Shown here one piece after another: positions 1 to 64,000 of a DNA stretch of 64,000 bases. The DNA is from Nakamurella aerolata (GTDB lineage: Bacteria; Actinomycetota; Actinomycetes; Mycobacteriales; Nakamurellaceae). The notes below the pieces were generated by a model. The model had not been told where the DNA came from, did no database searches, and saw only the letters and a list, made by a program, of their open reading frames with translations. The stretch lies in the NCBI RefSeq assembly GCF_013002705.1, contig NZ_JABEND010000006.1, positions 1 to 64,000 on the forward strand, read 5' to 3'. The position numbers and the translations under genes were made by a program. Numbering within the stretch: position 1 is the stretch's first letter; each line of letters starts with the position of its first letter.

Positions 1-122
1 CCGGCTCGAGCACCTACGCGGGTCAGCGCTCGGGTTCCGCAACCTCATCCACTACATCGCCAGATCCCTACTCGAAGCCGGCGGATTCAGACCCCAACTA
101 CACCGTCAACTGTGAAGAGCCG
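1..122 (+). mobile_element. Right end of an ISL3-family insertion sequence (partial)
   Basis: The first 115 bases encode the last 37 residues of an ISL3-type transposase, and the seven bases after its stop read to GAAGAGCC. Its complement, GGCTCTTC, resembles the usual outer tip of ISL3 terminal repeats. The element therefore probably ends near 122, only about five bases before the ATG of the LysR-type gene. The left end lies outside the window, so length and target duplication cannot be judged. The family call comes from recognising the C-terminal sequence; the terminus call is inference. Confidence 0.6.
2..115 (+). CDS. ISL3-family transposase, C-terminal fragment
   Basis: An open frame enters from the left edge and stops at TGA 113-115. 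Its visible end includes LEHLRGSALGFRNL followed by HYIARSLLEAGGFRP, the pattern typical of the C terminus of ISL3 (IS204/IS1001/IS1165-like) DDE transposases. The catalytic residues lie upstream of the window and cannot be checked, so it is unknown whether the copy is intact. The frame is too short to be found without recognising the family. Confidence 0.65.
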   Translation, partial: RLEHLRGSALGFRNLIHYIARSLLEAGGFRPQLHRQL

Positions 123-127
123 CTTTC

Positions 128-1021
128 ATGGAGCTTCGCCACCTCATACTGCTGCGCGAATTGGCCGAGCGCGGCAGTGTCGCGGCGACCGCCCAGGCGC
201 TGCACGTGAGCCCGTCGGCGGTGTCGCAGCAGTTGCGCTCGGCCGAGCGCGAGTGGGGTGCGGCGTTGGTGGAGCCGGCCGGGCGTGGGATCCGGTTGAC
301 CGAGGCCGGACGACTGTTGGCGGACGGTGCGGTGGACGTGGCCAGCGCGATGGCGGCGGTGCAGCGCCGCTGGGACGAGTTCACCGGCTCGGTGGGCGGC
401 ACGGTGTCGATCGCCACCCTGCCGAGCGCAGGGGCGGTGTTGCTGCCGGCGCTGCTGCATCGGCTGCAGGGCACCGGTATCGAGCTGCAGATCCACGATC
501 ACGACGTCGCCGAGGCCCGCTACGCCGACCTGGCCCGCGACCACGACATGGTGATCGGCCACCGGATGACCGAGCACCCGCCCGCCGAGTGGTCGGCGCT
601 GGCACGCTTCGACCTGCTACGGGAGCCGATCGACGTGGCCATGCCGATCTCGCATCCACTTGCCGGCGTGCAGGCCGTGCGCGCCAAGGACATTGCCGGC
701 GAGCGCTGGGTGGGCGTCCCGGAGGGATTCCCCTTCGACAACCTCCGGAAAGAGCTGGAAGCCAAGGCCCGCAAGGCTTTTCTGGTGCAACAACGAGTGC
801 GGGACAACAACCTGGTGGCGGCGCTGGTGGTCGCGGAGATCGGCATAGGGCTGCTGCCGCGGTTGTCCACCCCGCCGCTGGACGGCCTGGTTCTGAAGCC
901 GCTGGCCGGAGTGGCCGCCTCCCGCATCATCTCCGCGTTGGCCCGGCCCGACGTCGCGCAGCGCGCGGCGGTGCGGTTCATTCTGAGCCAGCTGACCCGG
1001 GATCACCGGTCGATCCGATGA
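128..1021 (+). CDS. LysR-family transcriptional regulator
   Basis: A 297-residue protein of the usual LysR length. The N terminus MELRHLILLRELAERGS followed by the helix-turn-helix AATAQALHVSPSAVSQQLR (about residues 20-38) is the canonical winged DNA-binding domain. Residues about 90-290 form the substrate-binding-like effector domain. The ATG at 128 is used because it begins the conserved first helix. There is no good ribosome binding site, and the bases just upstream belong to the end of an insertion sequence, so normal upstream control has probably been cut away. The neighbouring genes are on the other strand, so its target is unknown. Family assignment is firm; ligand and regulon cannot be inferred. 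Confidence 0.9.
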   Translation: MELRHLILLRELAERGSVAATAQALHVSPSAVSQQLRSAEREWGAALVEPAGRGIRLTEAGRLLADGAVDVASAMAAVQRRWDEFTGSVGGTVSIATLPSAGAVLLPALLHRLQGTGIELQIHDHDVAEARYADLARDHDMVIGHRMTEHPPAEWSALARFDLLREPIDVAMPISHPLAGVQAVRAKDIAGERWVGVPEGFPFDNLRKELEAKARKAFLVQQRVRDNNLVAALVVAEIGIGLLPRLSTPPLDGLVLKPLAGVAASRIISALARPDVAQRAAVRFILSQLTRDHRSIR

Positions 1022-1034
1022 GCTCCGAACCCGG

Positions 1035-1640
1035 CTAAGCCGGGAGACTTTGAACGGCGTCGTCGAGCGCGGCATCAAGGACAACAGTGCCGTCGTCATC
1101 GATGTCGATCCGGTGGAATCGGCCGAGCCGCCACCAGTACGCGAATGGGCTGCAGCCATCGTTCGAGTCCCGCAGCCACAGTCGCGCAACAGAGGCCATC
1201 ACGGCTGCCGCACCGATCTCTCGGCGGGTGAAGATGGGGCGAGCTATCACGGCGGAGAACCGCGGTAACGCGACGAGGAGATCCGACGCGTGCGGCAAGT
1301 TCAGGGTGGCGATTGGCCACAACAGCGCCGCGGTGACGAGCGGATTTCCGTCGATTGCGCCCACCCGCAGACGTACCCCGTGTACCGCGTGGTCACGGAC
1401 ATCCAACCCTTGCAAATTGTTTGTATATGTCGCTTGCTCAGCCGAAGCGAACGGTTGGTGCGCCCGAACGTTTGCCTGCATCACCGTTCCCTCGTCGACA
1501 GTGACTAACCGCTCGACCAGGCCCCCACCAAGATCACGAGCTCGTGCGTCATGGTCGACCAACTCCAGCGGAGCGATTTGCACTCGGATTTCCGACAGCT
1601 CGTCGCTCACGACATCAGCCAGCTTCCTCAACGGCCGCAT
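1035..1640 (-). CDS. Hypothetical protein, candidate second immunity protein of the toxin cassette
   Basis: A 201-residue protein that I do not recognise. It is the last gene of a minus-strand run that starts with the secreted nuclease toxin at 3999, and its ATG overlaps the end of the preceding gene by 26 bases, so the two are probably translated together. There is no signal peptide or clear membrane segment; the C terminus has an acidic patch (IDIDDDGTVVLDAALDD). Base composition is lower in GC than the surrounding core genes, including an AT-rich stretch near 1415-1430, as is common in exchanged toxin-immunity cassettes. The immunity role is inferred only from position and composition. Confidence 0.6.
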   Translation of the reverse strand: MRPLRKLADVVSDELSEIRVQIAPLELVDHDARARDLGGGLVERLVTVDEGTVMQANVRAHQPFASAEQATYTNNLQGLDVRDHAVHGVRLRVGAIDGNPLVTAALLWPIATLNLPHASDLLVALPRFSAVIARPIFTRREIGAAAVMASVARLWLRDSNDGCSPFAYWWRLGRFHRIDIDDDGTVVLDAALDDAVQSLPA

Positions 1641-2286
1641 GGTCGGACAGTCCGGCTCTTGTCAGTGTCACAGCGCGAAAGGAACGCAGGAACCTCAGCG
1701 CCTCGGGGCGGGAATCAGCAATGGCGATGGCGAAGTTTTCCCAGTACTCCCGAGTCGCCTCATCAAATCCCCACTTCTGCATCAACGGCAGCGCCGCATC
1801 AACAACCTCGGAGGCGGAGCCCGTTTGATAAATGACTCGCGTTCCGGCCAGCGGCAACCAAGTCGCACGCCGCTTACCAATCTGACCCGCCCACATCTGC
1901 TCGTAGAGCTGCCCATCCGGTGATACCTGAGCGGCCAGATATTGGCCCGCTGGGCCGTTGACCCATCGCTCCAGCTTGGCTAGACCGTCCGATGGATCGT
2001 GATCGAAGCCGACAGACCAGTCAGCTCCGTCGCTGTACGACGATCCGGGTCGAACGTCGTCCTGGCGGAGACCGATGGTGTTCGGCATTGGCATGAAAGC
2101 CGGCCGATATGCCGCATAGAGCAACCGCGCGTCGCGCTGGGGCTCCACCCCGACCGTTGGTAGCCACCAAGCGACCGGCTGTTGCACCAGTTCGGTCTGA
2201 ACACCGGTGCCGACGCACGCCCACAAGCCGTCGGAGCGTTTCGCCAGCTCAGCCGCGACCGTCGACCATCGTCCAGCGTGGCTCAT
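1615..2286 (-). CDS. Hypothetical protein, candidate immunity protein for the adjacent toxin
   Basis: A 223-residue soluble protein that begins nine bases after the stop of the nuclease toxin gene and overlaps the next small gene. It is rich in Trp, Pro and Asp (AWWLPTVGVEP near the N terminus, SYSDGADWSVGFDHDPSDG in the middle) and has no signal peptide or membrane helix. I know no named family for it. Polymorphic toxins are normally followed immediately by their immunity gene, and this is the first gene downstream of the toxin, so it is the best immunity candidate. The role is inference from gene order. Confidence 0.6.
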   Translation of the reverse strand: MSHAGRWSTVAAELAKRSDGLWACVGTGVQTELVQQPVAWWLPTVGVEPQRDARLLYAAYRPAFMPMPNTIGLRQDDVRPGSSYSDGADWSVGFDHDPSDGLAKLERWVNGPAGQYLAAQVSPDGQLYEQMWAGQIGKRRATWLPLAGTRVIYQTGSASEVVDAALPLMQKWGFDEATREYWENFAIAIADSRPEALRFLRSFRAVTLTRAGLSDHAAVEEAG

Positions 2287-2295
2287 CCCATCAGC

Positions 2296-3999
2296 CTACG
2301 AGCTGCCTGTGCTTGGCTGAGGGAGTACCGGGGTAGCCCAGAGAGCGGTGGGCCCCCCGGTCGATGTTGTCGTCGAGCCGACGGCGGGCGACGGACTCGC
2401 GCCGGCCCCTGGCCGCAGCTCGACAATCCGGGACGGATCCACGTCCATGCGATCGGCGAGGTCGGTGCGCCAAGCGTCCTCGATGCCCGCCTTACCCGTC
2501 TTGAGGTCCCAAGCGCCTGCCGGTGACCACGAATTATCCAAAACTTGTTGTTCCATCACAGCGTCCGGCCGCAGGGTGCCCGGCGCGTTACGACGCACCT
2601 CGTTACCTGCCGCGTCGTACGAGACTTCGGGACGCAGGCGATATCCGGAAGACGAAGGCACGATGTCGTCGGCCGTGCGTCTCACCGTCTGCTCAAAAGT
2701 AGTGTGAGCCCAGGTACCCAGTACCTGGGCGTTGGGATCGCGCCCTTTTCGGACCACGAAGTCGTCGAACCTGGTTCGGGGCCCGTATCCACCGTTTTTG
2801 AAATAGTTCGGATCACTGCGTGCATTCGCCGACCTCCAGGCATCGTCAGCGGCAGATTGCAGGCGTGGCTGGGCGTAGGCCATGGCGTCATCAGCGTTGT
2901 TGAAGCGCGGCGACGCGTTTGTCGAAACACGACCCGCGCGCACGTTAGCGGCGCGGATCAGCGGATTGCGCAGAGCTGCCCGCTCGAAGGCGCTGTTGGC
3001 CCGAGTGATGCCACTGACGGCCTGACGCACGCCCGGCATGTTGCCGACCTTGTTCATCGCGCCGCCGACCTTGCTCCCGGCGGCGGCCACGCGTTCAGCG
3101 CCGATGGCGGCCTTGAGACCCTTCCCAAGTACTTTTCCTACGCCCGGCAGGGCCATGGTTGCCGCGTCGATGATCAGGTCGGTCAGCGAGCCCTCGCCGG
3201 CGGCGACCAGGGCGGCGTCGATCAGCAGCGCGGCTCCGCCGGTCACCAGGGCGATCGGGCCCATGATGGGGGCCAGCACCGGGATGAACGAGAGCACGCC
3301 GGCCACCGCGGAGATGATCTTCAGAACGCCGGAGATCTTCTTCAGAACGTCGGCGTTGTCCTTCACCCAATCGGTGAAACCCTGCCAGGCCTTCTCCAGC
3401 CAGTTCGGCGGGTCGTCCGGCCGCAATCCCTTGGCCTCGTTGATCGCTCCCGTCAGGGTGCGCATCGCGGTGGCATGCTCTTCCAGGATCTGCCGCGCTT
3501 CGCCCTCAATGTTGTTCAGGGCGTTCTGCGCGCTGGTCAATGCCGACTGCCTGCTGCCCACCTGCGAAACATAGGTGTCTGCCGGCAGCGTCTCCCCCGG
3601 CTTCAGCGCGTCCTGGGCCCGTTGGCGGCTGGCCGCGTTGCTGCGGTCGTTGGACCTGGCTGTCGATAACGCGTTGTTGGCATTGTTCACCGTGGTCTGC
3701 TGCGCCGCATGACGCTGCGCCACCGCCTGCATCCTGGTCTGCAGCTTTTCCAGCGTGTCGGCGTAAACCTTCAGTGCCCCACCGACTTTGGTCCACGCCT
3801 GGTCGATCTTGTCCAGCCTGGGCGGGAGTCCCTCCTTGTAGGTGCTGACGATCTGCCGCAGCTCCTCGCCCTTGCAGGCGTCGGTCTGCAGGACGCCGAT
3901 GTCCGCGCTGGCGCCGCGCGCGTCGGAACCGAATGTGTTCCAGACAACGCCCGACGCACGAATCGACGCAGCATCGCCCGACAACGTCAGCTGAACCAT
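2296..3999 (-). CDS. Type VII-secreted polymorphic toxin with PD-(D/E)XK nuclease tip
   Basis: A 567-residue protein in three parts. Residues 1-200 are helical and coiled-coil, with a WXG-like turn near GVVWNTFGSD and long Ala/Gln/Glu-rich helices, as in substrates of ESX systems. Residues about 205-320 carry a hydrophobic, Gly/Ala-rich stretch (KKISGVLKIISAVAGVLSF and onward) typical of the linker of WXG toxins. The C terminus contains HTTFEQ, then RPDAV (D479), then AWDLKTG (D498, K500), which fits the acid and D-x-K arrangement of a PD-(D/E)XK nuclease. A Ser/Thr/Pro-rich tail follows. ATG 3999 is preferred over GTG 4017 because GGGGTGA sits at the right distance. Two candidate immunity genes follow and WXG100 genes precede. 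DNA or RNA as target is not determined. Confidence 0.75.
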   Translation of the reverse strand: MVQLTLSGDAASIRASGVVWNTFGSDARGASADIGVLQTDACKGEELRQIVSTYKEGLPPRLDKIDQAWTKVGGALKVYADTLEKLQTRMQAVAQRHAAQQTTVNNANNALSTARSNDRSNAASRQRAQDALKPGETLPADTYVSQVGSRQSALTSAQNALNNIEGEARQILEEHATAMRTLTGAINEAKGLRPDDPPNWLEKAWQGFTDWVKDNADVLKKISGVLKIISAVAGVLSFIPVLAPIMGPIALVTGGAALLIDAALVAAGEGSLTDLIIDAATMALPGVGKVLGKGLKAAIGAERVAAAGSKVGGAMNKVGNMPGVRQAVSGITRANSAFERAALRNPLIRAANVRAGRVSTNASPRFNNADDAMAYAQPRLQSAADDAWRSANARSDPNYFKNGGYGPRTRFDDFVVRKGRDPNAQVLGTWAHTTFEQTVRRTADDIVPSSSGYRLRPEVSYDAAGNEVRRNAPGTLRPDAVMEQQVLDNSWSPAGAWDLKTGKAGIEDAWRTDLADRMDVDPSRIVELRPGAGASPSPAVGSTTTSTGGPTALWATPVLPQPSTGSS

Positions 4000-4257
4000 C
4001 ACGTCACCCCACACCACTACTCGGCGGGCGCTGCGCCCGCCCCCATCTGGAACTCACCGTGTACTTGCGGCGAGCACGTTACCCCGAACACAGTCAAAAT
4101 CCCTGCGGTTCAAGGAATATCGAGCCACGGCGTCCCTAGGTGCGGAAACGCGGTGGCTTTGCTGCGGCGAGGTGCAACACCAGGCCGGCGGGGCTGCTGC
4201 CCACTCGGCCGGCGCCCTCACCCCGCCGCAGCGATCAGGCACGTCGTCATGGCCGGA
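4000..4257. other. Intergenic stretch between WXG100 gene and toxin, with a GC-rich hairpin
   Basis: This 258-base gap contains no convincing gene. Next to the toxin start lies a near-perfect palindrome at 4023-4041 (arms GGCGGGCGC and GCGCCCGCC around one T). It has no T-run on either side, so it could be an attenuating structure in the toxin leader or a simple stall site. It lies 24 bases upstream of the toxin ATG. Confidence 0.45.
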
Positions 4258-4557
4258 TCAGTTGAAGGCCAGGACGGCCATCACCTGTGCGCGCATCTCC
4301 TTGACCGACTGGGTGTTCTGGCCCAGCGCGCTGGCCACCGACGACAGGATGCTCTGCACCGTGCCGGCGTTGGTGTCCCACTTGTTCTGGATGGCGGCGT
4401 AGGCGTCCTTCTCGTTGCCGTCCCACTGGCCCTTCACCGAGTTCACGAAGCCGGTGAGGTCGAGCAGCGCCTTTTCCATCGCTGCGATCTGGCCGGTGAT
4501 GTCACCGTGCACCGTCTCCGCGGTGCCCTCGTGGTAGGACTGCACTCCCTGCGACAT
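4258..4557 (-). CDS. WXG100 family protein (ESAT-6-like)
   Basis: A 99-residue protein of standard WXG100 size. It has a helix, the turn QWDGNE with W45 and G47, then a second helix, the hairpin that forms the secreted dimer partner of ESX systems. A YxxxD/E-type C-terminal signal is not obvious. The ATG at 4557 is preceded on the minus strand by AAAGGAA at a good distance. It lies about 100 bases downstream of a second WXG100 gene on the same strand, so the two probably form a pair like EsxA/EsxB and may help deliver the toxin encoded further downstream. Confidence 0.9.
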   Translation of the reverse strand: MSQGVQSYHEGTAETVHGDITGQIAAMEKALLDLTGFVNSVKGQWDGNEKDAYAAIQNKWDTNAGTVQSILSSVASALGQNTQSVKEMRAQVMAVLAFN

Positions 4558-4658
4558 GATTCATTCCTTTCGAATGGAGGCGCCGGCTCGCTCCGATTGA
4601 CCGGGTACCGTCACGCCTGCCGAAGATTGATGTGGTTGACGAAGCTTCGCGGTGGCCG

Positions 4659-5042
4659 TCAGGCCTTGGCGCCGAACGGATTGCTCTGGCCTGCCTGGGC
4701 AGCCTGCCGGGCCAGCTCGGACGCCTGGTTGGCGTGGTACTGCTGGTACTTGCCGTCGGCGTCCTTGACCTTGGTCTTGATGTCGGTCAGCGCACCGATC
4801 AGACCTCCGTTGGACGGGCCACCCGAATTGGGGCCACCGATGGCCAGCTTCCAAGCACTGACCAGTTCCCCCCAGGAGCCGAAGGCGGTGCCCTTCCAGA
4901 CGCCGTCCAGCTGCCCCACCGCGGTGATGAAGTCGTTGGCCAGCTTCAGCAAGTCCCCCTCCGACGTGCCGAGGTTGGTGTGGTGACTTCCCAGCGCACC
5001 CTCGTTCAAGCTGAAGCTCATACTGCCGCCAGCTGCACTCAT
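4659..5042 (-). CDS. WXG100-like ESX substrate
   Basis: A 127-residue helical protein with VWKGTAFGSWGE around W49 and G51, the WXG turn of ESX substrates. It is slightly longer than the usual 100 residues because of an extra N-terminal stretch and an Ala/Gln-rich C-terminal helix (ASELARQAAQAGQ). The ATG at 5042 is chosen because GGAGGGAAG sits just before it on the minus strand; an upstream in-frame ATG at 5087 has no such site. It precedes the second WXG100 gene at 4557 and probably forms a heterodimer with it. Confidence 0.85.
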   Translation of the reverse strand: MSAAGGSMSFSLNEGALGSHHTNLGTSEGDLLKLANDFITAVGQLDGVWKGTAFGSWGELVSAWKLAIGGPNSGGPSNGGLIGALTDIKTKVKDADGKYQQYHANQASELARQAAQAGQSNPFGAKA

Positions 5043-5311
5043 GGTCTTCCCTCCGTAATCGTGCGGTGATGCAGGCCCATCCCGCATCCGACAGAGCCGA
5101 CGCTAGAGCGCGTCGGTCGGTTCCCGCAGCTGTTTGAGATGGGCAGTGGTCCCCACAATCCCCTCGCGCGGCACGCATCCGGCCGGCGCCCGCCGGCGTC
5201 GGGCATCCGCCCTCTTGACGCGGCCGGAGGCAGCGGGAAGCAGCGCAGCGAGTGCTGGATCGCTTGCGCCACAAGACTTTTGCGGATCGGTCTCCGAATC
5301 GGCCAGAGCGC
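5043..5311. other. Intergenic stretch between MinD-like gene and WXG100 pair
   Basis: 269 bases without a supported gene. It should hold the promoter for the minus-strand WXG100 pair (start 5042). I see no strong inverted repeat and no clear actinobacterial promoter boxes that I would defend. Confidence 0.4.
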
Positions 5312-6250
5312 TCAGAAGCGGCGAGCGGTGGCGTTGGGTCCCGGGGCGATGCGCAACTGCGCCGCCAGCTCAGGGGGCATGGGTCCAACTCCCCATCCCA
5401 GCCGGCGGCCGGCCGGCTCCGGTACCAGTGCGCTCGAGGTCAGCACCTCGGTGGCGAGCACGAGACCAGCGGTGGCGGCCTGCCTGCCCAGCCGGTCGAG
5501 CCGGCGCCGGCGCAGGCCCTCGTCGCGCGGCAGCAGCACCACCGGCACGTCCTGCAGCGACCAGTTCGGTGAGCCGAGCCCACGCCCGACCACCACGGCC
5601 GAGGCCGTGTACGGCGTCCGGGTGCGCTCGGCGAGCCACCCGAGCACGGTGTGCAACCGGCGGTCCACCGCACCCTCGCCGCGCACCACCATCACGAAGT
5701 GGTCGACGTGTGGCAGCACCCCGGCCAGCACCGGCGCCCCCGGGTCGGCCGGGGTGTCGATCACCACGATGTCGGCGCGCTGCCTGAGCGCCTGGAGTGT
5801 GCGGACCACCTGCCCCGGCCCGCACCGGACGCCCGGCGGGTTGCTGAGCACCGGCACCGCCGAACCCGGCGTCCTGGTGGCGGCCAGCGCCCGCCGGTGC
5901 ACCATCGGCGAGCGGGCGGTCGCGGCCATCAGCCGCAACCAGCCGCCCGCGCGCTCGTCGGAACCCAGCAGCGCAGCCGCGGACCGTCCCTGCTCGCCAG
6001 GGTCGCTCGCGGTTGGATCCAGCAGGTGCACGGTGCGCTGGGAGTAGGCGGCCACGGTCGCGGCCAGCAGCGCCGCCACCGAGCTGCGGCCCTCGCCGGG
6101 GGTGAGGCCGACCACCGCGATGGTCGCCGGCTGCGTCGGCGCGGCTGCGAAGGCGGCGCGCGCGGCCAGATAGGACTGCAGATCGCGACCCAGCAACGGG
6201 TTCAGCGCCGCGGCCGCCTGGCGCAGCAGCCATGATGGGTCGTTCGCCAT
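5312..6250 (-). CDS. MinD/ParA-like ATPase of the ESX locus (EspI-like) with atypical P-loop
   Basis: A 312-residue protein with the layout of a MinD-type ATPase: P-loop region TIAVVGLTPGEGRSS near residues 43-57, then ADIVVIDTPAD (Walker B/switch II region) and VDHFVMVVRGE. Such proteins (for example EspI) accompany many mycobacterial ESX loci and are thought to act at the membrane next to EccC. The P-loop here reads TPGEGRSS, with Arg where the nucleotide-binding Lys is expected and no deviant signature Lys, so ATP hydrolysis may be weak or lost. ATG 6250 is preferred over upstream candidates because the upstream extension is Pro/Arg-rich shadow sequence. Confidence 0.7.
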   Translation of the reverse strand: MANDPSWLLRQAAAALNPLLGRDLQSYLAARAAFAAAPTQPATIAVVGLTPGEGRSSVAALLAATVAAYSQRTVHLLDPTASDPGEQGRSAAALLGSDERAGGWLRLMAATARSPMVHRRALAATRTPGSAVPVLSNPPGVRCGPGQVVRTLQALRQRADIVVIDTPADPGAPVLAGVLPHVDHFVMVVRGEGAVDRRLHTVLGWLAERTRTPYTASAVVVGRGLGSPNWSLQDVPVVLLPRDEGLRRRRLDRLGRQAATAGLVLATEVLTSSALVPEPAGRRLGWGVGPMPPELAAQLRIAPGPNATARRF

Positions 6251-6415
6251 GGTTCCTACCTCACCACGGACGGCACCCGCCGGTGCGACGCCCCGGCCCG
6301 AGCGCCCCGGCCGGGCATGGGGAGTGCTGCCCAGATGTCGGCATCCGGCGGACAAGCCGGGCGCCACTGCCTAGTGTTGGTGGCCGGAAGCACCACCACG
6401 GGAAGGAGTACGCAG

Positions 6416-6712
6416 ATGACCGATCCGGTCGCGCAGTATCCATATCAAACGTTGCAGAGCGTCGGCACCAAGCTCACCGGTATCCAGCAGAACATTCAAA
6501 AGGGCAAGAGCGCCTACAACGTCAACGGGCTCGGCTCGGACCAGGGCGACATCGTCTCCACCCTCGGCGACTTCGCCGGCGAGTGGGAGCAGTCGGCCCG
6601 CAAGATCATCGAGAACATCGGCGACTCCGGCAAGGTGACGACGCAGGTTGCCGGGATGGCCCAGCAGACCGACGACGGCCTGGCCAAAGGCCTCAAGGGC
6701 GACAAGACCTGA
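6416..6712 (+). CDS. WXG100-like small helical protein
   Basis: A 98-residue protein divergent from the MinD-like gene. It is mostly helical with the turn AGEWEQSARK at W57, so the Trp of the WXG motif is present but the Gly is replaced by Gln. Size and position in the ESX locus point to a WXG100-related substrate or chaperone partner. GGAAGGAG lies seven bases before ATG 6416, a strong ribosome site, and longer upstream starts are rejected. The next gene begins 17 bases downstream, suggesting an operon. Confidence 0.75.
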   Translation: MTDPVAQYPYQTLQSVGTKLTGIQQNIQKGKSAYNVNGLGSDQGDIVSTLGDFAGEWEQSARKIIENIGDSGKVTTQVAGMAQQTDDGLAKGLKGDKT

Positions 6713-6729
6713 CGGGCGGGCACCCGACT

Positions 6730-7611
6730 GTGAGCACCATCGGCGAGCTGGGCGAGACCCTCGCGCTCGACCCGAACGCCCCGCGGCCACCGTTCCCGCT
6801 CGCTCTGCGACTGCCGTCGGCCTGGTCGATCCTCGACACCAACCCGCAGACCTGGGAGCGCTCGGCCGAGCGGATGATCGACACCACCTTCCACGGCTCC
6901 CGGCTGCCGGCCGGCGAACGCCGCCAGGTGATGGGATTTTTCGAGCAGCTGGTCGCCGACTGCCAGCGGGCCGGCGCGTCAGTCAGCCTGATCCTGGTCG
7001 GCCGGCTCGCCGACACCGCCGCCGAATCCGGTACCTCGCGTCCGGCGCGCCAGCGCGGCCGGGCCGCCAGCCTCGGCCTGCATCTGGCCTTTCGCAACGA
7101 CAATCAGCCGGCGACGGTTGGCCGCATTCGCGATCAGCTGCCGCGCACCGGCACCATCACCGACCTGCAATCCGGTGTCGGCCCCGCGCTGCTGCATGCC
7201 GAGCGCACCACCATGGTCCCGCCGGGCGCGTCCGAGGTGGTGGCGCTGACCAGCCTGCAGGCGTACATCCCGATCCCGGACACCAGCTGGACGGCAATCT
7301 TCGCTTCCGCCAGCGCCTTTCCCGAGTTGACGCCGGCGTTGCAGCAGCTGCTGACGGAGGTGGTTGCCGATTTTCGGCTGGCCGACTCCGATACCGGCCC
7401 GGCCTCGGGTGCCGACGCCGCCGCTGACGGATCACCCGCGGCCGGCGCCGACGGCTCACCCGCACCGGACGAGTCCGCCGGGTACGAACGCCGCGACACC
7501 CGCAAGGGCCCCGGCATCGAGCGCGGCTTCACCACCTTTGTGCAACGCCGGCTGACCGGCGGCCAGCCCGACGCCGACAACCGCGCCGATCCAGGACAGG
7601 GTCAGCGCTGA
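6730..7611 (+). CDS. ESX-locus protein of unknown function
   Basis: A 293-residue protein starting at GTG 6730 (VSTIGELGETL), 17 bases after the preceding WXG100-like gene. Residues 1-215 look globular alpha/beta (PLALRLPSAWSILDTNP, then GASVSLILVGRLAD); residues about 220-293 are disordered and Ala/Asp/Gly-rich with a basic end. There is no signal peptide. I do not recognise the family. Its stop overlaps the start of the next gene (ATGA at 7608-7611), so translation of the two is coupled. A role in ESX assembly or substrate handling is inference from the locus. Confidence 0.7.
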   Translation: MSTIGELGETLALDPNAPRPPFPLALRLPSAWSILDTNPQTWERSAERMIDTTFHGSRLPAGERRQVMGFFEQLVADCQRAGASVSLILVGRLADTAAESGTSRPARQRGRAASLGLHLAFRNDNQPATVGRIRDQLPRTGTITDLQSGVGPALLHAERTTMVPPGASEVVALTSLQAYIPIPDTSWTAIFASASAFPELTPALQQLLTEVVADFRLADSDTGPASGADAAADGSPAAGADGSPAPDESAGYERRDTRKGPGIERGFTTFVQRRLTGGQPDADNRADPGQGQR

Positions 7612-7952
7612 TGACGATGCCGCCCACCGGCCCCGCTGGTTCCGTGGGCCCTGCCGGTTCCCTGGGTCCTGCTGGCCCCGTTGGTTCCGTCGGCCCTGCC
7701 GACCCGGACCAGCATGACGGTGAGCAGCACCAGGGTCGCCGCCGGCGCCCCGATGTGCTGCCCAAGGTGATTCTGCAGGCACATGCCACCAGGGCGTCGG
7801 TGGCGCAGGCGCTGCTACTGCACAGCCATGAGCGCACGGCGCGGCAGCTGCGAAAACCGTTGCCCGCCTTGCTGACCGGGGTGATCGTCGCGCTGATCAT
7901 CACGGTCGCGTTCTTCATCGCCATCAGGCTTGGCTCGCTGCCGAAGAACTGA
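7611..7952 (+). CDS. Single-pass membrane protein with collagen-like N terminus, ESX locus
   Basis: A 113-residue protein. Residues about 6-30 are GPxGxxGP-type repeats (GPAGSVGPAGSLGPAGPVG), followed by a charged stretch and one membrane helix near residues 87-107 (LLTGVIVALIITVAFFIAI). The start overlaps the stop of the preceding gene, so both are translated as a unit. It converges on EccD with only four bases between stops. One-helix proteins of this kind could be adaptors of the secretion channel, but I cannot name a family. Confidence 0.7.
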   Translation: MTMPPTGPAGSVGPAGSLGPAGPVGSVGPADPDQHDGEQHQGRRRRPDVLPKVILQAHATRASVAQALLLHSHERTARQLRKPLPALLTGVIVALIITVAFFIAIRLGSLPKN

Positions 7953-7955
7953 CGG

Positions 7956-9365
7956 TCAGGTCAGCAGTCGATGCAGCGCACCGATGGTGTCGAACACCAT
8001 CAGCAGCAACGGGATCAGGGCGAGCACCAGGATGAACTCGCCAGCGTCGAGGAACCGCTGCATCCGCACCCGCGGGATCTCGGCGAGCGAGGAGAAGCCG
8101 GTGCCCGCCACCACAATGCCGATCAGCGCAAGGATGCCGAGGGTGCTGATCGCCGCCGCCGAGGCCGACTCGGTGCCCAGCCACTGCGGCAGCATGGTGG
8201 CCGCCGCCATCGCCCCGAACACCCCGGCACCCAGCAACGGCGCCACCTGCCGCACCCTGGTGAACACCCGGCTGCGGGCGGCCAGCGCCAGCGCCAGCAC
8301 CCCACCGAAGACCGGCGGCGCCCAGCCGACCGACCCGGACAGCTTGGTGCGCAACAGCATCCAGGCACAGACCGCGCCGAACACGGCGACCGCCCACACC
8401 ACTCCGGTGGCGATGGCCTGGCCCCGCTCAACGGCCTTGACCACCGTCACTCTCGGCACCCGCTCACCGCGCTCGTCGGCCGTCATCAGGTTCACCAGAC
8501 CGGCACCGCCCAACGCCAGCTGCCCGGCGAAGCCGGTGAGCACCACGCACACCAGCCCGACGATGGCCGCCATCCGGTAGCCGGGTGCGCCGGCGGCGAC
8601 AGCGATCAGGCCGATGGCGGCGAGCACCGCCGCGGTGATGCCGCCGACCGTCATTCCGGTGCGTCCCCGTGCCAGCCCGGCGCCGGCCAGCCCGAGCGTC
8701 GCCGCCAACACCACGAACATCAACTGGGTGGCGCTCAAACCCACTGGGCCGCCCGGGATCTGCCCGACCGCGGCACCGCCGCCGGCAACGGCGGCGAACA
8801 GGTCGACAGCGGTGCGCTCGCCCGCGCCGAGCACCACCACAGCGCCGGCGGGCGCCGCCATGGCTGCGGCGAACGACCCGCCACGGCCGGGTACCAGGGC
8901 GCCGACGGCCAACGCCGCCATCCCGGCCAGCGCCGCGCCGATCCAGGACGCGGGAGCCGGGGCCAGCGCCGAGATCACCACGGTGCCAAGGAACAACAGC
9001 CCGAGCACCGCGGCGACGGCCGAGGCGCGATCGGCGCCGCTGAACAGTGGAACGTCGGCGGCGACCAATTCGGCGGTGGTCTCTTCGACGTCGTCGACGA
9101 ACGGCTGGGCGGCCGCCTCCGAGGCCGGCGTCAGGAACAGCACGGTGCCGTCCAGCACCCCGATGCCGTCAAGGGTGCTGTCGATGGGTACCCGACCCAG
9201 CTCGGGCGTGGACAGCGCCCAGCCCCTTGGCGCTGCGGTCGGCGGTACCGACAGCAGCCGCAGCACCATCGGCAGTTGTTCGCCGATGGCGGTACCGGCC
9301 GGCAGCGAAACGTCCACCTGCCGGTCGTCCGCGACAACCGTCACCCGCGTGAACCGCGTGGCCAT
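7956..9365 (-). CDS. eccD: Type VII secretion integral membrane protein EccD
   Basis: A 469-residue protein with an N-terminal ubiquitin-like (YukD) domain, about residues 1-85 (TRFTRVTVVADDRQVDVSLP through VLFLTPASE), followed by about eleven hydrophobic helices to the C terminus. This is the standard EccD build; it lines the inner-membrane pore of the ESX complex. ATG 9365 is chosen because GGAGGAG precedes it at the usual distance on the minus strand and the YukD beta strand begins right after it. It is divergent from eccC with a 104-base shared promoter region. Confidence 0.9.
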   Translation of the reverse strand: MATRFTRVTVVADDRQVDVSLPAGTAIGEQLPMVLRLLSVPPTAAPRGWALSTPELGRVPIDSTLDGIGVLDGTVLFLTPASEAAAQPFVDDVEETTAELVAADVPLFSGADRASAVAAVLGLLFLGTVVISALAPAPASWIGAALAGMAALAVGALVPGRGGSFAAAMAAPAGAVVVLGAGERTAVDLFAAVAGGGAAVGQIPGGPVGLSATQLMFVVLAATLGLAGAGLARGRTGMTVGGITAAVLAAIGLIAVAAGAPGYRMAAIVGLVCVVLTGFAGQLALGGAGLVNLMTADERGERVPRVTVVKAVERGQAIATGVVWAVAVFGAVCAWMLLRTKLSGSVGWAPPVFGGVLALALAARSRVFTRVRQVAPLLGAGVFGAMAAATMLPQWLGTESASAAAISTLGILALIGIVVAGTGFSSLAEIPRVRMQRFLDAGEFILVLALIPLLLMVFDTIGALHRLLT

Positions 9366-9469
9366 GAAGCTCCTCCGGGCCGAAGTGGCAACTGCCACCC
9401 TGGCACGGGCAGCGGCCGTAGTCTAAGTGGCCGACCGGCAAGCATCGGTCGAATCGAAGTGGAGCAACC

Positions 9470-12400
9470 GTGACCCAGCGCGTGATTCACCGCCCGGCGC
9501 GCAGCCGACCCCCGGAGCCGCCGTTGCGCCCGGTGTCGATCATCCAACCGCCGACGCTGCCGGATTCCACCGGCAGCGCCCAGGGCGTGATGCAGGTGCT
9601 GATGCCGGTGATGGGTGGCGCCGGGATGTTGGTGATGATCGTCGCCAACAAGAACCCGGTGATGCTGATCACCGGCGGGATCATGATGGCGGTGATGGTG
9701 CTCGGCGGCATCGGCATGTTCGTTGCGCAGCGCACCGGGCAGGCCAAGCAGGTGGTCACCATGCGCCGCCGCTACCTCGACTACATGGAGAACCTACGGG
9801 CCGAGCTGTACCAGGCGGCGCAGCGGCAGCGCGGCACCGCTGAGCATCACCATCCGGTCCCGGAGAAGCTGCCGGACATCGCGCGCGATCCGCTGCGCAT
9901 CTGGGAGCGCCGGCCGACCGACTCCGACTTCTTGGTGGTGCGCGTCGGTACCGGCGTATCGCCGCTGTGGCAAAAGGTTTCGGCGGGCGGCGGCACCGAT
10001 CCGATGTCCGAGCCCGACATCATGGCCGCCGCGGCGCTGCACCGGGTGACCGAACGTGACCGCATGGTGTCAGGGATGCCGGTGGGGTTGCCGGTGTCCG
10101 GGCGGGTCACCGTGCTCGGTCCTGGCGGCGAGGTGCGCCGGATGATGACCACCGCCCTGGCCGAGTTGGTGACCATGCACGGACCCGAGGAGGTGCGGCT
10201 GTTCCTGTTGACTCCGCGGGGCAGCGCCCGCTGGCTGGACTGGCTGAAATGGATGCCGCACAGTCTTTCTCCCGACGAGATCGACGGCACCGCCCCGGCC
10301 CGCCAGGTGCATGCCGACCCCGCAGCGTTGGCGGAGGAGATCTCCGCGGAGCTGTCAAGGCGGGTCGGCGAGCTGACCAGGATCGGCTCCGTCCGCGGCC
10401 GTGACGCCTCGTCGTTCGGGCCGGCGCTGGTGATCGTGGTGGACGGCGCCGGCGGCAAAGCTCCCGACGTGCTCGGCGCCATCCCCTCGGAGATCGGACC
10501 GGCCAGCATCAATGTGCACTGCATCTCGCTGGTAGACCAACCGCACAACGAGCCGGAGAAGGCCGACGTTCGGGCGGTGTGCGTCGACGGCCAGGTGCAG
10601 GTGCAGCGGCCGCGCCGGCCCCAGGAGCAACTGGGTGAGCAGGAACTGGCCAGGCTGCAGGCCAGGGAACGCGCGATGGGCGCCGAGTCCGGTGTGGTTG
10701 AAGCGATTTCGCCGGCAACGCTGCGGGCGCTCAGCCGCGAGCTGACCGCCGTCCGGTTGGTCGAGGAGTCGGGATCGTCCGCGCCGCTGGCCTCGACGCT
10801 GACCCTGTCCGACCTGACCGGGGTGCCCGACCCCGGCCATTTCGATCCACGGCAGACCTGGGTGAAGCGGCCGATGCCGGACTTCCTCAAGGTGCCGTTC
10901 GGTCTTGGTCCGTCCGGCGAGCGGGTGTACCTGGACATCAAGGAGAACGCGCTGGGCGGGATGGGGCCGCACGGATTGTGTGTGGGCGCCACCGGTTCCG
11001 GCAAGTCCGAGGTGCTCCGCACCATCGTGCTGTGCATGGCGATCAACCATCCGCCCGAGCGGCTGGCACTGGTGCTGGTCGACTACAAGGGTGGGGCGAC
11101 CTTCGCCGGACTTGAAGAGACGCCGCACTGCGCCGCCATGATCTCGAACCTGTCGGACGACGACGGGCTGGTGGATCGGTTGCACGACGCGCTGTTCGGG
11201 GAGATGAAGCGCCGGCAGCAGTTGCTCGCCCAGGCCGGGAACCTGCCCAACGTCACCGAGTACAACCGACGGCGCGACGCGGTGCTGGCCGACCCGTCGG
11301 CCGGCGCCCCGATGGAGCCACTGCCGAACCTGTTCGTGGTGATCGACGAGTTCGGTGAGCTGCTGACCGCCAAGCCCGACTTCATCGAGCTGTTCCTGGC
11401 CATCGGCCGGATCGGCCGATCGATCGGTGTGCATCTGATGCTGGCCAGCCAGCGCTTGGAGGAGGGCCGGCTGCGCGGGCTGGAGTCGTACCTGTCGTAT
11501 CGGTTGGGGCTACGCACCTTCAACGCGCAGGAGTCCCGCACCGTGCTGGGGGTGGCCGACGCCTACGAGCTGCCGCCGATCCCGGGGTCGGGCTACCTCG
11601 CCGTCGACACCACGGTGTTCCAGCGCTTCAAGGCCGGCTACGTCTCGGGGGTGTACCGGCCGCCGGTGACCGGCGAGACGCTGGTGGACTCGGACCCGGT
11701 GGTGGCGCCGTTCGGCCTGTTCAACGACACCGCCGACTACCTGAAGTCCATCACACCCGTTGACAGCGAACAGGAATCGGCCAAGGACGACTCCGACGAC
11801 GAGGCCATGCTGCCGACCGTGCTCGACGTCGCGGTGCGGCAGATGGCCGAGGTCGGCGACCGGACCAGGGCGATCTGGCTGCCGCCGCTGCCCAAGCGGC
11901 TGGACATCGACACCGTCGCCGGCGGGGTGGGCACCGACCCGGTCAAGGGGCTGCGCGCCGGTCTCGGCGGCGGCCTGCAGGTGCCGATCGGCTTGGTGGA
12001 CAAGCCTTCCGAGCAGAAGCAGGAACCGTATCTGCTTGATCTGTCGGCTTCCGGCGGGCACCTGACGATCATCGGGGCACCGCAGACCGGCAAGTCGGTG
12101 CTGCTGCGCACGTTGATCATTTCCGCCGCGCTGACCCACCTGCCGGGCGAGGTGGCGTTCTACTGCGTCGATCTCGGCGGCGGCGCGCTGCGCGCGTTGG
12201 AGGGCTTGCCCCATGTCGCCGGGGTGGCGCCGCGGCTGGACAGCGACAGGGTGCGCCGTACCGTCGCCGAGGTCACGGCGGCGCTGGGCGAGCGGGAAGA
12301 AATGTTCGCACGGCTCGGCATCGACTCGGTCGAGCAGATGCGGGAGCGGTACCGGACCGGGCGACTGCCCGAACTGCCGGCCGCGGATCTGTTCCTGGTG

Positions 12401-13852
12401 GTGGACAACTGGTCCGTGCTGCGCAACGACTTCGACGATCTGGCCGAGGAGGTGCAGGAGCTCGCGGCCCGCGGCGCCGGTTACGGCATTCACGTGGTGA
12501 TCGCCACCACCCGCTGGACCGATCTGCGGATGCAGCTGCAGGCCACCATCGGTACCAAGGTCGAACTGCGCATCAACGATCCGCTCGAGTCGGTGATCGG
12601 CCGCAAGATGTCGGAGAACCTGCGGGCCGACACCCCCGGCCGGGTACTGGTGGAGCCCGGCCTGCAGGTACATGTCTGCCTGCCGACGTTGGCCGCCGAC
12701 CGGGCCCTTGACCCCGACCTCGCCGGCGAGCCGGACTCCGCGGGCAGCGACCCGTTGGCCGGAATCTCGGTGGGCGGCAACGGTTCTGGCACCTCTGATG
12801 CGTCCGGCCCTGGCGGCGCGGGACCGGACGACGCCGCGCCCGGAGACCGGGACGAACGGTCGGCGCTGGCCGACGAGCTGGATGCGATCGCCCGCCGCGG
12901 CGGGCCCGGCGGTGAGCCGGATCCCGAAACCGGGGCCGACGCTACCGGTGCTGACGGTGCGGCTGACGGCGCCGCTGCCGCCGGGTTGCAGCCGCCCTCA
13001 CCGGGCAGCGGAGTGCCGGACGGCGCCGGCGCCACCGAGGTGCTGATCGGCAAGATTGCCGCCGCCTGGACCGGCGAGCCGGTGCCGGCGATCCGGATGC
13101 TGCCGGGCTGGGTGGATTTCGCCGACCTGCAACAGCGGGCCGGCCGGCGCGGCAGCAACAGTGGGGTGCTGATCGGTATCGACGAGGCCGAGTTGCGCCC
13201 CGTCGAGCTGGATCTGTTCGGCGCCGAACCGCACTTGATGGTGTTCGGCGACAGCGAATCCGGCAAGACCACCCTGCTGCGCTCGATCGTGGCCGATCTG
13301 ACCAGCCGGTACACCGACCAGGAGCTGGTCTTCGCCGTTCTCGACGTGCGCCGCACGCTGCTGGACGTGGTGCCCGAGAACTATCTCGGCGGCTATGCCG
13401 GCACCGCCCAGGTGGCGGCCGGGACCGCGACGGTGGTGGCGCAGGAACTGACCAACAGGTTGCCGCCGGACGACGTGACCGCCGCGCAGCTGCGATCCCG
13501 CTCGTGGTGGAAGGGCCCGGAAATCGTTGTGCTGGTTGACGACTACGACCTGGTCGCCACCGGCGGGTCGGGGCCGCTCGCCCCGTTCATGGATTTCCTG
13601 CCGCAGGCAAGGGATCTCGGCTTCCACATCATTTTGTGCCGGCGCTCCGGCGGTGCGTCCCGCGCGCTGTACGAACCCGTCCCGCAGCGGCTGAAGGAGG
13701 TCGGCGCCACCGGACTGCTGCTGTCCGGCGATCGCCAGGAGGGCGCGCTGTTCCCCGGCACCTACATGTCGCCGCAGCCACCCGGACGCGGCACCCTGAT
13801 TCGCCGGGGCCGGCGGCCGCAGCTGGTGCAGCTGGCCTACCTGCCGGAGTAG
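9470..13852 (+). CDS. eccC: Type VII secretion motor ATPase EccC
   Basis: A 1460-residue protein. Two membrane helices (about residues 38-85) are followed by three FtsK/SpoIIIE-type ATPase domains with P-loops GATGSGKS (K512), GAPQTGKS (K875) and GDSESGKT (K1266), and Walker B strands LFVVIDEFGE, LFLVVDNWSV and IVVLVDDYDL. All three P-loop lysines are present. It is a single-chain EccC, not the split CaCb form. EccC recognises the C-terminal signal of WXG100 dimers and energises secretion. The start is GTG with GGAG upstream. A Gly/Asp/Ala-rich linker of about 100 residues (1095-1200) separates the second and third ATPase domains and is longer than usual. Confidence 0.97.
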   Translation: MTQRVIHRPARSRPPEPPLRPVSIIQPPTLPDSTGSAQGVMQVLMPVMGGAGMLVMIVANKNPVMLITGGIMMAVMVLGGIGMFVAQRTGQAKQVVTMRRRYLDYMENLRAELYQAAQRQRGTAEHHHPVPEKLPDIARDPLRIWERRPTDSDFLVVRVGTGVSPLWQKVSAGGGTDPMSEPDIMAAAALHRVTERDRMVSGMPVGLPVSGRVTVLGPGGEVRRMMTTALAELVTMHGPEEVRLFLLTPRGSARWLDWLKWMPHSLSPDEIDGTAPARQVHADPAALAEEISAELSRRVGELTRIGSVRGRDASSFGPALVIVVDGAGGKAPDVLGAIPSEIGPASINVHCISLVDQPHNEPEKADVRAVCVDGQVQVQRPRRPQEQLGEQELARLQARERAMGAESGVVEAISPATLRALSRELTAVRLVEESGSSAPLASTLTLSDLTGVPDPGHFDPRQTWVKRPMPDFLKVPFGLGPSGERVYLDIKENALGGMGPHGLCVGATGSGKSEVLRTIVLCMAINHPPERLALVLVDYKGGATFAGLEETPHCAAMISNLSDDDGLVDRLHDALFGEMKRRQQLLAQAGNLPNVTEYNRRRDAVLADPSAGAPMEPLPNLFVVIDEFGELLTAKPDFIELFLAIGRIGRSIGVHLMLASQRLEEGRLRGLESYLSYRLGLRTFNAQESRTVLGVADAYELPPIPGSGYLAVDTTVFQRFKAGYVSGVYRPPVTGETLVDSDPVVAPFGLFNDTADYLKSITPVDSEQESAKDDSDDEAMLPTVLDVAVRQMAEVGDRTRAIWLPPLPKRLDIDTVAGGVGTDPVKGLRAGLGGGLQVPIGLVDKPSEQKQEPYLLDLSASGGHLTIIGAPQTGKSVLLRTLIISAALTHLPGEVAFYCVDLGGGALRALEGLPHVAGVAPRLDSDRVRRTVAEVTAALGEREEMFARLGIDSVEQMRERYRTGRLPELPAADLFLVVDNWSVLRNDFDDLAEEVQELAARGAGYGIHVVIATTRWTDLRMQLQATIGTKVELRINDPLESVIGRKMSENLRADTPGRVLVEPGLQVHVCLPTLAADRALDPDLAGEPDSAGSDPLAGISVGGNGSGTSDASGPGGAGPDDAAPGDRDERSALADELDAIARRGGPGGEPDPETGADATGADGAADGAAAAGLQPPSPGSGVPDGAGATEVLIGKIAAAWTGEPVPAIRMLPGWVDFADLQQRAGRRGSNSGVLIGIDEAELRPVELDLFGAEPHLMVFGDSESGKTTLLRSIVADLTSRYTDQELVFAVLDVRRTLLDVVPENYLGGYAGTAQVAAGTATVVAQELTNRLPPDDVTAAQLRSRSWWKGPEIVVLVDDYDLVATGGSGPLAPFMDFLPQARDLGFHIILCRRSGGASRALYEPVPQRLKEVGATGLLLSGDRQEGALFPGTYMSPQPPGRGTLIRRGRRPQLVQLAYLPE

Positions 13853-13930
13853 CCACCCTTCGCCCGCGGGGCCAAGGCGGGCGGACGGCGGCCAACGCCG
13901 CGCGCCGGGCGGCGCGCATAGGGTGGCTGC

Positions 13931-15988
13931 ATGAGTGCTGACACCACCCGCGCTGACGAGTCCCCCGCTGGTTCCGCCGAGTCCGCCTCTGGGTCCGCTG
14001 GGTCCGCTGACGCAACCACCACCCGGCCGCAGGACGACCTGTACCTCGCGGTGAACGGGCAGTGGTACGCGACCGCCGAGATTCCCGGCGACCTGCCGGC
14101 CACCGGCTCGATGTACGACGTGCACCTGCGTTCGGAGGAACAGCTTCGCGAGCTGTTCCAGCAAGCGCCGGCGGCGGACGCCGATCCGGTGCGCGCGCAG
14201 GTGCAGACGATGTACGCCTCGTTCCTCGACGCCGACCGGGTCGAGCAACTCGACCTGGCGCCGGTGCAGGCCGAATTCGCTGCCATCGACGCGATCTCGT
14301 CACCGGCCGACTTCGCTCGGGTGCTCGGCGAGCTGGAACGCACCGGGGTGGCCGGGGTGGTGTCGGCGTTCGTCGAGACCGACGACAAAGATTCGACCCG
14401 CTACCTGGTGAACATCGCCCAGGGCGGGCTCGGACTGCCGGACGAGGGCTACTACCACCTCGAGCAGTTCGCGCCGATCCGCGAGGCCTACCGCGGCCAC
14501 CTCGAGCGGATGTTCGAGCTGGCCGGAGTGGACGACCCCGCCGAGGCCGCCGGCCGCGTCTACTCCCTCGAGGCGACGCTGGCCGAAGGGCACTGGAACC
14601 AGGTGGAGAGCCGCGACGCCACCAAGACGTACAACCTGCGCACCGCGGCCGAGATCGCCGCCGCCGTACCGGTTTTCGACTGGACCGGCTGGATCACCGC
14701 GATGCGCGACGGCGGCTCGGCCGACCCGCTGGACCAGGTGGTGGTGCGGCAACCGTCTTACCTGGAAACGATGAACCGCGCCCTTGCCGACCTCCCGCTG
14801 GACGACTGGAAGCTGTGGCTGCGCTGGAACGTGCTGCGCGCCAGGGCCCGTTACCTGCCGCAGCGCTTCGTCGACGAGAACTTCGACTTCTACTCGCGGA
14901 CCCTGGCCGGTACCACCGCCCAGCGCGAACGCTGGAAGCGCGGCGTCTCGCTGGTGAACGGGACGCTGCCGGAAGCTGCCGGAAAACTCTTTGTGGACAA
15001 GCACTTCCCACCGGCGGCGAAACAGCGGATGGACGAGTTGGTGGCCAATCTGATCGCCGCCTACCGGGCCAGCATCACCGAGCTGGACTGGATGAGCGAG
15101 CAGACCAAGCAGCGGGCCCTCGACAAGCTCGGCAAGTTCAGGGCCAAGATCGGCCACCCCGACAGCTGGCGCGACTACTCGGCCATCGAGGTGAGGCCGG
15201 ACGATCTGCTGGGCAACGTGCGCCGCGCCGCCGCCTTCGAGACCGACCGGCAGCTGGCCAAGATCGGCGCACCGGTGGACCGGGACGAGTGGCTGATGCC
15301 GCCGCAGATCGTGAACGCCTACTACAACCCCGGTACCAACGAGATCTGCTTTCCCGCAGCGATTCTGCAGCCGCCCATGTTCGACCTGGCCGCCAGCGAC
15401 GCCGCCAACTACGGCGGTATCGGCGCGGTGATCGGGCACGAGATCGGCCACGGCTTCGACGACCAGGGCGCCAAGTACGACGGCGACGGCAACATGCAGG
15501 ACTGGTGGACCGACGCCGACCGCGCCGCGTTCGCCGAGCGCACCGACCAGATGATCGAGCAGTTCTCGCAGCTGGAACCGCTCGAGGTGCCGGGCAAGAA
15601 GGTGAACGGAGCGCTGACCGTCGGCGAGAACATCGGCGATCTCGGCGGTCTGACCATCGCACTCAAGGCCTACGAGATGGCGAACCCACCCGGCACCGAC
15701 AGTGCCCACAGCGCCGACAGTGGCAGCGGCACCGGCGGCGGTTCGGATGCCGCGGACGACGCACAGCGTGACGAACGCCGGCGCGAGCTGTTCTCCTCGT
15801 ACGCGTTGGTGTGGCGGACCAAGCGCCGCAAGGAGTTGGCCGTGCAGTACCTGCAAATCGACCCGCACTCGCCACCGGATCTGCGCGCCAACATCGCCCG
15901 CAACCTCGACGAGTTCCACAGCAGCTACCACACCGCCGACGGCGACGGCATGTGGCTGGAACCCGCCAAGCGGGTGCACATCTGGTAG
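13931..15988 (+). CDS. M13 family zinc metallopeptidase (neprilysin/PepO-like)
   Basis: A 685-residue protein of full family length. The zinc site is VIGHEIGHGFDD (H503, E504, H507) and the third ligand lies in GENIGDLGG near residue 566; NAYYNP upstream is the substrate-binding motif of the family. No signal peptide is visible; the N terminus is a Ser/Ala-rich tail of about 40 residues, so this is probably a cytoplasmic oligoendopeptidase. A Gly/Ser/Asp-rich insert of about 30 residues sits near residue 590 between the third ligand and the C-terminal helices. It starts 78 bases after eccC on the same strand but is probably not part of the secretion machine. Confidence 0.93.
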   Translation: MSADTTRADESPAGSAESASGSAGSADATTTRPQDDLYLAVNGQWYATAEIPGDLPATGSMYDVHLRSEEQLRELFQQAPAADADPVRAQVQTMYASFLDADRVEQLDLAPVQAEFAAIDAISSPADFARVLGELERTGVAGVVSAFVETDDKDSTRYLVNIAQGGLGLPDEGYYHLEQFAPIREAYRGHLERMFELAGVDDPAEAAGRVYSLEATLAEGHWNQVESRDATKTYNLRTAAEIAAAVPVFDWTGWITAMRDGGSADPLDQVVVRQPSYLETMNRALADLPLDDWKLWLRWNVLRARARYLPQRFVDENFDFYSRTLAGTTAQRERWKRGVSLVNGTLPEAAGKLFVDKHFPPAAKQRMDELVANLIAAYRASITELDWMSEQTKQRALDKLGKFRAKIGHPDSWRDYSAIEVRPDDLLGNVRRAAAFETDRQLAKIGAPVDRDEWLMPPQIVNAYYNPGTNEICFPAAILQPPMFDLAASDAANYGGIGAVIGHEIGHGFDDQGAKYDGDGNMQDWWTDADRAAFAERTDQMIEQFSQLEPLEVPGKKVNGALTVGENIGDLGGLTIALKAYEMANPPGTDSAHSADSGSGTGGGSDAADDAQRDERRRELFSSYALVWRTKRRKELAVQYLQIDPHSPPDLRANIARNLDEFHSSYHTADGDGMWLEPAKRVHIW

Positions 15989-16037
15989 CCGGGCCGGCAC
16001 CGGCAGCGGCCCGGTGAGCGCCGGTTAACCTTGCCGG

Positions 16038-16799
16038 ATGGAGCTGACCGACTCGTCCGCACTCGTCACCGGCGCCGCTTCCGGGCTGGGCGCCGCCACC
16101 GCCGCTACCCTGGCCGACCGCGGGGTCGCCGTCTTCGGCATCGACCTGGCCGCCGGCTGGGACAAGGTCGGCGCGCCGCCGGCCGGCGTGACCAGGGTGG
16201 ACGCCGACGTCACCAGCGAGGACCAGGTGCGGGCCGCTGTTGCGCAGGCCGCTGCTACCGCGCCGCTGCGGCTGACGGTGAACTGCGCCGGGCTCGGCTG
16301 GGCCAGCCGCATTCTGTCGAAGAAGGGCGTGCACGACTACGAGCTGTTCAAGACCGTGATCTCGGTGAATCTGGTCGGCACCTTCAACGTGATGCGGCTG
16401 GCCGCCGAGCAACTCGCGAAGGGCGAACCGCTGGACGACGCCGGCCAGCGCGGGCTGATCGTGAACACCGCGTCCGTTGCCGCCTTCGACGGGCAGATCG
16501 GGCAGATCGCGTACTCGGCGTCCAAGGGTGGCGTCGCCGGGATGTGCCTGCCCGCGGCGCGCGATCTGGCGCAGTACGGGATCAGGGTGATGACCATCGC
16601 GCCCGGCATCATCGACACCCCGATGATGGCCGGCATCACCGAGGAGTTCCGGCAGTCGCTCGCCGCGAGCGTGCCGTTCCCGGCGCGGCTGGGCAGGCCG
16701 GACGAGTACGCCCAGCTGGTGCTGATGCTCGCCGAGCACGACTACCTCAACGGCGAGGTGATCCGGATGGACGGCTCGCTGCGGATGGCGCCGCGGTAA
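16038..16799 (+). CDS. Short-chain dehydrogenase, 3-hydroxyacyl-CoA dehydrogenase type II-like
   Basis: A 253-residue SDR with the cofactor motif TGAASGLG (residues 11-18), NCAG, and the catalytic pattern Ser (NTASVA), Tyr159 and Lys163 in AYSASKGG. The sequence VSVNLVGTFNVMR and RLGRPDEYAQLV near the end are typical of HSD10/3-hydroxy-2-methylbutyryl-CoA dehydrogenase-type enzymes, which use NAD for acyl-CoA or branched-chain breakdown. Substrate is not provable here. The gene is monocistronic and is followed by a GC hairpin. Confidence 0.9.
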   Translation: MELTDSSALVTGAASGLGAATAATLADRGVAVFGIDLAAGWDKVGAPPAGVTRVDADVTSEDQVRAAVAQAAATAPLRLTVNCAGLGWASRILSKKGVHDYELFKTVISVNLVGTFNVMRLAAEQLAKGEPLDDAGQRGLIVNTASVAAFDGQIGQIAYSASKGGVAGMCLPAARDLAQYGIRVMTIAPGIIDTPMMAGITEEFRQSLAASVPFPARLGRPDEYAQLVLMLAEHDYLNGEVIRMDGSLRMAPR

Positions 16800-16804
16800 C
16801 CCAG

Positions 16805-16828
16805 CCCAGCGCTGGTGCCGGCGCTGGG
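16805..16828 (+). terminator. Hairpin after the SDR gene
   Basis: Arms CCCAGCGC and GCGCTGGG enclose an eight-base loop, five bases after the stop codon of the SDR gene. A G-run follows instead of a T-run, so this is a stall hairpin of the kind common in GC-rich actinobacteria, not a classic intrinsic terminator. Confidence 0.5.
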
Positions 16829-17190
16829 GGGCAAGCAGGGAAAGTATCGGGCCCGCGGTCTCATACACCGCAGGCCCAAGCCCTTGGTACCGCAGCGCGG
16901 TGATCGCGCCGACCTCGACACGCCGCGCCGAAGATGAACGCTCGGCAAAACTTTCTTGGTTCGGGGTCTTGTGCGCCGTCCCGGCGCGGGTGTAGAAATA
17001 ACGAGTCCGAAGGGCTTCGGCCCATCGGATCTCCAGAAGGCTTCGGCCGGACGGAGTCGAAGCCCCACCAACTCATACTTGGTGGGGCTTCATCTATTTC
17101 AGCGCTTTCTCTCCGTTGGTCTCTCGCTGTTGGTCGCTCGCCCGCGGTCCCCTCCCTTGGCCCCCGACCTTGGTCGCTGGGCCTTGCCGG
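16829..17190. other. Gene-free interval of about 360 bases with possible small RNA
   Basis: No protein-coding frame here looks real. The interval contains several short GC hairpins and ends in a very strong stem at 17059-17091. The part between about 16850 and 17091 could encode a small RNA on the plus strand ending at that stem, but no promoter can be shown. The rest (17092-17190) is low-complexity and T/C-rich. Confidence 0.35.
17059..17091. terminator. Strong 13-bp perfect hairpin
   Basis: GAAGCCCCACCAA (17059-17071), loop of seven, then TTGGTGGGGCTTC (17079-17091), followed by CATCTATTTC. The stem is perfect over 13 pairs and would end transcription in either direction; on the minus strand it lies 100 bases beyond the stop of the EEP phosphodiesterase gene, on the plus strand it could close a small transcript. 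Confidence 0.7.
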
Positions 17191-18054
17191 CTACTTGCCG
17201 GACGGGTGCGGCAGCACCAGGTCGACCACTACCGGCAGGTGATCGGACGCCAGGGTGCTCGGCACGGTAGCTGCCCTCGGCGTGGCGCCGCCGCGGGTGA
17301 AGACGTAGTCGATGCGGCCCTTCGGGTCGTCGGCGTCGAAGGTGTAGCCGGGGCCGATGCCGACCGCCTGCCAGGCGTCGGTGTACTCGGTGCTGAGCTT
17401 GGCGTGCTCGGCCGAGTCCGGTTCGGCGTTCATATCGCCGAGCAGTACCGTCGGCCGGGGATCGGCGGAGGTGATGCCGAGAATCGCGTCGATCTGGGCC
17501 AGTCGCTCGTCAGAGTTGTTGTGCTGCAAGTGAGTTCCCAGCACCCGGACGGAAACGCCGCGCACCTTGATGTCCGCCTGCAGCAGGCCGCGCTGTTCGC
17601 CGGCGGGGAACTTCGGCAGCGCCGTGTTGGACCAGTCGCGGATCGGGTACTTGGACAGGATCGCGGTGCCGTACTGGGCGTCGGGCAGACCCGGCGCCGC
17701 CGGGTCGGCCTGCAGATTCTTGCCGTACACCATGTCCATGCCAAGCCGGCGTCCCAGCCACTCGGCCTGATCGACGTAGCCGGAACGCTCGCCCCAGAAC
17801 CGGTCGACCTCTTGCAGGGCGATCACCTCGGCCCCGGAATCCTCCAGCACCCGAGCGACCCGCTCCAGGTCGAGCAATCCGTCGGCGCCCTGCGCGTGGT
17901 GGATGTTGTAGGTCGCCACCTTCAGGGTGCGCTCGGACGGCGCGGCCCCGGCGCCGGGAGGGCTCAACAATCCGATCACCAGCAGGGCTCCGATCAGGGC
18001 GGCGAGCAAGCCGGCGACGCGTCCGCTCCTGGCGGTGGACTGTGCGAATGTCAT
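17191..18054 (-). CDS. Secreted endonuclease/exonuclease/phosphatase-family protein
   Basis: A 287-residue protein with an N-terminal hydrophobic segment (VAGLLAALIGALLVIGLLS, about residues 14-32) ending in an Ala-rich cleavage region, then a complete EEP domain: ATYNIHHAQG, VIALQEVDR, GTHLQHNN, LLGDMNAEPD, RIDYVFTRG and SDHLPVVVD supply the Asn, Glu, His and Asp residues of the metal site. It is probably exported and acts as a phosphodiesterase or DNase-like enzyme; the substrate is unknown. ATG 18054 is chosen because the hydrophobic signal follows directly. Confidence 0.85.
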   Translation of the reverse strand: MTFAQSTARSGRVAGLLAALIGALLVIGLLSPPGAGAAPSERTLKVATYNIHHAQGADGLLDLERVARVLEDSGAEVIALQEVDRFWGERSGYVDQAEWLGRRLGMDMVYGKNLQADPAAPGLPDAQYGTAILSKYPIRDWSNTALPKFPAGEQRGLLQADIKVRGVSVRVLGTHLQHNNSDERLAQIDAILGITSADPRPTVLLGDMNAEPDSAEHAKLSTEYTDAWQAVGIGPGYTFDADDPKGRIDYVFTRGGATPRAATVPSTLASDHLPVVVDLVLPHPSGK

Positions 18055-18136
18055 GTGGGGAGCCAACTTTCCGTCGGTGTCGGCGAGCGAGGCAGCAGAT
18101 GAACACTGCCCCACTGCAGGGTGAAAAGCCGTGGCA

Positions 18137-19723
18137 TCACGGCGATCTGGCGGGGTCGGTGGACTCGGCGCGGTCGGCCGCGGCGTCCGGGCTCTGCCGG
18201 GACGTCAGGCCGCTGTACGGCAGGAAGATCACCGACAGCACCAGCACCCCTGCCGTCACCCACAGGGCATGCCGAGGCGACATCACCACCGTCAGCAGCG
18301 ACCCGGCGGCAATGAACAACGGGAACGTCACCCGCAGCGCCACCGCCCAGGCGGCGGCGACTCTTGCCAGCAGGTGATCGGGCGTCTGCTGCGCCCGATA
18401 GGTGGCCATCGCCGGGTTGGTGAGCGCGAAGAAGAACATCGCGATGCCCTCGCACATGGCGATCCAGGCGAAGCCGGCCCAGCCGTGCGGCGACAGCGGC
18501 AACAGCACCAGGGTGACGATCCTGGCGATCCCGAACCAGACCAGCACCTCGATGATCCCGAACCGTTCCAGCGCGCGTTTGGCCAGCATCGAACCGGCGA
18601 GCGGGCCGAGGCAGGCCACCCCGGCCTCCAGCCCGTACTGCCACGGCGCCAGGCCCACGTCCCGCAGCATCATCAGGGTCAGCAGCGGTGCCAGCATGGT
18701 GATGGCGCCGCCGAACAGCATGGTGTTGAGCAGCAGCGAGCGCAGCTGCGGGTGCCGCCAGATGTGCTGGAATCCGGCGACACTTTCGGTCCACAGCGAC
18801 GGCCTTTCCGCGGCCGGCTTCGGCGGCGGCGGTTCCGGGCGGCGGATCCGCGGGATGAACAGCAGCGACGCCAGATAGCTCACCGCGTCGACCGCGACGG
18901 TGGCCAGCGGGCCGATCAGCGAGATGGCGGCGCCGCCCAGCGGCGGACCGATCCCACGGGAGATCCAGGTCGCCGACTCCAATCGCCCGGAAGCGTCCGC
19001 CATCCGCTGCCTGCCCACCAACGCGACGGTGTGCGCGCCGGCCGCTGACTGGAAGGCGACCGTCGCCACCGCGGCGATCGAGGCCACCACGATCAGCTGG
19101 GTGAGCGTGACGTCGGTCAGCAGGCCGATAATCGGAATGGAAGCCCAGGCGGCGAACTGCACGAGGTCGGCACCGATCAGCACCGGCCGCTTGCGCCGGT
19201 ACTCCACCCAGCGACCCAGTGGCAGCCCGAAAACGCCGGCCACCAACGCGCTGATCGCCATCATCATCGCGACCTGCCAGTCGGCGGCGTTCACCAGCAA
19301 GATCGCCACCAGCATCACCGCGCCGTTGGCGAACGCGCTGCCGAACATCGAGATGCTGTTGGCCCACCACAGTTTGTGGAAGTCGCTGTCGCCGCGCACC
19401 GAACTGGCGTCGGGCGAGGTGCCGGGCTTGTCGGCAGCCTGGTCAGCGGCGTTTTCCCCGGCGGCGACCGACTCGGCGTCGGCTACGGCCGTCGGGTCGC
19501 CGCCGGTGACGGAAGCGGCCACCGACCCCGCCTCCCGCTCGATCCGCTGCTGGTCCGTCGAGTCTTGCTTGGACGCTGAAGAATTCGAACCGGAGGGTTT
19601 GGAGACTGAGGAATGGGAACCGGAGGGTTTGAGGTCTGAGGGATTGGAGTCGGAGAAAGTGGAGTCGGAGGACGAACCCCGACCCGACCCGGCGTCGTCC
19701 GCCTGGCCCCGATGCGCTGCCAT
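18137..19723 (-). CDS. MFS transporter (EntS-like) with long Ser-rich N-terminal tail
   Basis: A 528-residue protein. The first 115 residues are disordered and Ser/Pro/Asp-rich with short repeats (KPSGSHSSVSKPSGSNSS), unusual for the family. From about residue 118 there are twelve predicted helices of the MFS_3 / enterobactin-exporter type (LWWANSISMFGSAFANGAV, then GPPLGGAAISLIG), suggesting an exporter for a small molecule. It is divergent from argS. Substrate cannot be inferred. The tail makes the start uncertain, but the frame is continuous from ATG 19723 and the repeat DNA shows the same codon bias. Confidence 0.85.
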   Translation of the reverse strand: MAAHRGQADDAGSGRGSSSDSTFSDSNPSDLKPSGSHSSVSKPSGSNSSASKQDSTDQQRIEREAGSVAASVTGGDPTAVADAESVAAGENAADQAADKPGTSPDASSVRGDSDFHKLWWANSISMFGSAFANGAVMLVAILLVNAADWQVAMMMAISALVAGVFGLPLGRWVEYRRKRPVLIGADLVQFAAWASIPIIGLLTDVTLTQLIVVASIAAVATVAFQSAAGAHTVALVGRQRMADASGRLESATWISRGIGPPLGGAAISLIGPLATVAVDAVSYLASLLFIPRIRRPEPPPPKPAAERPSLWTESVAGFQHIWRHPQLRSLLLNTMLFGGAITMLAPLLTLMMLRDVGLAPWQYGLEAGVACLGPLAGSMLAKRALERFGIIEVLVWFGIARIVTLVLLPLSPHGWAGFAWIAMCEGIAMFFFALTNPAMATYRAQQTPDHLLARVAAAWAVALRVTFPLFIAAGSLLTVVMSPRHALWVTAGVLVLSVIFLPYSGLTSRQSPDAAADRAESTDPARSP

Positions 19724-19849
19724 GTCCGAACCATAGGCACGGCAGGTGCCCGACCCTCGAGTTTTGGCAACTTGTGGTCAGATCTGCGGCAGGGCCAAGG
19801 AGTACTGCCGGCGAACATCAGCGGTCGCTGGAATCAATATCATGGGCTG

Positions 19850-21634
19850 GTGACTGGTCCTTCCCCCGCAGCTGTTTCTGGTTCCTCCCGGACGGTGTCC
19901 CCGTTCGCGCCGGCCGATGTGCTGGCGCCGCGCATCGGCGCCGCGATCGAGGCGGCGTTCGGCGCCGAGTACGCCGGGGTGGACCCGCTGCTGCGACCGA
20001 GCCAGTTCGCCGACCTGCAGGCCAATGTCGCGCTGTCGCTGGCCAAGAAGGTCGGGGCGAAACCGCGGGACGTTGCCGAGAAGATCGTTGCGGCGCTGGA
20101 CGTCTCCGACCTGGCGTCGTCCGTTGAGATCTCCGGGCCCGGCTTCATCAACCTGACGCTCTCCCCCGGCTGGCTGTCCGGCGCCGCCACCTCGATGGCC
20201 GGCGACGAGCGGCTCGGGGTGCCGCGGCAGGAGCGGCAGATCGTGCCGATCGACTACTCGGCACCCAACGTGGCCAAGGAGATGCACGCCGGCCACCTGC
20301 GCACCACCGTCGTCGGCGACTCGCTGGCACGCACCCTTGAACACCTGGGCCACCAGGTGATCCGGCAGAACCACATCGGCGACTGGGGCACGCCGTTCGG
20401 CATGCTGATCGAGCATCTGCTCGACGTCGGCGAGACCTCGGACGAGGCGACGCTGCTGGAGGTCGACCCGAACAGCTTCTATCAGCACGCACGGGAAAAG
20501 TTCGACAGTGACCCGGCTTTCGCCGATCGGGCGCGCGGCCGGGTGGTCAAGCTGCAGGCCGGTGACGCCCCTACCCTGGCGGTGTGGAACCGGCTGGTCG
20601 GGCTCTCCAAGGTGTATTTCAATCGCATCTACAGCGCACTGGATGTCACCCTGACCGACGGCGATCTGGCCGGCGAGTCGATGTACAACGACCAGCTGCA
20701 GGCCGTCTGCGACGAGCTGGAGGACCGCGGGATCGCGGTGATCAGCGACGGCGCACTGTGCGTCTTCCTGCCGGGATACACCGGCCGCGAGGGCAAGCCG
20801 GTGCCGTTGATCGTTCGGAAGTCGGACGGCGGTTACGGCTACGGCACAACGGATCTGGCCACCGTCAAGTATCGGGTGCAGCAGTTGCACGCCAACCGGA
20901 TCCTCTACGTGATCGGCTCGCCGCAGTCGCTGCACCTGAACATGGTGTGGGACACCGCCCGTGCGGCCGGCTGGTTACCGGACGACGTCGAGGTGGTGCA
21001 CGTGCAGATCGGCAACGTGCTCGGCTCCGACCGGAAGATGCTGCGCACCCGCTCCGGCAACCCACTGCGGCTGATGGGCTTGGTGGACGAGGCAAACACG
21101 GTGGCGCGCAAGGTGATCGACGAGGCCCGGCCCGACCTGGACGAGGCTATTCGCGCGGAGATCGCCCCGCAGATCGGCGTCGGAGCCATCAAGTACGCCG
21201 ACCTGTCGGTGGCGCACGACACCGAGTACGTGCTCGACCTGGAACGGATGGTGTCGCTCACCGGCAACACCGGCCCGTACCTGCAGTACGCGGCCGCCCG
21301 CATCCACTCGATCTTCCGCAATGCCGGCATGGCGCCCGACGCGGCGACCGCCCCGATCGTCGTCGCCGAGGCAGCCGAGCGGGACCTGGTGCTGGCGCTG
21401 CTGCAGTTCGGCAGCACGGTGGCGCTGGTCGGTGACGCGCTGGAGCCGCACCGGCTGGCCGGCTACCTGTTCGAGCTGGCACAGGCCTTTTCGTCGTTCT
21501 ACGAGAAGTGCCCGGTGTTGAAGGCCGACGACGCGGCGGTGCGCGACTCGCGGCTGGCGCTGAGCGCGCTGACGCTGCGGGTGCTCACCCAGGGCTTGGA
21601 ACTGCTCGGCATTCGCTCGCCGGAGCGCATGTAG
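19850..21634 (+). CDS. argS: Arginyl-tRNA synthetase
   Basis: A 594-residue class I synthetase. The N-terminal Add-1 region is followed by the HIGH-type motif VAKEMHAGHLRTT (about residue 145), the Arg-specific GDWGTPFGML, the KMSK-equivalent DRKMLRTRSG (about residue 395) and the DALR anticodon-binding domain ending in VLTQGLELLGI. It charges tRNA-Arg and is an essential single-copy enzyme. GTG 19850 is taken as the start (VTGPSPAAVS); the upstream open frame to 19712 is shadow sequence in the divergent promoter region. Confidence 0.95.
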   Translation: MTGPSPAAVSGSSRTVSPFAPADVLAPRIGAAIEAAFGAEYAGVDPLLRPSQFADLQANVALSLAKKVGAKPRDVAEKIVAALDVSDLASSVEISGPGFINLTLSPGWLSGAATSMAGDERLGVPRQERQIVPIDYSAPNVAKEMHAGHLRTTVVGDSLARTLEHLGHQVIRQNHIGDWGTPFGMLIEHLLDVGETSDEATLLEVDPNSFYQHAREKFDSDPAFADRARGRVVKLQAGDAPTLAVWNRLVGLSKVYFNRIYSALDVTLTDGDLAGESMYNDQLQAVCDELEDRGIAVISDGALCVFLPGYTGREGKPVPLIVRKSDGGYGYGTTDLATVKYRVQQLHANRILYVIGSPQSLHLNMVWDTARAAGWLPDDVEVVHVQIGNVLGSDRKMLRTRSGNPLRLMGLVDEANTVARKVIDEARPDLDEAIRAEIAPQIGVGAIKYADLSVAHDTEYVLDLERMVSLTGNTGPYLQYAAARIHSIFRNAGMAPDAATAPIVVAEAAERDLVLALLQFGSTVALVGDALEPHRLAGYLFELAQAFSSFYEKCPVLKADDAAVRDSRLALSALTLRVLTQGLELLGIRSPERM

Positions 21635-21667
21635 CGCGATTCGCGGCGGCGAGCCGGGTCGGCCCGA

Positions 21668-22306
21668 TCAGATGGTGACTTCGCCGGTGTCGGTGACGAA
21701 GGTGACCGACCTGAGCCCCGACTGCCCGTTCGGCGCCGACCAGTCCACCTTCACATCGCCAAGCGGGTCGTCCTCGGGTTCGCCCAGCCACGCCGAGACG
21801 AACCGCGGGTCGCCGGCGATGTCGAGCGAGGCGAGGGTCGCAGCGGGCGGGCCGGCCTGGCTCGGGTGATGCTCCGGTGCCGACGTCCAGTGCAGGAAGA
21901 ACGGCAGCTGCGGGTCGTTCATCAACCCGGAGACGCCGATCTGCTCCCAGGTGAGCTTGAACCCGTCCGGCCAGACCCGGTGCGCCTGGGTGCGCGGGCG
22001 CCCGAGCCGCTGCTCGTAGGGGGTGAGATCGTCCACCGACACGACCCAGCCGAGCCAGCCGCCGCCCGATTCGGTGCGGGCCCGCACGGCCTGCCCGAAC
22101 GGGGCCTGGTCGGCGGCCGGATGATCCAGCGCTGCCACGATCTCCAGGTAGCGCCGGTCGGCCAGGGGGATCAACCGGTTCTGGGTGCCGAACGTCGGAT
22201 GCACGCCGCCGGTGATGGTCCTGGTGCCGAGTTGCTCGGCCAACCGCGCCGCGGTGGCGTCCAGTCCGTCGGGTCCGGCGGCATACGACACATGATCCAG
22301 GCGCAT
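21668..22306 (-). CDS. Glyoxalase-like (VOC) domain protein
   Basis: A 212-residue protein starting MRLDHVSYAAGPDGLDATAARLAEQLG, the first module of a glyoxalase-like (PF13468-type) fold; EIVAALDHP and WLGWVVSVDDL complete it. It keeps the metal-binding style His5 and Glu near residue 58, but the substrate is unknown. Such proteins are frequent in actinobacteria. It converges on argS. ATG 22306 is used because the beta strand begins at once; the longer open frame upstream has no family similarity. Confidence 0.82.
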   Translation of the reverse strand: MRLDHVSYAAGPDGLDATAARLAEQLGTRTITGGVHPTFGTQNRLIPLADRRYLEIVAALDHPAADQAPFGQAVRARTESGGGWLGWVVSVDDLTPYEQRLGRPRTQAHRVWPDGFKLTWEQIGVSGLMNDPQLPFFLHWTSAPEHHPSQAGPPAATLASLDIAGDPRFVSAWLGEPEDDPLGDVKVDWSAPNGQSGLRSVTFVTDTGEVTI

Positions 22307-22471
22307 AGGCCCATCCTGGCAGCCGCTCCCGGCACGATCGCCCCTGGGGTCGATTGTCCGGACAGAACATGGCTCACCGCGCCAGTAGCGGCTGCCGCCG
22401 TATCGGCCCATGCCCGCTGACCTGCGCTAACGGGGTGGCTGGCCATTCCGGCCGGTGGCCGTCGCGAGCGC

Positions 22472-22508
22472 CTCTGGCAATGCTCCGTCTCGCGGAGCAT
22501 TGCCAGAG
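22472..22508. repeat. 37-bp palindromic element, copy 1 (intergenic)
   Basis: Arms CTCTGGCAATGCTCCG and CGGAGCATTGCCAGAG (16 bases each, perfect) around loop TCTCG. This is the reference copy of a five-member family in the window. It lies between two minus-strand genes. Confidence 0.9.
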
Positions 22509-22548
22509 CGTCGTGCGAGAGGCCCTATCGGCTGCGCGGGCAACGGCG

Positions 22549-22620
22549 GAAAAATGTGCGGCTGGAACGGCAAACGACCAGGTCAGATTTGGGTTGGCCC
22601 GGTCGAGCCGCACATTTTTC
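22549..22620. repeat. 15-bp perfect inverted repeat with 42-base spacer
   Basis: GAAAAATGTGCGGCT (22549-22563) and AGCCGCACATTTTTC (22606-22620) are exact complements. Each outer end is A/T-rich, giving a T-run at the 3' side on both strands, so it can act as a bidirectional terminator; alternatively it marks the ends of a 72-bp miniature element. It starts 40 bases from palindrome copy 1. Confidence 0.75.
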
Positions 22621-22667
22621 TCGTGGCGGGGTCGGATTGGTCGGTCGTCGTTGGTCGGTCGTCTTGG

Positions 22668-24413
22668 TCAGTCGGCGCGGTGGCGGGTGGGGGCGTCACT
22701 GGGCGCGGCCACGCCGGTCGCCTCGTGTCTGCCGGCCGTCACCTCATGCTTGCCGGCCGCCTCATGCCTGCCGCCCGCCACCTCATGACGGCCGTCTGCC
22801 GGCTGGTAATGGCCGGCCGCGGCCTGGTGTGCTTCCGCGGAAGCGGGTTCGGGGGACCGCGGGTCGGTGGCGTCCGACGACCCGGCCGGCCGGCGGTGTC
22901 CGACGTGAGCGGGCCGGGCGAAGCTCAGCACCGCGATCAGCCCGACGATCAACACCGCGGCGGGCAGCCACAGGCTGTGGCCCATCGCCTGGGCGAACGG
23001 TTCCCGCAGCGGCGCCGGCAGCGGGCCGCGCGCGGTCTGCAGCGCCTCCGGGCTCGGCGGCGGCGAACCGGCCGGCAGTTGCCGCGCGGCCGCGGCTAGT
23101 TTGCTCTGAATCTGGTTCTGCATCAGCACCCCGACGGCGGCGCTGCCGAGCACCGCACCGACCTGCCGCGTCATGTTGTAGACACCGGCGCCGGCCCCGG
23201 CCAGCCGCAACGGCAGGTTCCGGGTGGCGGTCGCCGACAGCGGCGCCCAGATGAACGCGTTGCCAATGCCCATCACGGCGATCGGCAGCAGAATCTGCAC
23301 CACCGACGCGGTCGGCGACGCCACCGCACCCAGCCACCACAGCGCCAGCGACGTCAGGGTGAATCCGAAACCGGCGATGTAGCGCGGGTGCGCGCGATCG
23401 GTGAGCATGCCGACCGGACGGGCCAGCATCCCCGACGTCACCGCAAGCGGGACCATCAGCAGGGCAGCACGCATCGGCGAGAGCCCCATCGACTTCTGGG
23501 CGAACAACATCAGCGGGATCGCCATGCCGGTCACCGCGAAACCCATGGTGGCGATGCCGAGGTTGCCCAGCGAGAAGTTGCGGTCGCGGAACAGCGCAAG
23601 GCTCATCAGCGGCTCGGTCTTGCAGATCGCCTGCCACCCGATGAACGCGATCAGCACCACAACACCGCCGCCGATCATCAGCCAGATACGGGCGTCCCAA
23701 TCGTTCTTCTGCCCCTCCTGCAGGCCGAAGGTGAGAAGGAACAACCCCACCGCAGAGAGCACAATGCCGAGCACGTCGAACCGGTGCCGGTGGGTCGGCA
23801 GCTGCGGCACCAGCTGCATCGCCAGCACGAACGCCACCACCCCGACCGGCACGTTGACGAAGAAGATCCATTCCCAACCAAAGTTGTCGACCAGGAAGCC
23901 ACCGGCCAACGGGCCGACCAGAATGGCGATACCGGCGACACTGCCCCACAGACTCATCGCGGTCCCGCGCTTGGCCGGCGGGAAGGTGCGGGTGATGACG
24001 GCCATGGTCTGCGGCGTCATCAGCGCGGCACCGAGGCCCTGCACCGCGCGGGCGGCGATCAGCATCTCGACACTGCCGGACAGTCCGCACCAGGCCGAGG
24101 CCAGGGTGAAGATCACCAGGCCGATCAGATAGATGTTCTTCGGACCGAACTGGTCGCCCAGCCGACCGGAAACCAACAGCGGCACCACATATGCCAGCAG
24201 GTAGGCGCTGGTCACCCACACCACACTGTTCAGGTCGGTCTGCAGACCGACCATGATCGAGTCGGTGGCGACCGACACGATGGTGGAGTCGATCAGAATC
24301 ATGAAGAACCCGAGCACCAACGCCCACAGCGCCAGCCACGGGTTGCGGCCATCGGGATTCTGGCCGCCGGCCAACGGATCTGCTGCCGTCGGCTTGGACG
24401 TCGATTCGGTCAT
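22668..24413 (-). CDS. MFS drug efflux transporter, DHA2 (EmrB/QacA) family, with His-rich tail
   Basis: A 581-residue protein with 14 predicted helices. Motif A is SGRLGDQFGPK, the first helix has LIDSTIVSVATDSI (family motif D1) and helix 5 has GPLAGGFLVDNFGWEWIFFVN, the motif C region of DHA2 drug exporters. The last 60 residues are a hydrophilic tail with short His-containing repeats (GGRHEAAGKHEVTAGRHEA) that is not part of the fold and may bind metal or be simple repeat slippage. The ATG overlaps the TGA of the upstream PadR gene, so regulator and pump are one operon. Substrate is unknown. Confidence 0.93.
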   Translation of the reverse strand: MTESTSKPTAADPLAGGQNPDGRNPWLALWALVLGFFMILIDSTIVSVATDSIMVGLQTDLNSVVWVTSAYLLAYVVPLLVSGRLGDQFGPKNIYLIGLVIFTLASAWCGLSGSVEMLIAARAVQGLGAALMTPQTMAVITRTFPPAKRGTAMSLWGSVAGIAILVGPLAGGFLVDNFGWEWIFFVNVPVGVVAFVLAMQLVPQLPTHRHRFDVLGIVLSAVGLFLLTFGLQEGQKNDWDARIWLMIGGGVVVLIAFIGWQAICKTEPLMSLALFRDRNFSLGNLGIATMGFAVTGMAIPLMLFAQKSMGLSPMRAALLMVPLAVTSGMLARPVGMLTDRAHPRYIAGFGFTLTSLALWWLGAVASPTASVVQILLPIAVMGIGNAFIWAPLSATATRNLPLRLAGAGAGVYNMTRQVGAVLGSAAVGVLMQNQIQSKLAAAARQLPAGSPPPSPEALQTARGPLPAPLREPFAQAMGHSLWLPAAVLIVGLIAVLSFARPAHVGHRRPAGSSDATDPRSPEPASAEAHQAAAGHYQPADGRHEVAGGRHEAAGKHEVTAGRHEATGVAAPSDAPTRHRAD

Positions 24414-25168
24414 GTGCTGTCCTTGCTGGTGCTGGTTCTCGGATTGGCTTTTGATGTGGCTCTTGTGCGGCCGGCGGTGCCGGGCCGGGCCGAGGCGGTG
24501 GCTTCGGCGGCCGGTTGGCTGCTGCCCGCGGAGGGTGACCGGCGAGAGGTCGGTGCCGGCGGCTGCCCAGGCGCGGCCGGCTGACAGTCCGGCGGGTTCT
24601 CCCACGGCAGCGTGCCGTCGTCGATCTGCTCGACAATGCCGTCCAGCCAACCGATCTCGGCGCGTTTGGTAACGATCAGATACTCCAGATCGAGCATCCA
24701 CCTGCGCGGTTTGCCCTGGCCGATGATGTTGTCCAGGGCGGCCTGCATATGGTCGACGTCGCGCTGCAAAGCACTGATCCTGGCGCGCAGTTGATGCACC
24801 ACCTCGCCGGCGGTCAGGTTGTGCGCCTCGGCCAGCGCCACCGGGAAGATCGGGTACTCGTTGACCGGGGTGCCGAGTCGGTGCAGCAACGACGCGGCCA
24901 GTGCCAGTTCGCCGGCGGCGGTGATCTGGTAGGTGGTGCGCTCCGGCCGGTTGCCGTCGCGGTCGGTACCTATCGCCTGCACGTAGTCGAGATCGTCGAG
25001 CTTGGCCACCGCGTGATACAGCGACCCCGGCCGGATCTTGACATTGATGTCTTCCCGCCTGCGCATCAGAATTTGATACATCTCGTAGGGATGGCGCGGC
25101 CCCTCGGCCAGCAGACCGAGGGTGACGAGCGCGAGCGGGTTCAGCGTGGTGGGCAACACGGAGGACAC
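24410..25168 (-). CDS. PadR-family transcriptional repressor
   Basis: A 252-residue protein. Residues 10-95 are the PadR winged helix (ALVTLGLLAEGPRHPYEMYQ, then KIRPGSLYHAVAKLDDLDY) and residues about 100-180 the PadR C-terminal dimerisation helices. The last 70 residues are a Pro/Ser/Ala-rich disordered tail. The stop codon overlaps the start of the DHA2 pump (ATGA), the classic arrangement in which the repressor controls its own operon and senses the pump's substrate. The start is GTG 25168; a second GTG a few codons on is possible. A palindrome at 25193-25218 is a likely operator. Confidence 0.9.
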   Translation of the reverse strand: MSSVLPTTLNPLALVTLGLLAEGPRHPYEMYQILMRRREDINVKIRPGSLYHAVAKLDDLDYVQAIGTDRDGNRPERTTYQITAAGELALAASLLHRLGTPVNEYPIFPVALAEAHNLTAGEVVHQLRARISALQRDVDHMQAALDNIIGQGKPRRWMLDLEYLIVTKRAEIGWLDGIVEQIDDGTLPWENPPDCQPAAPGQPPAPTSRRSPSAGSSQPAAEATASARPGTAGRTRATSKANPRTSTSKDST

Positions 25169-25192
25169 CAGGACGATGCTAGCTACTCCGTT

Positions 25193-25218
25193 GCGAATAC
25201 TCCAGTCGGAATATTCGC
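25193..25218. promoter_or_regulatory. Candidate PadR operator
   Basis: GCGAATA (25193-25199) and TATTCGC (25212-25218) form a 7-bp inverted repeat with a 12-base spacer, 25 bases upstream of the PadR start. It is the only AT-containing palindrome in the promoter region of the regulator-pump operon, so autorepression through it is likely. Inference from position and symmetry. Confidence 0.5.
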
Positions 25219-25252
25219 AGCGGAGGATGCGCTCGCAGTGCCGGACGATCGA

Positions 25253-26335
25253 TCAGCCGGCGCGCGAGCGAAACTGCTGCGGGCTCACGCCTTTGACGCG
25301 CTTGAACGCGGCGCTCAGCGCGAACGGCGAGGCATAGCCGACGGCCCTGGCCGCGCGTTCAAGGGTGGCGCCATCCAGCAGCAGGTCGGCGGCCAGTTGA
25401 ATCCGCCAGCCGGCGAGGTACGCCATCGGGCTCTCCCCGACGGCATCGGTGAAGCGCCTGGCCAGCACCGCCCGCGAGACGCCGCAGAACCGGGCCAGCG
25501 ACGCCACCGTCCACGGCTCGGCCGGGTTGTGCTGCAGCGCGGCGAGCGCCCGCCGGATCAGCTCGTCCTGCCCGCCGATGCCGACCCCGGTGCCCGGCTC
25601 GGCTCGCTCCTGCCAACTCCGCAACACCCCGAGCAACAACAGGTCGAGCAGCCGGTCGATCACCGCGTCCTGCGCGGCCCGCTCGCTGCCCAGCTCGGCC
25701 TTGAGCAACTCGGCCACCGGCCAGTCGAGATCGTCCGCGGGCACCACCAACACTCGCGGTAGGGCGGCCAGCAGCCGCTCCCCCACCTCGTTGCCACTGG
25801 CGTAACTGGCTGTGACAAAAGAAGTCTCGCCGGACGGGTCGTCGCCCCAGCTGCGGATGCCGAGGCTCAGCCTGTTGTGCAGCGGCTCGCCGTTCGGGGT
25901 CCGGCACCGACCGTCGGGGCCGATGACGGCCAGCGGCTCCGAAGTCGCCGGGGTCGGCGGCTGGGTGCCCGCCGGGACGTCGGAGACGGCGGCTGCGTCG
26001 GTGGCGTCCGGTGTGTCGGTGGCGTCCGGTGTGTCGGTGGCGTCCGGTGTGTCGGTGTCGTCGGCTGCGTCGATGACGTCGGTCCCATCGGCTCGGTCGA
26101 TGACGTCGGTGACGTCGTACGGGTCGGGCCCGCGCACCAGCGCAATCTGACCCGGTTCGATGCGAGCGGTCCGGCCGTCGGCCCAGCGCAGCTGTAGCGC
26201 CGACCCGACGGCGATGAGCAGGCACAGCGCGGCTTCGTCCTCGATGCACAGTCGCCACCCCGGTCGCAGCGCCACCCGCAGCGCGAAGGCGCGCTGTGCA
26301 CGTGGGCCGCTGACCACCGATCCGACGAGATCCAT
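25253..26335 (-). CDS. AraC-family regulator with cupin domain and tandem-repeat insert
   Basis: A 360-residue protein. Residues 1-200 are a cupin_6-type sensor and residues about 255-358 carry two helix-turn-helix motifs (VASLARFCGVSRAVLARRF, then ERAARAVGYASPFALSAAF) ending QQFRSRAG. Inside the sensor, around residues 85-130, a low-complexity Asp/Thr/Ala-rich insert includes three copies of DTPDAT. It is divergent from the NmrA-like gene and probably controls that operon, as AraC-cupin regulators next to NAD(P)-binding oxidoreductases often do. DNA-binding assignment is firm; ligand unknown. Confidence 0.9.
   Translation of the reverse strand: MDLVGSVVSGPRAQRAFALRVALRPGWRLCIEDEAALCLLIAVGSALQLRWADGRTARIEPGQIALVRGPDPYDVTDVIDRADGTDVIDAADDTDTPDATDTPDATDTPDATDAAAVSDVPAGTQPPTPATSEPLAVIGPDGRCRTPNGEPLHNRLSLGIRSWGDDPSGETSFVTASYASGNEVGERLLAALPRVLVVPADDLDWPVAELLKAELGSERAAQDAVIDRLLDLLLLGVLRSWQERAEPGTGVGIGGQDELIRRALAALQHNPAEPWTVASLARFCGVSRAVLARRFTDAVGESPMAYLAGWRIQLAADLLLDGATLERAARAVGYASPFALSAAFKRVKGVSPQQFRSRAG
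25997..26050. repeat. 18-bp tandem repeat x3 inside the AraC-type gene
   Basis: Three perfect tandem copies of GTCGGTGGCGTCCGGTGT (plus strand), each adding six residues (DTPDAT on the coding strand). In frame, so copy number can change without breaking the gene. Confidence 0.9.
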
Positions 26336-26355
26336 AGCCGTACCGTAACCCAGGA

Positions 26356-26403
26356 CGAGACGTTTGCGTATGTTTTACAGACCTCAAAGCATTGATCGTC
26401 TCG
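26356..26403. promoter_or_regulatory. Inverted repeat in the AraC/NmrA divergent promoter
   Basis: CGAGACG (26356-26362) and CGTCTCG (26397-26403) are exact inverted copies spaced by 34 bases in the 91-base region between the divergent genes. The spacer is unusually AT-rich for this genome and probably holds the promoter. A binding site for the AraC-type regulator is possible. Confidence 0.3.
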
Positions 26404-26426
26404 GAGCGGGCGGGTGAACTGAGGCC

Positions 26427-27353
26427 ACGACAAACACCGGCAACACCTCGGCCCATTCCTCCGACCGCACCGCCAACCGCACCGCCGACCGGCCGTCGGC
26501 CGCGCCCGCTCCGCACAGCGCAGCACCCGTCGTCATCACCTGCCCGCGGGGTAAAACCTCCCGGCATGTGGTGGAAAGCCTGACCCGGCAACGGGTTTCG
26601 ATCCGCCCGGTGGGCCGGTCCGAGCAGGTCGCCTTCGACTGGACCGACGCCAGCACCTGGACCCCGGCGCTGGCCGGCGCCCGCGCCGCCTATCTGGTGT
26701 ACCAGCCGGACCTGGCCATGCCAGGGGCCGCCGAGACCGTCGGCAGCCTCGCGCAGCTCGCCGTCCGGCAAGGTCTTGAGCACCTGGTGTTGCTGTCCGG
26801 ACGCAACGAGCCGGGCGCGCAGCAGGCCGAGGAGGCGGTGCGCGCCACCGGCATCGACACCACCATCGTCACCACGTCGTTCTTCACCCAGAACTTCACC
26901 GAGGGGCTGCTGCAGCCGATGGCGATGTCCGGTGAGATCGTGATGCCGGCCGCCGACCTGCCGGAGCCGTTCGTCGACACCGCAGACATCGGCGCCGTCG
27001 TCACCGCCGCCCTCACCGACCCGCGGCACCGCGGCCAGCGGTACGAGGTGACTGGACCGACCGCCCCCACCTTCGCCGAGGTGGGCGCGGCGATCGGCGC
27101 GGCCACCGGCAGAACCGTTGGCTTCCAACAGGTCAGCAGCGCGGAGTTTGTCCGCAGGATGGCCGCCATCGGGGTGCCGGAGCCGGACGCCGAGGGCCTG
27201 GCCTGGCTGTTCGAGATGATCCTGGACGGCCGCAACAGCCAACCAACCGACGGCATCCAGCGGGCGCTCGGCCGCCCCGGCCGCGCGTACACCGACGTCA
27301 TCGCCGAGGCAGCCGCCGCCGGGGCCTACCGCGCCGACGGCGGTGCGGCATGA
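26427..27353 (+). CDS. NmrA-like NAD(P)-binding protein with no canonical start codon
   Basis: The frame encodes an NmrA/SDR-a type protein: Rossmann strand PVVITCPRGKTSRHVVESL, AYLVYQPDLAMPGAAE, LSGRNEPGAQQAE, TSFFTQNF, FVDTADIGAVV and the C-terminal domain. The first ATG/GTG codons in frame are GTG at 26565 and 26568, in the middle of the first helix. Reading back to the stop at 26415, the only plausible beginning is ACG at 26427 (giving TTNTGNTSAHSS), as if an ATG had changed to ACG. The glycine-rich loop is also altered (CPRGKTS instead of the usual GATGKTG type). The gene may use ACG, be shortened, or be decaying. It overlaps the next gene by ATGA. Confidence 0.6.
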   Translation, partial: TTNTGNTSAHSSDRTANRTADRPSAAPAPHSAAPVVITCPRGKTSRHVVESLTRQRVSIRPVGRSEQVAFDWTDASTWTPALAGARAAYLVYQPDLAMPGAAETVGSLAQLAVRQGLEHLVLLSGRNEPGAQQAEEAVRATGIDTTIVTTSFFTQNFTEGLLQPMAMSGEIVMPAADLPEPFVDTADIGAVVTAALTDPRHRGQRYEVTGPTAPTFAEVGAAIGAATGRTVGFQQVSSAEFVRRMAAIGVPEPDAEGLAWLFEMILDGRNSQPTDGIQRALGRPGRAYTDVIAEAAAAGAYRADGGAA

Positions 27354-27835
27354 CGGGGCTGCGCGCCGCGGCGCTGTACGGCGCCACCGGGCTGACCGGA
27401 CTGTCGGCCGGGCTGCTCGCCGCCTTCGCCGTCGCGGTGCTGCCGGGCCTGCGGGCGGCCGACAGCCGGACCCTGGTGCTGGCGATGCGCAGCATCAACA
27501 GCGCCATCGTGAACCCGGTGTTCGCGGTGATCTTCTTCGGCCCGTTGCTGCTCGGGGCGCTGGCGCTGGTCCTCAGCTTCAGCTCGGCAGCACCGGGCCC
27601 GGCCCGGTGGTGGCTGCTGGCCGCGGTGGCGCTCTACCTCGGGGTGCTGCTGGTGACGTTCGCCGGCAACATCCCGCTGAACAATGCCCTCGACGCCGCC
27701 GACGTCAGCAGCCCCGGCGGGATCGAGGCGGCCCGGAACGCCTTCGCCGACAACTGGATTCGCCTCAACATCGTCCGCACCGTGCTGGGCGTCGGGTCGC
27801 TGGCCGCGTTCATCGGCGCCGTCCGGGTGGCCTGA
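27350..27835 (+). CDS. DUF1772 membrane protein
   Basis: A 161-residue protein with four hydrophobic helices. The motif NIPLNNALDAAD followed by ARNAFADNWIRLNIVRT is diagnostic for DUF1772, a family that includes anthrone oxygenase-like proteins. The ATG overlaps the stop of the NmrA-like gene, so the two form one operon, a pairing seen elsewhere in actinobacteria. Function in the bacterial members is not established. Confidence 0.85.
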   Translation: MTGLRAAALYGATGLTGLSAGLLAAFAVAVLPGLRAADSRTLVLAMRSINSAIVNPVFAVIFFGPLLLGALALVLSFSSAAPGPARWWLLAAVALYLGVLLVTFAGNIPLNNALDAADVSSPGGIEAARNAFADNWIRLNIVRTVLGVGSLAAFIGAVRVA

Positions 27836-27839
27836 GACG

Positions 27840-27864
27840 GTTGCGCCCCTGGCGGGAACGCAAC
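27840..27864. terminator. Hairpin between convergent genes
   Basis: GTTGCG (27840-27845) pairs with CGCAAC (27859-27864), extended inward by CCCC against GGG. It sits in the 41-base gap between the convergent DUF1772 and thioesterase genes and could end both transcripts. Confidence 0.5.
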
Positions 27865-27876
27865 AGCGCCGCCGCG

Positions 27877-28395
27877 CTACAACTCGGTGTCGCGGGAGGC
27901 CTCGATGGCGGCCCGGCGGGCCAGCCTGGCGTCCCGGCGGATCTCCGCCTCCCGGAAACGGCGCGCATCGACGGCGTCCTCGGGCAGCACCGGCGGGATC
28001 GGCCGCGGAGCACCGTCGGCGTTCAGCGCGACGAACACCAGATAGGCGGAGGCCACGTGCTGGGTGCCCGACGCCTCGTTCCAGGGCTCGGCCAGCACCT
28101 TCACCCCGACCTCCATCGAGGTGTGGCCGACCCAGTTGATCTGCGCGTGCGCGGTGACCAGCGATCCCACCGCCACCGGCTGCAGGAACGTCATCCCGTC
28201 CATCGCCGCCGTCACCGCCGGACCGCCGGCATGACGCTGCGCGGCCGCACCGGCGGCGTCGTCCACCATCCGCATGATCACCCCGCCGTGCACGGTGCCG
28301 AGCAGGTTCGCGTCCACCACCGTCATGATCCGCGCGAGCTGGGTGCGGGCGGCTGCTGTTGGCTTACCGGCCGGCCTGCCGGACGTGTCGGTCAT
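27877..28395 (-). CDS. Acyl-CoA thioesterase, hotdog fold (YciA/BACH type)
   Basis: A 172-residue single hotdog domain. The catalytic segment NLLGTVHGGVIMRMVDDAAGAAAQRH and the strand VTAAMDGMTFLQPVAVGSLVTAHAQ match acyl-CoA hydrolases of the YciA/BACH group, which release CoA from medium or long acyl-CoA. The C terminus is a charged helix. ATG 28395 is chosen over upstream starts because the upstream extension is Cys/Arg-rich shadow sequence. Confidence 0.88.
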   Translation of the reverse strand: MTDTSGRPAGKPTAAARTQLARIMTVVDANLLGTVHGGVIMRMVDDAAGAAAQRHAGGPAVTAAMDGMTFLQPVAVGSLVTAHAQINWVGHTSMEVGVKVLAEPWNEASGTQHVASAYLVFVALNADGAPRPIPPVLPEDAVDARRFREAEIRRDARLARRAAIEASRDTEL

Positions 28396-28511
28396 GGGCT
28401 CAGCCTGACATGTCGGCGCCCGACGCCGGCCGGCGGTCTGCCGTAGCCTTGGCGCCTTGGCCGCGGCGGGGACCACGCAGGACGATGCACAAGGACGCAG
28501 AAGGACGCAGG

Positions 28512-30038
28512 ATGCCGGACACCAGCAACACCAGCGCGAACGCACCGACGGCTGACGAGTTCGACGTGGTGGTGATCGGCGCCGGCCCCGCGGGCGAGAA
28601 CGCCGCCGACTTCGCCATCCGAGGTTCCGACCGCACCGCGGCCATTGTCGAGACGGAATTGATCGGCGGTGAATGTTCCTACTACGCGTGCATGCCGAGC
28701 AAGGCGCTGCTGCGGCCGGTCGATGTGGTGCACACCGCCGAGCATCTGGGCGGCGTCACCGGGGCGCGGCTGGACCGGGCGGCGCTGCTGGCCCGCCGCG
28801 ACGACTGGGTCTCGCACTACGACGATTCCGGGCAAGCGCACTGGGCCGAGCAGGCCGGCATCACCGTGCTGCGCGGACGTGGGCGGATCACCGGCGACCG
28901 CACCGTGTCGGTCGAGCCCGCTGATTCCGGTGCCGGCGATCCCCATGACGGCGATCCCCATGACGGTGAGTCAGGCGATTCCGGTGACGACGGCGATTCC
29001 GCGGCTCGCGGCGACCGCCGAGCCGCCCGCACCGTGCGGGCCCGCCAGGCGGTGGTGATCGCGACCGGCTCCACCGCGGTGATCCCCGACCCGTTCACCG
29101 ACCTGAACCCGTGGACCTCCCGCGACGCCACCGGCATCGTCGAAGTACCCGACCGGATCGCGGTGATCGGCGGCGGGGTGGTGGCCTGCGAGGCCGCCAC
29201 CTGGCTGGCCGCACTCGGCGCCACCGTGACCCTGCTGGTGCGGGGAAACCGCCTGCTGGCGGCGGCCGAACCGTTCGCCGGCGACGCGGTGGCCGACGGT
29301 CTGCGGGCGGCCGGCGTCGACGTCCGGCTGGACACCGCGGTGCGCGCCGCCGCCCGAGAAGAGGTCGCGGACACCGGGCTCGGCAAGGTGCACGGCGGCC
29401 CGGTCGAGCTGACCCTCGACCCGGGCGGGAACCTGACCGTCGACGAGGTGCTGGTGGCCACCGGGCGCCGGCCGGCCACCGCCGGCATCGGGCTGGAGAC
29501 CATCGGGGTCGATGAGAAGGCGCTGCACGGCCGCACCACCGGCGGGGAACTCCCCGGCTGGCTGTACACCGTCGGCGACGTCAACGGTGTCGCCCCGCTG
29601 ACCCACTGGGGCAAGTACCAGGGCAGGCAGGTCGGCCGGTTGATCGCCGCCAGGGCGGACGGTGGCCCGGAACCTGGGCAGCCGCACCATGTTCCGGTAC
29701 CGCAGGTGGTCTTCACCGATCCGCAGGTGGCCTGGGTGGGGCAGACCGAACAGCAGGCCAACGACGCCGGTGCGTCGGTGCGGATATTGCGCGCCGCGTA
29801 CACCAGCGCGGCCGGGGCCGGGCTGTTGCGGGACGACGCCGCCGGCACCGCACAGTTGGTGGTGGACAACGACTCCGGTGTGCTGCTGGGCGCCACCTTC
29901 GTCGGGCCGGACGTCGCCGAGCTGCTGCACGCGGCCACCATCGCCATCGTCGGCAAGGTGCCGGTCGAGGCGCTGCGGGACGCCGTGCCCAGCTATCCCA
30001 CCGCCAGTGAGGTCTGGCTGCGGCTGATCGACCCGTGA
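28512..30038 (+). CDS. Pyridine nucleotide-disulfide oxidoreductase (mercuric reductase/Lpd-like)
   Basis: A 508-residue flavoprotein. FAD motif VVVIGAGPAGENAA (about residue 19), redox-active disulfide C55 and C60 in GGECSYYACMPSKALLRP, NAD motif RIAVIGGGVVACEAATWLA, second FAD motif LYTVGDVNG and a dimerisation domain ending PSYPTASEVWLRL. The four-residue spacer with two Tyr and the final S-Y-P-T in place of the catalytic H-P-T set it apart from true dihydrolipoamide dehydrogenase; the substrate is unknown. An Asp/Gly-rich insert of about 30 residues (from residue 140) holds a 15-bp tandem repeat. ATG 28512 follows AAGGA. Confidence 0.9.
   Translation: MPDTSNTSANAPTADEFDVVVIGAGPAGENAADFAIRGSDRTAAIVETELIGGECSYYACMPSKALLRPVDVVHTAEHLGGVTGARLDRAALLARRDDWVSHYDDSGQAHWAEQAGITVLRGRGRITGDRTVSVEPADSGAGDPHDGDPHDGESGDSGDDGDSAARGDRRAARTVRARQAVVIATGSTAVIPDPFTDLNPWTSRDATGIVEVPDRIAVIGGGVVACEAATWLAALGATVTLLVRGNRLLAAAEPFAGDAVADGLRAAGVDVRLDTAVRAAAREEVADTGLGKVHGGPVELTLDPGGNLTVDEVLVATGRRPATAGIGLETIGVDEKALHGRTTGGELPGWLYTVGDVNGVAPLTHWGKYQGRQVGRLIAARADGGPEPGQPHHVPVPQVVFTDPQVAWVGQTEQQANDAGASVRILRAAYTSAAGAGLLRDDAAGTAQLVVDNDSGVLLGATFVGPDVAELLHAATIAIVGKVPVEALRDAVPSYPTASEVWLRLIDP
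28935..28964 (+). repeat. 15-bp tandem repeat x2 in the disulfide oxidoreductase gene
   Basis: Two exact copies of GGCGATCCCCATGAC, each coding GDPHD, inside an acidic insert of the flavoprotein between its FAD and NAD domains. Confidence 0.85.
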
Positions 30039-30063
30039 TCGGCACCCGGTTCCTGCTGTTCTG

Positions 30064-30651
30064 TCACCTAGCCGGCGCTCCGGTCGCATCCTCGTCGGAA
30101 CCGTAGTCGAGAGCTTCGACCTCCGCCACGAACCGCGGCACGCCGTTTCGCAAGGCGCCGTACAGCTCGGCCAGGCTCATCGTCGGACGCTTCAACGCCT
30201 GGTGCGGCTCACGAAGGCATCGCCCCACGAGCATCGAATCGAGAGTCAACTGGGCGAGGAAGAACTCGTCGGGATGGAGAGCTTCAATCCCATACGGCTG
30301 CAACGCTTCTAGCGGGAAGTCGTTCAGATTGGCGGTCACGATCAGATCGACCTGGGCTCGCACAGCCGCGGCCAGCACGTGACGATCCTTCGCGTCATTG
30401 CTCATCGCCGATATCAAACCGCCGTATCCGGTGACCTCAGACGCTGGGAAAGCTGCCTGCATTGCCGCGATGCGGCGGCGCGCCTTAGCTTCAGGCACGT
30501 GCAGCCTGGCGATCAGGTTGCGTTCCACCTCGTCGAGGATTTGCGATGACCACACCGGATGATAAAGGCCCACTTCAGCGAATCTCAAAAGCGAATCGGT
30601 TACCGGGTAGTTGATCAGTACACAAGCATCGATCAAGACGCGGAATGTCAT
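30064..30651 (-). CDS. PIN-domain ribonuclease toxin (VapC-like)
   Basis: A 195-residue protein beginning MTFRVLIDACVLINY, with the first acidic residue of the PIN site at D8; SSQILDEVERNL, MSNDAKDRHVLAAA and VDLIVTANLNDFP supply the remaining acidic positions. PIN toxins cleave tRNA or rRNA. It is longer than typical VapC (about 130 residues) because of a C-terminal extension (SMLVGRCLREPHQALKRP onward), matching a subgroup paired with excisionase-like antitoxins. It begins nine bases after the stop of the antitoxin gene, in the standard antitoxin-first order. Confidence 0.88.
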   Translation of the reverse strand: MTFRVLIDACVLINYPVTDSLLRFAEVGLYHPVWSSQILDEVERNLIARLHVPEAKARRRIAAMQAAFPASEVTGYGGLISAMSNDAKDRHVLAAAVRAQVDLIVTANLNDFPLEALQPYGIEALHPDEFFLAQLTLDSMLVGRCLREPHQALKRPTMSLAELYGALRNGVPRFVAEVEALDYGSDEDATGAPAR

Positions 30652-30660
30652 CGCGCGCGA

Positions 30661-31119
30661 TCAGCGCGTTCGGTGAAACTCGTTATGGACGTAGAGGTTG
30701 TCGGCGCCAGCTTGTTCCGACATCGCGTCCAGCGCTGCGCGTCGCGTGCGTCGGATCTTGTTCTGATAGGCAACGAGGTCGGACAGCGCAATCCGGCGGT
30801 GCCGACCTGGTTGCTGAAACGGGATCTGACCGGTTTCGAGTAGCCGCACCAGCGTCGGGCGCGAGATGTCGAGAAGGTCGGCGGCTTGCTGCGTGGTGAG
30901 CACGGTGCTTTGCTGTTCAACCTTGACTGCTCGCCCCGCCAACAACGCTGCACTCGCGGCGCGGATCACTTCGGCCAATTCGGCGGGCACGGCCACCCGG
31001 ACACCCCCTGGAAGGTTGAGTGTCTGTCCAGCAACGTCAGAGTCAGCGATAAGCGCAAGGGAGTCGGCTCCCTCGGCTGCTGGCGGCGGGAGCACAGTGA
31101 CGTCCAGAACGGCGCTCAT
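30661..31119 (-). CDS. Antitoxin with excisionase-type helix-turn-helix
   Basis: A 152-residue protein. Residues 74-97 are the helix-turn-helix LTTQQAADLLDISRPTLVRL of the MerR/excisionase group, followed by GQIPFQQPGRHRRIALSDL, the conserved wing. The N-terminal half (residues 1-65) is less conserved. It precedes the PIN toxin by nine bases and should neutralise it and repress the operon. ATG 31119 is taken as the start; there is no strong ribosome site, so translation may be leaderless. Confidence 0.85.
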   Translation of the reverse strand: MSAVLDVTVLPPPAAEGADSLALIADSDVAGQTLNLPGGVRVAVPAELAEVIRAASAALLAGRAVKVEQQSTVLTTQQAADLLDISRPTLVRLLETGQIPFQQPGRHRRIALSDLVAYQNKIRRTRRAALDAMSEQAGADNLYVHNEFHRTR

Positions 31120-31166
31120 GAGGACAGGGTAATTCGAACAAAACGAAAACACCAAGGCGGCTGCGC

Positions 31167-32867
31167 TCAGCCTGCCGCGGCGCGGTCCAGCTCGGCGGCG
31201 GTCGGCAGCTCTCGCGCTGGGCCGCTCATCCACGCGCGGACGGCGGCGGTGGCGCGGACGTCGTCCTCGTTGTAGTCCAAGACCCGCTGCCGCTTCGGCA
31301 GATCGGGTGCGCCGGTGCCGGCCGCATCTTTGCCGACGGCGGCGCGGTACCAGGCCATCGAGTTCTCGCCGCCGGGCTCGGGGTCGCGCCAGGAGAATCC
31401 GGCCACCGGGGCGATGGCCTTGAGCCGCAACGACCCTGGCACCACGAAACGCGATTTCACCTCGGCATACAGGTCGATCCACTGGCTGCTGTCGGTGAAC
31501 TGCTTGACCTGCTCGATGGTCGGCATGCCGGGCACCTCTGGATAGCGCCGCGGGGTGGAGAACAGCCAGCGCTCCTCGGCCTGCCGCGACCAGCAGTAGG
31601 CGGCGAAACTGAGCCCACGCGCGCGGCAGGCGGCCCGCGCCCGATCAAGGAAGGCCCAGAACCGGGCGAAGTTGGGGCCCTCACCGGCCGCCAGATCGGC
31701 ATCGAAGGTGGCGAAGCCGCGGTAGCCGCCGGCGATGGAGATCAGCTCGTCGGGGCTGGCGTCGGCGCGGCCGGTGCCGAGCAGGGTGCCCCACAGGTAG
31801 GCCCCCTCGTCCAGGTACGACTCCATGTCGATGTCCAGCTCGATGTCGGCCCGCGGGGCGGCGGGATTGCCCTTGGGCACCAACGGCAACCCGTCGCGGT
31901 GGGCGATGGCCCGCACCCGCAGCTCACCCGCCGGGATGGACGTCAGCTGCAGTGAGGTCAGCAGCGCCGGCGGGGCGGCGATCACGTCCGGCACGGTGTG
32001 CAGGCCCGCTGCGCGCAGCACCGGAACATCGATACCGGCGGCCAACAGCGAAATGTCTTGTGCCGCTTGCAGTTCTTCCGAGCAGACCGACCACCATGGG
32101 CAGCGCCGGCACTCGGACACCCGCGACGGGTGGACCAGTTCCCCACCGGCGACGGCGGCGGCGGCCACCCGCTGCCGGAAGGCGAACCGCTCGCGGTACT
32201 CGTCCAGCAGCGGGGTGAGATCGTGCCAGACGATGACCTCGGCGTCGTCGGTGGGCGCGCCGGCCGGATCGGTGCCCGGCGGTGCCGGCGGAACCGCGTC
32301 GCTCCAGGTGCCGCGGCCGATGACGCCGCCCACCGGGTCGCCGGCCAGCCCGGCCTGCTGCAGCATCACCACGAAGTGCGCGAGCTGCCACAGGTCGGCC
32401 TGCTGGCGGCGCCGGTGCCGGTCCGGCTGCTCGACCACCGCGAACGGCCGGTCCACCGATGAGATGAGCAGCGGCGGCACCGATGTCCCGGCGTCGGTGG
32501 TGCGGTGGGCGCGGACGATCACCGGCCGGTAGCCGCGGCCGTCGGCCACCAGCAATTCCGGCCGGCCGAACCGTTCGGCGTTGGCCAGCCGCGGCGTGCG
32601 CACCAGGGCGGGGCGCAGCCGCCCGAAGGCGGCGGCCGGCAGGTCGCTGGGCGCCTCGGGCAGCCGCTGCAGCACCGCGAGACCGTGCTCGATACCGGAC
32701 TCGATGCGCATCTTCGCGCCCTCTTCCGGCTCGGTGCGACGGTCCCGAGGCGCCCCGGGAGCGTGCTCGAGGTGAATCCGGCGCGGGCAGCGGCCGGCCG
32801 TGGCCGGCCCGAGGGCAGGCGCGACTGGCTGCGGCGGCGCTGCCCCGCCCGACCCGGAAGCGATCAT
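31167..32867 (-). CDS. TM0106-family RecB-like nuclease
   Basis: A 566-residue protein conserved across actinobacteria. The RecB/PD-(D/E)XK part occupies the N-terminal half and ends in CRRCPWWSVC near residue 262, cysteines that could bind an iron-sulfur cluster or zinc. The C-terminal half has an RNase H-like fold with IELDIDMESYLDEGAYLWG and the final VLDYNEDDVRATAAVRAWM, typical of the RNase_H_2 module. Role in nucleic-acid repair is likely, but no substrate is known. ATG 32867 is one of two possible starts; 32891 lies a few codons upstream. Confidence 0.85.
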   Translation of the reverse strand: MIASGSGGAAPPQPVAPALGPATAGRCPRRIHLEHAPGAPRDRRTEPEEGAKMRIESGIEHGLAVLQRLPEAPSDLPAAAFGRLRPALVRTPRLANAERFGRPELLVADGRGYRPVIVRAHRTTDAGTSVPPLLISSVDRPFAVVEQPDRHRRRQQADLWQLAHFVVMLQQAGLAGDPVGGVIGRGTWSDAVPPAPPGTDPAGAPTDDAEVIVWHDLTPLLDEYRERFAFRQRVAAAAVAGGELVHPSRVSECRRCPWWSVCSEELQAAQDISLLAAGIDVPVLRAAGLHTVPDVIAAPPALLTSLQLTSIPAGELRVRAIAHRDGLPLVPKGNPAAPRADIELDIDMESYLDEGAYLWGTLLGTGRADASPDELISIAGGYRGFATFDADLAAGEGPNFARFWAFLDRARAACRARGLSFAAYCWSRQAEERWLFSTPRRYPEVPGMPTIEQVKQFTDSSQWIDLYAEVKSRFVVPGSLRLKAIAPVAGFSWRDPEPGGENSMAWYRAAVGKDAAGTGAPDLPKRQRVLDYNEDDVRATAAVRAWMSGPARELPTAAELDRAAAG

Positions 32868-33096
32868 CTCCGCGAGCCTATGCCGCCGCACCGACGGCCC
32901 CAGCTGCGCGTTGCCGGGGGCGGGTGCCGGCTGAGCGGGAGGGCGGGCTGAACAGCCCCGGTAGCTTGACGGTCGCTTAGGCTGTCACTGCTGTCCGGCC
33001 GGGCAGCGGACGGATCGTCATTGATGCTCGTCAACAGCAACAGACGTGCACCGGCAGCGAGCAACGGCCCGGTGCAGGGCACCGAAAGGACCCGCA

Positions 33097-33924
33097 GTGT
33101 TCGGACGCAAGAACAGCGCCAAGAGCGCGGCCCGCCGGGCGTCGGAGACTCTCAGCGAACTCTCCGGCTCGCTGACCGAGGTGCAGTCGCTGCGCAAATC
33201 CGCCGAGAAGTCGGCCGCGCGGGCGGCGAAGGCGGCCGAGCAGACGGAGGCCAAGGCCATCGCCGCTGCCGCCAAGGAGCAGGCGAAGGCCGACAAGGCC
33301 GCCGCCAAGGTGGCCGACACCCAGCGCAAGGCCGAGCGCAAGCAGCTCAAGGAGATGACGGCGCTCGAGCGCAAGCAGGCCAAGTCCGCCCGCAAGGCGG
33401 AGGAAGCCGCCGCCAAACCCACCAAGGCCGAGAAGAAGACCATCAAGGCCGAAGAGAAGATGGCCAAGGAGCTGGCCAAGCACCCGCAGACGCTGTTCGA
33501 GCGCGCCACCGACCCGAAGTCAGCCAAGCGCGCGCTCAGCGTCGCCAAGGTGATCGGGCCGGTGCTGGCCCCGCTGGCGCTGCGCGCCGCCACCGGAACC
33601 CGGGACTGGATGGACAGCCGGCGGGCGGTGAAGCTCGGCGTTCCGATCAACGAGGTCGGCGCCTACAAGGGCCCCACCGGCGCTGTCGAGGCGCGGCTGG
33701 ACGGCCTGCGCAGCTCCATCAACGACCTGCGCAGCCGGCGCAGCGGCGACCTGCAGGTGACCAGGTTCGCCGAGGTCGCGAACGGGCGGATCACCGACCT
33801 CACCGCCGCGGTCCGCGCCTCGGTCAGCATGCCGGCCGGGCGGCGCCGGAACACCCTGTCGGCGGTCAACGCCGAGCTCAACCAGATCGACGCCGACCTG
33901 ATGAGCCACCTGGTGCAGCGCTGA
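33097..33924 (+). CDS. DUF6474-type actinobacterial protein
   Basis: A 275-residue protein. The first 150 residues are an Ala/Lys/Glu-rich coiled coil (SAARRASETLSELSGSL onward); the C-terminal part contains AVKLGVPINEVGAYKGPTG and ends DADLMSHLVQR. This composition matches a conserved actinobacterial family of unknown role. GTG 33097 is preferred because AAAGGA lies seven bases upstream; the upstream extension is Arg/Pro-rich. The helical, charged build suggests a structural or envelope-associated function, but that is inference. Confidence 0.8.
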   Translation: MFGRKNSAKSAARRASETLSELSGSLTEVQSLRKSAEKSAARAAKAAEQTEAKAIAAAAKEQAKADKAAAKVADTQRKAERKQLKEMTALERKQAKSARKAEEAAAKPTKAEKKTIKAEEKMAKELAKHPQTLFERATDPKSAKRALSVAKVIGPVLAPLALRAATGTRDWMDSRRAVKLGVPINEVGAYKGPTGAVEARLDGLRSSINDLRSRRSGDLQVTRFAEVANGRITDLTAAVRASVSMPAGRRRNTLSAVNAELNQIDADLMSHLVQR

Positions 33925-34669
33925 GTTCAGCGCCACCGCGAGGTCTGCTCGTTTCGACTGCCCGGTTCGACTGCTGCCGGCCGGCGCTGACCGACCCCAA
34001 CCCACCGTCGTTTGCCGTCGGTTGCCGCGTATTCACGGTGCGTTCATGTGGATTGCTCGGCAATGTGGCGTGAAACCAGTTGCAGTAGAGCAGGTGCGGC
34101 GCGAGCATCGAGCCCTGCGCGGTCGCAGCGTGTAGAAGCGAGAGTCCGCATCGCTATATCGGGTGACGGCAGCCGTCGCGAATGGCGCGTCCATCGGACT
34201 CGCACGACGCTCTGTGCACGGCCGGATGCGCTTGCGCGCCACTGATTCTCGTTATTCTCCGGCATTCCTCGGATTCCTCCGATAGCGGGCATCACGCTAT
34301 ACCTGTCCACTGCGCGCCGATAACCGTTGCCGCACAACAGTTCTGCGCTGAACGGCCGGCACGGACCGGACGCTACAGGCGCATCCCCGCACCCCACCAC
34401 CATCGCTCGATGTGGTGAAACTCCGGTGTCGACTTGCGCACCCACCCCACCGGTCTACCGTAGGGGTACGGGCAGCAATCACGTTGCGTCGACGCTCGTG
34501 AGCAGCCGAGAACCGTTGCCGGGTCATCAGTGTCGGCGCTGTCCCGTCAGCCACGTCAGCGGACCCGAGCGGCAGCGAACTACCCAGCGAACTACCCGAG
34601 GGCCGTGCCGACGCGGTGACCGACGCCAACGCCGATTGTGTGCAGCCATTGCGGACAACAGGAGGAAAC
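33925..34669 (+). other. Gene-free 745-bp region upstream of the PRC-barrel gene
   Basis: The longest gene-free stretch in the window and clearly lower in GC than its surroundings. No frame has convincing coding character. It contains a hairpin CACCAC/GTGGTG at 34395-34417 with the inner pair ATCG/CGAT, and a tandem duplication of AGCGAACTACCC at 34574-34597, close to the next start codon. It could be a long regulated leader or the remnant of a lost gene. Confidence 0.5.
34574..34597 (+). repeat. 12-bp direct tandem repeat before the PRC-barrel gene
   Basis: Two exact adjacent copies of AGCGAACTACCC, 73 bases upstream of the ATG at 34670. It could be a duplicated regulator site. Confidence 0.6.
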
Positions 34670-35629
34670 ATGACGATTTCATCGGATCAGATCCAGAGCC
34701 TCTACGACTCGGAAGTCGTTGACTCCGAAGGCGACAAGGTCGGCGGCGTCGGCCAGGTGTACCTGGACGATCAGTCGGGCCAGCCGTCGTGGGTGACGGT
34801 GAAGACCGGACTGTTCGGCAACAACGAGACCTTCGTGCCGCTGCAGGACGCTTCGATCTCGGAGAGCACCATCACGGTGCCCTACACCAAGGACTTCATC
34901 AAGGACGCGCCGAACATCGACGGTGAGAGCCACCTCGACGACAACGACCAGCAAAACCTGTACCAGTACTACAACCTCGGCGGCACTGCCGGCACCCGCG
35001 GCCAGGACGCGAACGACACCACCGGCAACGACACCACCGGCAACGACACCACCGGCAACGACACCGCCGGCTACGGCACCGATCGCGAGGTGAACCGCGG
35101 TGCCGACACCGGCACCAGTGGGTACGACGACACCAGCTCGCGCACCGCTGCCGACACCGGCGCTGTCGGCGGTGGGACAGCCGGGACCGGAGTTGCCGGA
35201 ACTCAGGCAGGCACCACCGCGGGCGGCGACGTGCCCGACTCCATCGTCCGGCGCGAGGAGCAACTGCAGGTGGGCAAGCAGCAGGTCGAAGCCGGCCGGC
35301 TGCGGATACGCAAGCACGTCGTCACCGAACAGCAGACCGTCACCGTGCCGGTGGAGCGCGAAGAGGTTCAGGTGGTCCGCGAGCCGATCAGCGGCGGCCA
35401 GTCCGGCGGCACCCTCGGCGACGACGAGGTCGAGGTGACCCTGCGCGCCGAGGAGCCAGTGGCCGACAAGCAGGTGGTCGATGCCGAGCGGATCGGCATC
35501 CAGCGCAACACCGTCACCGAGAACCGGGACGTCACCACCGACGTCAGCCGCGAAGAAGTGGAGATCGACCGGGACGGCGACGGCGTGCCCGATCGCTTGC
35601 AGGGCAGGCAGAACGGCACCGACCGCTGA
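34670..35629 (+). CDS. PRC-barrel and DUF2382 (YsnF-like) stress protein
   Basis: A 319-residue protein. Residues 1-110 are a PRC barrel (SLYDSEVVDSEGDKVGGVGQ, then PSWVTVKTGLFG and FVPLQDASI); residues about 115-180 are a repetitive Asp/Thr/Gly-rich linker; residues about 185-305 are a DUF2382 domain (RREEQLQVGKQQVEAGRLRI, then VPVEREEVQVVREPI) as in the stress protein YsnF. It ends with DRDGDGVPDRLQG. AGGAGG precedes ATG 34670. Its PRC barrel is a paralogue of the one at 37718-38080. Likely part of a general stress response; no enzyme activity expected. Confidence 0.9.
   Translation: MTISSDQIQSLYDSEVVDSEGDKVGGVGQVYLDDQSGQPSWVTVKTGLFGNNETFVPLQDASISESTITVPYTKDFIKDAPNIDGESHLDDNDQQNLYQYYNLGGTAGTRGQDANDTTGNDTTGNDTTGNDTAGYGTDREVNRGADTGTSGYDDTSSRTAADTGAVGGGTAGTGVAGTQAGTTAGGDVPDSIVRREEQLQVGKQQVEAGRLRIRKHVVTEQQTVTVPVEREEVQVVREPISGGQSGGTLGDDEVEVTLRAEEPVADKQVVDAERIGIQRNTVTENRDVTTDVSREEVEIDRDGDGVPDRLQGRQNGTDR
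35012..35071 (+). repeat. 15-bp tandem repeat x4 in the PRC-barrel gene
   Basis: Four copies of AACGACACCACCGGC (the last with one mismatch), each coding NDTTG, in the linker between the PRC barrel and DUF2382. Confidence 0.9.
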
Positions 35630-35667
35630 GTCTGAGACTGAACCTCAGCGGGCGGTCGACACCATCC

Positions 35668-35706
35668 GGCGACGCCGGGGACGGGCACTGCGTCCCCGGC
35701 GTCGCC
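35668..35706 (+). terminator. 16-bp perfect hairpin after the PRC-barrel gene
   Basis: GGCGACGCCGGGGACG and CGTCCCCGGCGTCGCC enclose a seven-base loop, 39 bases beyond the stop. No T-run follows. Strong candidate for transcription stop before the transporter gene. Confidence 0.7.
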
Positions 35707-35845
35707 GTTGTCGTGTTCGTCCCCGCCCGTTACTCGGCCATCACGGACCATCAGGGAGTAGCGCCCGACCGATCGCCGGAACGCCAACCCGGTTGGGCGT
35801 TTTACCCACCGCGTTGTCGATCCGTGGTGTGCCACGATCGTTGCC

Positions 35846-37624
35846 GTGACCAACGACTGGACCGGCGACGACTCCGGTACCCCGGACGGTTCCGGCGCCC
35901 AGGACGGTTCCGGCACCCAGGACGAGTCGCGGCGGCGTCCCCGGCCGCTGACCCCCGGCCGGCCCCAGCCCGCGCTCGACTGGCCGACCCCTGGACCGGC
36001 ACCCAGCAGCCCGGACAGCCCCACCGCGGTGGACCGCCCGCTGCCGCGCCCGGTGGGCAGCGCCGGGTCGGCGCCGATGCCCGGCCCCGGACCGGCACCC
36101 GATCCGATCGGCGGTGACGCCCCGGACAGTCCACCCCGGCACCGCTCTCCGCGGGAGCGCGAGCAGGCCGCGATGGACGACAGCCGCGGCCGCATGGTCG
36201 ATGGCCGGCTCAGCTTCGCGCACCGGCCGACGTCCGGGTCGGGGCAGCAACCGGCCGACAGCCCCACCCGCGGCGCCGGCGGCAGCAGCGGCGCCGGCGT
36301 CGCTGCGGACGCCGGGGTCGCTGCGGAGGCCGGTGCCGCTGCCCCGATCGGCACCGCCGCCGGGGCGCACCCAGCCACCGCCGCTGCAACTACTGCCACT
36401 ACCGCCACCACCACTGACGCAGCGACCGCTGCCACTGCCGACACCGACACCGACACTGACGCGACGGAGCAGGACAGCCGGCGCAGCCTGCGGGACAGCC
36501 TCACCCAGCTCGTCACCAAGGTGACGGCGGCCGAGCGCACCATGCGGGCGGCGGAAGAGTCGGCGGCCGCGGCCACCAAGGCGGCGGCCGCGGCCGAGGA
36601 ATACCAGCAGGAGCGGGTGTTCTCCCCCTTCAAGGCCGGCTTTTTCGGCGGGGTCGGACTGCTGCTGGCCTACATCGCCTACCTGTCGCTGGACAGCATC
36701 CGCTCGACGCTGATTGTGATTGCGGTGGCAACGATTCTGGCCATCGGCCTCGACCCGGCGGTGCGCTTCTTCGAACGACGCAAGATGCCGCGGGGCGGCG
36801 CGGTGGCGATCGTCTTCCTCGCGCTGCTGGCGGTGATCGGTCTGGCGATCTACGCGATCATCCCGCCGATCGTCACCCAGCTGACCGCATTCATTCAGAA
36901 TATTCCGAACATACTGAACAACCTGCGCTCCAACTCCACCATCAGCGATCTGGACAAGCAGTTCGGGCTGATCGAGAAGATCCAGAACTCGGCACTGCTG
37001 GACAGCCTCACCAGCAACGCCGCTGCCGGGTTGTTCACCGCGGCCGGGGTGCTGTTCGACCTGGTGGTCGTGCTGATCCTGACGCTGTACTTCCTTGCGG
37101 GTTTCCCGCGGATCAAGGCGGCGGCGTTCCGGCTGGCGCCCGCGTCGCAGCGGCTGCGGGTGACCGACCTCGGCGACAAGATCCTCAAGCAGATGGGCGG
37201 GTATCTGGCCGGCGCCACCATCATCGCGGTGCAGGCCGGCATCTTCGCCGGCGTCTACGCCACCATCGTCGGATTGCCGTATCCGTGGGCGATCGCGTTG
37301 GGCGCCGCGCTGCTGGACTACGTGCCGGTGGTCGGGCCGATCGTGGTCGGGGTGTCGATGACGCTGCTCGGCTTCACCCACTCGATCACCCTCGGCATCA
37401 TCTCCGGCGTGGTGTACCTGTGCCAGCACCTCTTCGAGGCGTACTGGCTGTACCCGCGGGTGATGCGCCGTACCGTGCACATCTCCACCGGCGCGGTGAT
37501 CGTGGCGATCCTGGTGGGCGGTGCGCTGCTCGGCGTCACCGGCGCGCTGCTGGCGGTGCCGGTGGCGGCGGCGGTGCAGCTGATCGTCCGCGAGGTCGTG
37601 ATGCCCATCCAGGAAAAGCGCTGA
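35846..37624 (+). CDS. AI-2E family transporter with long disordered N terminus
   Basis: A 592-residue protein starting at GTG 35846. Residues 1-250 are Pro/Ala/Gly/Ser/Thr-rich and disordered; a coiled coil (AERTMRAAEESAAAATKAAA) leads into the membrane part, about residues 265-585, with the family layout: four helices, the amphipathic section with PNILNNLRSNSTI, and the conserved DYVPVVGPIVVGV and YLCQHLFEAYWLYPRVM. Members export autoinducer-2, sodium or other ions; the substrate here is unknown. The tail is far longer than usual for the family and probably sits in the cytoplasm. Confidence 0.88.
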   Translation: MTNDWTGDDSGTPDGSGAQDGSGTQDESRRRPRPLTPGRPQPALDWPTPGPAPSSPDSPTAVDRPLPRPVGSAGSAPMPGPGPAPDPIGGDAPDSPPRHRSPREREQAAMDDSRGRMVDGRLSFAHRPTSGSGQQPADSPTRGAGGSSGAGVAADAGVAAEAGAAAPIGTAAGAHPATAAATTATTATTTDAATAATADTDTDTDATEQDSRRSLRDSLTQLVTKVTAAERTMRAAEESAAAATKAAAAAEEYQQERVFSPFKAGFFGGVGLLLAYIAYLSLDSIRSTLIVIAVATILAIGLDPAVRFFERRKMPRGGAVAIVFLALLAVIGLAIYAIIPPIVTQLTAFIQNIPNILNNLRSNSTISDLDKQFGLIEKIQNSALLDSLTSNAAAGLFTAAGVLFDLVVVLILTLYFLAGFPRIKAAAFRLAPASQRLRVTDLGDKILKQMGGYLAGATIIAVQAGIFAGVYATIVGLPYPWAIALGAALLDYVPVVGPIVVGVSMTLLGFTHSITLGIISGVVYLCQHLFEAYWLYPRVMRRTVHISTGAVIVAILVGGALLGVTGALLAVPVAAAVQLIVREVVMPIQEKR

Positions 37625-37717
37625 CCGGCGCGGCGACCAGCAGGCACCGCTGATCCGCACCGGACCCGCTGGGTCAGGCGAACCGGCGGAAGCTGCGGTC
37701 CAGCTGGTACCGCCGGC

Positions 37718-38080
37718 TCAGGCGGAACCGCTGGGGCGCAACGATGTTGCCGCGACCCCGTAGTAGTCGAACAGGTTGTTCGCCGCGCTGGCTTCGGTGC
37801 TCTTCGCCTCGTCCGGGGTCTCCAGCTCGGGCGCATCGTGGATCTGCTGCTTGGAGTACGCCACCTGCACGACACCGTCGGCGAGGGTGGACCCGGCCAG
37901 CGGCACGAACTTCAGATCTTTGCCGAGCAGCCTGATGTCGACGGTGATCCAGGACGGGGCGTCGCTCTCGTCCAGAAAGACCTGGTCGACCGGGCCGACC
38001 CTGGCGCCCTCGTTGTCCACCACGTCGGCGTCGAACAACGCGATGATCTGGTCGGCCTGCTGCTCCGGATTCTGGCTCAC
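37718..38080 (-). CDS. Small PRC-barrel protein
   Basis: A 120-residue single PRC barrel: IIALFDADVVDNEGARVGPVD, then PSWITVDIRLLGKDLKFVPL and VQVAYSKQQIHDAPE, ending in an Asn/Tyr turn (NNLFDYYGV). It is close to the N-terminal domain of the 34670 gene, including the shared ending N-L-x-x-Y-Y. The start is taken as GTG 38080 (VSQNPEQQADQ) because the longer frame to 38323 is Arg/Gly/His-rich shadow. It converges on the AI-2E transporter. Confidence 0.8.
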   Translation of the reverse strand: MSQNPEQQADQIIALFDADVVDNEGARVGPVDQVFLDESDAPSWITVDIRLLGKDLKFVPLAGSTLADGVVQVAYSKQQIHDAPELETPDEAKSTEASAANNLFDYYGVAATSLRPSGSA

Positions 38081-38388
38081 AGTAATCAGGGTAAACCGGT
38101 GAGCTGCACGTCGTCGTAGCCGTGATTGATGGCCACCTGACCGGGCTCGGTCCCGGTGCTCACCGTCCAGCTGGTGAACACCGGTGGCGGCGCCGGCCCG
38201 GACACCGGTGCTGACGGTGGACCCGCCGGTGCTGATCGCGATGCCGCGGGCGCGGCCCGAGCGAATTCCGTCCGGCGGCACCCGCTCCGTATGCTCGATG
38301 GGTATCGCGTGGGCTGGCCCCATCGGGGCGCGGCGGGCCCACTGCCCACCATCGGCGCCACCGGCGCCCAGTGATTCCAGGAGTGCGC

Positions 38389-39441
38389 ATGTCTTCGGTC
38401 CCTCCCGCCGATCGTTCGGTGCCGGCCACGCTCACCCGTACGACGGGTCGGCGCTCGCTGCGGTCCGCGCGGACGCTGGCGGTGCTGGCCGCCGCCGGGC
38501 TGACGGCGCTCGCCGGGTGCGGTAGCTCCGACAGTGCCGGGAGTGGCGGCGGGTCCGACACCTCCGCGGCCACCGGGCAGACCACCGGCGCACCGGCGGG
38601 ATCGGATGCCGGTTCCAGTTCCGGTGCTGCTGGTTCCGGTGCTGCTGGTTCGGGTGCGGCGGGTTCCGGCGGCGCTGCCCTTGGCGGCGACTGCACCCCG
38701 GACAAGCTGCAGACCACCACACCGGGCACGCTGACCATCGCCACCTCGGAGCCGGTGTACGAGCCGTGGATGGTCGACAACGACCCGACCAACGGCAAGG
38801 GCTACGAATCGGCGGTGGCCTACGCCGTCGCCGAACAGCTCGGCTACCCGAAGGACAAGGTCGCCTGGAAGCGGGTCGGCTTCGACGAGGCGGTGGCAAG
38901 GCAGCAGGGCTGGGACTTCGACATCAATCAGTTCTCGATCAGCCAGGACCGGCTGAAGCGGGTCGACATGTCGTCCGGCTACTACGACGTGACGCAGACC
39001 GTCATCACCACCAAGGGCAGCCCGATCGACGGCGCCACCTCCGTCGGTCAGCTCAAGGACGCCAAGCTGGGCGCGATGATCGGCACCACCAGCCTGACCG
39101 CGCTCAACGACGTGATCGCCCCGAACAGCAAACCCTCGGTGTTCAAGGACAACGCCGCCGCGGCGCAGGCACTCAAGAACAAGCAGATCGACGGCCTCGT
39201 CGTCGACCTGCCCACCGCCTTCTACATGACCAGCGCCCAGCTGGACAACGGCGCCATCGTCGGCCAGCTGCCCGGCACCACCAGCGAGAAGGAACAGTTC
39301 GGGTTGCTGCTGGCCAAGAACTCGCCGATCACGGCGTGCGCGACCAAGGCCGTCGATGCCTTGCGCGCCAACGGTTCGCTGGAGAAGTTCAACGCCGAGT
39401 GGCTCTCCGGCAAGGACACCGCACCGGTCCTGACCAAGTGA
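38389..39441 (+). CDS. Amino-acid ABC transporter, substrate-binding lipoprotein
   Basis: A 350-residue protein. Signal peptide with lipobox LTALAGC (Cys near residue 44), then a Ser/Gly/Ala-rich linker of about 55 residues containing a 15-bp tandem repeat, then a family 3 solute-binding domain (TIATSEPVYEPWMVDNDP, VGFDEAVARQQGWDFDINQFSIS, GTTSLTALNDVI, DGLVVDLPTAFYM). It captures an amino acid or related compound and delivers it to the permease and ATPase encoded just downstream. ATG 38389 follows GGAG. Confidence 0.92.
   Translation: MSSVPPADRSVPATLTRTTGRRSLRSARTLAVLAAAGLTALAGCGSSDSAGSGGGSDTSAATGQTTGAPAGSDAGSSSGAAGSGAAGSGAAGSGGAALGGDCTPDKLQTTTPGTLTIATSEPVYEPWMVDNDPTNGKGYESAVAYAVAEQLGYPKDKVAWKRVGFDEAVARQQGWDFDINQFSISQDRLKRVDMSSGYYDVTQTVITTKGSPIDGATSVGQLKDAKLGAMIGTTSLTALNDVIAPNSKPSVFKDNAAAAQALKNKQIDGLVVDLPTAFYMTSAQLDNGAIVGQLPGTTSEKEQFGLLLAKNSPITACATKAVDALRANGSLEKFNAEWLSGKDTAPVLTK
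38617..38661 (+). repeat. 15-bp tandem repeat x3 in the binding-protein gene
   Basis: Three near-identical 15-base units (type GGTTCCGGTGCTGCT) code for SSGAA/GSGAA repeats in the linker just after the lipidated cysteine. Confidence 0.8.
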
Positions 39442-39445
39442 TCGC

Positions 39446-40333
39446 GTGAGCACCTCGACCAACGACGGCTGGAGTCCGTCGCCGCTGCAGCAGCAGCGCG
39501 ACGCGTACCGCCTGGGCCGGGCCCGACGCTCAACGCTGATCGCCGCCGTGTCGTCCGTCGTGGTGGTCGGGGTGATCGCGGTGTTGGTGGTCAACAGCTC
39601 CGGCTGGGACCGGTTCCGCGAGACGTTCTTCGACGTCGGGTACGTGTTCGAGCGGCAGCGGGACGGCACCGTCATCGCCCTCGAGGTGCTCAAGGGGCTG
39701 TGGCTGAACGTGCGCATCGCCGTGATCGCGGAGATCGCCATTCTGATCGTTGCGCTGGCGGCGGCGCTGGCCCGCTCACTCCGCGGTCCGGTGTGGTTCC
39801 CGTTGCGCGCCTTGGCGATCGGCTACACCGACCTGTTCCGCGGGCTGCCGCAGATTCTGGTGCTGCTGATGTTCGGCTTCGGCATGCCGGCCCTGCAGAT
39901 CAGCTGGCTGCCGAACTCCGCGTTGTTCTGGGGCGCCGTCGGCCTGGTGCTCTCGTACGGCGCCTACGTCTCGGAGGTGCTGCGGGCCGGCATCGAGTCG
40001 ATCCACCCGTCACAACGGGCGGCGTCCCGCTCACTCGGGCTGACCCACGGCCAGACCATGCGGTACGTGGTGGTGCCCCAGGGCGTGCGCCGGGTGCTGC
40101 CGGCGCTGCTGAACGACTTCGTCTCGCTGCTCAAGGACACCGGCCTGATCTCGGTGCTCGGCGTGGTGTACGACGCGGTGCTGAACGCGCAGATCGCCAC
40201 CTCGCAGAGCTACAACTACACGCCCTATGTGTACGCCGGCCTGCTGTTCGTCATCCTCACCATCCCGCTGACCAGGGTGACCGACTGGATCGCCCGGCGG
40301 CAGGGCTTCCACGGCGTCGGGGGGACGGTATGA
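39446..40333 (+). CDS. Amino-acid ABC transporter permease
   Basis: A 295-residue permease of the HisM/GlnP type. Helices run from about residue 30; the conserved EAA-like loop is in SVLRAGIESIHPSQRAASRSLGLTHGQ form (YVSEVLRAGIESIHPSQ). LLNDFVSLLKDTGLISVLG is the family signature after it. It starts with GTG 39446, five bases after the binding-protein stop, and its own stop overlaps the ATPase start, so the three genes are one operon. Confidence 0.93.
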   Translation: MSTSTNDGWSPSPLQQQRDAYRLGRARRSTLIAAVSSVVVVGVIAVLVVNSSGWDRFRETFFDVGYVFERQRDGTVIALEVLKGLWLNVRIAVIAEIAILIVALAAALARSLRGPVWFPLRALAIGYTDLFRGLPQILVLLMFGFGMPALQISWLPNSALFWGAVGLVLSYGAYVSEVLRAGIESIHPSQRAASRSLGLTHGQTMRYVVVPQGVRRVLPALLNDFVSLLKDTGLISVLGVVYDAVLNAQIATSQSYNYTPYVYAGLLFVILTIPLTRVTDWIARRQGFHGVGGTV

Positions 40334-41256
40334 GTGCGGCAGGCGAGCCCATGAGCGCGGCGGGCCAGCCCACCGACCCAACAGACCTGACGAAACCCCT
40401 TGCGGGGCAGCAGCCATCGTCGTCCGGCCCGGACGGAACCGCCGGTGCCCACGGTGCCGGCAGCGATCACACTGCCGCGGGTGCCCACGGTGCCGGCAGC
40501 ACGAAAGGCGGTGGCGGCGGCACCGGCCCGCTGCTGACGGTCAGCAACCTGCGCAAGTCGTACGGCGATCACGTTCCGCTGCGCGACATCTCGCTGACCG
40601 CCGCCGAACACGAGTGCATCGTGCTGATCGGCGCGTCCGGCTCCGGCAAGTCGACGCTGCTGCGCTGCATCAACCTGCTCGAGGTGGTGGACGACGGCGT
40701 CATCACCCTTGACGGCACCGACATCACCGACCCGCGGGTCAACGCCGATCGGGTGCGCTCTGACGTCGGCATGGTGTTCCAGTCGTACAACCTGTTCCCG
40801 CACATGAGCGTGCTGGACAACATCATGCTTGCCCCGCGCAAGGTCCGCGGCGTCGGCAAGGCCACCGCCAGGGCCGACGCCATGGCCATGCTGGAACGCG
40901 TCGGGCTGGCGAACAAGGCCAAGGCCCGTCCCGACCAACTCTCCGGCGGACAGCAGCAGCGGGTGGCGATCGCCCGCGCGTTGGTGAACAAGCCACGACT
41001 GATGCTGTTCGACGAGGTGACCTCCGCGCTCGACCCCGAACTGGTCGGCGAGGTGCTGGCGTTGCTCACCGAGCTGAAGACCGAGGGCATGACGATGCTG
41101 GTGGCCACCCACGAGATGAGCTTCGCCAGGGACGTCGCCGACCGGGTGCTGTTCCTGGCGGACGGGCAGGTCGCCGAGTCCGGGCCGCCCGAGCAGGTGC
41201 TCGCCGCGCCGCAGGACCCGCGCACCCAGCGTTTCCTGCGCCGGATGCTGGGCTGA
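40330..41256 (+). CDS. Amino-acid ABC transporter ATPase
   Basis: A 308-residue ATPase of the GlnQ type. A Gly/Ala/Ser-rich N-terminal tail of about 65 residues precedes the domain; Walker A is GASGSGKST, signature [14 protein letters not shown], Walker [13 protein letters not shown], and the His switch is in VATHEMSFA. The ATG overlaps the permease stop (ATGA). Together with the two upstream genes it forms a complete polar amino-acid importer. Confidence 0.95.
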
Positions 41257-41468
41257 AGCAGTTCGATCGACACTTTCATCAACAACTGACCGACCCGGGT
41301 AGCGATCCATGCGTGATCCATGCGACACTTTGCGCGGTCATTCCCGGGGCGCCTTCCCGGGAACGTCGATGTCCAGCGGTTCTCGGTTCCCTGAGGTCGT
41401 TCGAGGTTGGCGGACCCGGGCATGTACATCCGGTACGGCCCGCCTCACCAAGTATTTGGAGAAGTTGC
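41257..41468 (+). other. Leader of the cold-shock gene
   Basis: 212 bases without a coding frame between the ABC operon and the cold-shock gene. Long untranslated leaders are usual for cspA-type genes, where they fold differently at low temperature; that role here is inference. Its only clear signal is GGAG before ATG 41469. Confidence 0.45.
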
Positions 41469-41672
41469 ATGGCACAGGGAACCGTCAAGTGGTTCAACGC
41501 CGAGAAGGGCTACGGCTTCATCACCCCGGACGACAACGGGCCTGATGTTTTCGTGCACTACTCGGAGATCCAGTCCTCCGGGTACCGCTCGCTGGACGAG
41601 AACCAGCGGGTCGAGTACACCGTGACCCAGGGGAACAAGGGGCCGCAGGCCACCGCCGTCACCCCGGTCTGA
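41469..41672 (+). CDS. cspA: Cold-shock protein (CspA family)
   Basis: A 67-residue single cold-shock domain with both RNA-binding motifs, KGYGFITPD (RNP-1) and VFVHYSEI (RNP-2). It binds single-stranded RNA and DNA and helps translation in the cold. Size and sequence are canonical. TTGGAGAAG lies just upstream of ATG 41469. A perfect 18-bp terminator follows. Confidence 0.95.
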
Positions 41673-41685
41673 TCTCACCCAACAC

Positions 41686-41726
41686 CACCAACGCCGCCGA
41701 CGAGTCTTTCGTCGGCGGCGTTGGTG
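41686..41726 (+). terminator. 18-bp perfect hairpin terminator of the cold-shock gene
   Basis: CACCAACGCCGCCGACGA and TCGTCGGCGGCGTTGGTG pair perfectly around loop GTCTT, 13 bases beyond the cspA stop. This is the longest perfect stem in the window apart from the palindromic elements. Confidence 0.85.
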
Positions 41727-41786
41727 TGTGCGGGGTCTCGCCCTGTGGCGGGGACGGTGTCGGTGTGCGTCCGTAGCATTCGAACG

Positions 41787-42221
41787 GTGAAGCTGACAGA
41801 GGCCCGCCTGCGATCGAACCTGATGGCCTGTTTCACCACCGTTGACCCGAGCGGACAGCTGACCAGCGTGCCGGTGTGGTTCCTGTGGCGCGACTCCCCG
41901 ATCGGCGGATCCGACGACGAGACGGTGCTGATCTACAGCCAGCCAGGCAAGAAGAAGCTGCGCAATCTGGCCCCCAACCCGCGGGTGGCCTTCGGGCTGG
42001 ACGTCACCGACATCGGGCGCAGCAACGTCCGCATCGAAGGTGACGCCAGCGCGGCCGGCGCCGGCGAGATACCACCGCCAAGCGCGAATCCGGGTTACCT
42101 GGCCAAGTACACCGAACGGTTCGGAGCACTGTTCGGCACCCCTGAGCGCTTCGCCGAGCTGTTCAGCACCCCACTGATCATCACTCCGCGACGACTCTTC
42201 ACCGGGCCCCGAGGCGGCCGC
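41787..42221 (+). CDS. FMN/F420-binding PPOX-family protein lacking its own stop codon
   Basis: From GTG 41787 (VKLTEARLRSNLMACF) the frame codes a split beta-barrel of the pyridoxamine 5'-phosphate oxidase / F420-dependent group related to TIGR03667: TVDPSGQLTSVPVWF, KKKLRNLAPNPRVAFGLD, YTERFGALFGTP and the end strand PLIITPRRLFTG at about 42214. The family normally stops at this point. Here no stop codon follows; the same frame stays open through DNA antisense to the next gene and into the epimerase gene, closing only at 43805. The end given is that of the recognisable domain. Either the stop was lost or the base calls are wrong around 42200-42240. Confidence 0.7.
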
Positions 42222-42251
42222 CGGCTCCCATACCTGCAGTCAGCAGCAGCC

Positions 42252-42701
42252 TCACGACGCCGTGGGTCGCTGCAGTGCCGCGGTGATCCCGCTCACCGTC
42301 TTGCCGGCCAGGTAGTGGAACAGCAGCGTCATCAACGGGTCGGACACCTTGGCCCAGCCGTTGAACTGGACCCGCGAGTCGTAGGTCAGCTCGGTGCTGG
42401 CAGCCGAGAGCGCCCTGATGGAAACGGTGTCGGTGGACGTCGCCGTCTTGTTGCGACCGACCAGCCTGATGCGCTCGGCGGTGTCCTCGACCAGCTCGTA
42501 GTCCAATTCGGTGGTGATCACCAACAACTTGCTGACGTTGCGCCAGCGTGCGCCGACGGCGACCGGCGCCCCGCGGTCGCCGACGCGTTCGCAACTCACC
42601 GTCCCCGGATCCCACTCAGGTGCATTCGAGAAATCGGCAAGGTAGCTGCGGGCCCGTTCGGCTGGACATTCGACGGTGAAAGTTCTGCTGACATGTACCA
42701 T
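42252..42701 (-). CDS. SRPBCC (polyketide cyclase-like) protein
   Basis: A 149-residue START-like domain: FTVECPAERARSYLADFSNAPEWDPGTV at the N terminus is the family beginning, and LTYDSRVQFNGWAKVSDPLM the later strands and final helix. Such proteins bind hydrophobic small molecules; substrate unknown. AGGAGAACCCGAA precedes ATG 42701 at a good distance. It converges on the PPOX gene and lies antisense to the open frame that continues from it. Confidence 0.88.
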   Translation of the reverse strand: MVHVSRTFTVECPAERARSYLADFSNAPEWDPGTVSCERVGDRGAPVAVGARWRNVSKLLVITTELDYELVEDTAERIRLVGRNKTATSTDTVSIRALSAASTELTYDSRVQFNGWAKVSDPLMTLLFHYLAGKTVSGITAALQRPTAS

Positions 42702-42782
42702 TTCGGGTTCTCCTGCTGCGTCAGTGGTGTGCCGACACTATCGGCAAGCGACAATGCCCGCTCGGCGTGTCAAGATGGCCAC

Positions 42783-43805
42783 GTGACGTCCTCCGCACCG
42801 GCGAGCTCCGCGACATCGACACCGCGCCGCGCCCTGGTCACCGGGGCGACCGGGTACATCGGTTCCCGGCTCTGCCCGCTGCTGCTCGCCGACGGGGTCC
42901 GGCTCACGGTGCTCACCAGATCGGCGGCGAAACTGCGGGAGCAGGCCTGGGCGCGCGCGGCCGAGCAGAACCAGTTGCTGTCGGTCGTCGAGGGTGATGC
43001 GTCCGACGCCGAGGCGGTGCGGCGCGCCTGCACCGAGGTCGATACGCTCTACTACCTGCTGCACTCGATGGGCAAGGCCGACAACTTCCAGGAGCAGGAC
43101 GCCGCCCTCGCCCACACCTTTGCCGACGCCGCGAAGGCCGCGGCGGTGCGGCGCATCGTCTACCTTTCCGGGCTGCACCCCGACACCCGCGAGCTGAGTC
43201 CTCATCTGGCCTCAAGGGTTCAGGTCGGCGAGATCTTCCTCGGCTCCAGCGTGCCCACCGCGGTGCTGCAAGCGTCCATCATTATTGGTGCCGGGTCGGC
43301 GTCGTTCGAGATGCTCCGGCACCTGACCCGCAGACTGCCGGTGATGGTCGCGCCGCGCTGGCTCAACAACCGCGTGCAGCCGATCGCCATCACCGACGTG
43401 CTGACGGCGCTGCGGAGCGCCGCGCGGCTGCCCGCCGACGTCAGCGGAGTTTTCGACATCGCCGGGTCCGAGGTGCTCAGCTACCGGCAGCTCATCGACC
43501 GCTTCGCACAGGCGGACGGCCGGCGCCGGCCGCTGATGATCACGGTTCCGCTGTTGACGCCGTGGCTGGCGTCGCAATGGATCGGGCTGATCACACCGCT
43601 CCCGCCTGACCTGGCAAAACCGTTGGTGGGCAGCCTCATCCACGACACCGTGGTGCATGACGACGGCCGCGGCGTTGACACCCTGCTGCCGGAGGGCACT
43701 GTCGGCATCGACCGGGCACTCGCGCTGGCGTTGGACGAGGGCGCCAGCGCGGCGGATGTCGACCCGGCCAAGCGCAATGCTGCCGACCCGGACTGGGCCG
43801 GCTAG
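42783..43805 (+). CDS. NAD(P)-dependent epimerase/NmrA-like oxidoreductase
   Basis: A 340-residue Rossmann protein: RALVTGATGYIGSRLCPLLL (cofactor motif), VLTRSAAKL, then YLLHSMGKADNFQEQDAALA and IVYLSGLHPD. It is of the extended-SDR type that modifies lipids or sugars; YLLHSM is typical of the actinobacterial group (Rv2216-like/SDR family). GTG 42783 begins TSSAPASSATS. It is in the same reading frame as the PPOX gene upstream and separated from it by no stop codon, so a read-through fusion is formally possible. Confidence 0.85.
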   Translation: MTSSAPASSATSTPRRALVTGATGYIGSRLCPLLLADGVRLTVLTRSAAKLREQAWARAAEQNQLLSVVEGDASDAEAVRRACTEVDTLYYLLHSMGKADNFQEQDAALAHTFADAAKAAAVRRIVYLSGLHPDTRELSPHLASRVQVGEIFLGSSVPTAVLQASIIIGAGSASFEMLRHLTRRLPVMVAPRWLNNRVQPIAITDVLTALRSAARLPADVSGVFDIAGSEVLSYRQLIDRFAQADGRRRPLMITVPLLTPWLASQWIGLITPLPPDLAKPLVGSLIHDTVVHDDGRGVDTLLPEGTVGIDRALALALDEGASAADVDPAKRNAADPDWAG

Positions 43806-43814
43806 CCGACCGCT

Positions 43815-44893
43815 CTAGCTGACCACGCTGTGGCGTCCCCGCGGCCGCTTCGCGGAAAGTCCCAGCAGTGCCCTGATATCGCGGACCGCGGCGCGGCCGG
43901 CCCGGTTGGCGCCGACGGTGGACGCGGACGGGCCGTAGCCGATCAGGTGCACCCGCGGGTCGACGACGGTGCGGGTGCCGTCCATCGCGATGCCGCCGCC
44001 GTGCCCGCGCAGCCGCAGCGGCCCCAGGTGCCCGAGCGAGGCTCTAAAACCGGTGCACCAGAACAGCATGTCGGCCTGGCGGAAGGTGCCGTCTGCGTCC
44101 CGCACCCCACCCGGTTCGATACTGCTGAACATCGGGTGCCGCTCCAGGATACCGGCGTCGCGGGCCGCGCGCAGCGCGGGAGTGAGCGGCAGACCGGTCA
44201 CCGAGACCACCGAGTTCGGGGTGAGCCCGCGCCGCACCCGCTCGTCCACCATCGCCACCGCGGCCCGGCCCAGCTCCGCGGTGAACTCGCGCTCCACCCA
44301 CACCGGCGGGCGCCGGGTGACCCAGCGCAGCGACGCCACCACCGGTGCGATCTCCATGGCGAGTTGCACGGCGGAGATGCCGCCGCCGATCACCACGGTC
44401 CGCTTTCCGGCGAACGCGTCCGGCCCGGTGTAGTCGTGGGCGTGCAGCTGCTGGCCGGCGAAGCTGGCGCGGCCGGGGTAGAACGGCCAGAACGGCCGGT
44501 TCCAGGTACCGGTGGCGTTGATCAGCACCCTGGCCCGGTACTGTCGGCCGGCCGTGTCGGTGGCGAGCAGCCCGGTGCCGTCGCCGCGCACCTGCACGAT
44601 CTGCACCGGGCGGCGAACCCTTGTGGCCAAACGCTTTTCGTAGTCGGCAAAGTAGTCGGGCACCGCGATGTTCGCCGGGACGTCGCTGCCCACCTCGGGC
44701 GGCTGCGAGCCGGGCAGCTCCCTGATGCCGTTGACGGTGGGCCATGGTGAGCGATTTCCAGCGGTGCAGCCAAGCTCCGCCAGGGGCGGTTTCGGCGTCG
44801 AGAATCAGATGGTCGGTGCCCGTGCGGTCCAGGTGGTGGGCAGCCGAACCCGGCCTGCCCTGCCCCGATCACCAGGACGTCCGCGGAGTCCAC
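43815..44893 (-). pseudogene. Flavin-containing monooxygenase, N terminus broken by two frameshifts
   Basis: Read in three segments on the minus strand this is a CzcO/BVMO-like flavoprotein. GTG 44893 starts DSADVLVIGAGQAGFG; after about 44840 the frame shifts to AHHLDRTGTDHLILDAET and APGGAWLHRWKSLTMA; after about 44742, at an extra C in the run GGCCC, it shifts again to TVNGIRELPG and on through VIGGGISAVQLAMEIAP, RRPPVWVEREFTAELG, FWCTGFRASL and HLIGYGPSAS to the stop at 43815. All motifs survive, so the damage is recent or reflects base-calling errors in C/G runs. Confidence 0.75.
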
Positions 44894-45009
44894 ATTGTCA
44901 GGTTACGGCTGTCGGAGCGGTGGGCACGCTGCGACGGTAGTCGACAGGAAGCAGACCGACCCAATCTCGGCGGCAACCGCAACGTGGGTCGCACCCCACG
45001 CCGCACGCA

Positions 45010-46386
45010 CTAGCGGTTCTGATAGCGGCGCAGTGCTTCTTGGCGTTGCTCGGCGAGGTCGAGCATGCGCTCGGGATAGCCGCCCGAGTAGCCGTCCGGG
45101 TGTTTCCATGGTTCGTGGGCGGCGGCGCCGGCAAGGTGTGCCAACTCGGGGATCCAGCGGCGAACGTAGTCGCCGCTCGGGTCGAAGCGCTTGCCCTGGG
45201 TGACCGGGTTGAAGATGCGGAAGTACGGGGCGGCGTCGGTTCCGGTGCCGGCGACCCACTGCCAGCCGTGGTTGTTCGAGGCGATGTCGCCGTCCGCCAA
45301 CAGGTTCAGAAAGTGCCTGGCCCCGTGCGGCCACCACACGTGCAGGTGCTTGACCAGAAAGCTCGCGGTGATCATCCGCAACCGGTTGTGCATCCACCCC
45401 TGCGCGGCCAGCTGGCGCATGCCGGCGTCCACCATCGGGAAGCCGGTGCGGCCGGCCTGCCAGCGGTCGAAGTCCGCATCGGGCTCCGCATAATCCGGCT
45501 CCGCGTAATCCATTGCGATCGGATGCAGATCGGCCCAGGCCGAGCCCGGCTGATGCCACAGCACGTCGGCATAGAACTCGCGCCAGCACAGCTCGGTGAC
45601 GTAGCGCTGCTCCGCCGCGCTCATGCTGCGCCCTGGCCGGACCAGGTCGGCCAGCAACGTGCGCGGATGCACTTCGCCGAACTTGAGGTACACCGACATC
45701 CTGCTGGTGCCGTCCAGATCCGGCCGGTCCCGCCCGGTGTCGTAACCGGCCAGCGCGTCGTCGCGGAACTGCTGCCAGCGCTGCCTGGCGGCGGCCTGCC
45801 CGGCCGGGTACCCGACCCGCTCGTCCGGCGAACCGGGTGAAGCCGCCGTCGGTCCGTCGCCCGGCAGCGGTTCGGTGTCGACGCCGCGCGCCCAGCGCAC
45901 CCGCACGTCACGGGCGGGTGAATGCCAACCGTGATCGCGCCAGGCCCGGCTGAACGGCGTGAACACCCGGTAGGGCGTGCCATCCGCCTTGGTCACCCTG
46001 CCCGGCCCGACGGCGTACGGCGTTCCGGTGACCGCCCAGTCGATGTGCTTGGCGTGCAACGCTTCTCGCACCTTGGCATCCCGCCGGCGGCCGTACGGAC
46101 TCGGCTCGCCGGTGACGTGCACCGCTGCCGCACCCAGCTCCGCGGCGAGTGCCGGTACCACGGCGACCGGGTCGCCGGTGCGCACCACCAGCGCCCCTGA
46201 ACAGGCAGCGTCCAGGGCGCGCAGCGACGCCAGCAACCGGTCCCGGCGCACCGTCCCCGCCGACCCCAACAACGCTGGGTCGAGCACGAACAGCGGCACT
46301 ACCTGCCCGGTGCGGGCCGCGGCGGCCAGCGCCGGTTGGTCGACGGTGCGCAGGTCGCGCCGGAACCACATCACCGAGCGCGTCAT
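45010..46386 (-). CDS. phrB: Deoxyribodipyrimidine photolyase (class I)
   Basis: A 458-residue protein of full length. The N-terminal alpha/beta antenna domain starts MTRSVMWFRRDLRTVDQP; the FAD domain contains CWREFYADVLWHQP, TGFPMVDAGMRQLAAQGWMHNRLRM, ASNNHGWQWVAGTGTDAAPY and FRIFNPVTQGKRFDPSG, all hallmarks of CPD photolyases. It repairs UV-induced cyclobutane dimers using light, with FAD and an antenna chromophore. It is 116 bases upstream of the broken monooxygenase on the same strand. Confidence 0.95.
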   Translation of the reverse strand: MTRSVMWFRRDLRTVDQPALAAAARTGQVVPLFVLDPALLGSAGTVRRDRLLASLRALDAACSGALVVRTGDPVAVVPALAAELGAAAVHVTGEPSPYGRRRDAKVREALHAKHIDWAVTGTPYAVGPGRVTKADGTPYRVFTPFSRAWRDHGWHSPARDVRVRWARGVDTEPLPGDGPTAASPGSPDERVGYPAGQAAARQRWQQFRDDALAGYDTGRDRPDLDGTSRMSVYLKFGEVHPRTLLADLVRPGRSMSAAEQRYVTELCWREFYADVLWHQPGSAWADLHPIAMDYAEPDYAEPDADFDRWQAGRTGFPMVDAGMRQLAAQGWMHNRLRMITASFLVKHLHVWWPHGARHFLNLLADGDIASNNHGWQWVAGTGTDAAPYFRIFNPVTQGKRFDPSGDYVRRWIPELAHLAGAAAHEPWKHPDGYSGGYPERMLDLAEQRQEALRRYQNR

Positions 46387-46434
46387 CCGCGCGGCACCGG
46401 ATCCGAGTCGCCGACGCGCCGGCGCCGGTACTGG

Positions 46435-46944
46435 TCAGAGATCGGCGGAACCGCTCACGCCGAGGTTGGGGCGCTTGCCCGTCACCCTGGCCTTGGCGAT
46501 GTCGAGCAGCATGCCGACCGGTCCGGGCGAGTCCCAGTACTCGGCACCCTCGGCGTCCACCCTGATCACCGCGACCTTCGGGTCGTCCGGCTCGCACTGG
46601 AAATAGTCTTTGGCGAAATCACTCCAGAGCTGGTTGGCCCGCTCCGGGTCGTGAGTGGCAGATCCGTTGCCGCGCAACGACACCCACGACGAACGCTCGG
46701 TGAACGCCACATTCACCGACGGGTTCGCGGCCAGCTCGTTGGCCAGCGGTGAATCCGCAAGACCGAGGTACCACAAGGTGCCGTCGAACTCGGTGTCCAG
46801 ACACGTCATCGGCCGGGACACCAGCCCGTCGGCGCTGTTGGTGGTGATCATGCAGATCCGCTGACCCTTGATCAGTTCGGCCACCTTGGTGACCGCGTCG
46901 GCGTTCTGCTCGGCATCGCTGCCGGTTCGGTTCTGCTCCGCCAT
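46435..46944 (-). CDS. Pyridoxamine 5'-phosphate oxidase-like general stress protein
   Basis: A 169-residue split beta-barrel of the general stress protein 26 group: ICMITTNSADGLVSRPMTCLDTEFDGTLWYLG, then VNVAFTERSSWVSLRGNGS. FMN or F420 could be the cofactor. GGAAGGAG precedes ATG 46944. It lies upstream of photolyase on the same strand with a 48-base gap, so both could share a transcript that answers to light or oxidative stress. Confidence 0.88.
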   Translation of the reverse strand: MAEQNRTGSDAEQNADAVTKVAELIKGQRICMITTNSADGLVSRPMTCLDTEFDGTLWYLGLADSPLANELAANPSVNVAFTERSSWVSLRGNGSATHDPERANQLWSDFAKDYFQCEPDDPKVAVIRVDAEGAEYWDSPGPVGMLLDIAKARVTGKRPNLGVSGSADL

Positions 46945-47124
46945 CACAGCTCCTTCCGCTGGCGATGCCAGCGCTCAGACGGCCGGCATCGATGAAGTAC
47001 CGCATGGCCAAGCCTGCCGCATAACGCCCGGCGATGCAGCGGGAGCTTCGACCGACCGGGGGCCTGCATCGCTGCCGGCCAGGTGCGCGTGCTGCACACT
47101 GGAACCTCATCCCGAGGAGGCCAG

Positions 47125-48834
47125 ATGCCCGAGACGCCCGAGACGTTCGGCAGCTCCGACAGCACCGACGTGCTGGTGATCGGGGCCGGCCTGGCCGGAC
47201 TGGTCGCCGCGGTGGAGGCCGCCGACGCCGGCAAGCGGGTGATCGTCGTCGACCAGGAACCCGGCGCCAGCCTCGGCGGGCAGGCCTGGTGGTCGTTCGG
47301 CGGGCTGTTCATGGTCGACTCCCCGGAGCAGCGGCGGATGGGCGTGCACGACAGCGCCGAGCTGGCACTGGCCGATTGGCTGGGCTCTGCCGGTTTCGAC
47401 CGCGACGAGGACTACTGGCCGCGGCAGTGGGCCCATGGCTTCGTCGACTTCGCCTCGGGTGAGCTGCGCGGCTGGCTGCGGGAACTGGGCGTCAAGGTGT
47501 TCCCGGTGGTGCAGTGGGCCGAGCGCGGCGGCTACCAGGCCGCCGGCGACAGCCTGCTGGAGACCGCACACGGCAACTCGGTCCCGCGCTTCCACGTGGT
47601 CTGGGGCACCGGACCCGGCCTGTTGGCGCCGTTCGTCCGGCGCGCGCAGCAGCACCTGCGGGACGGCCGGCTGCAGCTGCGGTTCCGGCACCGGGTCACC
47701 GAGCTGCTGACCGATACCGGCGACGCAGCGGCGGTGACCGGCGCGCGGGGCGAGATCCTCGCCGAGTCGGCGGCCGCCAGGGGTGAGCGGTCCAGCCGGG
47801 AGGTGGCCGGTGAGTTCGTGATCGCCGCCGGTGTCACCGTCGTCAGCTCCGGTGGGATCGGTGCCAACCACGATCTGGTGCGGGCGAACTGGCCGGTCGG
47901 CTACGGCGATCCCCCTGCCGAGATGATTTCCGGAGTACCGGATTCCACCGACGGGTTGATGCTCGGCGTCGCGCAGCGGGCCGGCGGCCGGCTGATCAAC
48001 TCGGACCGGATGTGGCACTACCCCGAGGGCGTCGTCAACCACAGCCCGGTGTGGAGCAACCACGGCATCCGCATTCTCGCCGGGCCGTCGTCACTGTGGC
48101 TGGACGCCACCGGCCGGCGGCTGCCCAGCCCGCTGTTCCCCGGGTTCGACGCGCTCGGCGCCTTGCGCGAGGTGACGGCGAGCGGTCACGCGCACAGTTG
48201 GTTCGTGTTGAACTCGGCGATCATCGGCCCGGAGTTCGCCCTGTCCGGATCGGAACAAAACCCTGACCTCACCGGCAAATCCGTTGTGCAGCTTGCAAAA
48301 TCACGTCTCGGGAAAGGTCCCACCGCAGCAGTGCAGGCCTTCGTCGACGGTGGCGTCGACTTCGTCACCGCGGACACCGTTGCCGAGCTGGCCGGCAAGA
48401 TGAACGAGCTGGGCGGCGGCCAACTGATCGATGCCGGCGAGTTGGAGCGCGTCATCGTAGCCCGCGACCTGCAGGTGCGCAGCGGCCTCGGCAAGGACCC
48501 GCAGATCGCCGCGGTCGCCGCCGCCCGCCGATTCCGCGGTGATCGGATGATGCGGATCGCCGACGACGGCGAGCTGTTGGACCCGCGCAAGGGCCCGCTG
48601 ATCGCGGTGCGGCTGCACGTCCTCACTCGGAAAACGTTGGGGGGCTTGGAGACCGACCTGACCGGAGCGGTTCGCCGCAGCGACGGCAGCGTGCTGGACG
48701 GGCTGCTGGCCGCGGGTGAGGCCGCCGGCTTCGGCGGTGGCGGCATGCACGGTTATCGGGCTCTGGAAGGGACATTCCTTGGCGGTTGTTTGTTGTCCGG
48801 ACGAGTTGCCGGTCGAACCGCCGGCCGCAGCTGA
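47125..48834 (+). CDS. FAD-binding dehydrogenase (KstD/flavocytochrome-like)
   Basis: A 569-residue flavoprotein. FAD motif VLVIGAGLAGLVAAVEAADAG (about residue 15), then GGQAWWSFGGLFMVDSPEQRRMG, IAAGVTVVSSGGIGANHDL, and the C-terminal GGGGMHGYRALEGTFLGGCL that closes the FAD site. It is of the group annotated as FAD-binding dehydrogenase near 3-ketosteroid delta-1-dehydrogenases and fumarate reductases; substrate is not defined. GAGGAGG precedes ATG 47125. It is divergent from the PPOX stress gene. Confidence 0.9.
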   Translation: MPETPETFGSSDSTDVLVIGAGLAGLVAAVEAADAGKRVIVVDQEPGASLGGQAWWSFGGLFMVDSPEQRRMGVHDSAELALADWLGSAGFDRDEDYWPRQWAHGFVDFASGELRGWLRELGVKVFPVVQWAERGGYQAAGDSLLETAHGNSVPRFHVVWGTGPGLLAPFVRRAQQHLRDGRLQLRFRHRVTELLTDTGDAAAVTGARGEILAESAAARGERSSREVAGEFVIAAGVTVVSSGGIGANHDLVRANWPVGYGDPPAEMISGVPDSTDGLMLGVAQRAGGRLINSDRMWHYPEGVVNHSPVWSNHGIRILAGPSSLWLDATGRRLPSPLFPGFDALGALREVTASGHAHSWFVLNSAIIGPEFALSGSEQNPDLTGKSVVQLAKSRLGKGPTAAVQAFVDGGVDFVTADTVAELAGKMNELGGGQLIDAGELERVIVARDLQVRSGLGKDPQIAAVAAARRFRGDRMMRIADDGELLDPRKGPLIAVRLHVLTRKTLGGLETDLTGAVRRSDGSVLDGLLAAGEAAGFGGGGMHGYRALEGTFLGGCLLSGRVAGRTAGRS

Positions 48835-49076
48835 GCGCGAACAATCATCGGCGCGGTACCGCCGACCAGGTGGTCGATGCAGCAATTCTCGATGTGTTAC
48901 CGGGTCTCGATTTGTTACCGGGCGAAAGGGTCGTTGTCCGGACACGAAACTACTTCACTTTCGGATATCGCAAACCGGCCATCGCGCCTAGGCTCGATAC
49001 ACGGACAGCCGGTGGCCACCGGTTCCGTCTGGGGCCGATCAGGCCTCAGCCGCCCGCAACGCAAGGAGTGGTTTGG
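48835..49076 (+). other. Upstream region of the DUF1269 gene
   Basis: 242 bases with no gene. A near-perfect direct repeat lies at about 48887-48922 (CTCGATGTGTTACCGGG and CTCGATTTGTTACCGGG), a plausible duplicated regulator site or promoter element. The sequence TTGTCCGGAC occurs twice around it (about 48791 and 48934). Confidence 0.4.
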
Positions 49077-49670
49077 ATGGCCGAAAAGTACGCGGTGGCA
49101 ATAACTTTCGACGACAACGCCAAGACTTTTCAGGCGTTCTCAGAGCTGCAGAACGCCGGCGGGGTTGGCATCACTGCCGCGGCAATCGTCGACCGGGCCG
49201 AAGACGGGCGCTTCAGCATTCCGGAGCAGACCGACAGCAAGTGGGGCGCGGGTCTGGCCTCCGGTTCCATCATCGGGATGCTGGTCGGGGTGCTCGGCGG
49301 TCCCCTTGGCATGCTGCTGGGTTGGGGCGTCGGCGCCACCACCGGCGCGCTGGTGGACGCCAGCCGGATGGACAAGGGCGACGACGCCATCGCCGCGTTC
49401 AGCGAGCTGATCAAGCCGGGCCACAACGCGATCATCGCCGAGACCGAAGAGGCCAGCACCGAGCCGCTCGACGCGTTCGTCGCGCAGGCCGGCGGCACCC
49501 TGATCCGCCAGCCGCTGGACGAGGTGATCGACGAGCTGGAGGCCCAGCAGGCCGCCGCCGAGGCCGCCGCGAAGGCCGCTCGCGAGGAGATGCGCAAGCA
49601 GAAGAAGCAGGAGCGCAAGGAGGACAGGGACAAGCGGTTCGACGAGCTCAAGAAGAAGCTGCATCTCTAG
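49077..49670 (+). CDS. DUF1269 membrane-associated protein
   Basis: A 197-residue protein starting MAEKYAVAITFDDNAKTF. Residues 60-90 form a glycine-zipper helix pair (GMLVGVLGGPLGMLLGWGVG) of the DUF1269 family; the C-terminal 50 residues are a Glu/Ala/Lys/Arg coiled coil. Members are stress-induced and membrane-associated with no known enzyme activity. AAGGAG lies upstream of ATG 49077. Confidence 0.85.
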   Translation: MAEKYAVAITFDDNAKTFQAFSELQNAGGVGITAAAIVDRAEDGRFSIPEQTDSKWGAGLASGSIIGMLVGVLGGPLGMLLGWGVGATTGALVDASRMDKGDDAIAAFSELIKPGHNAIIAETEEASTEPLDAFVAQAGGTLIRQPLDEVIDELEAQQAAAEAAAKAAREEMRKQKKQERKEDRDKRFDELKKKLHL

Positions 49671-49811
49671 CACACAACCGGGTGACGGTTGGCGGCGGGG
49701 GCCGGTGATGCGGTAGCGTGCGCCGGTCCCTGCACGTCACCACGGTGCTCGGCATCGTGGTACGCCAGCTGTCGGGGGCTGGCTCTCCAACAGCCGAAAG
49801 CAGCCCCCTTG

Positions 49812-50687
49812 ATGCGACGACGCCTGCTGTCCGCCGTTCTCACCCTGCTCGTGGTGCCCACCACCGCGACCCTTTCCCCCGCCCTGGTGCCCACCGCCGG
49901 GCCCGGCGTCACCGTCGCGGCCGCGGCGTCGGCCCATCCCAAGCTGGACGCCACGCTGGCCGCGGCCAAGCGGGCCACCACCATGAACGCCGCCTATCGG
50001 TACGGCGGCGGCCACGGCCCCACCCCCAACAGCAGCCCGGCGAACACCGACTGCTCCGGCTTCACCCGGTGGGCCTACTACCAGGGCTTCCGCTACGACA
50101 TCGGCGCCGGCAGCGCCGAAAGCGTCCGCACCTCAGGCCGTTTCACCAAGACCAGCAGCCCGCAGCCGGGCGACCTGGCGTTCTTCGGCAGCGGCGGACG
50201 CGGTCCGGCAACCCACGTCGGCATCTACGCCGGACGCAATGCGGCCGGGGTGCCGACGCTGATCCACAACAGCACCCCCGGCACCGTGGTGCATACCAGC
50301 ACGTTCAGCTCGTACTACACGTCTCGGCTGATCGGCTACTACCACCTGACGGCGGTGGCAGACAAGCCGGCCGCGCCGGCCAAACGGGGCACCTCGGTAG
50401 CGATCGCGGTGAACGACTCCACCCTGCGCCCCGGGCAGGCCGGCACCGTGAACGTCGGGCTGCGATCCGGCACCGCCCGCGTCCCCCGGCAACAGGTGAA
50501 GCTGTATCAGCTGGTCGGCGGGCAGTGGATGCTGGGCGCAACGGGCACCACCAACGCCATCGGCAACTACGCCTTCCGCATCTACGGGGCCAAGACCGCG
50601 GCCAGCTACCGGGCCACCTTCGCCGGCAGCGCCGGTTACCTGCCGTCGGCGTCCAGCGCGGTGCGGATCACCGTGGCCAGCCGCTGA
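49812..50687 (+). CDS. Secreted NlpC/P60 peptidoglycan hydrolase with C-terminal Ig-like domain
   Basis: A 291-residue protein with a signal peptide (MRRRLLSAVLTLLVVPTTA). The catalytic domain has NTDCSGFTRWAY (nucleophile C81), GDLAFFGSGG, ATHVGIYAG (His) and TLIHNST (third residue). It cleaves peptidoglycan cross-bridges. Residues about 195-291 are a beta-rich domain of the bacterial Ig-like/carboxypeptidase-regulatory type (NDSTLRPGQAGTVNVGLRS), likely for wall binding. ATG 49812 is chosen because the signal peptide begins there. Confidence 0.9.
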   Translation: MRRRLLSAVLTLLVVPTTATLSPALVPTAGPGVTVAAAASAHPKLDATLAAAKRATTMNAAYRYGGGHGPTPNSSPANTDCSGFTRWAYYQGFRYDIGAGSAESVRTSGRFTKTSSPQPGDLAFFGSGGRGPATHVGIYAGRNAAGVPTLIHNSTPGTVVHTSTFSSYYTSRLIGYYHLTAVADKPAAPAKRGTSVAIAVNDSTLRPGQAGTVNVGLRSGTARVPRQQVKLYQLVGGQWMLGATGTTNAIGNYAFRIYGAKTAASYRATFAGSAGYLPSASSAVRITVASR

Positions 50688-50700
50688 CGGTGCGGCCGGT

Positions 50701-50768
50701 GGTCCGGTCCTGCCGGTGGTCCGGTCCTGCCGGTGGTTCGGTCCTGCCGGTGGTCCGGTCCTGCCGGT
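50701..50768 (+). repeat. 17-bp tandem repeat x4 between NlpC/P60 and MATE genes
   Basis: Four adjacent copies of GGTCCGGTCCTGCCGGT (the third with one change) fill the gap between the two genes. The period of 17 is not a multiple of three, in line with a non-coding array. Confidence 0.9.
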
Positions 50769-50804
50769 GGTCGCCGCGTCGGCGGCCGGTGCCGGTCTGA
50801 GAGC

Positions 50805-52139
50805 ATGCGGGACGTGGTTGCGCCCAGCCTGAACCGACAGATCCTCGCCCTCGCGCTGCCGGCGCTCGGCGCGCTGATTGCCGAGCCGATCTTCCTGCTG
50901 GTGGATTCGGCGATCATCGGCCATCTCGGAGTGGCGCAGCTGGCCGGCGTCGGGGTCGCCGCCACCATTCTCACCACCGCCGTTGGCCTGTCGGTGTTCC
51001 TGGCCTACGGCACCACCGCGCAGGTGGCACGGTTGCTCGGCGCCGGGAACCTGCGGCGCGCGCTCAGCCTCGGCATGGACGGCATCTACCTGGCGTTGGG
51101 GATCGGCCTTGCGCTGGTCGTCGTCGGGATGCTGGCCGGGCCGGCCGCGATCCGGGCGCTGGGCGCCAGCGGCGATGCTGCCCGGTACGGCACCAGCTAT
51201 CTGCTGTGGTCGCTGCCAGGCCTGCCCGGCATGCTGGTGGTGCTGGCCTGCACCGGGGTGCTGCGCGGCCTGCAGGACACCCGCACCCCGCTGTGGGTCG
51301 CGGTGGCCGGGGCGATCTCCAACATCGGGTTGAACCTGTTGCTGGTCAACGGTTTCGGCTGGGGCGTCGCCGGTTCGGCGATCGGCACGGTGATCGCGCA
51401 GACCCTGATGGCGGCGGCGTTGGTCGCGGTGGTGGTGCGGCACGCTCGTCACCACCGAGCCAGCCTGCGACCGGACCGACGCGGCATTCGCGGGGCCGGG
51501 GCCGCCGCCGTCCCACTGTTGATCCGCACCCTGGCGCTGCGGGTGGGCATTCTGGCCACCACCATGGCCGCGGCACGGCTCGGCCAGGTCGGGCTGGCCG
51601 GGCATCAGGTGGTGAACACCGTGTGGAACTTCCTCGCGCTGGCGCTGGACGCACTCGCGATCGCGGCACAAGCGTTGACCGGCAAGACTTTAGGGGCGGG
51701 TGACGCCGCCGAGGTACGGGGCGTGACGCGCGCCATGGTGTGCTGGTCGCTGGGGGCCGGCGCGGTGATCGGGCTGCTGGTGTTGCTCGCCGCGCCCTGG
51801 GTCGGCGCTGTCTTCACGCCGGATTCCGGTGTGCGGCACGCCATCACGCTGGGACTGCTGGTGGTCGCGGTGGCGCAGCCGCTGGCCGGTTATGTGTTCC
51901 TGCTGGACGGGGTGCTGATCGGCGCCGGCGACGGGAAGTACCTGGCGTGGGCCGGCTGCCTCGCGGTCCTGGTGTACCTGCCATTCGCCTGGGCCGTCGC
52001 GGCCTGGGCGCCGGCCGGGCCGGTCGGGCTGCTCTGGCTCTGGATCGCTTACACCGCAGTGTATTTGACCGCCCGCGCGGTGACGTTGGGCCTGCGCTAC
52101 CGACGGGACGCGTGGCTGGTGCTCGGCGCCGGTCGATGA
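50805..52139 (+). CDS. MATE-family efflux transporter (DinF type)
   Basis: A 444-residue protein with twelve helices. ALGALIAEPIFLLVDSAIIGHLGVA is the DinF-type start, and LACTGVLRGLQDTRTPLWVAV the central motif. DinF-type MATE proteins export drugs or oxidised compounds using H+ or Na+. ATG 50805 is taken because the helix begins soon after; the extension to 50733 is the translated tandem repeat. Confidence 0.92.
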   Translation: MRDVVAPSLNRQILALALPALGALIAEPIFLLVDSAIIGHLGVAQLAGVGVAATILTTAVGLSVFLAYGTTAQVARLLGAGNLRRALSLGMDGIYLALGIGLALVVVGMLAGPAAIRALGASGDAARYGTSYLLWSLPGLPGMLVVLACTGVLRGLQDTRTPLWVAVAGAISNIGLNLLLVNGFGWGVAGSAIGTVIAQTLMAAALVAVVVRHARHHRASLRPDRRGIRGAGAAAVPLLIRTLALRVGILATTMAAARLGQVGLAGHQVVNTVWNFLALALDALAIAAQALTGKTLGAGDAAEVRGVTRAMVCWSLGAGAVIGLLVLLAAPWVGAVFTPDSGVRHAITLGLLVVAVAQPLAGYVFLLDGVLIGAGDGKYLAWAGCLAVLVYLPFAWAVAAWAPAGPVGLLWLWIAYTAVYLTARAVTLGLRYRRDAWLVLGAGR

Positions 52140-52145
52140 GTCGCG

Positions 52146-52814
52146 TCAGCCGACCCCCTGCGCGGCGTAGTCACGGATCTGCACCTTCGATGCGATCTGA
52201 AGCAGCTGCTGATCGGGAAGGTCAGCGGTACTGGCGGGGAACTGCACCATCGCGCGGAGACCGCGACCCACGTCGACGATCACCGTCCTGCCACCTGCCG
52301 GGTTGGTGTTGTCGTTGCGCAGCAACAATTGTCGCCCGTTCACGGTGCGGTCCATGGCGCCTGGCGCCGACTTCGGCTCGGCGAGCAGCACCACGATCAT
52401 GGAGGGGTACGACATCTTGATGTCCGGTCCGGGACCCTCGGTGGACGTCTCGCTGACCACCATGCCCCCTGGGCCGTACTCGACCGCGCCGTTGTCGCTG
52501 CGGGCGAAGGCCCAGCCGTTCGGCAACTGCGGCAACGCGAACGGCGCACTGGCCGGGGTGGCTGCGGCGACCAATCCGGACGTGGCCCGTGGTTGCGCCG
52601 CGGCGGGCTGCGTCGGCTCACCCGGGGTGTTGACCAGCAGCGCTGGGGTCAGGATGATCGCGGCCGCCGCGACCCCCGCGCCCGCGGTGTAAGCGAGCCG
52701 GCGCCTGCGTTGCCTGGCGCCGATGGCGGCCTCGATGGCCGCCATGGCGGCGCCGGCATCGCGAGCGTTGGCGGCCTGGGCGGTGAGCTCGTCGTGCAGG
52801 GCTGTGGTGCTCAT
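52146..52814 (-). CDS. Single-pass membrane protein paired with the SigE-type sigma factor
   Basis: A 222-residue protein. A short cytoplasmic part with a basic stretch (GARQRRRRLAYT) is followed by one helix near residues 42-61 and an extracytoplasmic beta-rich domain. The ATG overlaps the stop of the sigma-factor gene and AAGGAG is present, so they are one operon; the protein is probably the membrane regulator (anti-sigma-like) of that factor. It lacks the zinc-binding HxxxCxxC of classic ZAS anti-sigma factors. Function is inference from the gene pair. Confidence 0.8.
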   Translation of the reverse strand: MSTTALHDELTAQAANARDAGAAMAAIEAAIGARQRRRRLAYTAGAGVAAAAIILTPALLVNTPGEPTQPAAAQPRATSGLVAAATPASAPFALPQLPNGWAFARSDNGAVEYGPGGMVVSETSTEGPGPDIKMSYPSMIVVLLAEPKSAPGAMDRTVNGRQLLLRNDNTNPAGGRTVIVDVGRGLRAMVQFPASTADLPDQQLLQIASKVQIRDYAAQGVG

Positions 52815-53398
52815 GGGAGAACTCCTTGCGATTCGGTAAAAAGGGGGCCGGTGGGGTGGGGGGCCGTGCCGCGCGGTTCGGCGGCGCGCGGTTCGGCTGT
52901 GCGCGGTTCGGCGGCGTCCCGACGCAGCGCAGCCAGCCCGCGGCTGACCAACGCCCTGGCGTTGACCTGGCTGCACCCGAGATCGGTGGCGATGTCGTGG
53001 TAATCGAGGTCGACGTAGAACCGCAGTACAACGGCGGCCCGCTGTCGCGGCGGCAAAGTCGCGAGGCGGTGCCGGAGTTCGGCGCGGTCGGTGATCACCA
53101 GCGCCGGGTCGTCGCTGTGGTCGCCGGCCAGCTGGACCAGCTCGTCCTGATCGGTCGGCCGCACCTGCCTGGTATGCCACCTGCGGTGCTGCGAGATCCA
53201 TTCATTCGTGATCATTCGACGCAGGTATGCGGTACGGTGCTGCATCGGCGCGATCCGGCGCCAGCGGGTGTGCACCTTGACCATGACGTCCTGCACCAGA
53301 TCGCCGCCGGTATCGGGACTGCCGGTGAGCGCGGAAGCGAACCGCAGCAACTGCGGCAGCTCGGCGCCTGCGAATTCGGCGAAGCCGGTGTGCGTCAT
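52811..53398 (-). CDS. SigE-family ECF-like RNA polymerase sigma factor
   Basis: A 195-residue sigma factor: region 2 (LRFASALTGSPDTGGDLVQDVMVKVHTRW, with RTAYLRRMITNEWIS) and region 4 (RLATLPPRQRAAVVLRFYVD, DYHDIATDLGCSQVNARALVS). This is the pattern of the actinobacterial SigE family (SACE_1888/Streptomyces SigE-like group). After region 4 the end is AEPR-type repeats and a Pro-rich tail. The stop overlaps the membrane-protein start by ATGA. Confidence 0.9.
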   Translation of the reverse strand: MTHTGFAEFAGAELPQLLRFASALTGSPDTGGDLVQDVMVKVHTRWRRIAPMQHRTAYLRRMITNEWISQHRRWHTRQVRPTDQDELVQLAGDHSDDPALVITDRAELRHRLATLPPRQRAAVVLRFYVDLDYHDIATDLGCSQVNARALVSRGLAALRRDAAEPRTAEPRAAEPRGTAPHPTGPLFTESQGVLP

Positions 53399-53450
53399 GG
53401 CTGATCAACGCTCACCGTGCCGGGTTTGTGACACCCGGTGGTCGGTGGTT

Positions 53451-53502
53451 CGCGCTCCGCTAGCGCTCCGCGGGCCTGTCGCGCTCCGCTAGCGCTCCGC
53501 GG
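53451..53502. repeat. 23-bp direct repeat at the 3' end of the M20 peptidase gene
   Basis: The 23-base unit at 53451-53473 returns at 53480-53502 after six bases. Each unit contains CGCTCCGCTAGCGCTCCGC. The second copy covers the last codons and stop of the peptidase gene, and the first is just beyond. It might work as a transcription stop between the two minus-strand genes. Confidence 0.7.
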
Positions 53503-54709
53503 TGGCCTTCTGCAGGCGGCGCAGCGCGGTCTCGGCGAGCAGTGCTGCCCCGTCCGGGACAACGGAGTCGTCGAACGCGGCGCGCGGAGAGTGGTTGTCC
53601 GGCGCGGTTTTCGGGTCGTCGCTGGTGCAGGCGGACAAGAAGATGAACGCCGACGGCACCTCGTTGGCGACGAACGAGAAGTCTTCGGAGCCGGCCTCCG
53701 GGAACGGCATCTCGGTGTAGTGATCGGCGCCGAACAGATCGGTCACCACGTCGGTGAGGAACCTGTACTCGTCCGGGTCGTTGACGGTGACCGGGTAACC
53801 ACGCCGGTAGTCGATCTCGGCCTTCATGCCGTGCGCCGCGGCAACATGGTTGGCGACCGACGTCAGCTCGTCCTTGATCTTGGCGTTGGTGTCCGGTGAG
53901 AAGGTGCGGACCGTCATCTCCAGCCGGGCGTCGTCCGGGATGATGTTGTCCTTGCTGCCGGCGGCGATCATCCCGCAGGTCACCACCACCGGGTCGAAGA
54001 CGTTGAACTTGCGGGTCACCATGGTCTGCACCGCCAGCACGATCTCACAGGCCACCGGCACCGGGTCGAGGGAGTTGTGCGGCTGGCTGCCGTGGCCCCC
54101 GCGGCCGCGCACGGTCACGAAGAACTCGTCGGCGGCGGCCATCAACGGCCCGGGCCGACCGAACCACATGTCCTTGGCCTCCCCCGCGCTGGTGACGTGC
54201 AGCGCATAGGCGGCGTCCACCCGGCGTCCGGCCGCTTCCAGCAGGCCCTCGCGCACCATCGGATCGGCCCCGCCCGGGCCTTCCTCACCCGGCTGGAACA
54301 TGAAAACCACGTCGCCGGGCAGCTGATCGCGCAGCTCGTGCAGGATCTTGGCCGCACCAACAAGGCCGGCGACATGCAGGTCGTGACCGCAGGCGTGCAT
54401 CAGCCCGTTCTCGGAGGCGTAGTCGAGGCCGGTCTGCTCGACCACCGGCAACCCGTCCATGTCGCCGCGAAGCAACACCACCGGACGGTCGGTGCCGCTG
54501 GCTCCCGGCGCGGTACCACGCAGCACCGCCACCACCGAACTGAGCTTGCGACCCTTGGTGATCTCCAGGTCGAGCCCGGCGAGCTCATCCAGAATGGTCT
54601 GCTGGGTGACGGGGTTGTCCAACGCCAGCTCGGGGTTCGCGTGGATCTTGCGGCGCAGCGCGATCAGCTCCGGAGCCAGCCGCGCTGCCAGGTCCTGCGT
54701 TGAAGTCAT
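53489..54709 (-). CDS. M20-family amidohydrolase/peptidase
   Basis: A 406-residue metallohydrolase of the AbgB/HipO (amidohydrolase) group: LRGDMDGLPVVEQTG, HACGHDLHVAG (zinc ligands), FMFQPGEEGPGG (catalytic Glu), HVTSAG, the dimerisation domain with GRGGHGSQPHNSLDPV, and PFPEAGSEDFSF near the end. It cleaves N-acyl amino acids or aminobenzoyl-type amides; substrate unknown. The ATG overlaps the stop of the DUF998 gene, so both are one operon. Confidence 0.93.
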   Translation of the reverse strand: MTSTQDLAARLAPELIALRRKIHANPELALDNPVTQQTILDELAGLDLEITKGRKLSSVVAVLRGTAPGASGTDRPVVLLRGDMDGLPVVEQTGLDYASENGLMHACGHDLHVAGLVGAAKILHELRDQLPGDVVFMFQPGEEGPGGADPMVREGLLEAAGRRVDAAYALHVTSAGEAKDMWFGRPGPLMAAADEFFVTVRGRGGHGSQPHNSLDPVPVACEIVLAVQTMVTRKFNVFDPVVVTCGMIAAGSKDNIIPDDARLEMTVRTFSPDTNAKIKDELTSVANHVAAAHGMKAEIDYRRGYPVTVNDPDEYRFLTDVVTDLFGADHYTEMPFPEAGSEDFSFVANEVPSAFIFLSACTSDDPKTAPDNHSPRAAFDDSVVPDGAALLAETALRRLQKATAER

Positions 54710-55482
54710 GACAGCACGGTATCCGGCTGCCCGGCGGGCCGCCCTTCCGCGGTGCGATCGAGCACCCACCAGGCAAGCACCCCGACCGCAACGATCTCGG
54801 TGGTCGCCACTCCGCGCTCGATGATCCCCACCCACGGCAGTAGGCCGTCCTTGCCGAGCAGACTGAGCACCGTCTGCGCGGCCAACACCGCGAACCAGCC
54901 GAACGAGATCCAGGTGAGCATGGCGATGATCCGAACGGCGCGGTGTGGTGCGGGCGGCTCTGGCAATGCTCCGTCTCGCGGAGCATTGCCGAAATCCAGC
55001 TGCCGGCGCACGTGCCGACGGACCACCAGCAGCAGCGCGATGGGCAGCGATACGAACGCCAGCAGCGTGAACGACCAATGGATGCGGCCCTGGACGGTTG
55101 GGTCGGGTCCGATCATCGTCTTGGTGATCACGGTGAGACCGACCAGGCCGACGCACCACAGCGAGTACCAGACCGCCCAGCCACCGCGGAACCTAATGGT
55201 GCCGCTGTGGTGCAGCGCTGCGCCGATGAGCACCGATGCCGCTGCCAGCACCAGCACCCCGGCCGCGAACATCCAGGCGCCGGGGACCAGCGCGTACTCG
55301 CTGATGGTGGTGCGCAACGGATCCAGCCGGCGGCCGCCTGGGGTGATGTGCATGACGATCTCTAGCGCGCAGGAGATCGCGATGCCGACCAGCCCGGCAA
55401 TGCTCAGCCTTCTCACCGCGCGCCTGGGATCCGCCGCCGCGTCGACGCGGACCGGCTCGTCGAGGGCCGGCTCGGTGGTCAT
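54706..55482 (-). CDS. DUF998 membrane protein carrying an in-frame palindromic element
   Basis: A 258-residue protein with six or seven helices; LRTTISEYALVPGAWMFAAG is the DUF998 signature. Between the fourth and fifth helices, in a cytoplasmic loop, the residues FGNAPRDGALPEP are encoded by palindrome copy 2 (54958-54990), which is in frame and 33 bases long, so the gene is not disturbed. Its stop overlaps the start of the M20 peptidase. ATG 55482 follows AAAGG. Confidence 0.85.
   Translation of the reverse strand: MTTEPALDEPVRVDAAADPRRAVRRLSIAGLVGIAISCALEIVMHITPGGRRLDPLRTTISEYALVPGAWMFAAGVLVLAAASVLIGAALHHSGTIRFRGGWAVWYSLWCVGLVGLTVITKTMIGPDPTVQGRIHWSFTLLAFVSLPIALLLVVRRHVRRQLDFGNAPRDGALPEPPAPHRAVRIIAMLTWISFGWFAVLAAQTVLSLLGKDGLLPWVGIIERGVATTEIVAVGVLAWWVLDRTAEGRPAGQPDTVLS
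54958..54990. repeat. Palindromic element, copy 2 (inside the DUF998 gene)
   Basis: CTCTGGCAATGCTCCG, TCTCG, CGGAGCATTGCC: identical to copy 1 over 33 bases, lacking the last four (AGAG). 33 is divisible by three, so the copy adds eleven codons in frame. Confidence 0.9.
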
Positions 55483-55550
55483 GACAGGGTGGCCTTTCGG
55501 GCGGCGGGTGGATCCGCCGGTCAGCCTACCCAGGACGATGGCCCCTTCGG

Positions 55551-56309
55551 TCAGCCTCCGGCAAAGCTCCACCCCTCGTTACAGCCGGGCGGTTCGCACT
55601 GGCACGGACAGCTGGGGTGACAGGTGGTTTCACACTCGGGCCCGCATTGGCACTCTTCATAAACCCATTCCCGGTGCGGCGACGGGTGCAGCCGCTCGAA
55701 CATTCGGGCGCGCCGTCGGTCGGGACGGCGCAGCCGCAGCTCCAGCTCGCTGGAGTGATCCGATCCGACCGCCCCGATACGTTGCCGCCGTTCGTCACGC
55801 CAGTGCCGGTGGTGGAAGGTGAGCCGCGGTACCGGTCGATCGTGCCGCCACCCGCCGATCGGCGCATCGCGCAGGGTGGGGATCCACGCGTCCAGGTGAG
55901 CCGGATAGCGCGCGCCGGCGTGGTTACGGGCCGCCGTTTCACGCATCGGGGTGACCGGCTCGTCGTCCTGATCAAGGGCCACCAACCGGATCCCGCCGAG
56001 CTCAAGAATCGCGGCGAGCACCGTGATCGAGATGGCTCCGGTGGTCTCGGCCCGGCCGATGGTCGCTGGACTCACCCCGATTGCCTCGGCCAGGTCGCGT
56101 TGGCTCAGGTCGAGCGTTCGGCGGACGCGGCGGATGAGCCCGGCCCACTTGGCCGTCCGATTGGCTGCCGGCGTCCGCTCGGACAGGCTGCGCTGGTGCA
56201 GAGCCGGCTTGCGCAGCTGCACGCTTCCTGCGCCACCGGACGGCCGGCCTGCGCCGCCGGCCGACGGACGAGAGTTGATCCGAGTTCCCCGCCGCTCGCG
56301 TCCCCCCAT
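55551..56309 (-). CDS. XRE-type regulator with a Cys-rich C-terminal tail
   Basis: A 252-residue protein. Residues about 56-105 are an XRE helix-turn-helix (IRRVRRTLDLSQRDLAEAIGVSPATIGRAET split by one turn), preceded by a basic N-terminal tail. The C terminus (residues 220-243) has eight cysteines in 24 residues (CQCGPEC, then CHPSCPCQC), a spacing that suggests a zinc or iron-sulfur site. ATG 56309 has GGGAGC upstream. Its ORF lies just upstream of the DUF998/M20 operon on the same strand. The combination is unusual; target unknown. Confidence 0.8.
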   Translation of the reverse strand: MGGRERRGTRINSRPSAGGAGRPSGGAGSVQLRKPALHQRSLSERTPAANRTAKWAGLIRRVRRTLDLSQRDLAEAIGVSPATIGRAETTGAISITVLAAILELGGIRLVALDQDDEPVTPMRETAARNHAGARYPAHLDAWIPTLRDAPIGGWRHDRPVPRLTFHHRHWRDERRQRIGAVGSDHSSELELRLRRPDRRRARMFERLHPSPHREWVYEECQCGPECETTCHPSCPCQCEPPGCNEGWSFAGG

Positions 56310-56582
56310 GACACTGCTCCCTTCGGTTTGCCGGATGAGCCCCTGCCGATCATCCGTTCGATAGGTGTTCCAGAGCTGCTTGAACCATGGCACATGCCTC
56401 CGACAGTGCACCCGATCAAGATCATTTCGAGCGGTCCGGAGCGAGCGAGGGGGTGTTGTGGAGCAGGCTCTGGCGGTGCTCCGTCTCGCGGAGCATTGCC
56501 AGAGGCTGCCGCAGGAGAGCACACGACAAGGGCCGATCGCCAGCAGGGGTCAGCGGCAGTGTCAGCAGCAGGGGTCGGCTCG
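56310..56582. other. Interval between ligD and the XRE gene, with palindrome copy 3
   Basis: 273 bases without a supported gene between two minus-strand genes. It holds one copy of the palindromic family at 56468-56504. The A/T-richer part at 56340-56430 is a plausible promoter region for the XRE gene. Confidence 0.5.
56468..56504. repeat. Palindromic element, copy 3 (intergenic)
   Basis: The right arm CGGAGCATTGCCAGAG and loop TCTCG are exact; the left arm reads CTCTGGCGGTGCTCCG, two mismatches from the family sequence, so two pairs of the stem are lost. Confidence 0.9.
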
Positions 56583-58877
56583 TCAGCTGTCCCGCACCAC
56601 GTCGGAGGGATTCTTGTCGCGACGCAGCCCGCGCCAGCTGGCGGCGCGCAGGTGATGGTCGGGTGTCCACTCGCCGAAGGTGACCTCGCCGACCAGTTCG
56701 GGACGTACCCAGATCATGCCGCGGGCCTCGGCCCGCGGGACGTCTTCGACCGGGCAACTGTCGGTCTGGAGCGGAAGCAGTCGCTCGGTCAGGTCGACCA
56801 GCACCCGATCACTGAAGCCCGTACCGACGCGGCCCGCGTAGCGCAGCTTGCCGTCCTCGTTAACAGCCAGCGCGATCGAGCCGAGCACACCCTCACGGCG
56901 GCCCTCTCCGGGCTTGAACCCGATCAGCACCACCTCCTGGTCCTGCTGGTTCTTCAGCTTGAGCCAGTTGCCGGACCGCGTGCCGGGCCGGTAGGTCGAA
57001 TCCAGCCGCTTCACCACCACCCCCTCCCAGCGCCGCTCCCGCGAGGCCCGCATGGCGTCGGCCAGGTCGCCGGTGAACGCCGGCGGAGTGTGCACGTGAG
57101 CGGACTCCAGTTCCAACGCCGTCAGCAACTGCCGCCGGTCGGCCAACGGCTTGTTGACGAGCGGGATCCCGTCGATCTCCAGCAGATCGAAGGCGAAGTA
57201 GCGGACCGGGAGCTGCTCCGCCATCCGGGCGATCTGTGCCGGCGACACCAGATTCATCCGCTGCTGCAGCAGCGGAAAGCTGGTCCGTTCGACACCGGGG
57301 GCACCGGTTCCTGTCCCGCCGTCCGTCCCTTCCAGGACGACGATCTCACCGTCCAGCACGGCCCGGTGACCGGCCAGCACATCGGCGAGCTCGGCCAGCT
57401 CCGGGTAGCCGGCGGTGAGCTCACGTCCGGAGCGACCGACCAGCCGCACGGCCGGTTCCTGCGCGTCTGGTTCCTGTGCGGCTGGTTCCTGTGCGGCATC
57501 GACCACGGCGAGCGCGCGGATCCCGTCCCACTTGCCCTCGATCTGCCACTGGGCCTGGTCGCGGATCAGCGCGGCATCACCCGCGGTTGCCAGCATCGGC
57601 GCCCACCGGCTCAGGTCCGAGCCGCCGTCGCCACCGTCCTTGGCCACCGCGGCAGCCCGACCCGAAACCGCAGACCGACGGAAGTCGCGGCGCACCACCC
57701 GACCCCGCGGACCCTCAAGCGGATCCACGCCCCATCGGTGCGAGCCGTGCATCTTGTCCTGCTTGGCAACCCACTCGTCCTGCATGGTCGCGGCACCACC
57801 CGAGGCGTCCTGACCTGCGGCGTTGCTCGAATCACCGGCATCGGACCTGGCGCCGGCCGGGGCAGCGGCGGACGGTTCGGCGGGCGCATCTTCGGCAATG
57901 CTCCGTCTCGCGGAGCGTTGCCAGAGTCGGCCGCCAGCATCACCGCCGGAATCCGGCTCCGGCCCCGAATCGTCCGTATCAAGCTGTCCGAACATGTCCG
58001 CCCAGGGATCGATGCCGTCGTCCAGCCGCTGCAGCACCTGGTGCAGGTCCAGCTGCTGCAGCGCCGGGTCGGCGATCTCCTCCCAGGTCCGCGGCGCCGC
58101 GACCAGCGGCCGTTCCCGCCCACGCAAGGAGTAGGGGGCGATGGTCGTCTTCGCCGCGCTGTTCTGCGACCAGTCGATGAACACCCGCCCCGGCCGGACG
58201 GACTTGGCCATCTTGCTGGTGATCAGCTTCGGATGCGCCTGCTCCAACGTCTCGGCCACCGCCTTGGCGACGGCCGTCACCTGGTCGGAGGTGCGGGCGC
58301 CCGTCCCGGCGGCATCGAGCGGGACGTACAGGTGCACGCCCTTCGAGCCGGACGTCACCGGCACCGCGTCGGACCCGGCATCGGCCAACAGCTCGCGCAC
58401 CCACAACGCCACCTGCGCGCACTGAGCCAACTCGACCCCGGGCCCAGGGTCGAGATCGAACACCATCCTGGTCGGGTCGCCGACCCGGCGGCGTCCGGGC
58501 GAACCGGGTTGGAACACCCATTGCGGCACATGCAGTTCCAGCGCGGCCATCTGCGCGAACCACACCAGCACCGCCGTCGAATCGGCGAGCGGGTAGTCCA
58601 CCGGCCGGTCGATGTGCGCGACCACCTGACGCGGGATCCAGGCCGGCGCCCCGGCTTCCAGGTTCTTGGTGAAGAACGGCTCAACCGAACCGTCGGCGCC
58701 GACGCCGTCCGGCCAGCGCTTACGGGTGACCGCCCGGTCGGCCAGCACCGGCAGCAGCGCCGGAGCGGCGGTGGCGTAGTAGTGCACCACGTCGCCTTTG
58801 GTGGTCCCGACAGCCGGGTACAGCACCTTGTCGAGGTTGGTCAGCGACAGCCGGTGCCCGTCCACCTCGGTGCGCAC
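56583..58877 (-). CDS. ligD: LigD: polymerase-ligase fusion of non-homologous end joining
   Basis: A 764-residue protein. Residues about 1-285 are the LigD polymerase domain (LSLTNLDKVLYP, TKGDVVHYY, VFDLDPGPGV with the metal Asp residues near 139, SGSKGVHLYVPL, and SKMAKSVRPGRVFIDWSQN). Residues about 430-764 are the ATP-dependent ligase: EGKWDGIRAL with adenylated K449, LDGEIVVL, FAFDLLEIDG, EGVVVKRLDSTY and WLKLKN. The 3'-phosphoesterase domain of mycobacterial LigD is absent; instead there is a low-complexity linker with the palindromic element (about residues 317-329). GTG 58877 is the start. Divergent from ku. Confidence 0.95.
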   Translation of the reverse strand: MRTEVDGHRLSLTNLDKVLYPAVGTTKGDVVHYYATAAPALLPVLADRAVTRKRWPDGVGADGSVEPFFTKNLEAGAPAWIPRQVVAHIDRPVDYPLADSTAVLVWFAQMAALELHVPQWVFQPGSPGRRRVGDPTRMVFDLDPGPGVELAQCAQVALWVRELLADAGSDAVPVTSGSKGVHLYVPLDAAGTGARTSDQVTAVAKAVAETLEQAHPKLITSKMAKSVRPGRVFIDWSQNSAAKTTIAPYSLRGRERPLVAAPRTWEEIADPALQQLDLHQVLQRLDDGIDPWADMFGQLDTDDSGPEPDSGGDAGGRLWQRSARRSIAEDAPAEPSAAAPAGARSDAGDSSNAAGQDASGGAATMQDEWVAKQDKMHGSHRWGVDPLEGPRGRVVRRDFRRSAVSGRAAAVAKDGGDGGSDLSRWAPMLATAGDAALIRDQAQWQIEGKWDGIRALAVVDAAQEPAAQEPDAQEPAVRLVGRSGRELTAGYPELAELADVLAGHRAVLDGEIVVLEGTDGGTGTGAPGVERTSFPLLQQRMNLVSPAQIARMAEQLPVRYFAFDLLEIDGIPLVNKPLADRRQLLTALELESAHVHTPPAFTGDLADAMRASRERRWEGVVVKRLDSTYRPGTRSGNWLKLKNQQDQEVVLIGFKPGEGRREGVLGSIALAVNEDGKLRYAGRVGTGFSDRVLVDLTERLLPLQTDSCPVEDVPRAEARGMIWVRPELVGEVTFGEWTPDHHLRAASWRGLRRDKNPSDVVRDS
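57454..57498. repeat. 15-bp tandem repeat x3 in ligD
   Basis: Three near-identical 15-base units (type GGTTCCTGTGCGGCT on the plus strand) code AQEPx on the minus strand, a short loop inserted in the ligase domain after the adenylation motif. Confidence 0.85.
57890..57926. repeat. Palindromic element, copy 4 (inside ligD)
   Basis: Left arm CTTCGGCAATGCTCCG (two changes from the family sequence), loop TCTCG, right arm CGGAGCGTTGCCAGAG (one change). On the minus strand it is read in frame as LWQRSARRSIAE in the linker between polymerase and ligase domains. Confidence 0.9.
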
Positions 58878-59002
58878 CGATTCGCCAGCACCGCCGCGCC
58901 CTGCCCGCGCCACCGCACCTCCCTCGCCTCGAACCCGTCCCGAATGACACCAGTGTGGCGGCAGCACTGTCGGCTGTCGGCCAGAAGGTTCATCATGGTG
59001 AC

Positions 59003-60028
59003 ATGCGATCCATCTGGAAAGGCTCCGTCGCCTTCGGGCTGGTCAACGTGCCGGTGCGGCTGTACAGCGCCACCGAAGACCGCGACGTCAAATTCCATCA
59101 GGTGCATGCCAAGGACGGCGGCCGTATCCGGTACCAGCGGGTCTGTGAGCTCGACGGCGAGGTGGTGCCGTTCAGCGACATCGAAAAGGCTTACGACTCC
59201 GAGGACGGGCAGACGGTGGTGCTGTCGGCGGACGACTTCGCCAGCCTCCCGGTGGAGGAAGACCGCGAGATCACCGTGCAGAGCTTCGTCCCGGCCGACC
59301 AGATCGATCCGTTGATGTTCGAGAAGGCCTACTACCTGGAGCCGGCGAGCAAATCCGCCAAGCCGTACCAGCTGCTGCTGCAGACCCTGCAAGACACCGA
59401 CCGGATGGCGATCGTCAGCTTCGCGTTGCGGCAGAAGACCAGGCTGGCCGCGCTGCGCGTCCGCGACGGGGTGCTGGTGCTGCAGACCCTGCTCTGGCCG
59501 GACGAGGTGCGCCAGGCCGAGTTTCCCGCGCTCGACAACGACGCCAAGGTGGCACCGGCCGAGAAGAAGATGGCGGCCATGCTGGTCGATTCCTACGCCG
59601 ACGACTTCCACCCGGAGAACTACACAGACACCTACCGGGAAGAGCTGCAACAGCTGATCGACGCCAAACTCGAAGGCGGCGAGGCATTCCCCGCCAAGGA
59701 GTCCGACGACGAGGGCGAGGACGCCGAGGTGGTCGACCTGCTGGCCGCACTCAAGCGCTCCGTCGCGCGCCGCAAAGAGGCATCCGGCGGCGGCAAAGAC
59801 AATGGGAGCAACGACGACGACGTCAAAGAGAACGACGGCAGAGAGAACGACGGCAAAGAGAACGACGGCAAAGACGACAAGAAGCCGGCGGCGGCATCGT
59901 CGCGGTCGACCCGCGCATCCAGCAAGACGTCCGGCACCAGGTCGAGCAGCAGCAAGTCGTCCGGCGACAAGGAGTCGACCACCAAGAAGAAGGAGCCGGC
60001 CGCGCGGCGCACCAAGAAGGCCGGCTGA
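59003..60028 (+). CDS. ku: Ku protein of non-homologous end joining
   Basis: A 341-residue homodimeric Ku. The core starts MRSIWKGSVAFGLVNVPVRLYSATED and includes HQVHAKDGGRIRYQRVCE, VSFALRQKTRLAALRVRDG and ESDDEGEDAEVVDLLAALKRS, the ring that clamps DNA ends and recruits LigD. The last 80 residues are a Lys/Ser/Asp-rich extension with a 15-bp tandem repeat, which in other bacteria aids DNA binding and bridging. ATG 59003 begins the conserved core. Head-to-head with ligD. Confidence 0.96.
   Translation: MRSIWKGSVAFGLVNVPVRLYSATEDRDVKFHQVHAKDGGRIRYQRVCELDGEVVPFSDIEKAYDSEDGQTVVLSADDFASLPVEEDREITVQSFVPADQIDPLMFEKAYYLEPASKSAKPYQLLLQTLQDTDRMAIVSFALRQKTRLAALRVRDGVLVLQTLLWPDEVRQAEFPALDNDAKVAPAEKKMAAMLVDSYADDFHPENYTDTYREELQQLIDAKLEGGEAFPAKESDDEGEDAEVVDLLAALKRSVARRKEASGGGKDNGSNDDDVKENDGRENDGKENDGKDDKKPAAASSRSTRASSKTSGTRSSSSKSSGDKESTTKKKEPAARRTKKAG
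59825..59869 (+). repeat. 15-bp tandem repeat x3 in ku
   Basis: Three copies (AAAGAGAACGACGGC, with two changes in the second) each code KENDG or RENDG in the Ku C-terminal extension. Confidence 0.85.
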
Positions 60029-60039
60029 CCGGCTCTCGA

Positions 60040-60681
60040 CTACCGCGACCCGAGCGCGCGCAGATGCCTCGGGTCCGCGCCGGCGAAGATGCTGCTCCGC
60101 ACCGAGTCGCCCAGCTGCAGCCGGTCGGTCGGGTCCCGCCAGACCTCCGCCATCGCCAGATAGCCGGACGACGACCACTGCCCGCCGCTCTCCCCGCAGT
60201 GCACCTCACCAGGCACCCGCCGGCCGTCGATCTCCAACTCGCCCGACTGGCACGGCGCGTACACGTTCGACACCGCCAACGTGATGTCACCCAGCTCGAA
60301 CGCCAGGTTGATGTACTGGCGCCGCTGCTTCACCTCGGACAGCCGCATCTCGATGCCGCCACCGGAGGCCTGCAGACCACTGCCCAGATCGGCCCGCAGC
60401 TGCACCGGCGCGGTCACTTGGCGCACGTCGGCAACGGCAGCGAAGGGGGCGAGCTCGGGAAAATGCCTGGTGAAGCGGTCCCACAGGATGCGGCCGAGGT
60501 GCTCGTCCTGCCCGACGATCCGCCACTGCCCGTCGTGCACCGCGATCAGCACGGTGCCGAAACCCCACACCGACCAGTCGACGGTCCACAGGCTGGCGGC
60601 AGCCACCGGCGCCGCCGCCTTGTCGTCACCAGGCGCGAACAGCACCAGTCCGGGGTTGCTCCCGACCAGCACCACACTCAT
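60040..60681 (-). CDS. Hypothetical protein
   Basis: A 213-residue protein that converges on ku, with 11 bases between stops. It looks globular: MSVVLVGSNPGLVLFAPGDD, DWSVWGFGTVLIAVHDGQWRIVG and YINLAFELGDITLAVSNVYAPC. No signal peptide and no clear motif, so no function is proposed. ATG 60681 is preferred; the longer frame to 60843 has an Arg/Ser-rich tail of no known type. Confidence 0.7.
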   Translation of the reverse strand: MSVVLVGSNPGLVLFAPGDDKAAAPVAAASLWTVDWSVWGFGTVLIAVHDGQWRIVGQDEHLGRILWDRFTRHFPELAPFAAVADVRQVTAPVQLRADLGSGLQASGGGIEMRLSEVKQRRQYINLAFELGDITLAVSNVYAPCQSGELEIDGRRVPGEVHCGESGGQWSSSGYLAMAEVWRDPTDRLQLGDSVRSSIFAGADPRHLRALGSR

Positions 60682-60920
60682 CTTCGCCGCACTCCGTCGC
60701 TCGTCATCGGGTCCGTCAGCTGGGGTTGACCGACCTGATCCAGCGTGCGCTCTACCGGAATTGCTCGCATCCGCACGCCGGGAGCTTCCACGCAGTTTCA
60801 CCCGATTGGTGGTTTGATGATCATGCTCGTCGGGTACCCGCAATCGGGTCGCAAACCACGTCGACCCCCTGCCCGAGCGATCGGTGCAGGAGAAGTACTA
60901 CATCACTCACGGAGGTAACC

Positions 60921-61202
60921 ATGGGTTGGTTGGGCACAGCCGTCTTCGCGATCATCATCGGCCTCATCGCCGGCGCGGTCGCGCGGCTCGTTGTTCCGGG
61001 CAAGCAGGACATGTCGATCCCGATGACGATCCTGCTCGGCATCATCGGCAGCCTCGTTGGCGGCTTCCTCGGAAAGCTGATCTTCAACAAGGACGCCAAC
61101 GAAGGCTTCTTCCAGCTGTCCGGTCTGATCGGGTCGATCATCGGAGCGATCATCGTGGTGTTCATCTGGTCGCGTTTCTCGGGGCGTCGTTCCGTCACCT
61201 GA
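60921..61202 (+). CDS. GlsB/YeaQ/YmgE-family membrane protein
   Basis: A 93-residue protein with three hydrophobic segments, starting MGWLGTAVFAIIIGLIAGAV, with VPGKQDMSIPMTILLGIIGSL in the middle. This is the transglycosylase-associated protein family, small stress-induced membrane proteins of unknown activity. GGAGGTAACC lies directly before the ATG. A T-run terminator follows. Confidence 0.9.
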   Translation: MGWLGTAVFAIIIGLIAGAVARLVVPGKQDMSIPMTILLGIIGSLVGGFLGKLIFNKDANEGFFQLSGLIGSIIGAIIVVFIWSRFSGRRSVT

Positions 61203-61226
61203 GCCAGCGCACACCACACCGACGAG

Positions 61227-61262
61227 AACGGGCCCACCTCCACACCGGAGGCGGGCCCGTTT
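61227..61262 (+). terminator. Intrinsic terminator of the YeaQ-like gene
   Basis: AACGGGCCCACCTCC and GGAGGCGGGCCCGTTT pair with one A/C bulge around a five-base loop, ending in TTT. It lies 24 bases after the stop codon. Confidence 0.8.
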
Positions 61263-61368
61263 CGCATGGGGCACAAGACATTCGGATGCGGCCCAGCTCG
61301 GCGGCCCAGCTCGGCGGCGCAGCTCACCTGCGGCCGGGCGGCAGGTCGGCGCTCGGTAGGTTGAGCGG

Positions 61369-61866
61369 ATGGGCCGAGCCGCAAGAGCCGAACGCATCGT
61401 CATCGTCACCCGCACCATCGACGCCAGCCCGGCGACGCTGTTCAACCTGCTCGCCGACCCGCATCAACACCAGCGGTGGGACGGGTCCGGCATGGTGGAC
61501 GGGAATGCCAGGGGTCCGGACCGGCTGCACCTCGGCGACACCTTCACCATGCAGATGCACCAGTCGCGAGTGCGCTATCGCTCGGTGAACGAGGTGATCG
61601 AGCTCGACCCGGACAAGAGCATCGCCTGGCGCACCCTCGGCAGATGGCGCGGGCGGCGGGTGATCGGCGGTCAGGTCTGGCGGTATCAGCTGGTGCCGAC
61701 CGAGGATCCGGACGGCAGGCGCGCCACCCTGGTGATCCACAGCTACGACTGGGGTGCCGCGATGGCCGCGCCGGTACTGGCACTGCTCGGCTATCCACGC
61801 CGGATGGGCAGGTCGATGGCGGTGTCGCTGCAGCGGCTGGCGGAAGCCGCCTCTAGCTTTACCTAA
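61369..61866 (+). CDS. SRPBCC-family protein
   Basis: A 165-residue START-like domain: VTRTIDASPATLFNLLADPHQHQRWDGSGMV is the family start, RVRYRSVNEVIELDPDKSIAWRT the middle strands and PRRMGRSMAVSLQRLAEAA the final helix. It binds a hydrophobic ligand; the ligand is unknown. It is a second SRPBCC member in the window, only distantly like the one at 42252. A possible partner is the acyl-CoA ligase that starts 62 bases downstream. Confidence 0.85.
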   Translation: MGRAARAERIVIVTRTIDASPATLFNLLADPHQHQRWDGSGMVDGNARGPDRLHLGDTFTMQMHQSRVRYRSVNEVIELDPDKSIAWRTLGRWRGRRVIGGQVWRYQLVPTEDPDGRRATLVIHSYDWGAAMAAPVLALLGYPRRMGRSMAVSLQRLAEAASSFT

Positions 61867-61928
61867 AGGACTTTGCGACAATGGCCGGTATCGTTCGGTA
61901 AGCCGTCCAACCTGCGCAAAGGAGCGCC

Positions 61929-63434
61929 ATGACGAACCTGGCCAACAATCTGGTGTCCACCGCCGCTCGGCTGCCCGAGCAGCCGGCGCTGATTCTCGAT
62001 GAACACCGGCTCAGTTATGCGCAACTGGACAAGGCCGCCACCGCGGTCGCCGGTTACCTGAAGAGCCAGGGGATCCAGCCGGGCGACCGGCTCGCGCTGA
62101 TGCTGCCGAATGTCCCCGCGTTCGCGGTGATCTACTACGGAGCGCTGCGGGCTGGGGCCATCGTGGTGCCGATGAATCCGCTGTTCAAGACCCGGGAGAT
62201 CGAGTACTACCTGCGTGACTCCGGGGCGTCGATGCTGTTCGCGATGCCGTCCGTCACCACCGAGGCCGCCGGCGCCGCCGAAGCGGTTGGCGTCCCGTTC
62301 GTCCCGATCGACGGCGCTGACACCATCGCGCTCGGGCCGATCCTGCAGGTGGCCGGGGCACCGCCGCTGGCCGAGGTGGCGGACCGGGCCGACGACGACA
62401 CCGCCGTCATCCTGTACACCTCTGGCACCACCGGCAGCCCCAAGGGCGCCGAGCTGACCCATTTCAACCTGAACCGCAACCAACAGACGACCACCGAGAC
62501 GCTGCTGCGGCTCGGACCGGACGACGTGGTGATGGGCTGCCTGCCGCTGTTCCACGTCTTCGGGATGACGGCCGCGCTGAACGCCTCGGTAGCCTCCGGC
62601 TCGACCCTGACGCTGATCCCCCGGTTCGACCCGGCCAAGGCCCTCGAGGTGATCGGCCGGGACCAGGTCACCGTGTTCGAGGGGGTGCCGACCATGTACT
62701 CCGCGATGCTCGCGGCGGCCGCGCACGCCCCGTCCGCTGACCTTTCCAGCCTGCGGGTGTGCGTGTCCGGCGGCGCGTCGCTGCCGGTGGAGGTGCTGCG
62801 GAAGTTCGAGGAGCGCTTCTCGGCGATGATCCTCGAGGGCTACGGGCTGTCCGAAACCTCGCCGGTGGCCTCGTTCAACCATCCGGACGCCGAGCGCAAG
62901 CCGGGTTCGATCGGCACCGCGATCCGCGGTGTCGAGATGGCGGTGTTCGACGAGAACGACGCCGAGGTGCCGCAGGGCGAGATCGGCGAGATCGTGATTC
63001 GCGGCGACAACATCATGCGCGGCTACTGGAACAAACCCGACGACACCGCGGTGGCGATGCGCGCCGGCTGGTTCCACAGCGGCGACCTGGCCCGCCGCGA
63101 CGAGGACGGCTACTTCTTCATCGTGGATCGCAAGAAGGACATGATCCTGCGCGGCGGCCTGAACATCTACCCGCGCGAGATCGAAGAGGTGCTGTACGAG
63201 CATCCAGCGGTGGCCGAGGCAGCCGTCGTCGGCGTCCCGCACGACACCCTCGGCGAGGAGGTGGCCGCGTTCGTGGTGCTGGCCGAGGGCGCGTCCGCCG
63301 AACCCGCCGAGCTGTCCCAGTGGGTGAAGGACCGGCTCGCCGCGTACAAGTACCCGCGCCAGGTGACGGTGATCCCGGCCCTGCCCAAGACCGCGACCGG
63401 CAAGATTCTCAAGCGCGAGCTCGCCTCGGACTAA
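61929..63434 (+). CDS. Long-chain fatty-acid-CoA ligase (AMP-binding)
   Basis: A 501-residue acyl-adenylate enzyme. Motif A8-type [18 protein letters not shown] (about residue 161), [39 protein letters not shown], and the C-terminal [14 protein letters not shown] with the catalytic Lys. It activates a fatty or aromatic acid to the CoA thioester; chain length is not clear. AAAGGAG precedes ATG 61929. Confidence 0.94.
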
Positions 63435-63492
63435 CCACTCCCCGTCAAGCCCCGGGGCGATCACCGCAGGTCAGGGGCACTTTCGGGGGCGA

Positions 63493-63529
63493 CTCTGGCA
63501 ATGCTCCGCGAGACGGAGCATTGCCAGAG
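63493..63529. repeat. Palindromic element, copy 5 (intergenic, loop inverted)
   Basis: The arms are exact copies of the family sequence (16 bases each); the loop is CGAGA, the complement of TCTCG, so this copy is in the other orientation. It lies between convergent genes, 58 bases after the ligase stop, and may also end transcription. Confidence 0.92.
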
Positions 63530-63570
63530 CGCGCCGCGCCAGAGAGCCCGTCGGACAATTTCGGCCCGGA

Positions 63571-64000
63571 TCAGGGCACGTACTCCACCACCGAGTGCAT
63601 CGGGGCGGCGAGGGTGCCGATGCCGAAGGTGTCGCCGGGGCCCTTGCTGAGCGGGCTGGCCACGCCGTCGCCGATCAGCAGCACCCGGTCGGCCAGCGCC
63701 ATCAGCGACTCGTCGTGAGTGGTGACGACGGCGGCCACCCGATGCTGGTGCACCAGCTCGCCTATCAGCTCAAGGATGGTCTCGGCGGTGGCGCTGTCCA
63801 GCTGCCCTGTCGGCTCGTCGGCCAGCAGCAGCGCCGGACGGGCCACCAGCGCCCGGGCCAGCGCCACCCGCTGCTGCTGCCCGCCGGACAGCTCGTTCGG
63901 GCGCTGCTTGCCGTGCCCGGTGAGGCCGACCTCGGCCAGCACCTCGTCGATCCGCGCGGTCCGCTCGTCCGGCGCCATCCGCAGCAACCGCAACGGGATC
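63571..64000 (-). CDS. ABC transporter ATPase (LolD/FtsE-like), truncated at the window edge
   Basis: The last 142 codons of an ABC ATPase enter from the right edge. Signature [19 protein letters not shown], Walker B LLLADEPTGQLD and switch VVTTHDESLM are all present; Walker A lies outside. The ADEPTGQLD form is that of LolD/MacB/FtsE-type ATPases serving lipoprotein release or permeases of the FtsX group. The stop is at 63571. The C-terminal tail (VASPLSKGPGDTFGIGTL) is short. Confidence 0.85.
   Translation of the reverse strand, partial: IPLRLLRMAPDERTARIDEVLAEVGLTGHGKQRPNELSGGQQQRVALARALVARPALLLADEPTGQLDSATAETILELIGELVHQHRVAAVVTTHDESLMALADRVLLIGDGVASPLSKGPGDTFGIGTLAAPMHSVVEYVP

Follow-up and report, generated by a model that had tools for sequence, protein, structure and literature searches.

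The 37-bp palindrome that lies in frame within ligD of Nakamurella aerolata is probably one copy of a dispersed, REP-like repeat of this species and Nakamurella lactea that is statistically tied to a gene for an XRE-type helix-turn-helix (HTH) protein and that landed in a tolerant linker of LigD. The repeat is dispersed and its copies cluster, ligD reads open through the copy that it holds, and another copy forms a clean insertion in the gene of a DUF998 membrane protein.

The palindrome and its copies in the window

The 37-bp consensus, CTCTGGCAATGCTCCG-TCTCG-CGGAGCATTGCCAGAG, is a perfect palindrome. In the window, by which we mean the whole stretch of 64,000 nucleotides that was analyzed, five matches with at most three mismatches were observed, with none expected from 100 shuffles. 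These copies and the genes around them are as follows.

22472..22508, no strand assigned: perfect palindrome copy, intergenic
54706..55572, minus strand: gene of a DUF998 membrane protein, with an in-frame insertion
54958..54994, minus strand: palindrome copy in the DUF998 gene, in frame as FGNAPRDGALPE, three changes
55551..56309, minus strand: gene of an XRE-type HTH protein with a conserved PAHLD region and a C-terminal Cys cluster, the proposed partner of the palindrome
56468..56504, no strand assigned: palindrome copy that follows the stop codon of ligD and precedes the start of the HTH gene by 159 nt
56583..58967, minus strand: ligD, encoding a polymerase domain (Pol), a disordered linker and a ligase, without a 3'-phosphoesterase domain
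57890..57926, minus strand: palindrome copy in ligD, in frame as the peptide LWQRSARRSIAE, 3 of 37 positions changed from the consensus
63493..63529, no strand assigned: perfect palindrome copy, intergenic between convergent genes, loop orientation inverted

The copies have 37 bp alone in common. Their flanks are unrelated, being no more similar to each other than background, and the repeat is therefore the palindrome itself; a longer mobile unit was rejected on the same background-level similarity. No constant GTAG or CGTC tetranucleotide adjoins the 37 bp at the copies, Rfam covariance models gave no match in 52000-64000, and no intrinsic terminator (a hairpin followed by a T-run) was found at the copies in 54000-64000. 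An intact copy is predicted to form a hairpin of -31.8 kcal/mol. Two observations count against an insertion model: a length of 37 is not a multiple of three, so that an in-frame insertion requires two extra bases (modulo 3), and no duplication of a target site was seen.

The palindrome has no stop codon in any of the six frames, and copies landing in the LigD linker or in a DUF998 loop could therefore persist as extra residues. We do not regard this compatibility as a special feature, as 28% of random palindromes with matching composition likewise lack stops in six frames. All three in-gene copies (54958 and 57890 in the window, and L010:1991) and one intergenic copy (L012:1996) end in CGAA instead of NGAG, a pattern that was noticed post hoc and may be due to chance. 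The segment 61920-63419 of the window is inverted relative to N. lactea, and the copy at 63493 lies beside one of the breakpoints.

The copy in ligD

The ligD gene is a single open reading frame of 794 aa with the Pfam domains LigD_Prim-Pol, DNA_ligase_A_M and DNA_ligase_A_C. An initial annotation had reported a palindrome at 57890-57926, in frame and in the linker between polymerase and ligase. Both points are borne out, as the match to the consensus (34 of 37) is far above chance, and LWQRSARRSIAE occupies residues 348-359, between the end of Pol at residue 322 and the start of the ligase at 457. The residue numbers given there, 317-329, would fit translation beginning with the GTG codon of VRTEVDG by our interpretation of the sequence, and correspond to 348-359 in the 794-aa frame. 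The copy had further been called the most diverged, with three changes, and been taken to have been kept long enough to drift. The three changes are real, but the copy at 54958-54994 has equally many and other genomic copies have four to nine; since the ligD copy is not the most diverged, the argument for drift fails. LigD had also been described as essential, although in non-homologous end joining it is usually not.

Read in the ligD frame, the consensus encodes LWQCSARRSIAR. All three changes in the ligD copy are non-synonymous, and so there is no sign of peptide conservation. The hairpin predicted for the LigD mRNA, at -19.4 kcal/mol, is less stable than the -31.8 kcal/mol hairpin of an intact copy.

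Homologues encoding the same residues without a palindrome had been named as the observation that would speak against a palindromic element, yet the LWQRSARRSIAE residues are absent from all 11 other Nakamurella LigDs that were aligned. Sequence in the linker is hypervariable, and the nearest two LigDs, from N. lactea and from genome G016, cannot be aligned within it. These are the two homologues that lack the phosphoesterase domain, and a clean empty-site demonstration for LigD, for which no relative was close enough, was dropped for this reason. Without alignable flanks, the case for insertion depends on identity to the repeat (34/37), from which we infer that the palindrome in ligD is an insertion. 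The unaligned linker stretch of the N. lactea protein (228 nt) is about equal in length without a palindrome, which counts against this. In the seven other Nakamurella LigDs scanned, a 3'-phosphoesterase domain (PF13298) lies between Pol and ligase; this species, N. lactea and G016 lack it and have a disordered linker in its place, which is therefore free of domain constraint.

In-gene copies in the DUF998 and cutC genes

The copy in the DUF998 gene is a clean in-frame insertion. It is read in a different frame from that of ligD, yielding FGNAPRDGALPE, and the protein has about 17-18 extra residues at the palindrome compared with 13 homologues, with membrane segments that align on either side. 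Counting against an insertion of the palindrome as such, these homologues are only ~28-46% identical and the insertion measures 51-54 nt, longer than 37 nt. The copy in cutC is not claimed as a third insertion because the residues it encodes are aligned to a native helix and the length is unchanged. Directly after the palindrome-coding stretch, CutC of this species (L010:1522-2376) has ~20 additional residues (IGSRAGLVTSGNSVESGGRDA).

Distribution and turnover in Nakamurella

Using a covariance model built from 23 copies, we found 21 distinct copies in the genome of this species and 11 in N. lactea DSM 19367 (G007), while the remaining 15 Nakamurella genomes gave no match below an E-value of 0.06. 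The family is thus limited to 2 of 17 Nakamurella. When 84,980 species genomes were scanned for an exact 24-base match, only N. lactea was returned (records close to our own genome were possibly left out), and the palindrome was not found in IMG/VR viral contigs. Copies in this species are chiefly intergenic, including some at divergent promoters; three lie in genes, namely ligD, the DUF998 gene and cutC. With no match to the Y1/RAYT transposase (Y1_Tnp, PF01797) in this genome, which is 95% complete, a RAYT/IS200 partner was rejected.

Contigs C16 and C19 of this species are syntenic with C14 and C2 of N. lactea, and among the regions compared no copy occupies an orthologous place in N. lactea. 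At 189.6 kb of C19, two copies lie in a 233-bp spacer whose N. lactea counterpart is an empty intergenic site of 36 bp. This contig, which makes up 6.4% of the genome, holds 9 of 14 separate sites (p 3e-8), and a stretch of 25 kb contains six of these nine. Other arrangements were also seen. About six diverged palindromes, alternating with a second palindrome, GCGCTTCCGCGGAAGCGC, follow one another in tandem at intervals of 90-112 bp at 369.7-370.3 kb of C16 (L011:2050-2640). At 201.8-202.4 kb of C19 (L130), a ~255-bp tandem duplication carries two palindromes, and a third unit ends mid-palindrome. In N. lactea, a ~16-kb insert relative to our genome (C14:149.7-165.6 kb; L115/L116) has palindrome copies near both edges, where rearrangement at the repeats is possible.

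Association with an XRE-type HTH gene

The HTH gene is located between ligD and the gene of the DUF998 protein, and it is because one genome has HTH-linked, ligD and DUF998 copies within 3 kb that this candidate partner was found. Among the 17 Nakamurella, only the two with the repeat have the gene. Both carry a palindrome 159-212 nt upstream of it (159 in this species, about 210 in N. lactea), at loci that are non-syntenic. Other copies cluster at the gene as well, with five of the 13 remaining sites lying no more than 22 kb away in this species (p 1e-7) and 2 of 9 within 20 kb in N. lactea (p 0.002), both by a test chosen after the data were seen. The 26 homologues compared all have the XRE helix-turn-helix and a PAHLD segment that does not vary, and at the C-terminus a C-x-C-x3-C...H-x3-C-x-C-x-C cluster. 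Matches to Pfam and to solved structures (HipB- and C-protein-like) are confined to the HTH part; the Cys/His cluster likely binds zinc.

Of 399 genomes of the order, 113 have a homologue of the HTH protein, and we therefore rejected the view that the gene is a curiosity of Nakamurella. In family f16, which appears to be Geodermatophilaceae, the HTH locus is syntenic between species, and 32 of 45 loci examined, second paralogues included, have a perfect palindrome with 9-23-bp arms upstream of the gene. Many f16 genomes contain 5-33 scattered copies of its usual form, GTGCTCTGC...GCAGAGCAC, and a reversed-pattern control gave no hits. Searching the order for TGCTCYGC..GCRGAGCA and calling genomes with at least five copies repeat-rich, we found 34 such genomes among the 113 with the HTH gene versus 1 among the 286 without (p 1e-19), so that 34 of 35 repeat-rich genomes have the gene; within f16 the corresponding figures are 33/62 versus 1/14 (p 0.002), related genomes being treated as independent in both tests. 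Counting against a partnership, genomes with the gene and without the searched palindromes are common (29/62 in f16, and f15 generally), and one genome without the gene (G292) has six copies. The prediction that the palindrome upstream of the HTH gene is the one that is dispersed was tested in G092, where this gene has an unrelated upstream palindrome (GTCTGTGAGTGCC...), and three further copies of that variant were found in a 400-kb sample. Statistically, then, palindromes of this type are associated with an XRE-HTH gene directly downstream of one of the copies. In two f16 genomes (G344 and G169), 15 of 23 dispersed sites lie between convergent genes near stop codons, and the inner stems of the palindromes covary.

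Proposed mechanism and alternative explanations

We propose that the HTH protein recognizes the palindrome and would, most likely, regulate its own gene through the upstream copy, while palindromes elsewhere most likely act as REP-like elements at transcript ends. Copies may have spread locally in Nakamurella from the HTH-linked source copy. One of them would have landed in ligD, where a disordered linker could tolerate it; this landing was presumably incidental and near-neutral, with the peptide being translated. More tentatively, and with somewhat less than even confidence, the palindromes may represent a RAYT-independent class of actinobacterial REP-like elements. The XRE-HTH/Cys-cluster protein would be their dedicated partner, recognizing the palindrome, keeping its own upstream copy, co-evolving with the palindrome, of which at least three different sequences are seen, and driving or tolerating dispersal, including in-frame landings such as that in LigD.

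An unlikely alternative, and the one that survives best, is that the palindromes are ordinary operator sites of an XRE-HTH regulon, with the ligD and DUF998 copies kept as intragenic binding sites for regulation rather than being mobile. It would account for the observation that, in most genomes, a copy matching the dispersed sites in sequence precedes the HTH gene. However, the position of most f16 sites just behind stop codons of convergent genes is unfit for operators, the near-perfect hairpins of 37-45 bp, whose inner stems vary and covary, suggest structural constraint, and the DUF998 copy is an insertion.

We give still less credence to the idea that the palindromes terminate transcription in both directions, multiply as structural DNA and neighbor the HTH gene only by chance. 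The f16 placement between convergent genes agrees with termination, as do three perfect N. lactea copies close behind stop codons and the strength of the hairpins (-31.8 kcal/mol), yet the window copies have neither a T-run nor a terminator call, copies of this species also occur inside genes and at divergent promoters, and the HTH linkage persists at non-syntenic loci and second paralogues. We hold it just as improbable that a selfish palindrome of the Rickettsia type (RPE/REP) was moved by RAYT or another transposase, with no role for the HTH protein. Such elements show the same intragenic behavior, DNA-repair genes included (PMC3733652), but Y1_Tnp was not found in the 95% complete genome, the copies have no constant GTAG/CGTC tag, and the HTH association would be left unexplained. 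Chance formation of a palindrome by codons of the LigD linker can be dismissed: the cutC copy does coincide with a native helix of unchanged length, but a 34/37 identity to a dispersed repeat, with zero expected in shuffles of the window, residues found in no aligned LigD homologue, and the genome distribution (21 copies here, 11 in N. lactea) refute it.

Relation to known repeats

REPs and Rickettsia palindromic elements (RPEs) already provide examples of short palindromes within genes, a DNA ligase gene among them. GTAG- and CGTC-tagged REPs are palindromes of 20-40 bp that are dispersed mainly outside genes, close to 3' ends and between convergent genes, and CGTC REPs have no dedicated transposase; many intragenic REPs lie in DNA-repair genes, sometimes in frame, one of them in a DNA ligase of Opitutus terrae, and Actinobacteria are not mentioned in that work (Di Nocera et al. 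2013, PMC3733652). The Nakamurella palindrome, with 37 bp and 21 copies of which 3 are in genes, agrees with REP-like repeats in the general sense (20-45 bp, many dispersed copies, mainly extragenic). Tagged REPs have an unpaired tag at one end, whereas this palindrome has no tag and is linked instead to an XRE-HTH gene. It resembles RPEs in behavior, being translatable in frame, and in different reading frames, within unrelated proteins (DUF998, LigD), with DUF998 homologues that lack the insertion, but only two to three of the 21 copies are intragenic. As in REP-RAYT systems (REPtrons), a repeat copy adjoins the gene of a protein whose presence accompanies dispersal; unlike in those systems, the protein is an XRE-HTH protein with a Cys cluster and not a Y1 tyrosine transposase, PF01797 being absent from the genome. 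Neither this repeat nor an HTH protein as a partner of REPs was found in the open-access literature.

Palindromic repeats read in frame within proteins have been described mainly outside Actinobacteria. The new part is a candidate HTH partner protein for RAYT-less palindromes, which bears on the question of how such palindromes spread. If the partnership is true, the ligD copy would be a by-product of it that shows how such a repeat adds a peptide to a repair enzyme.
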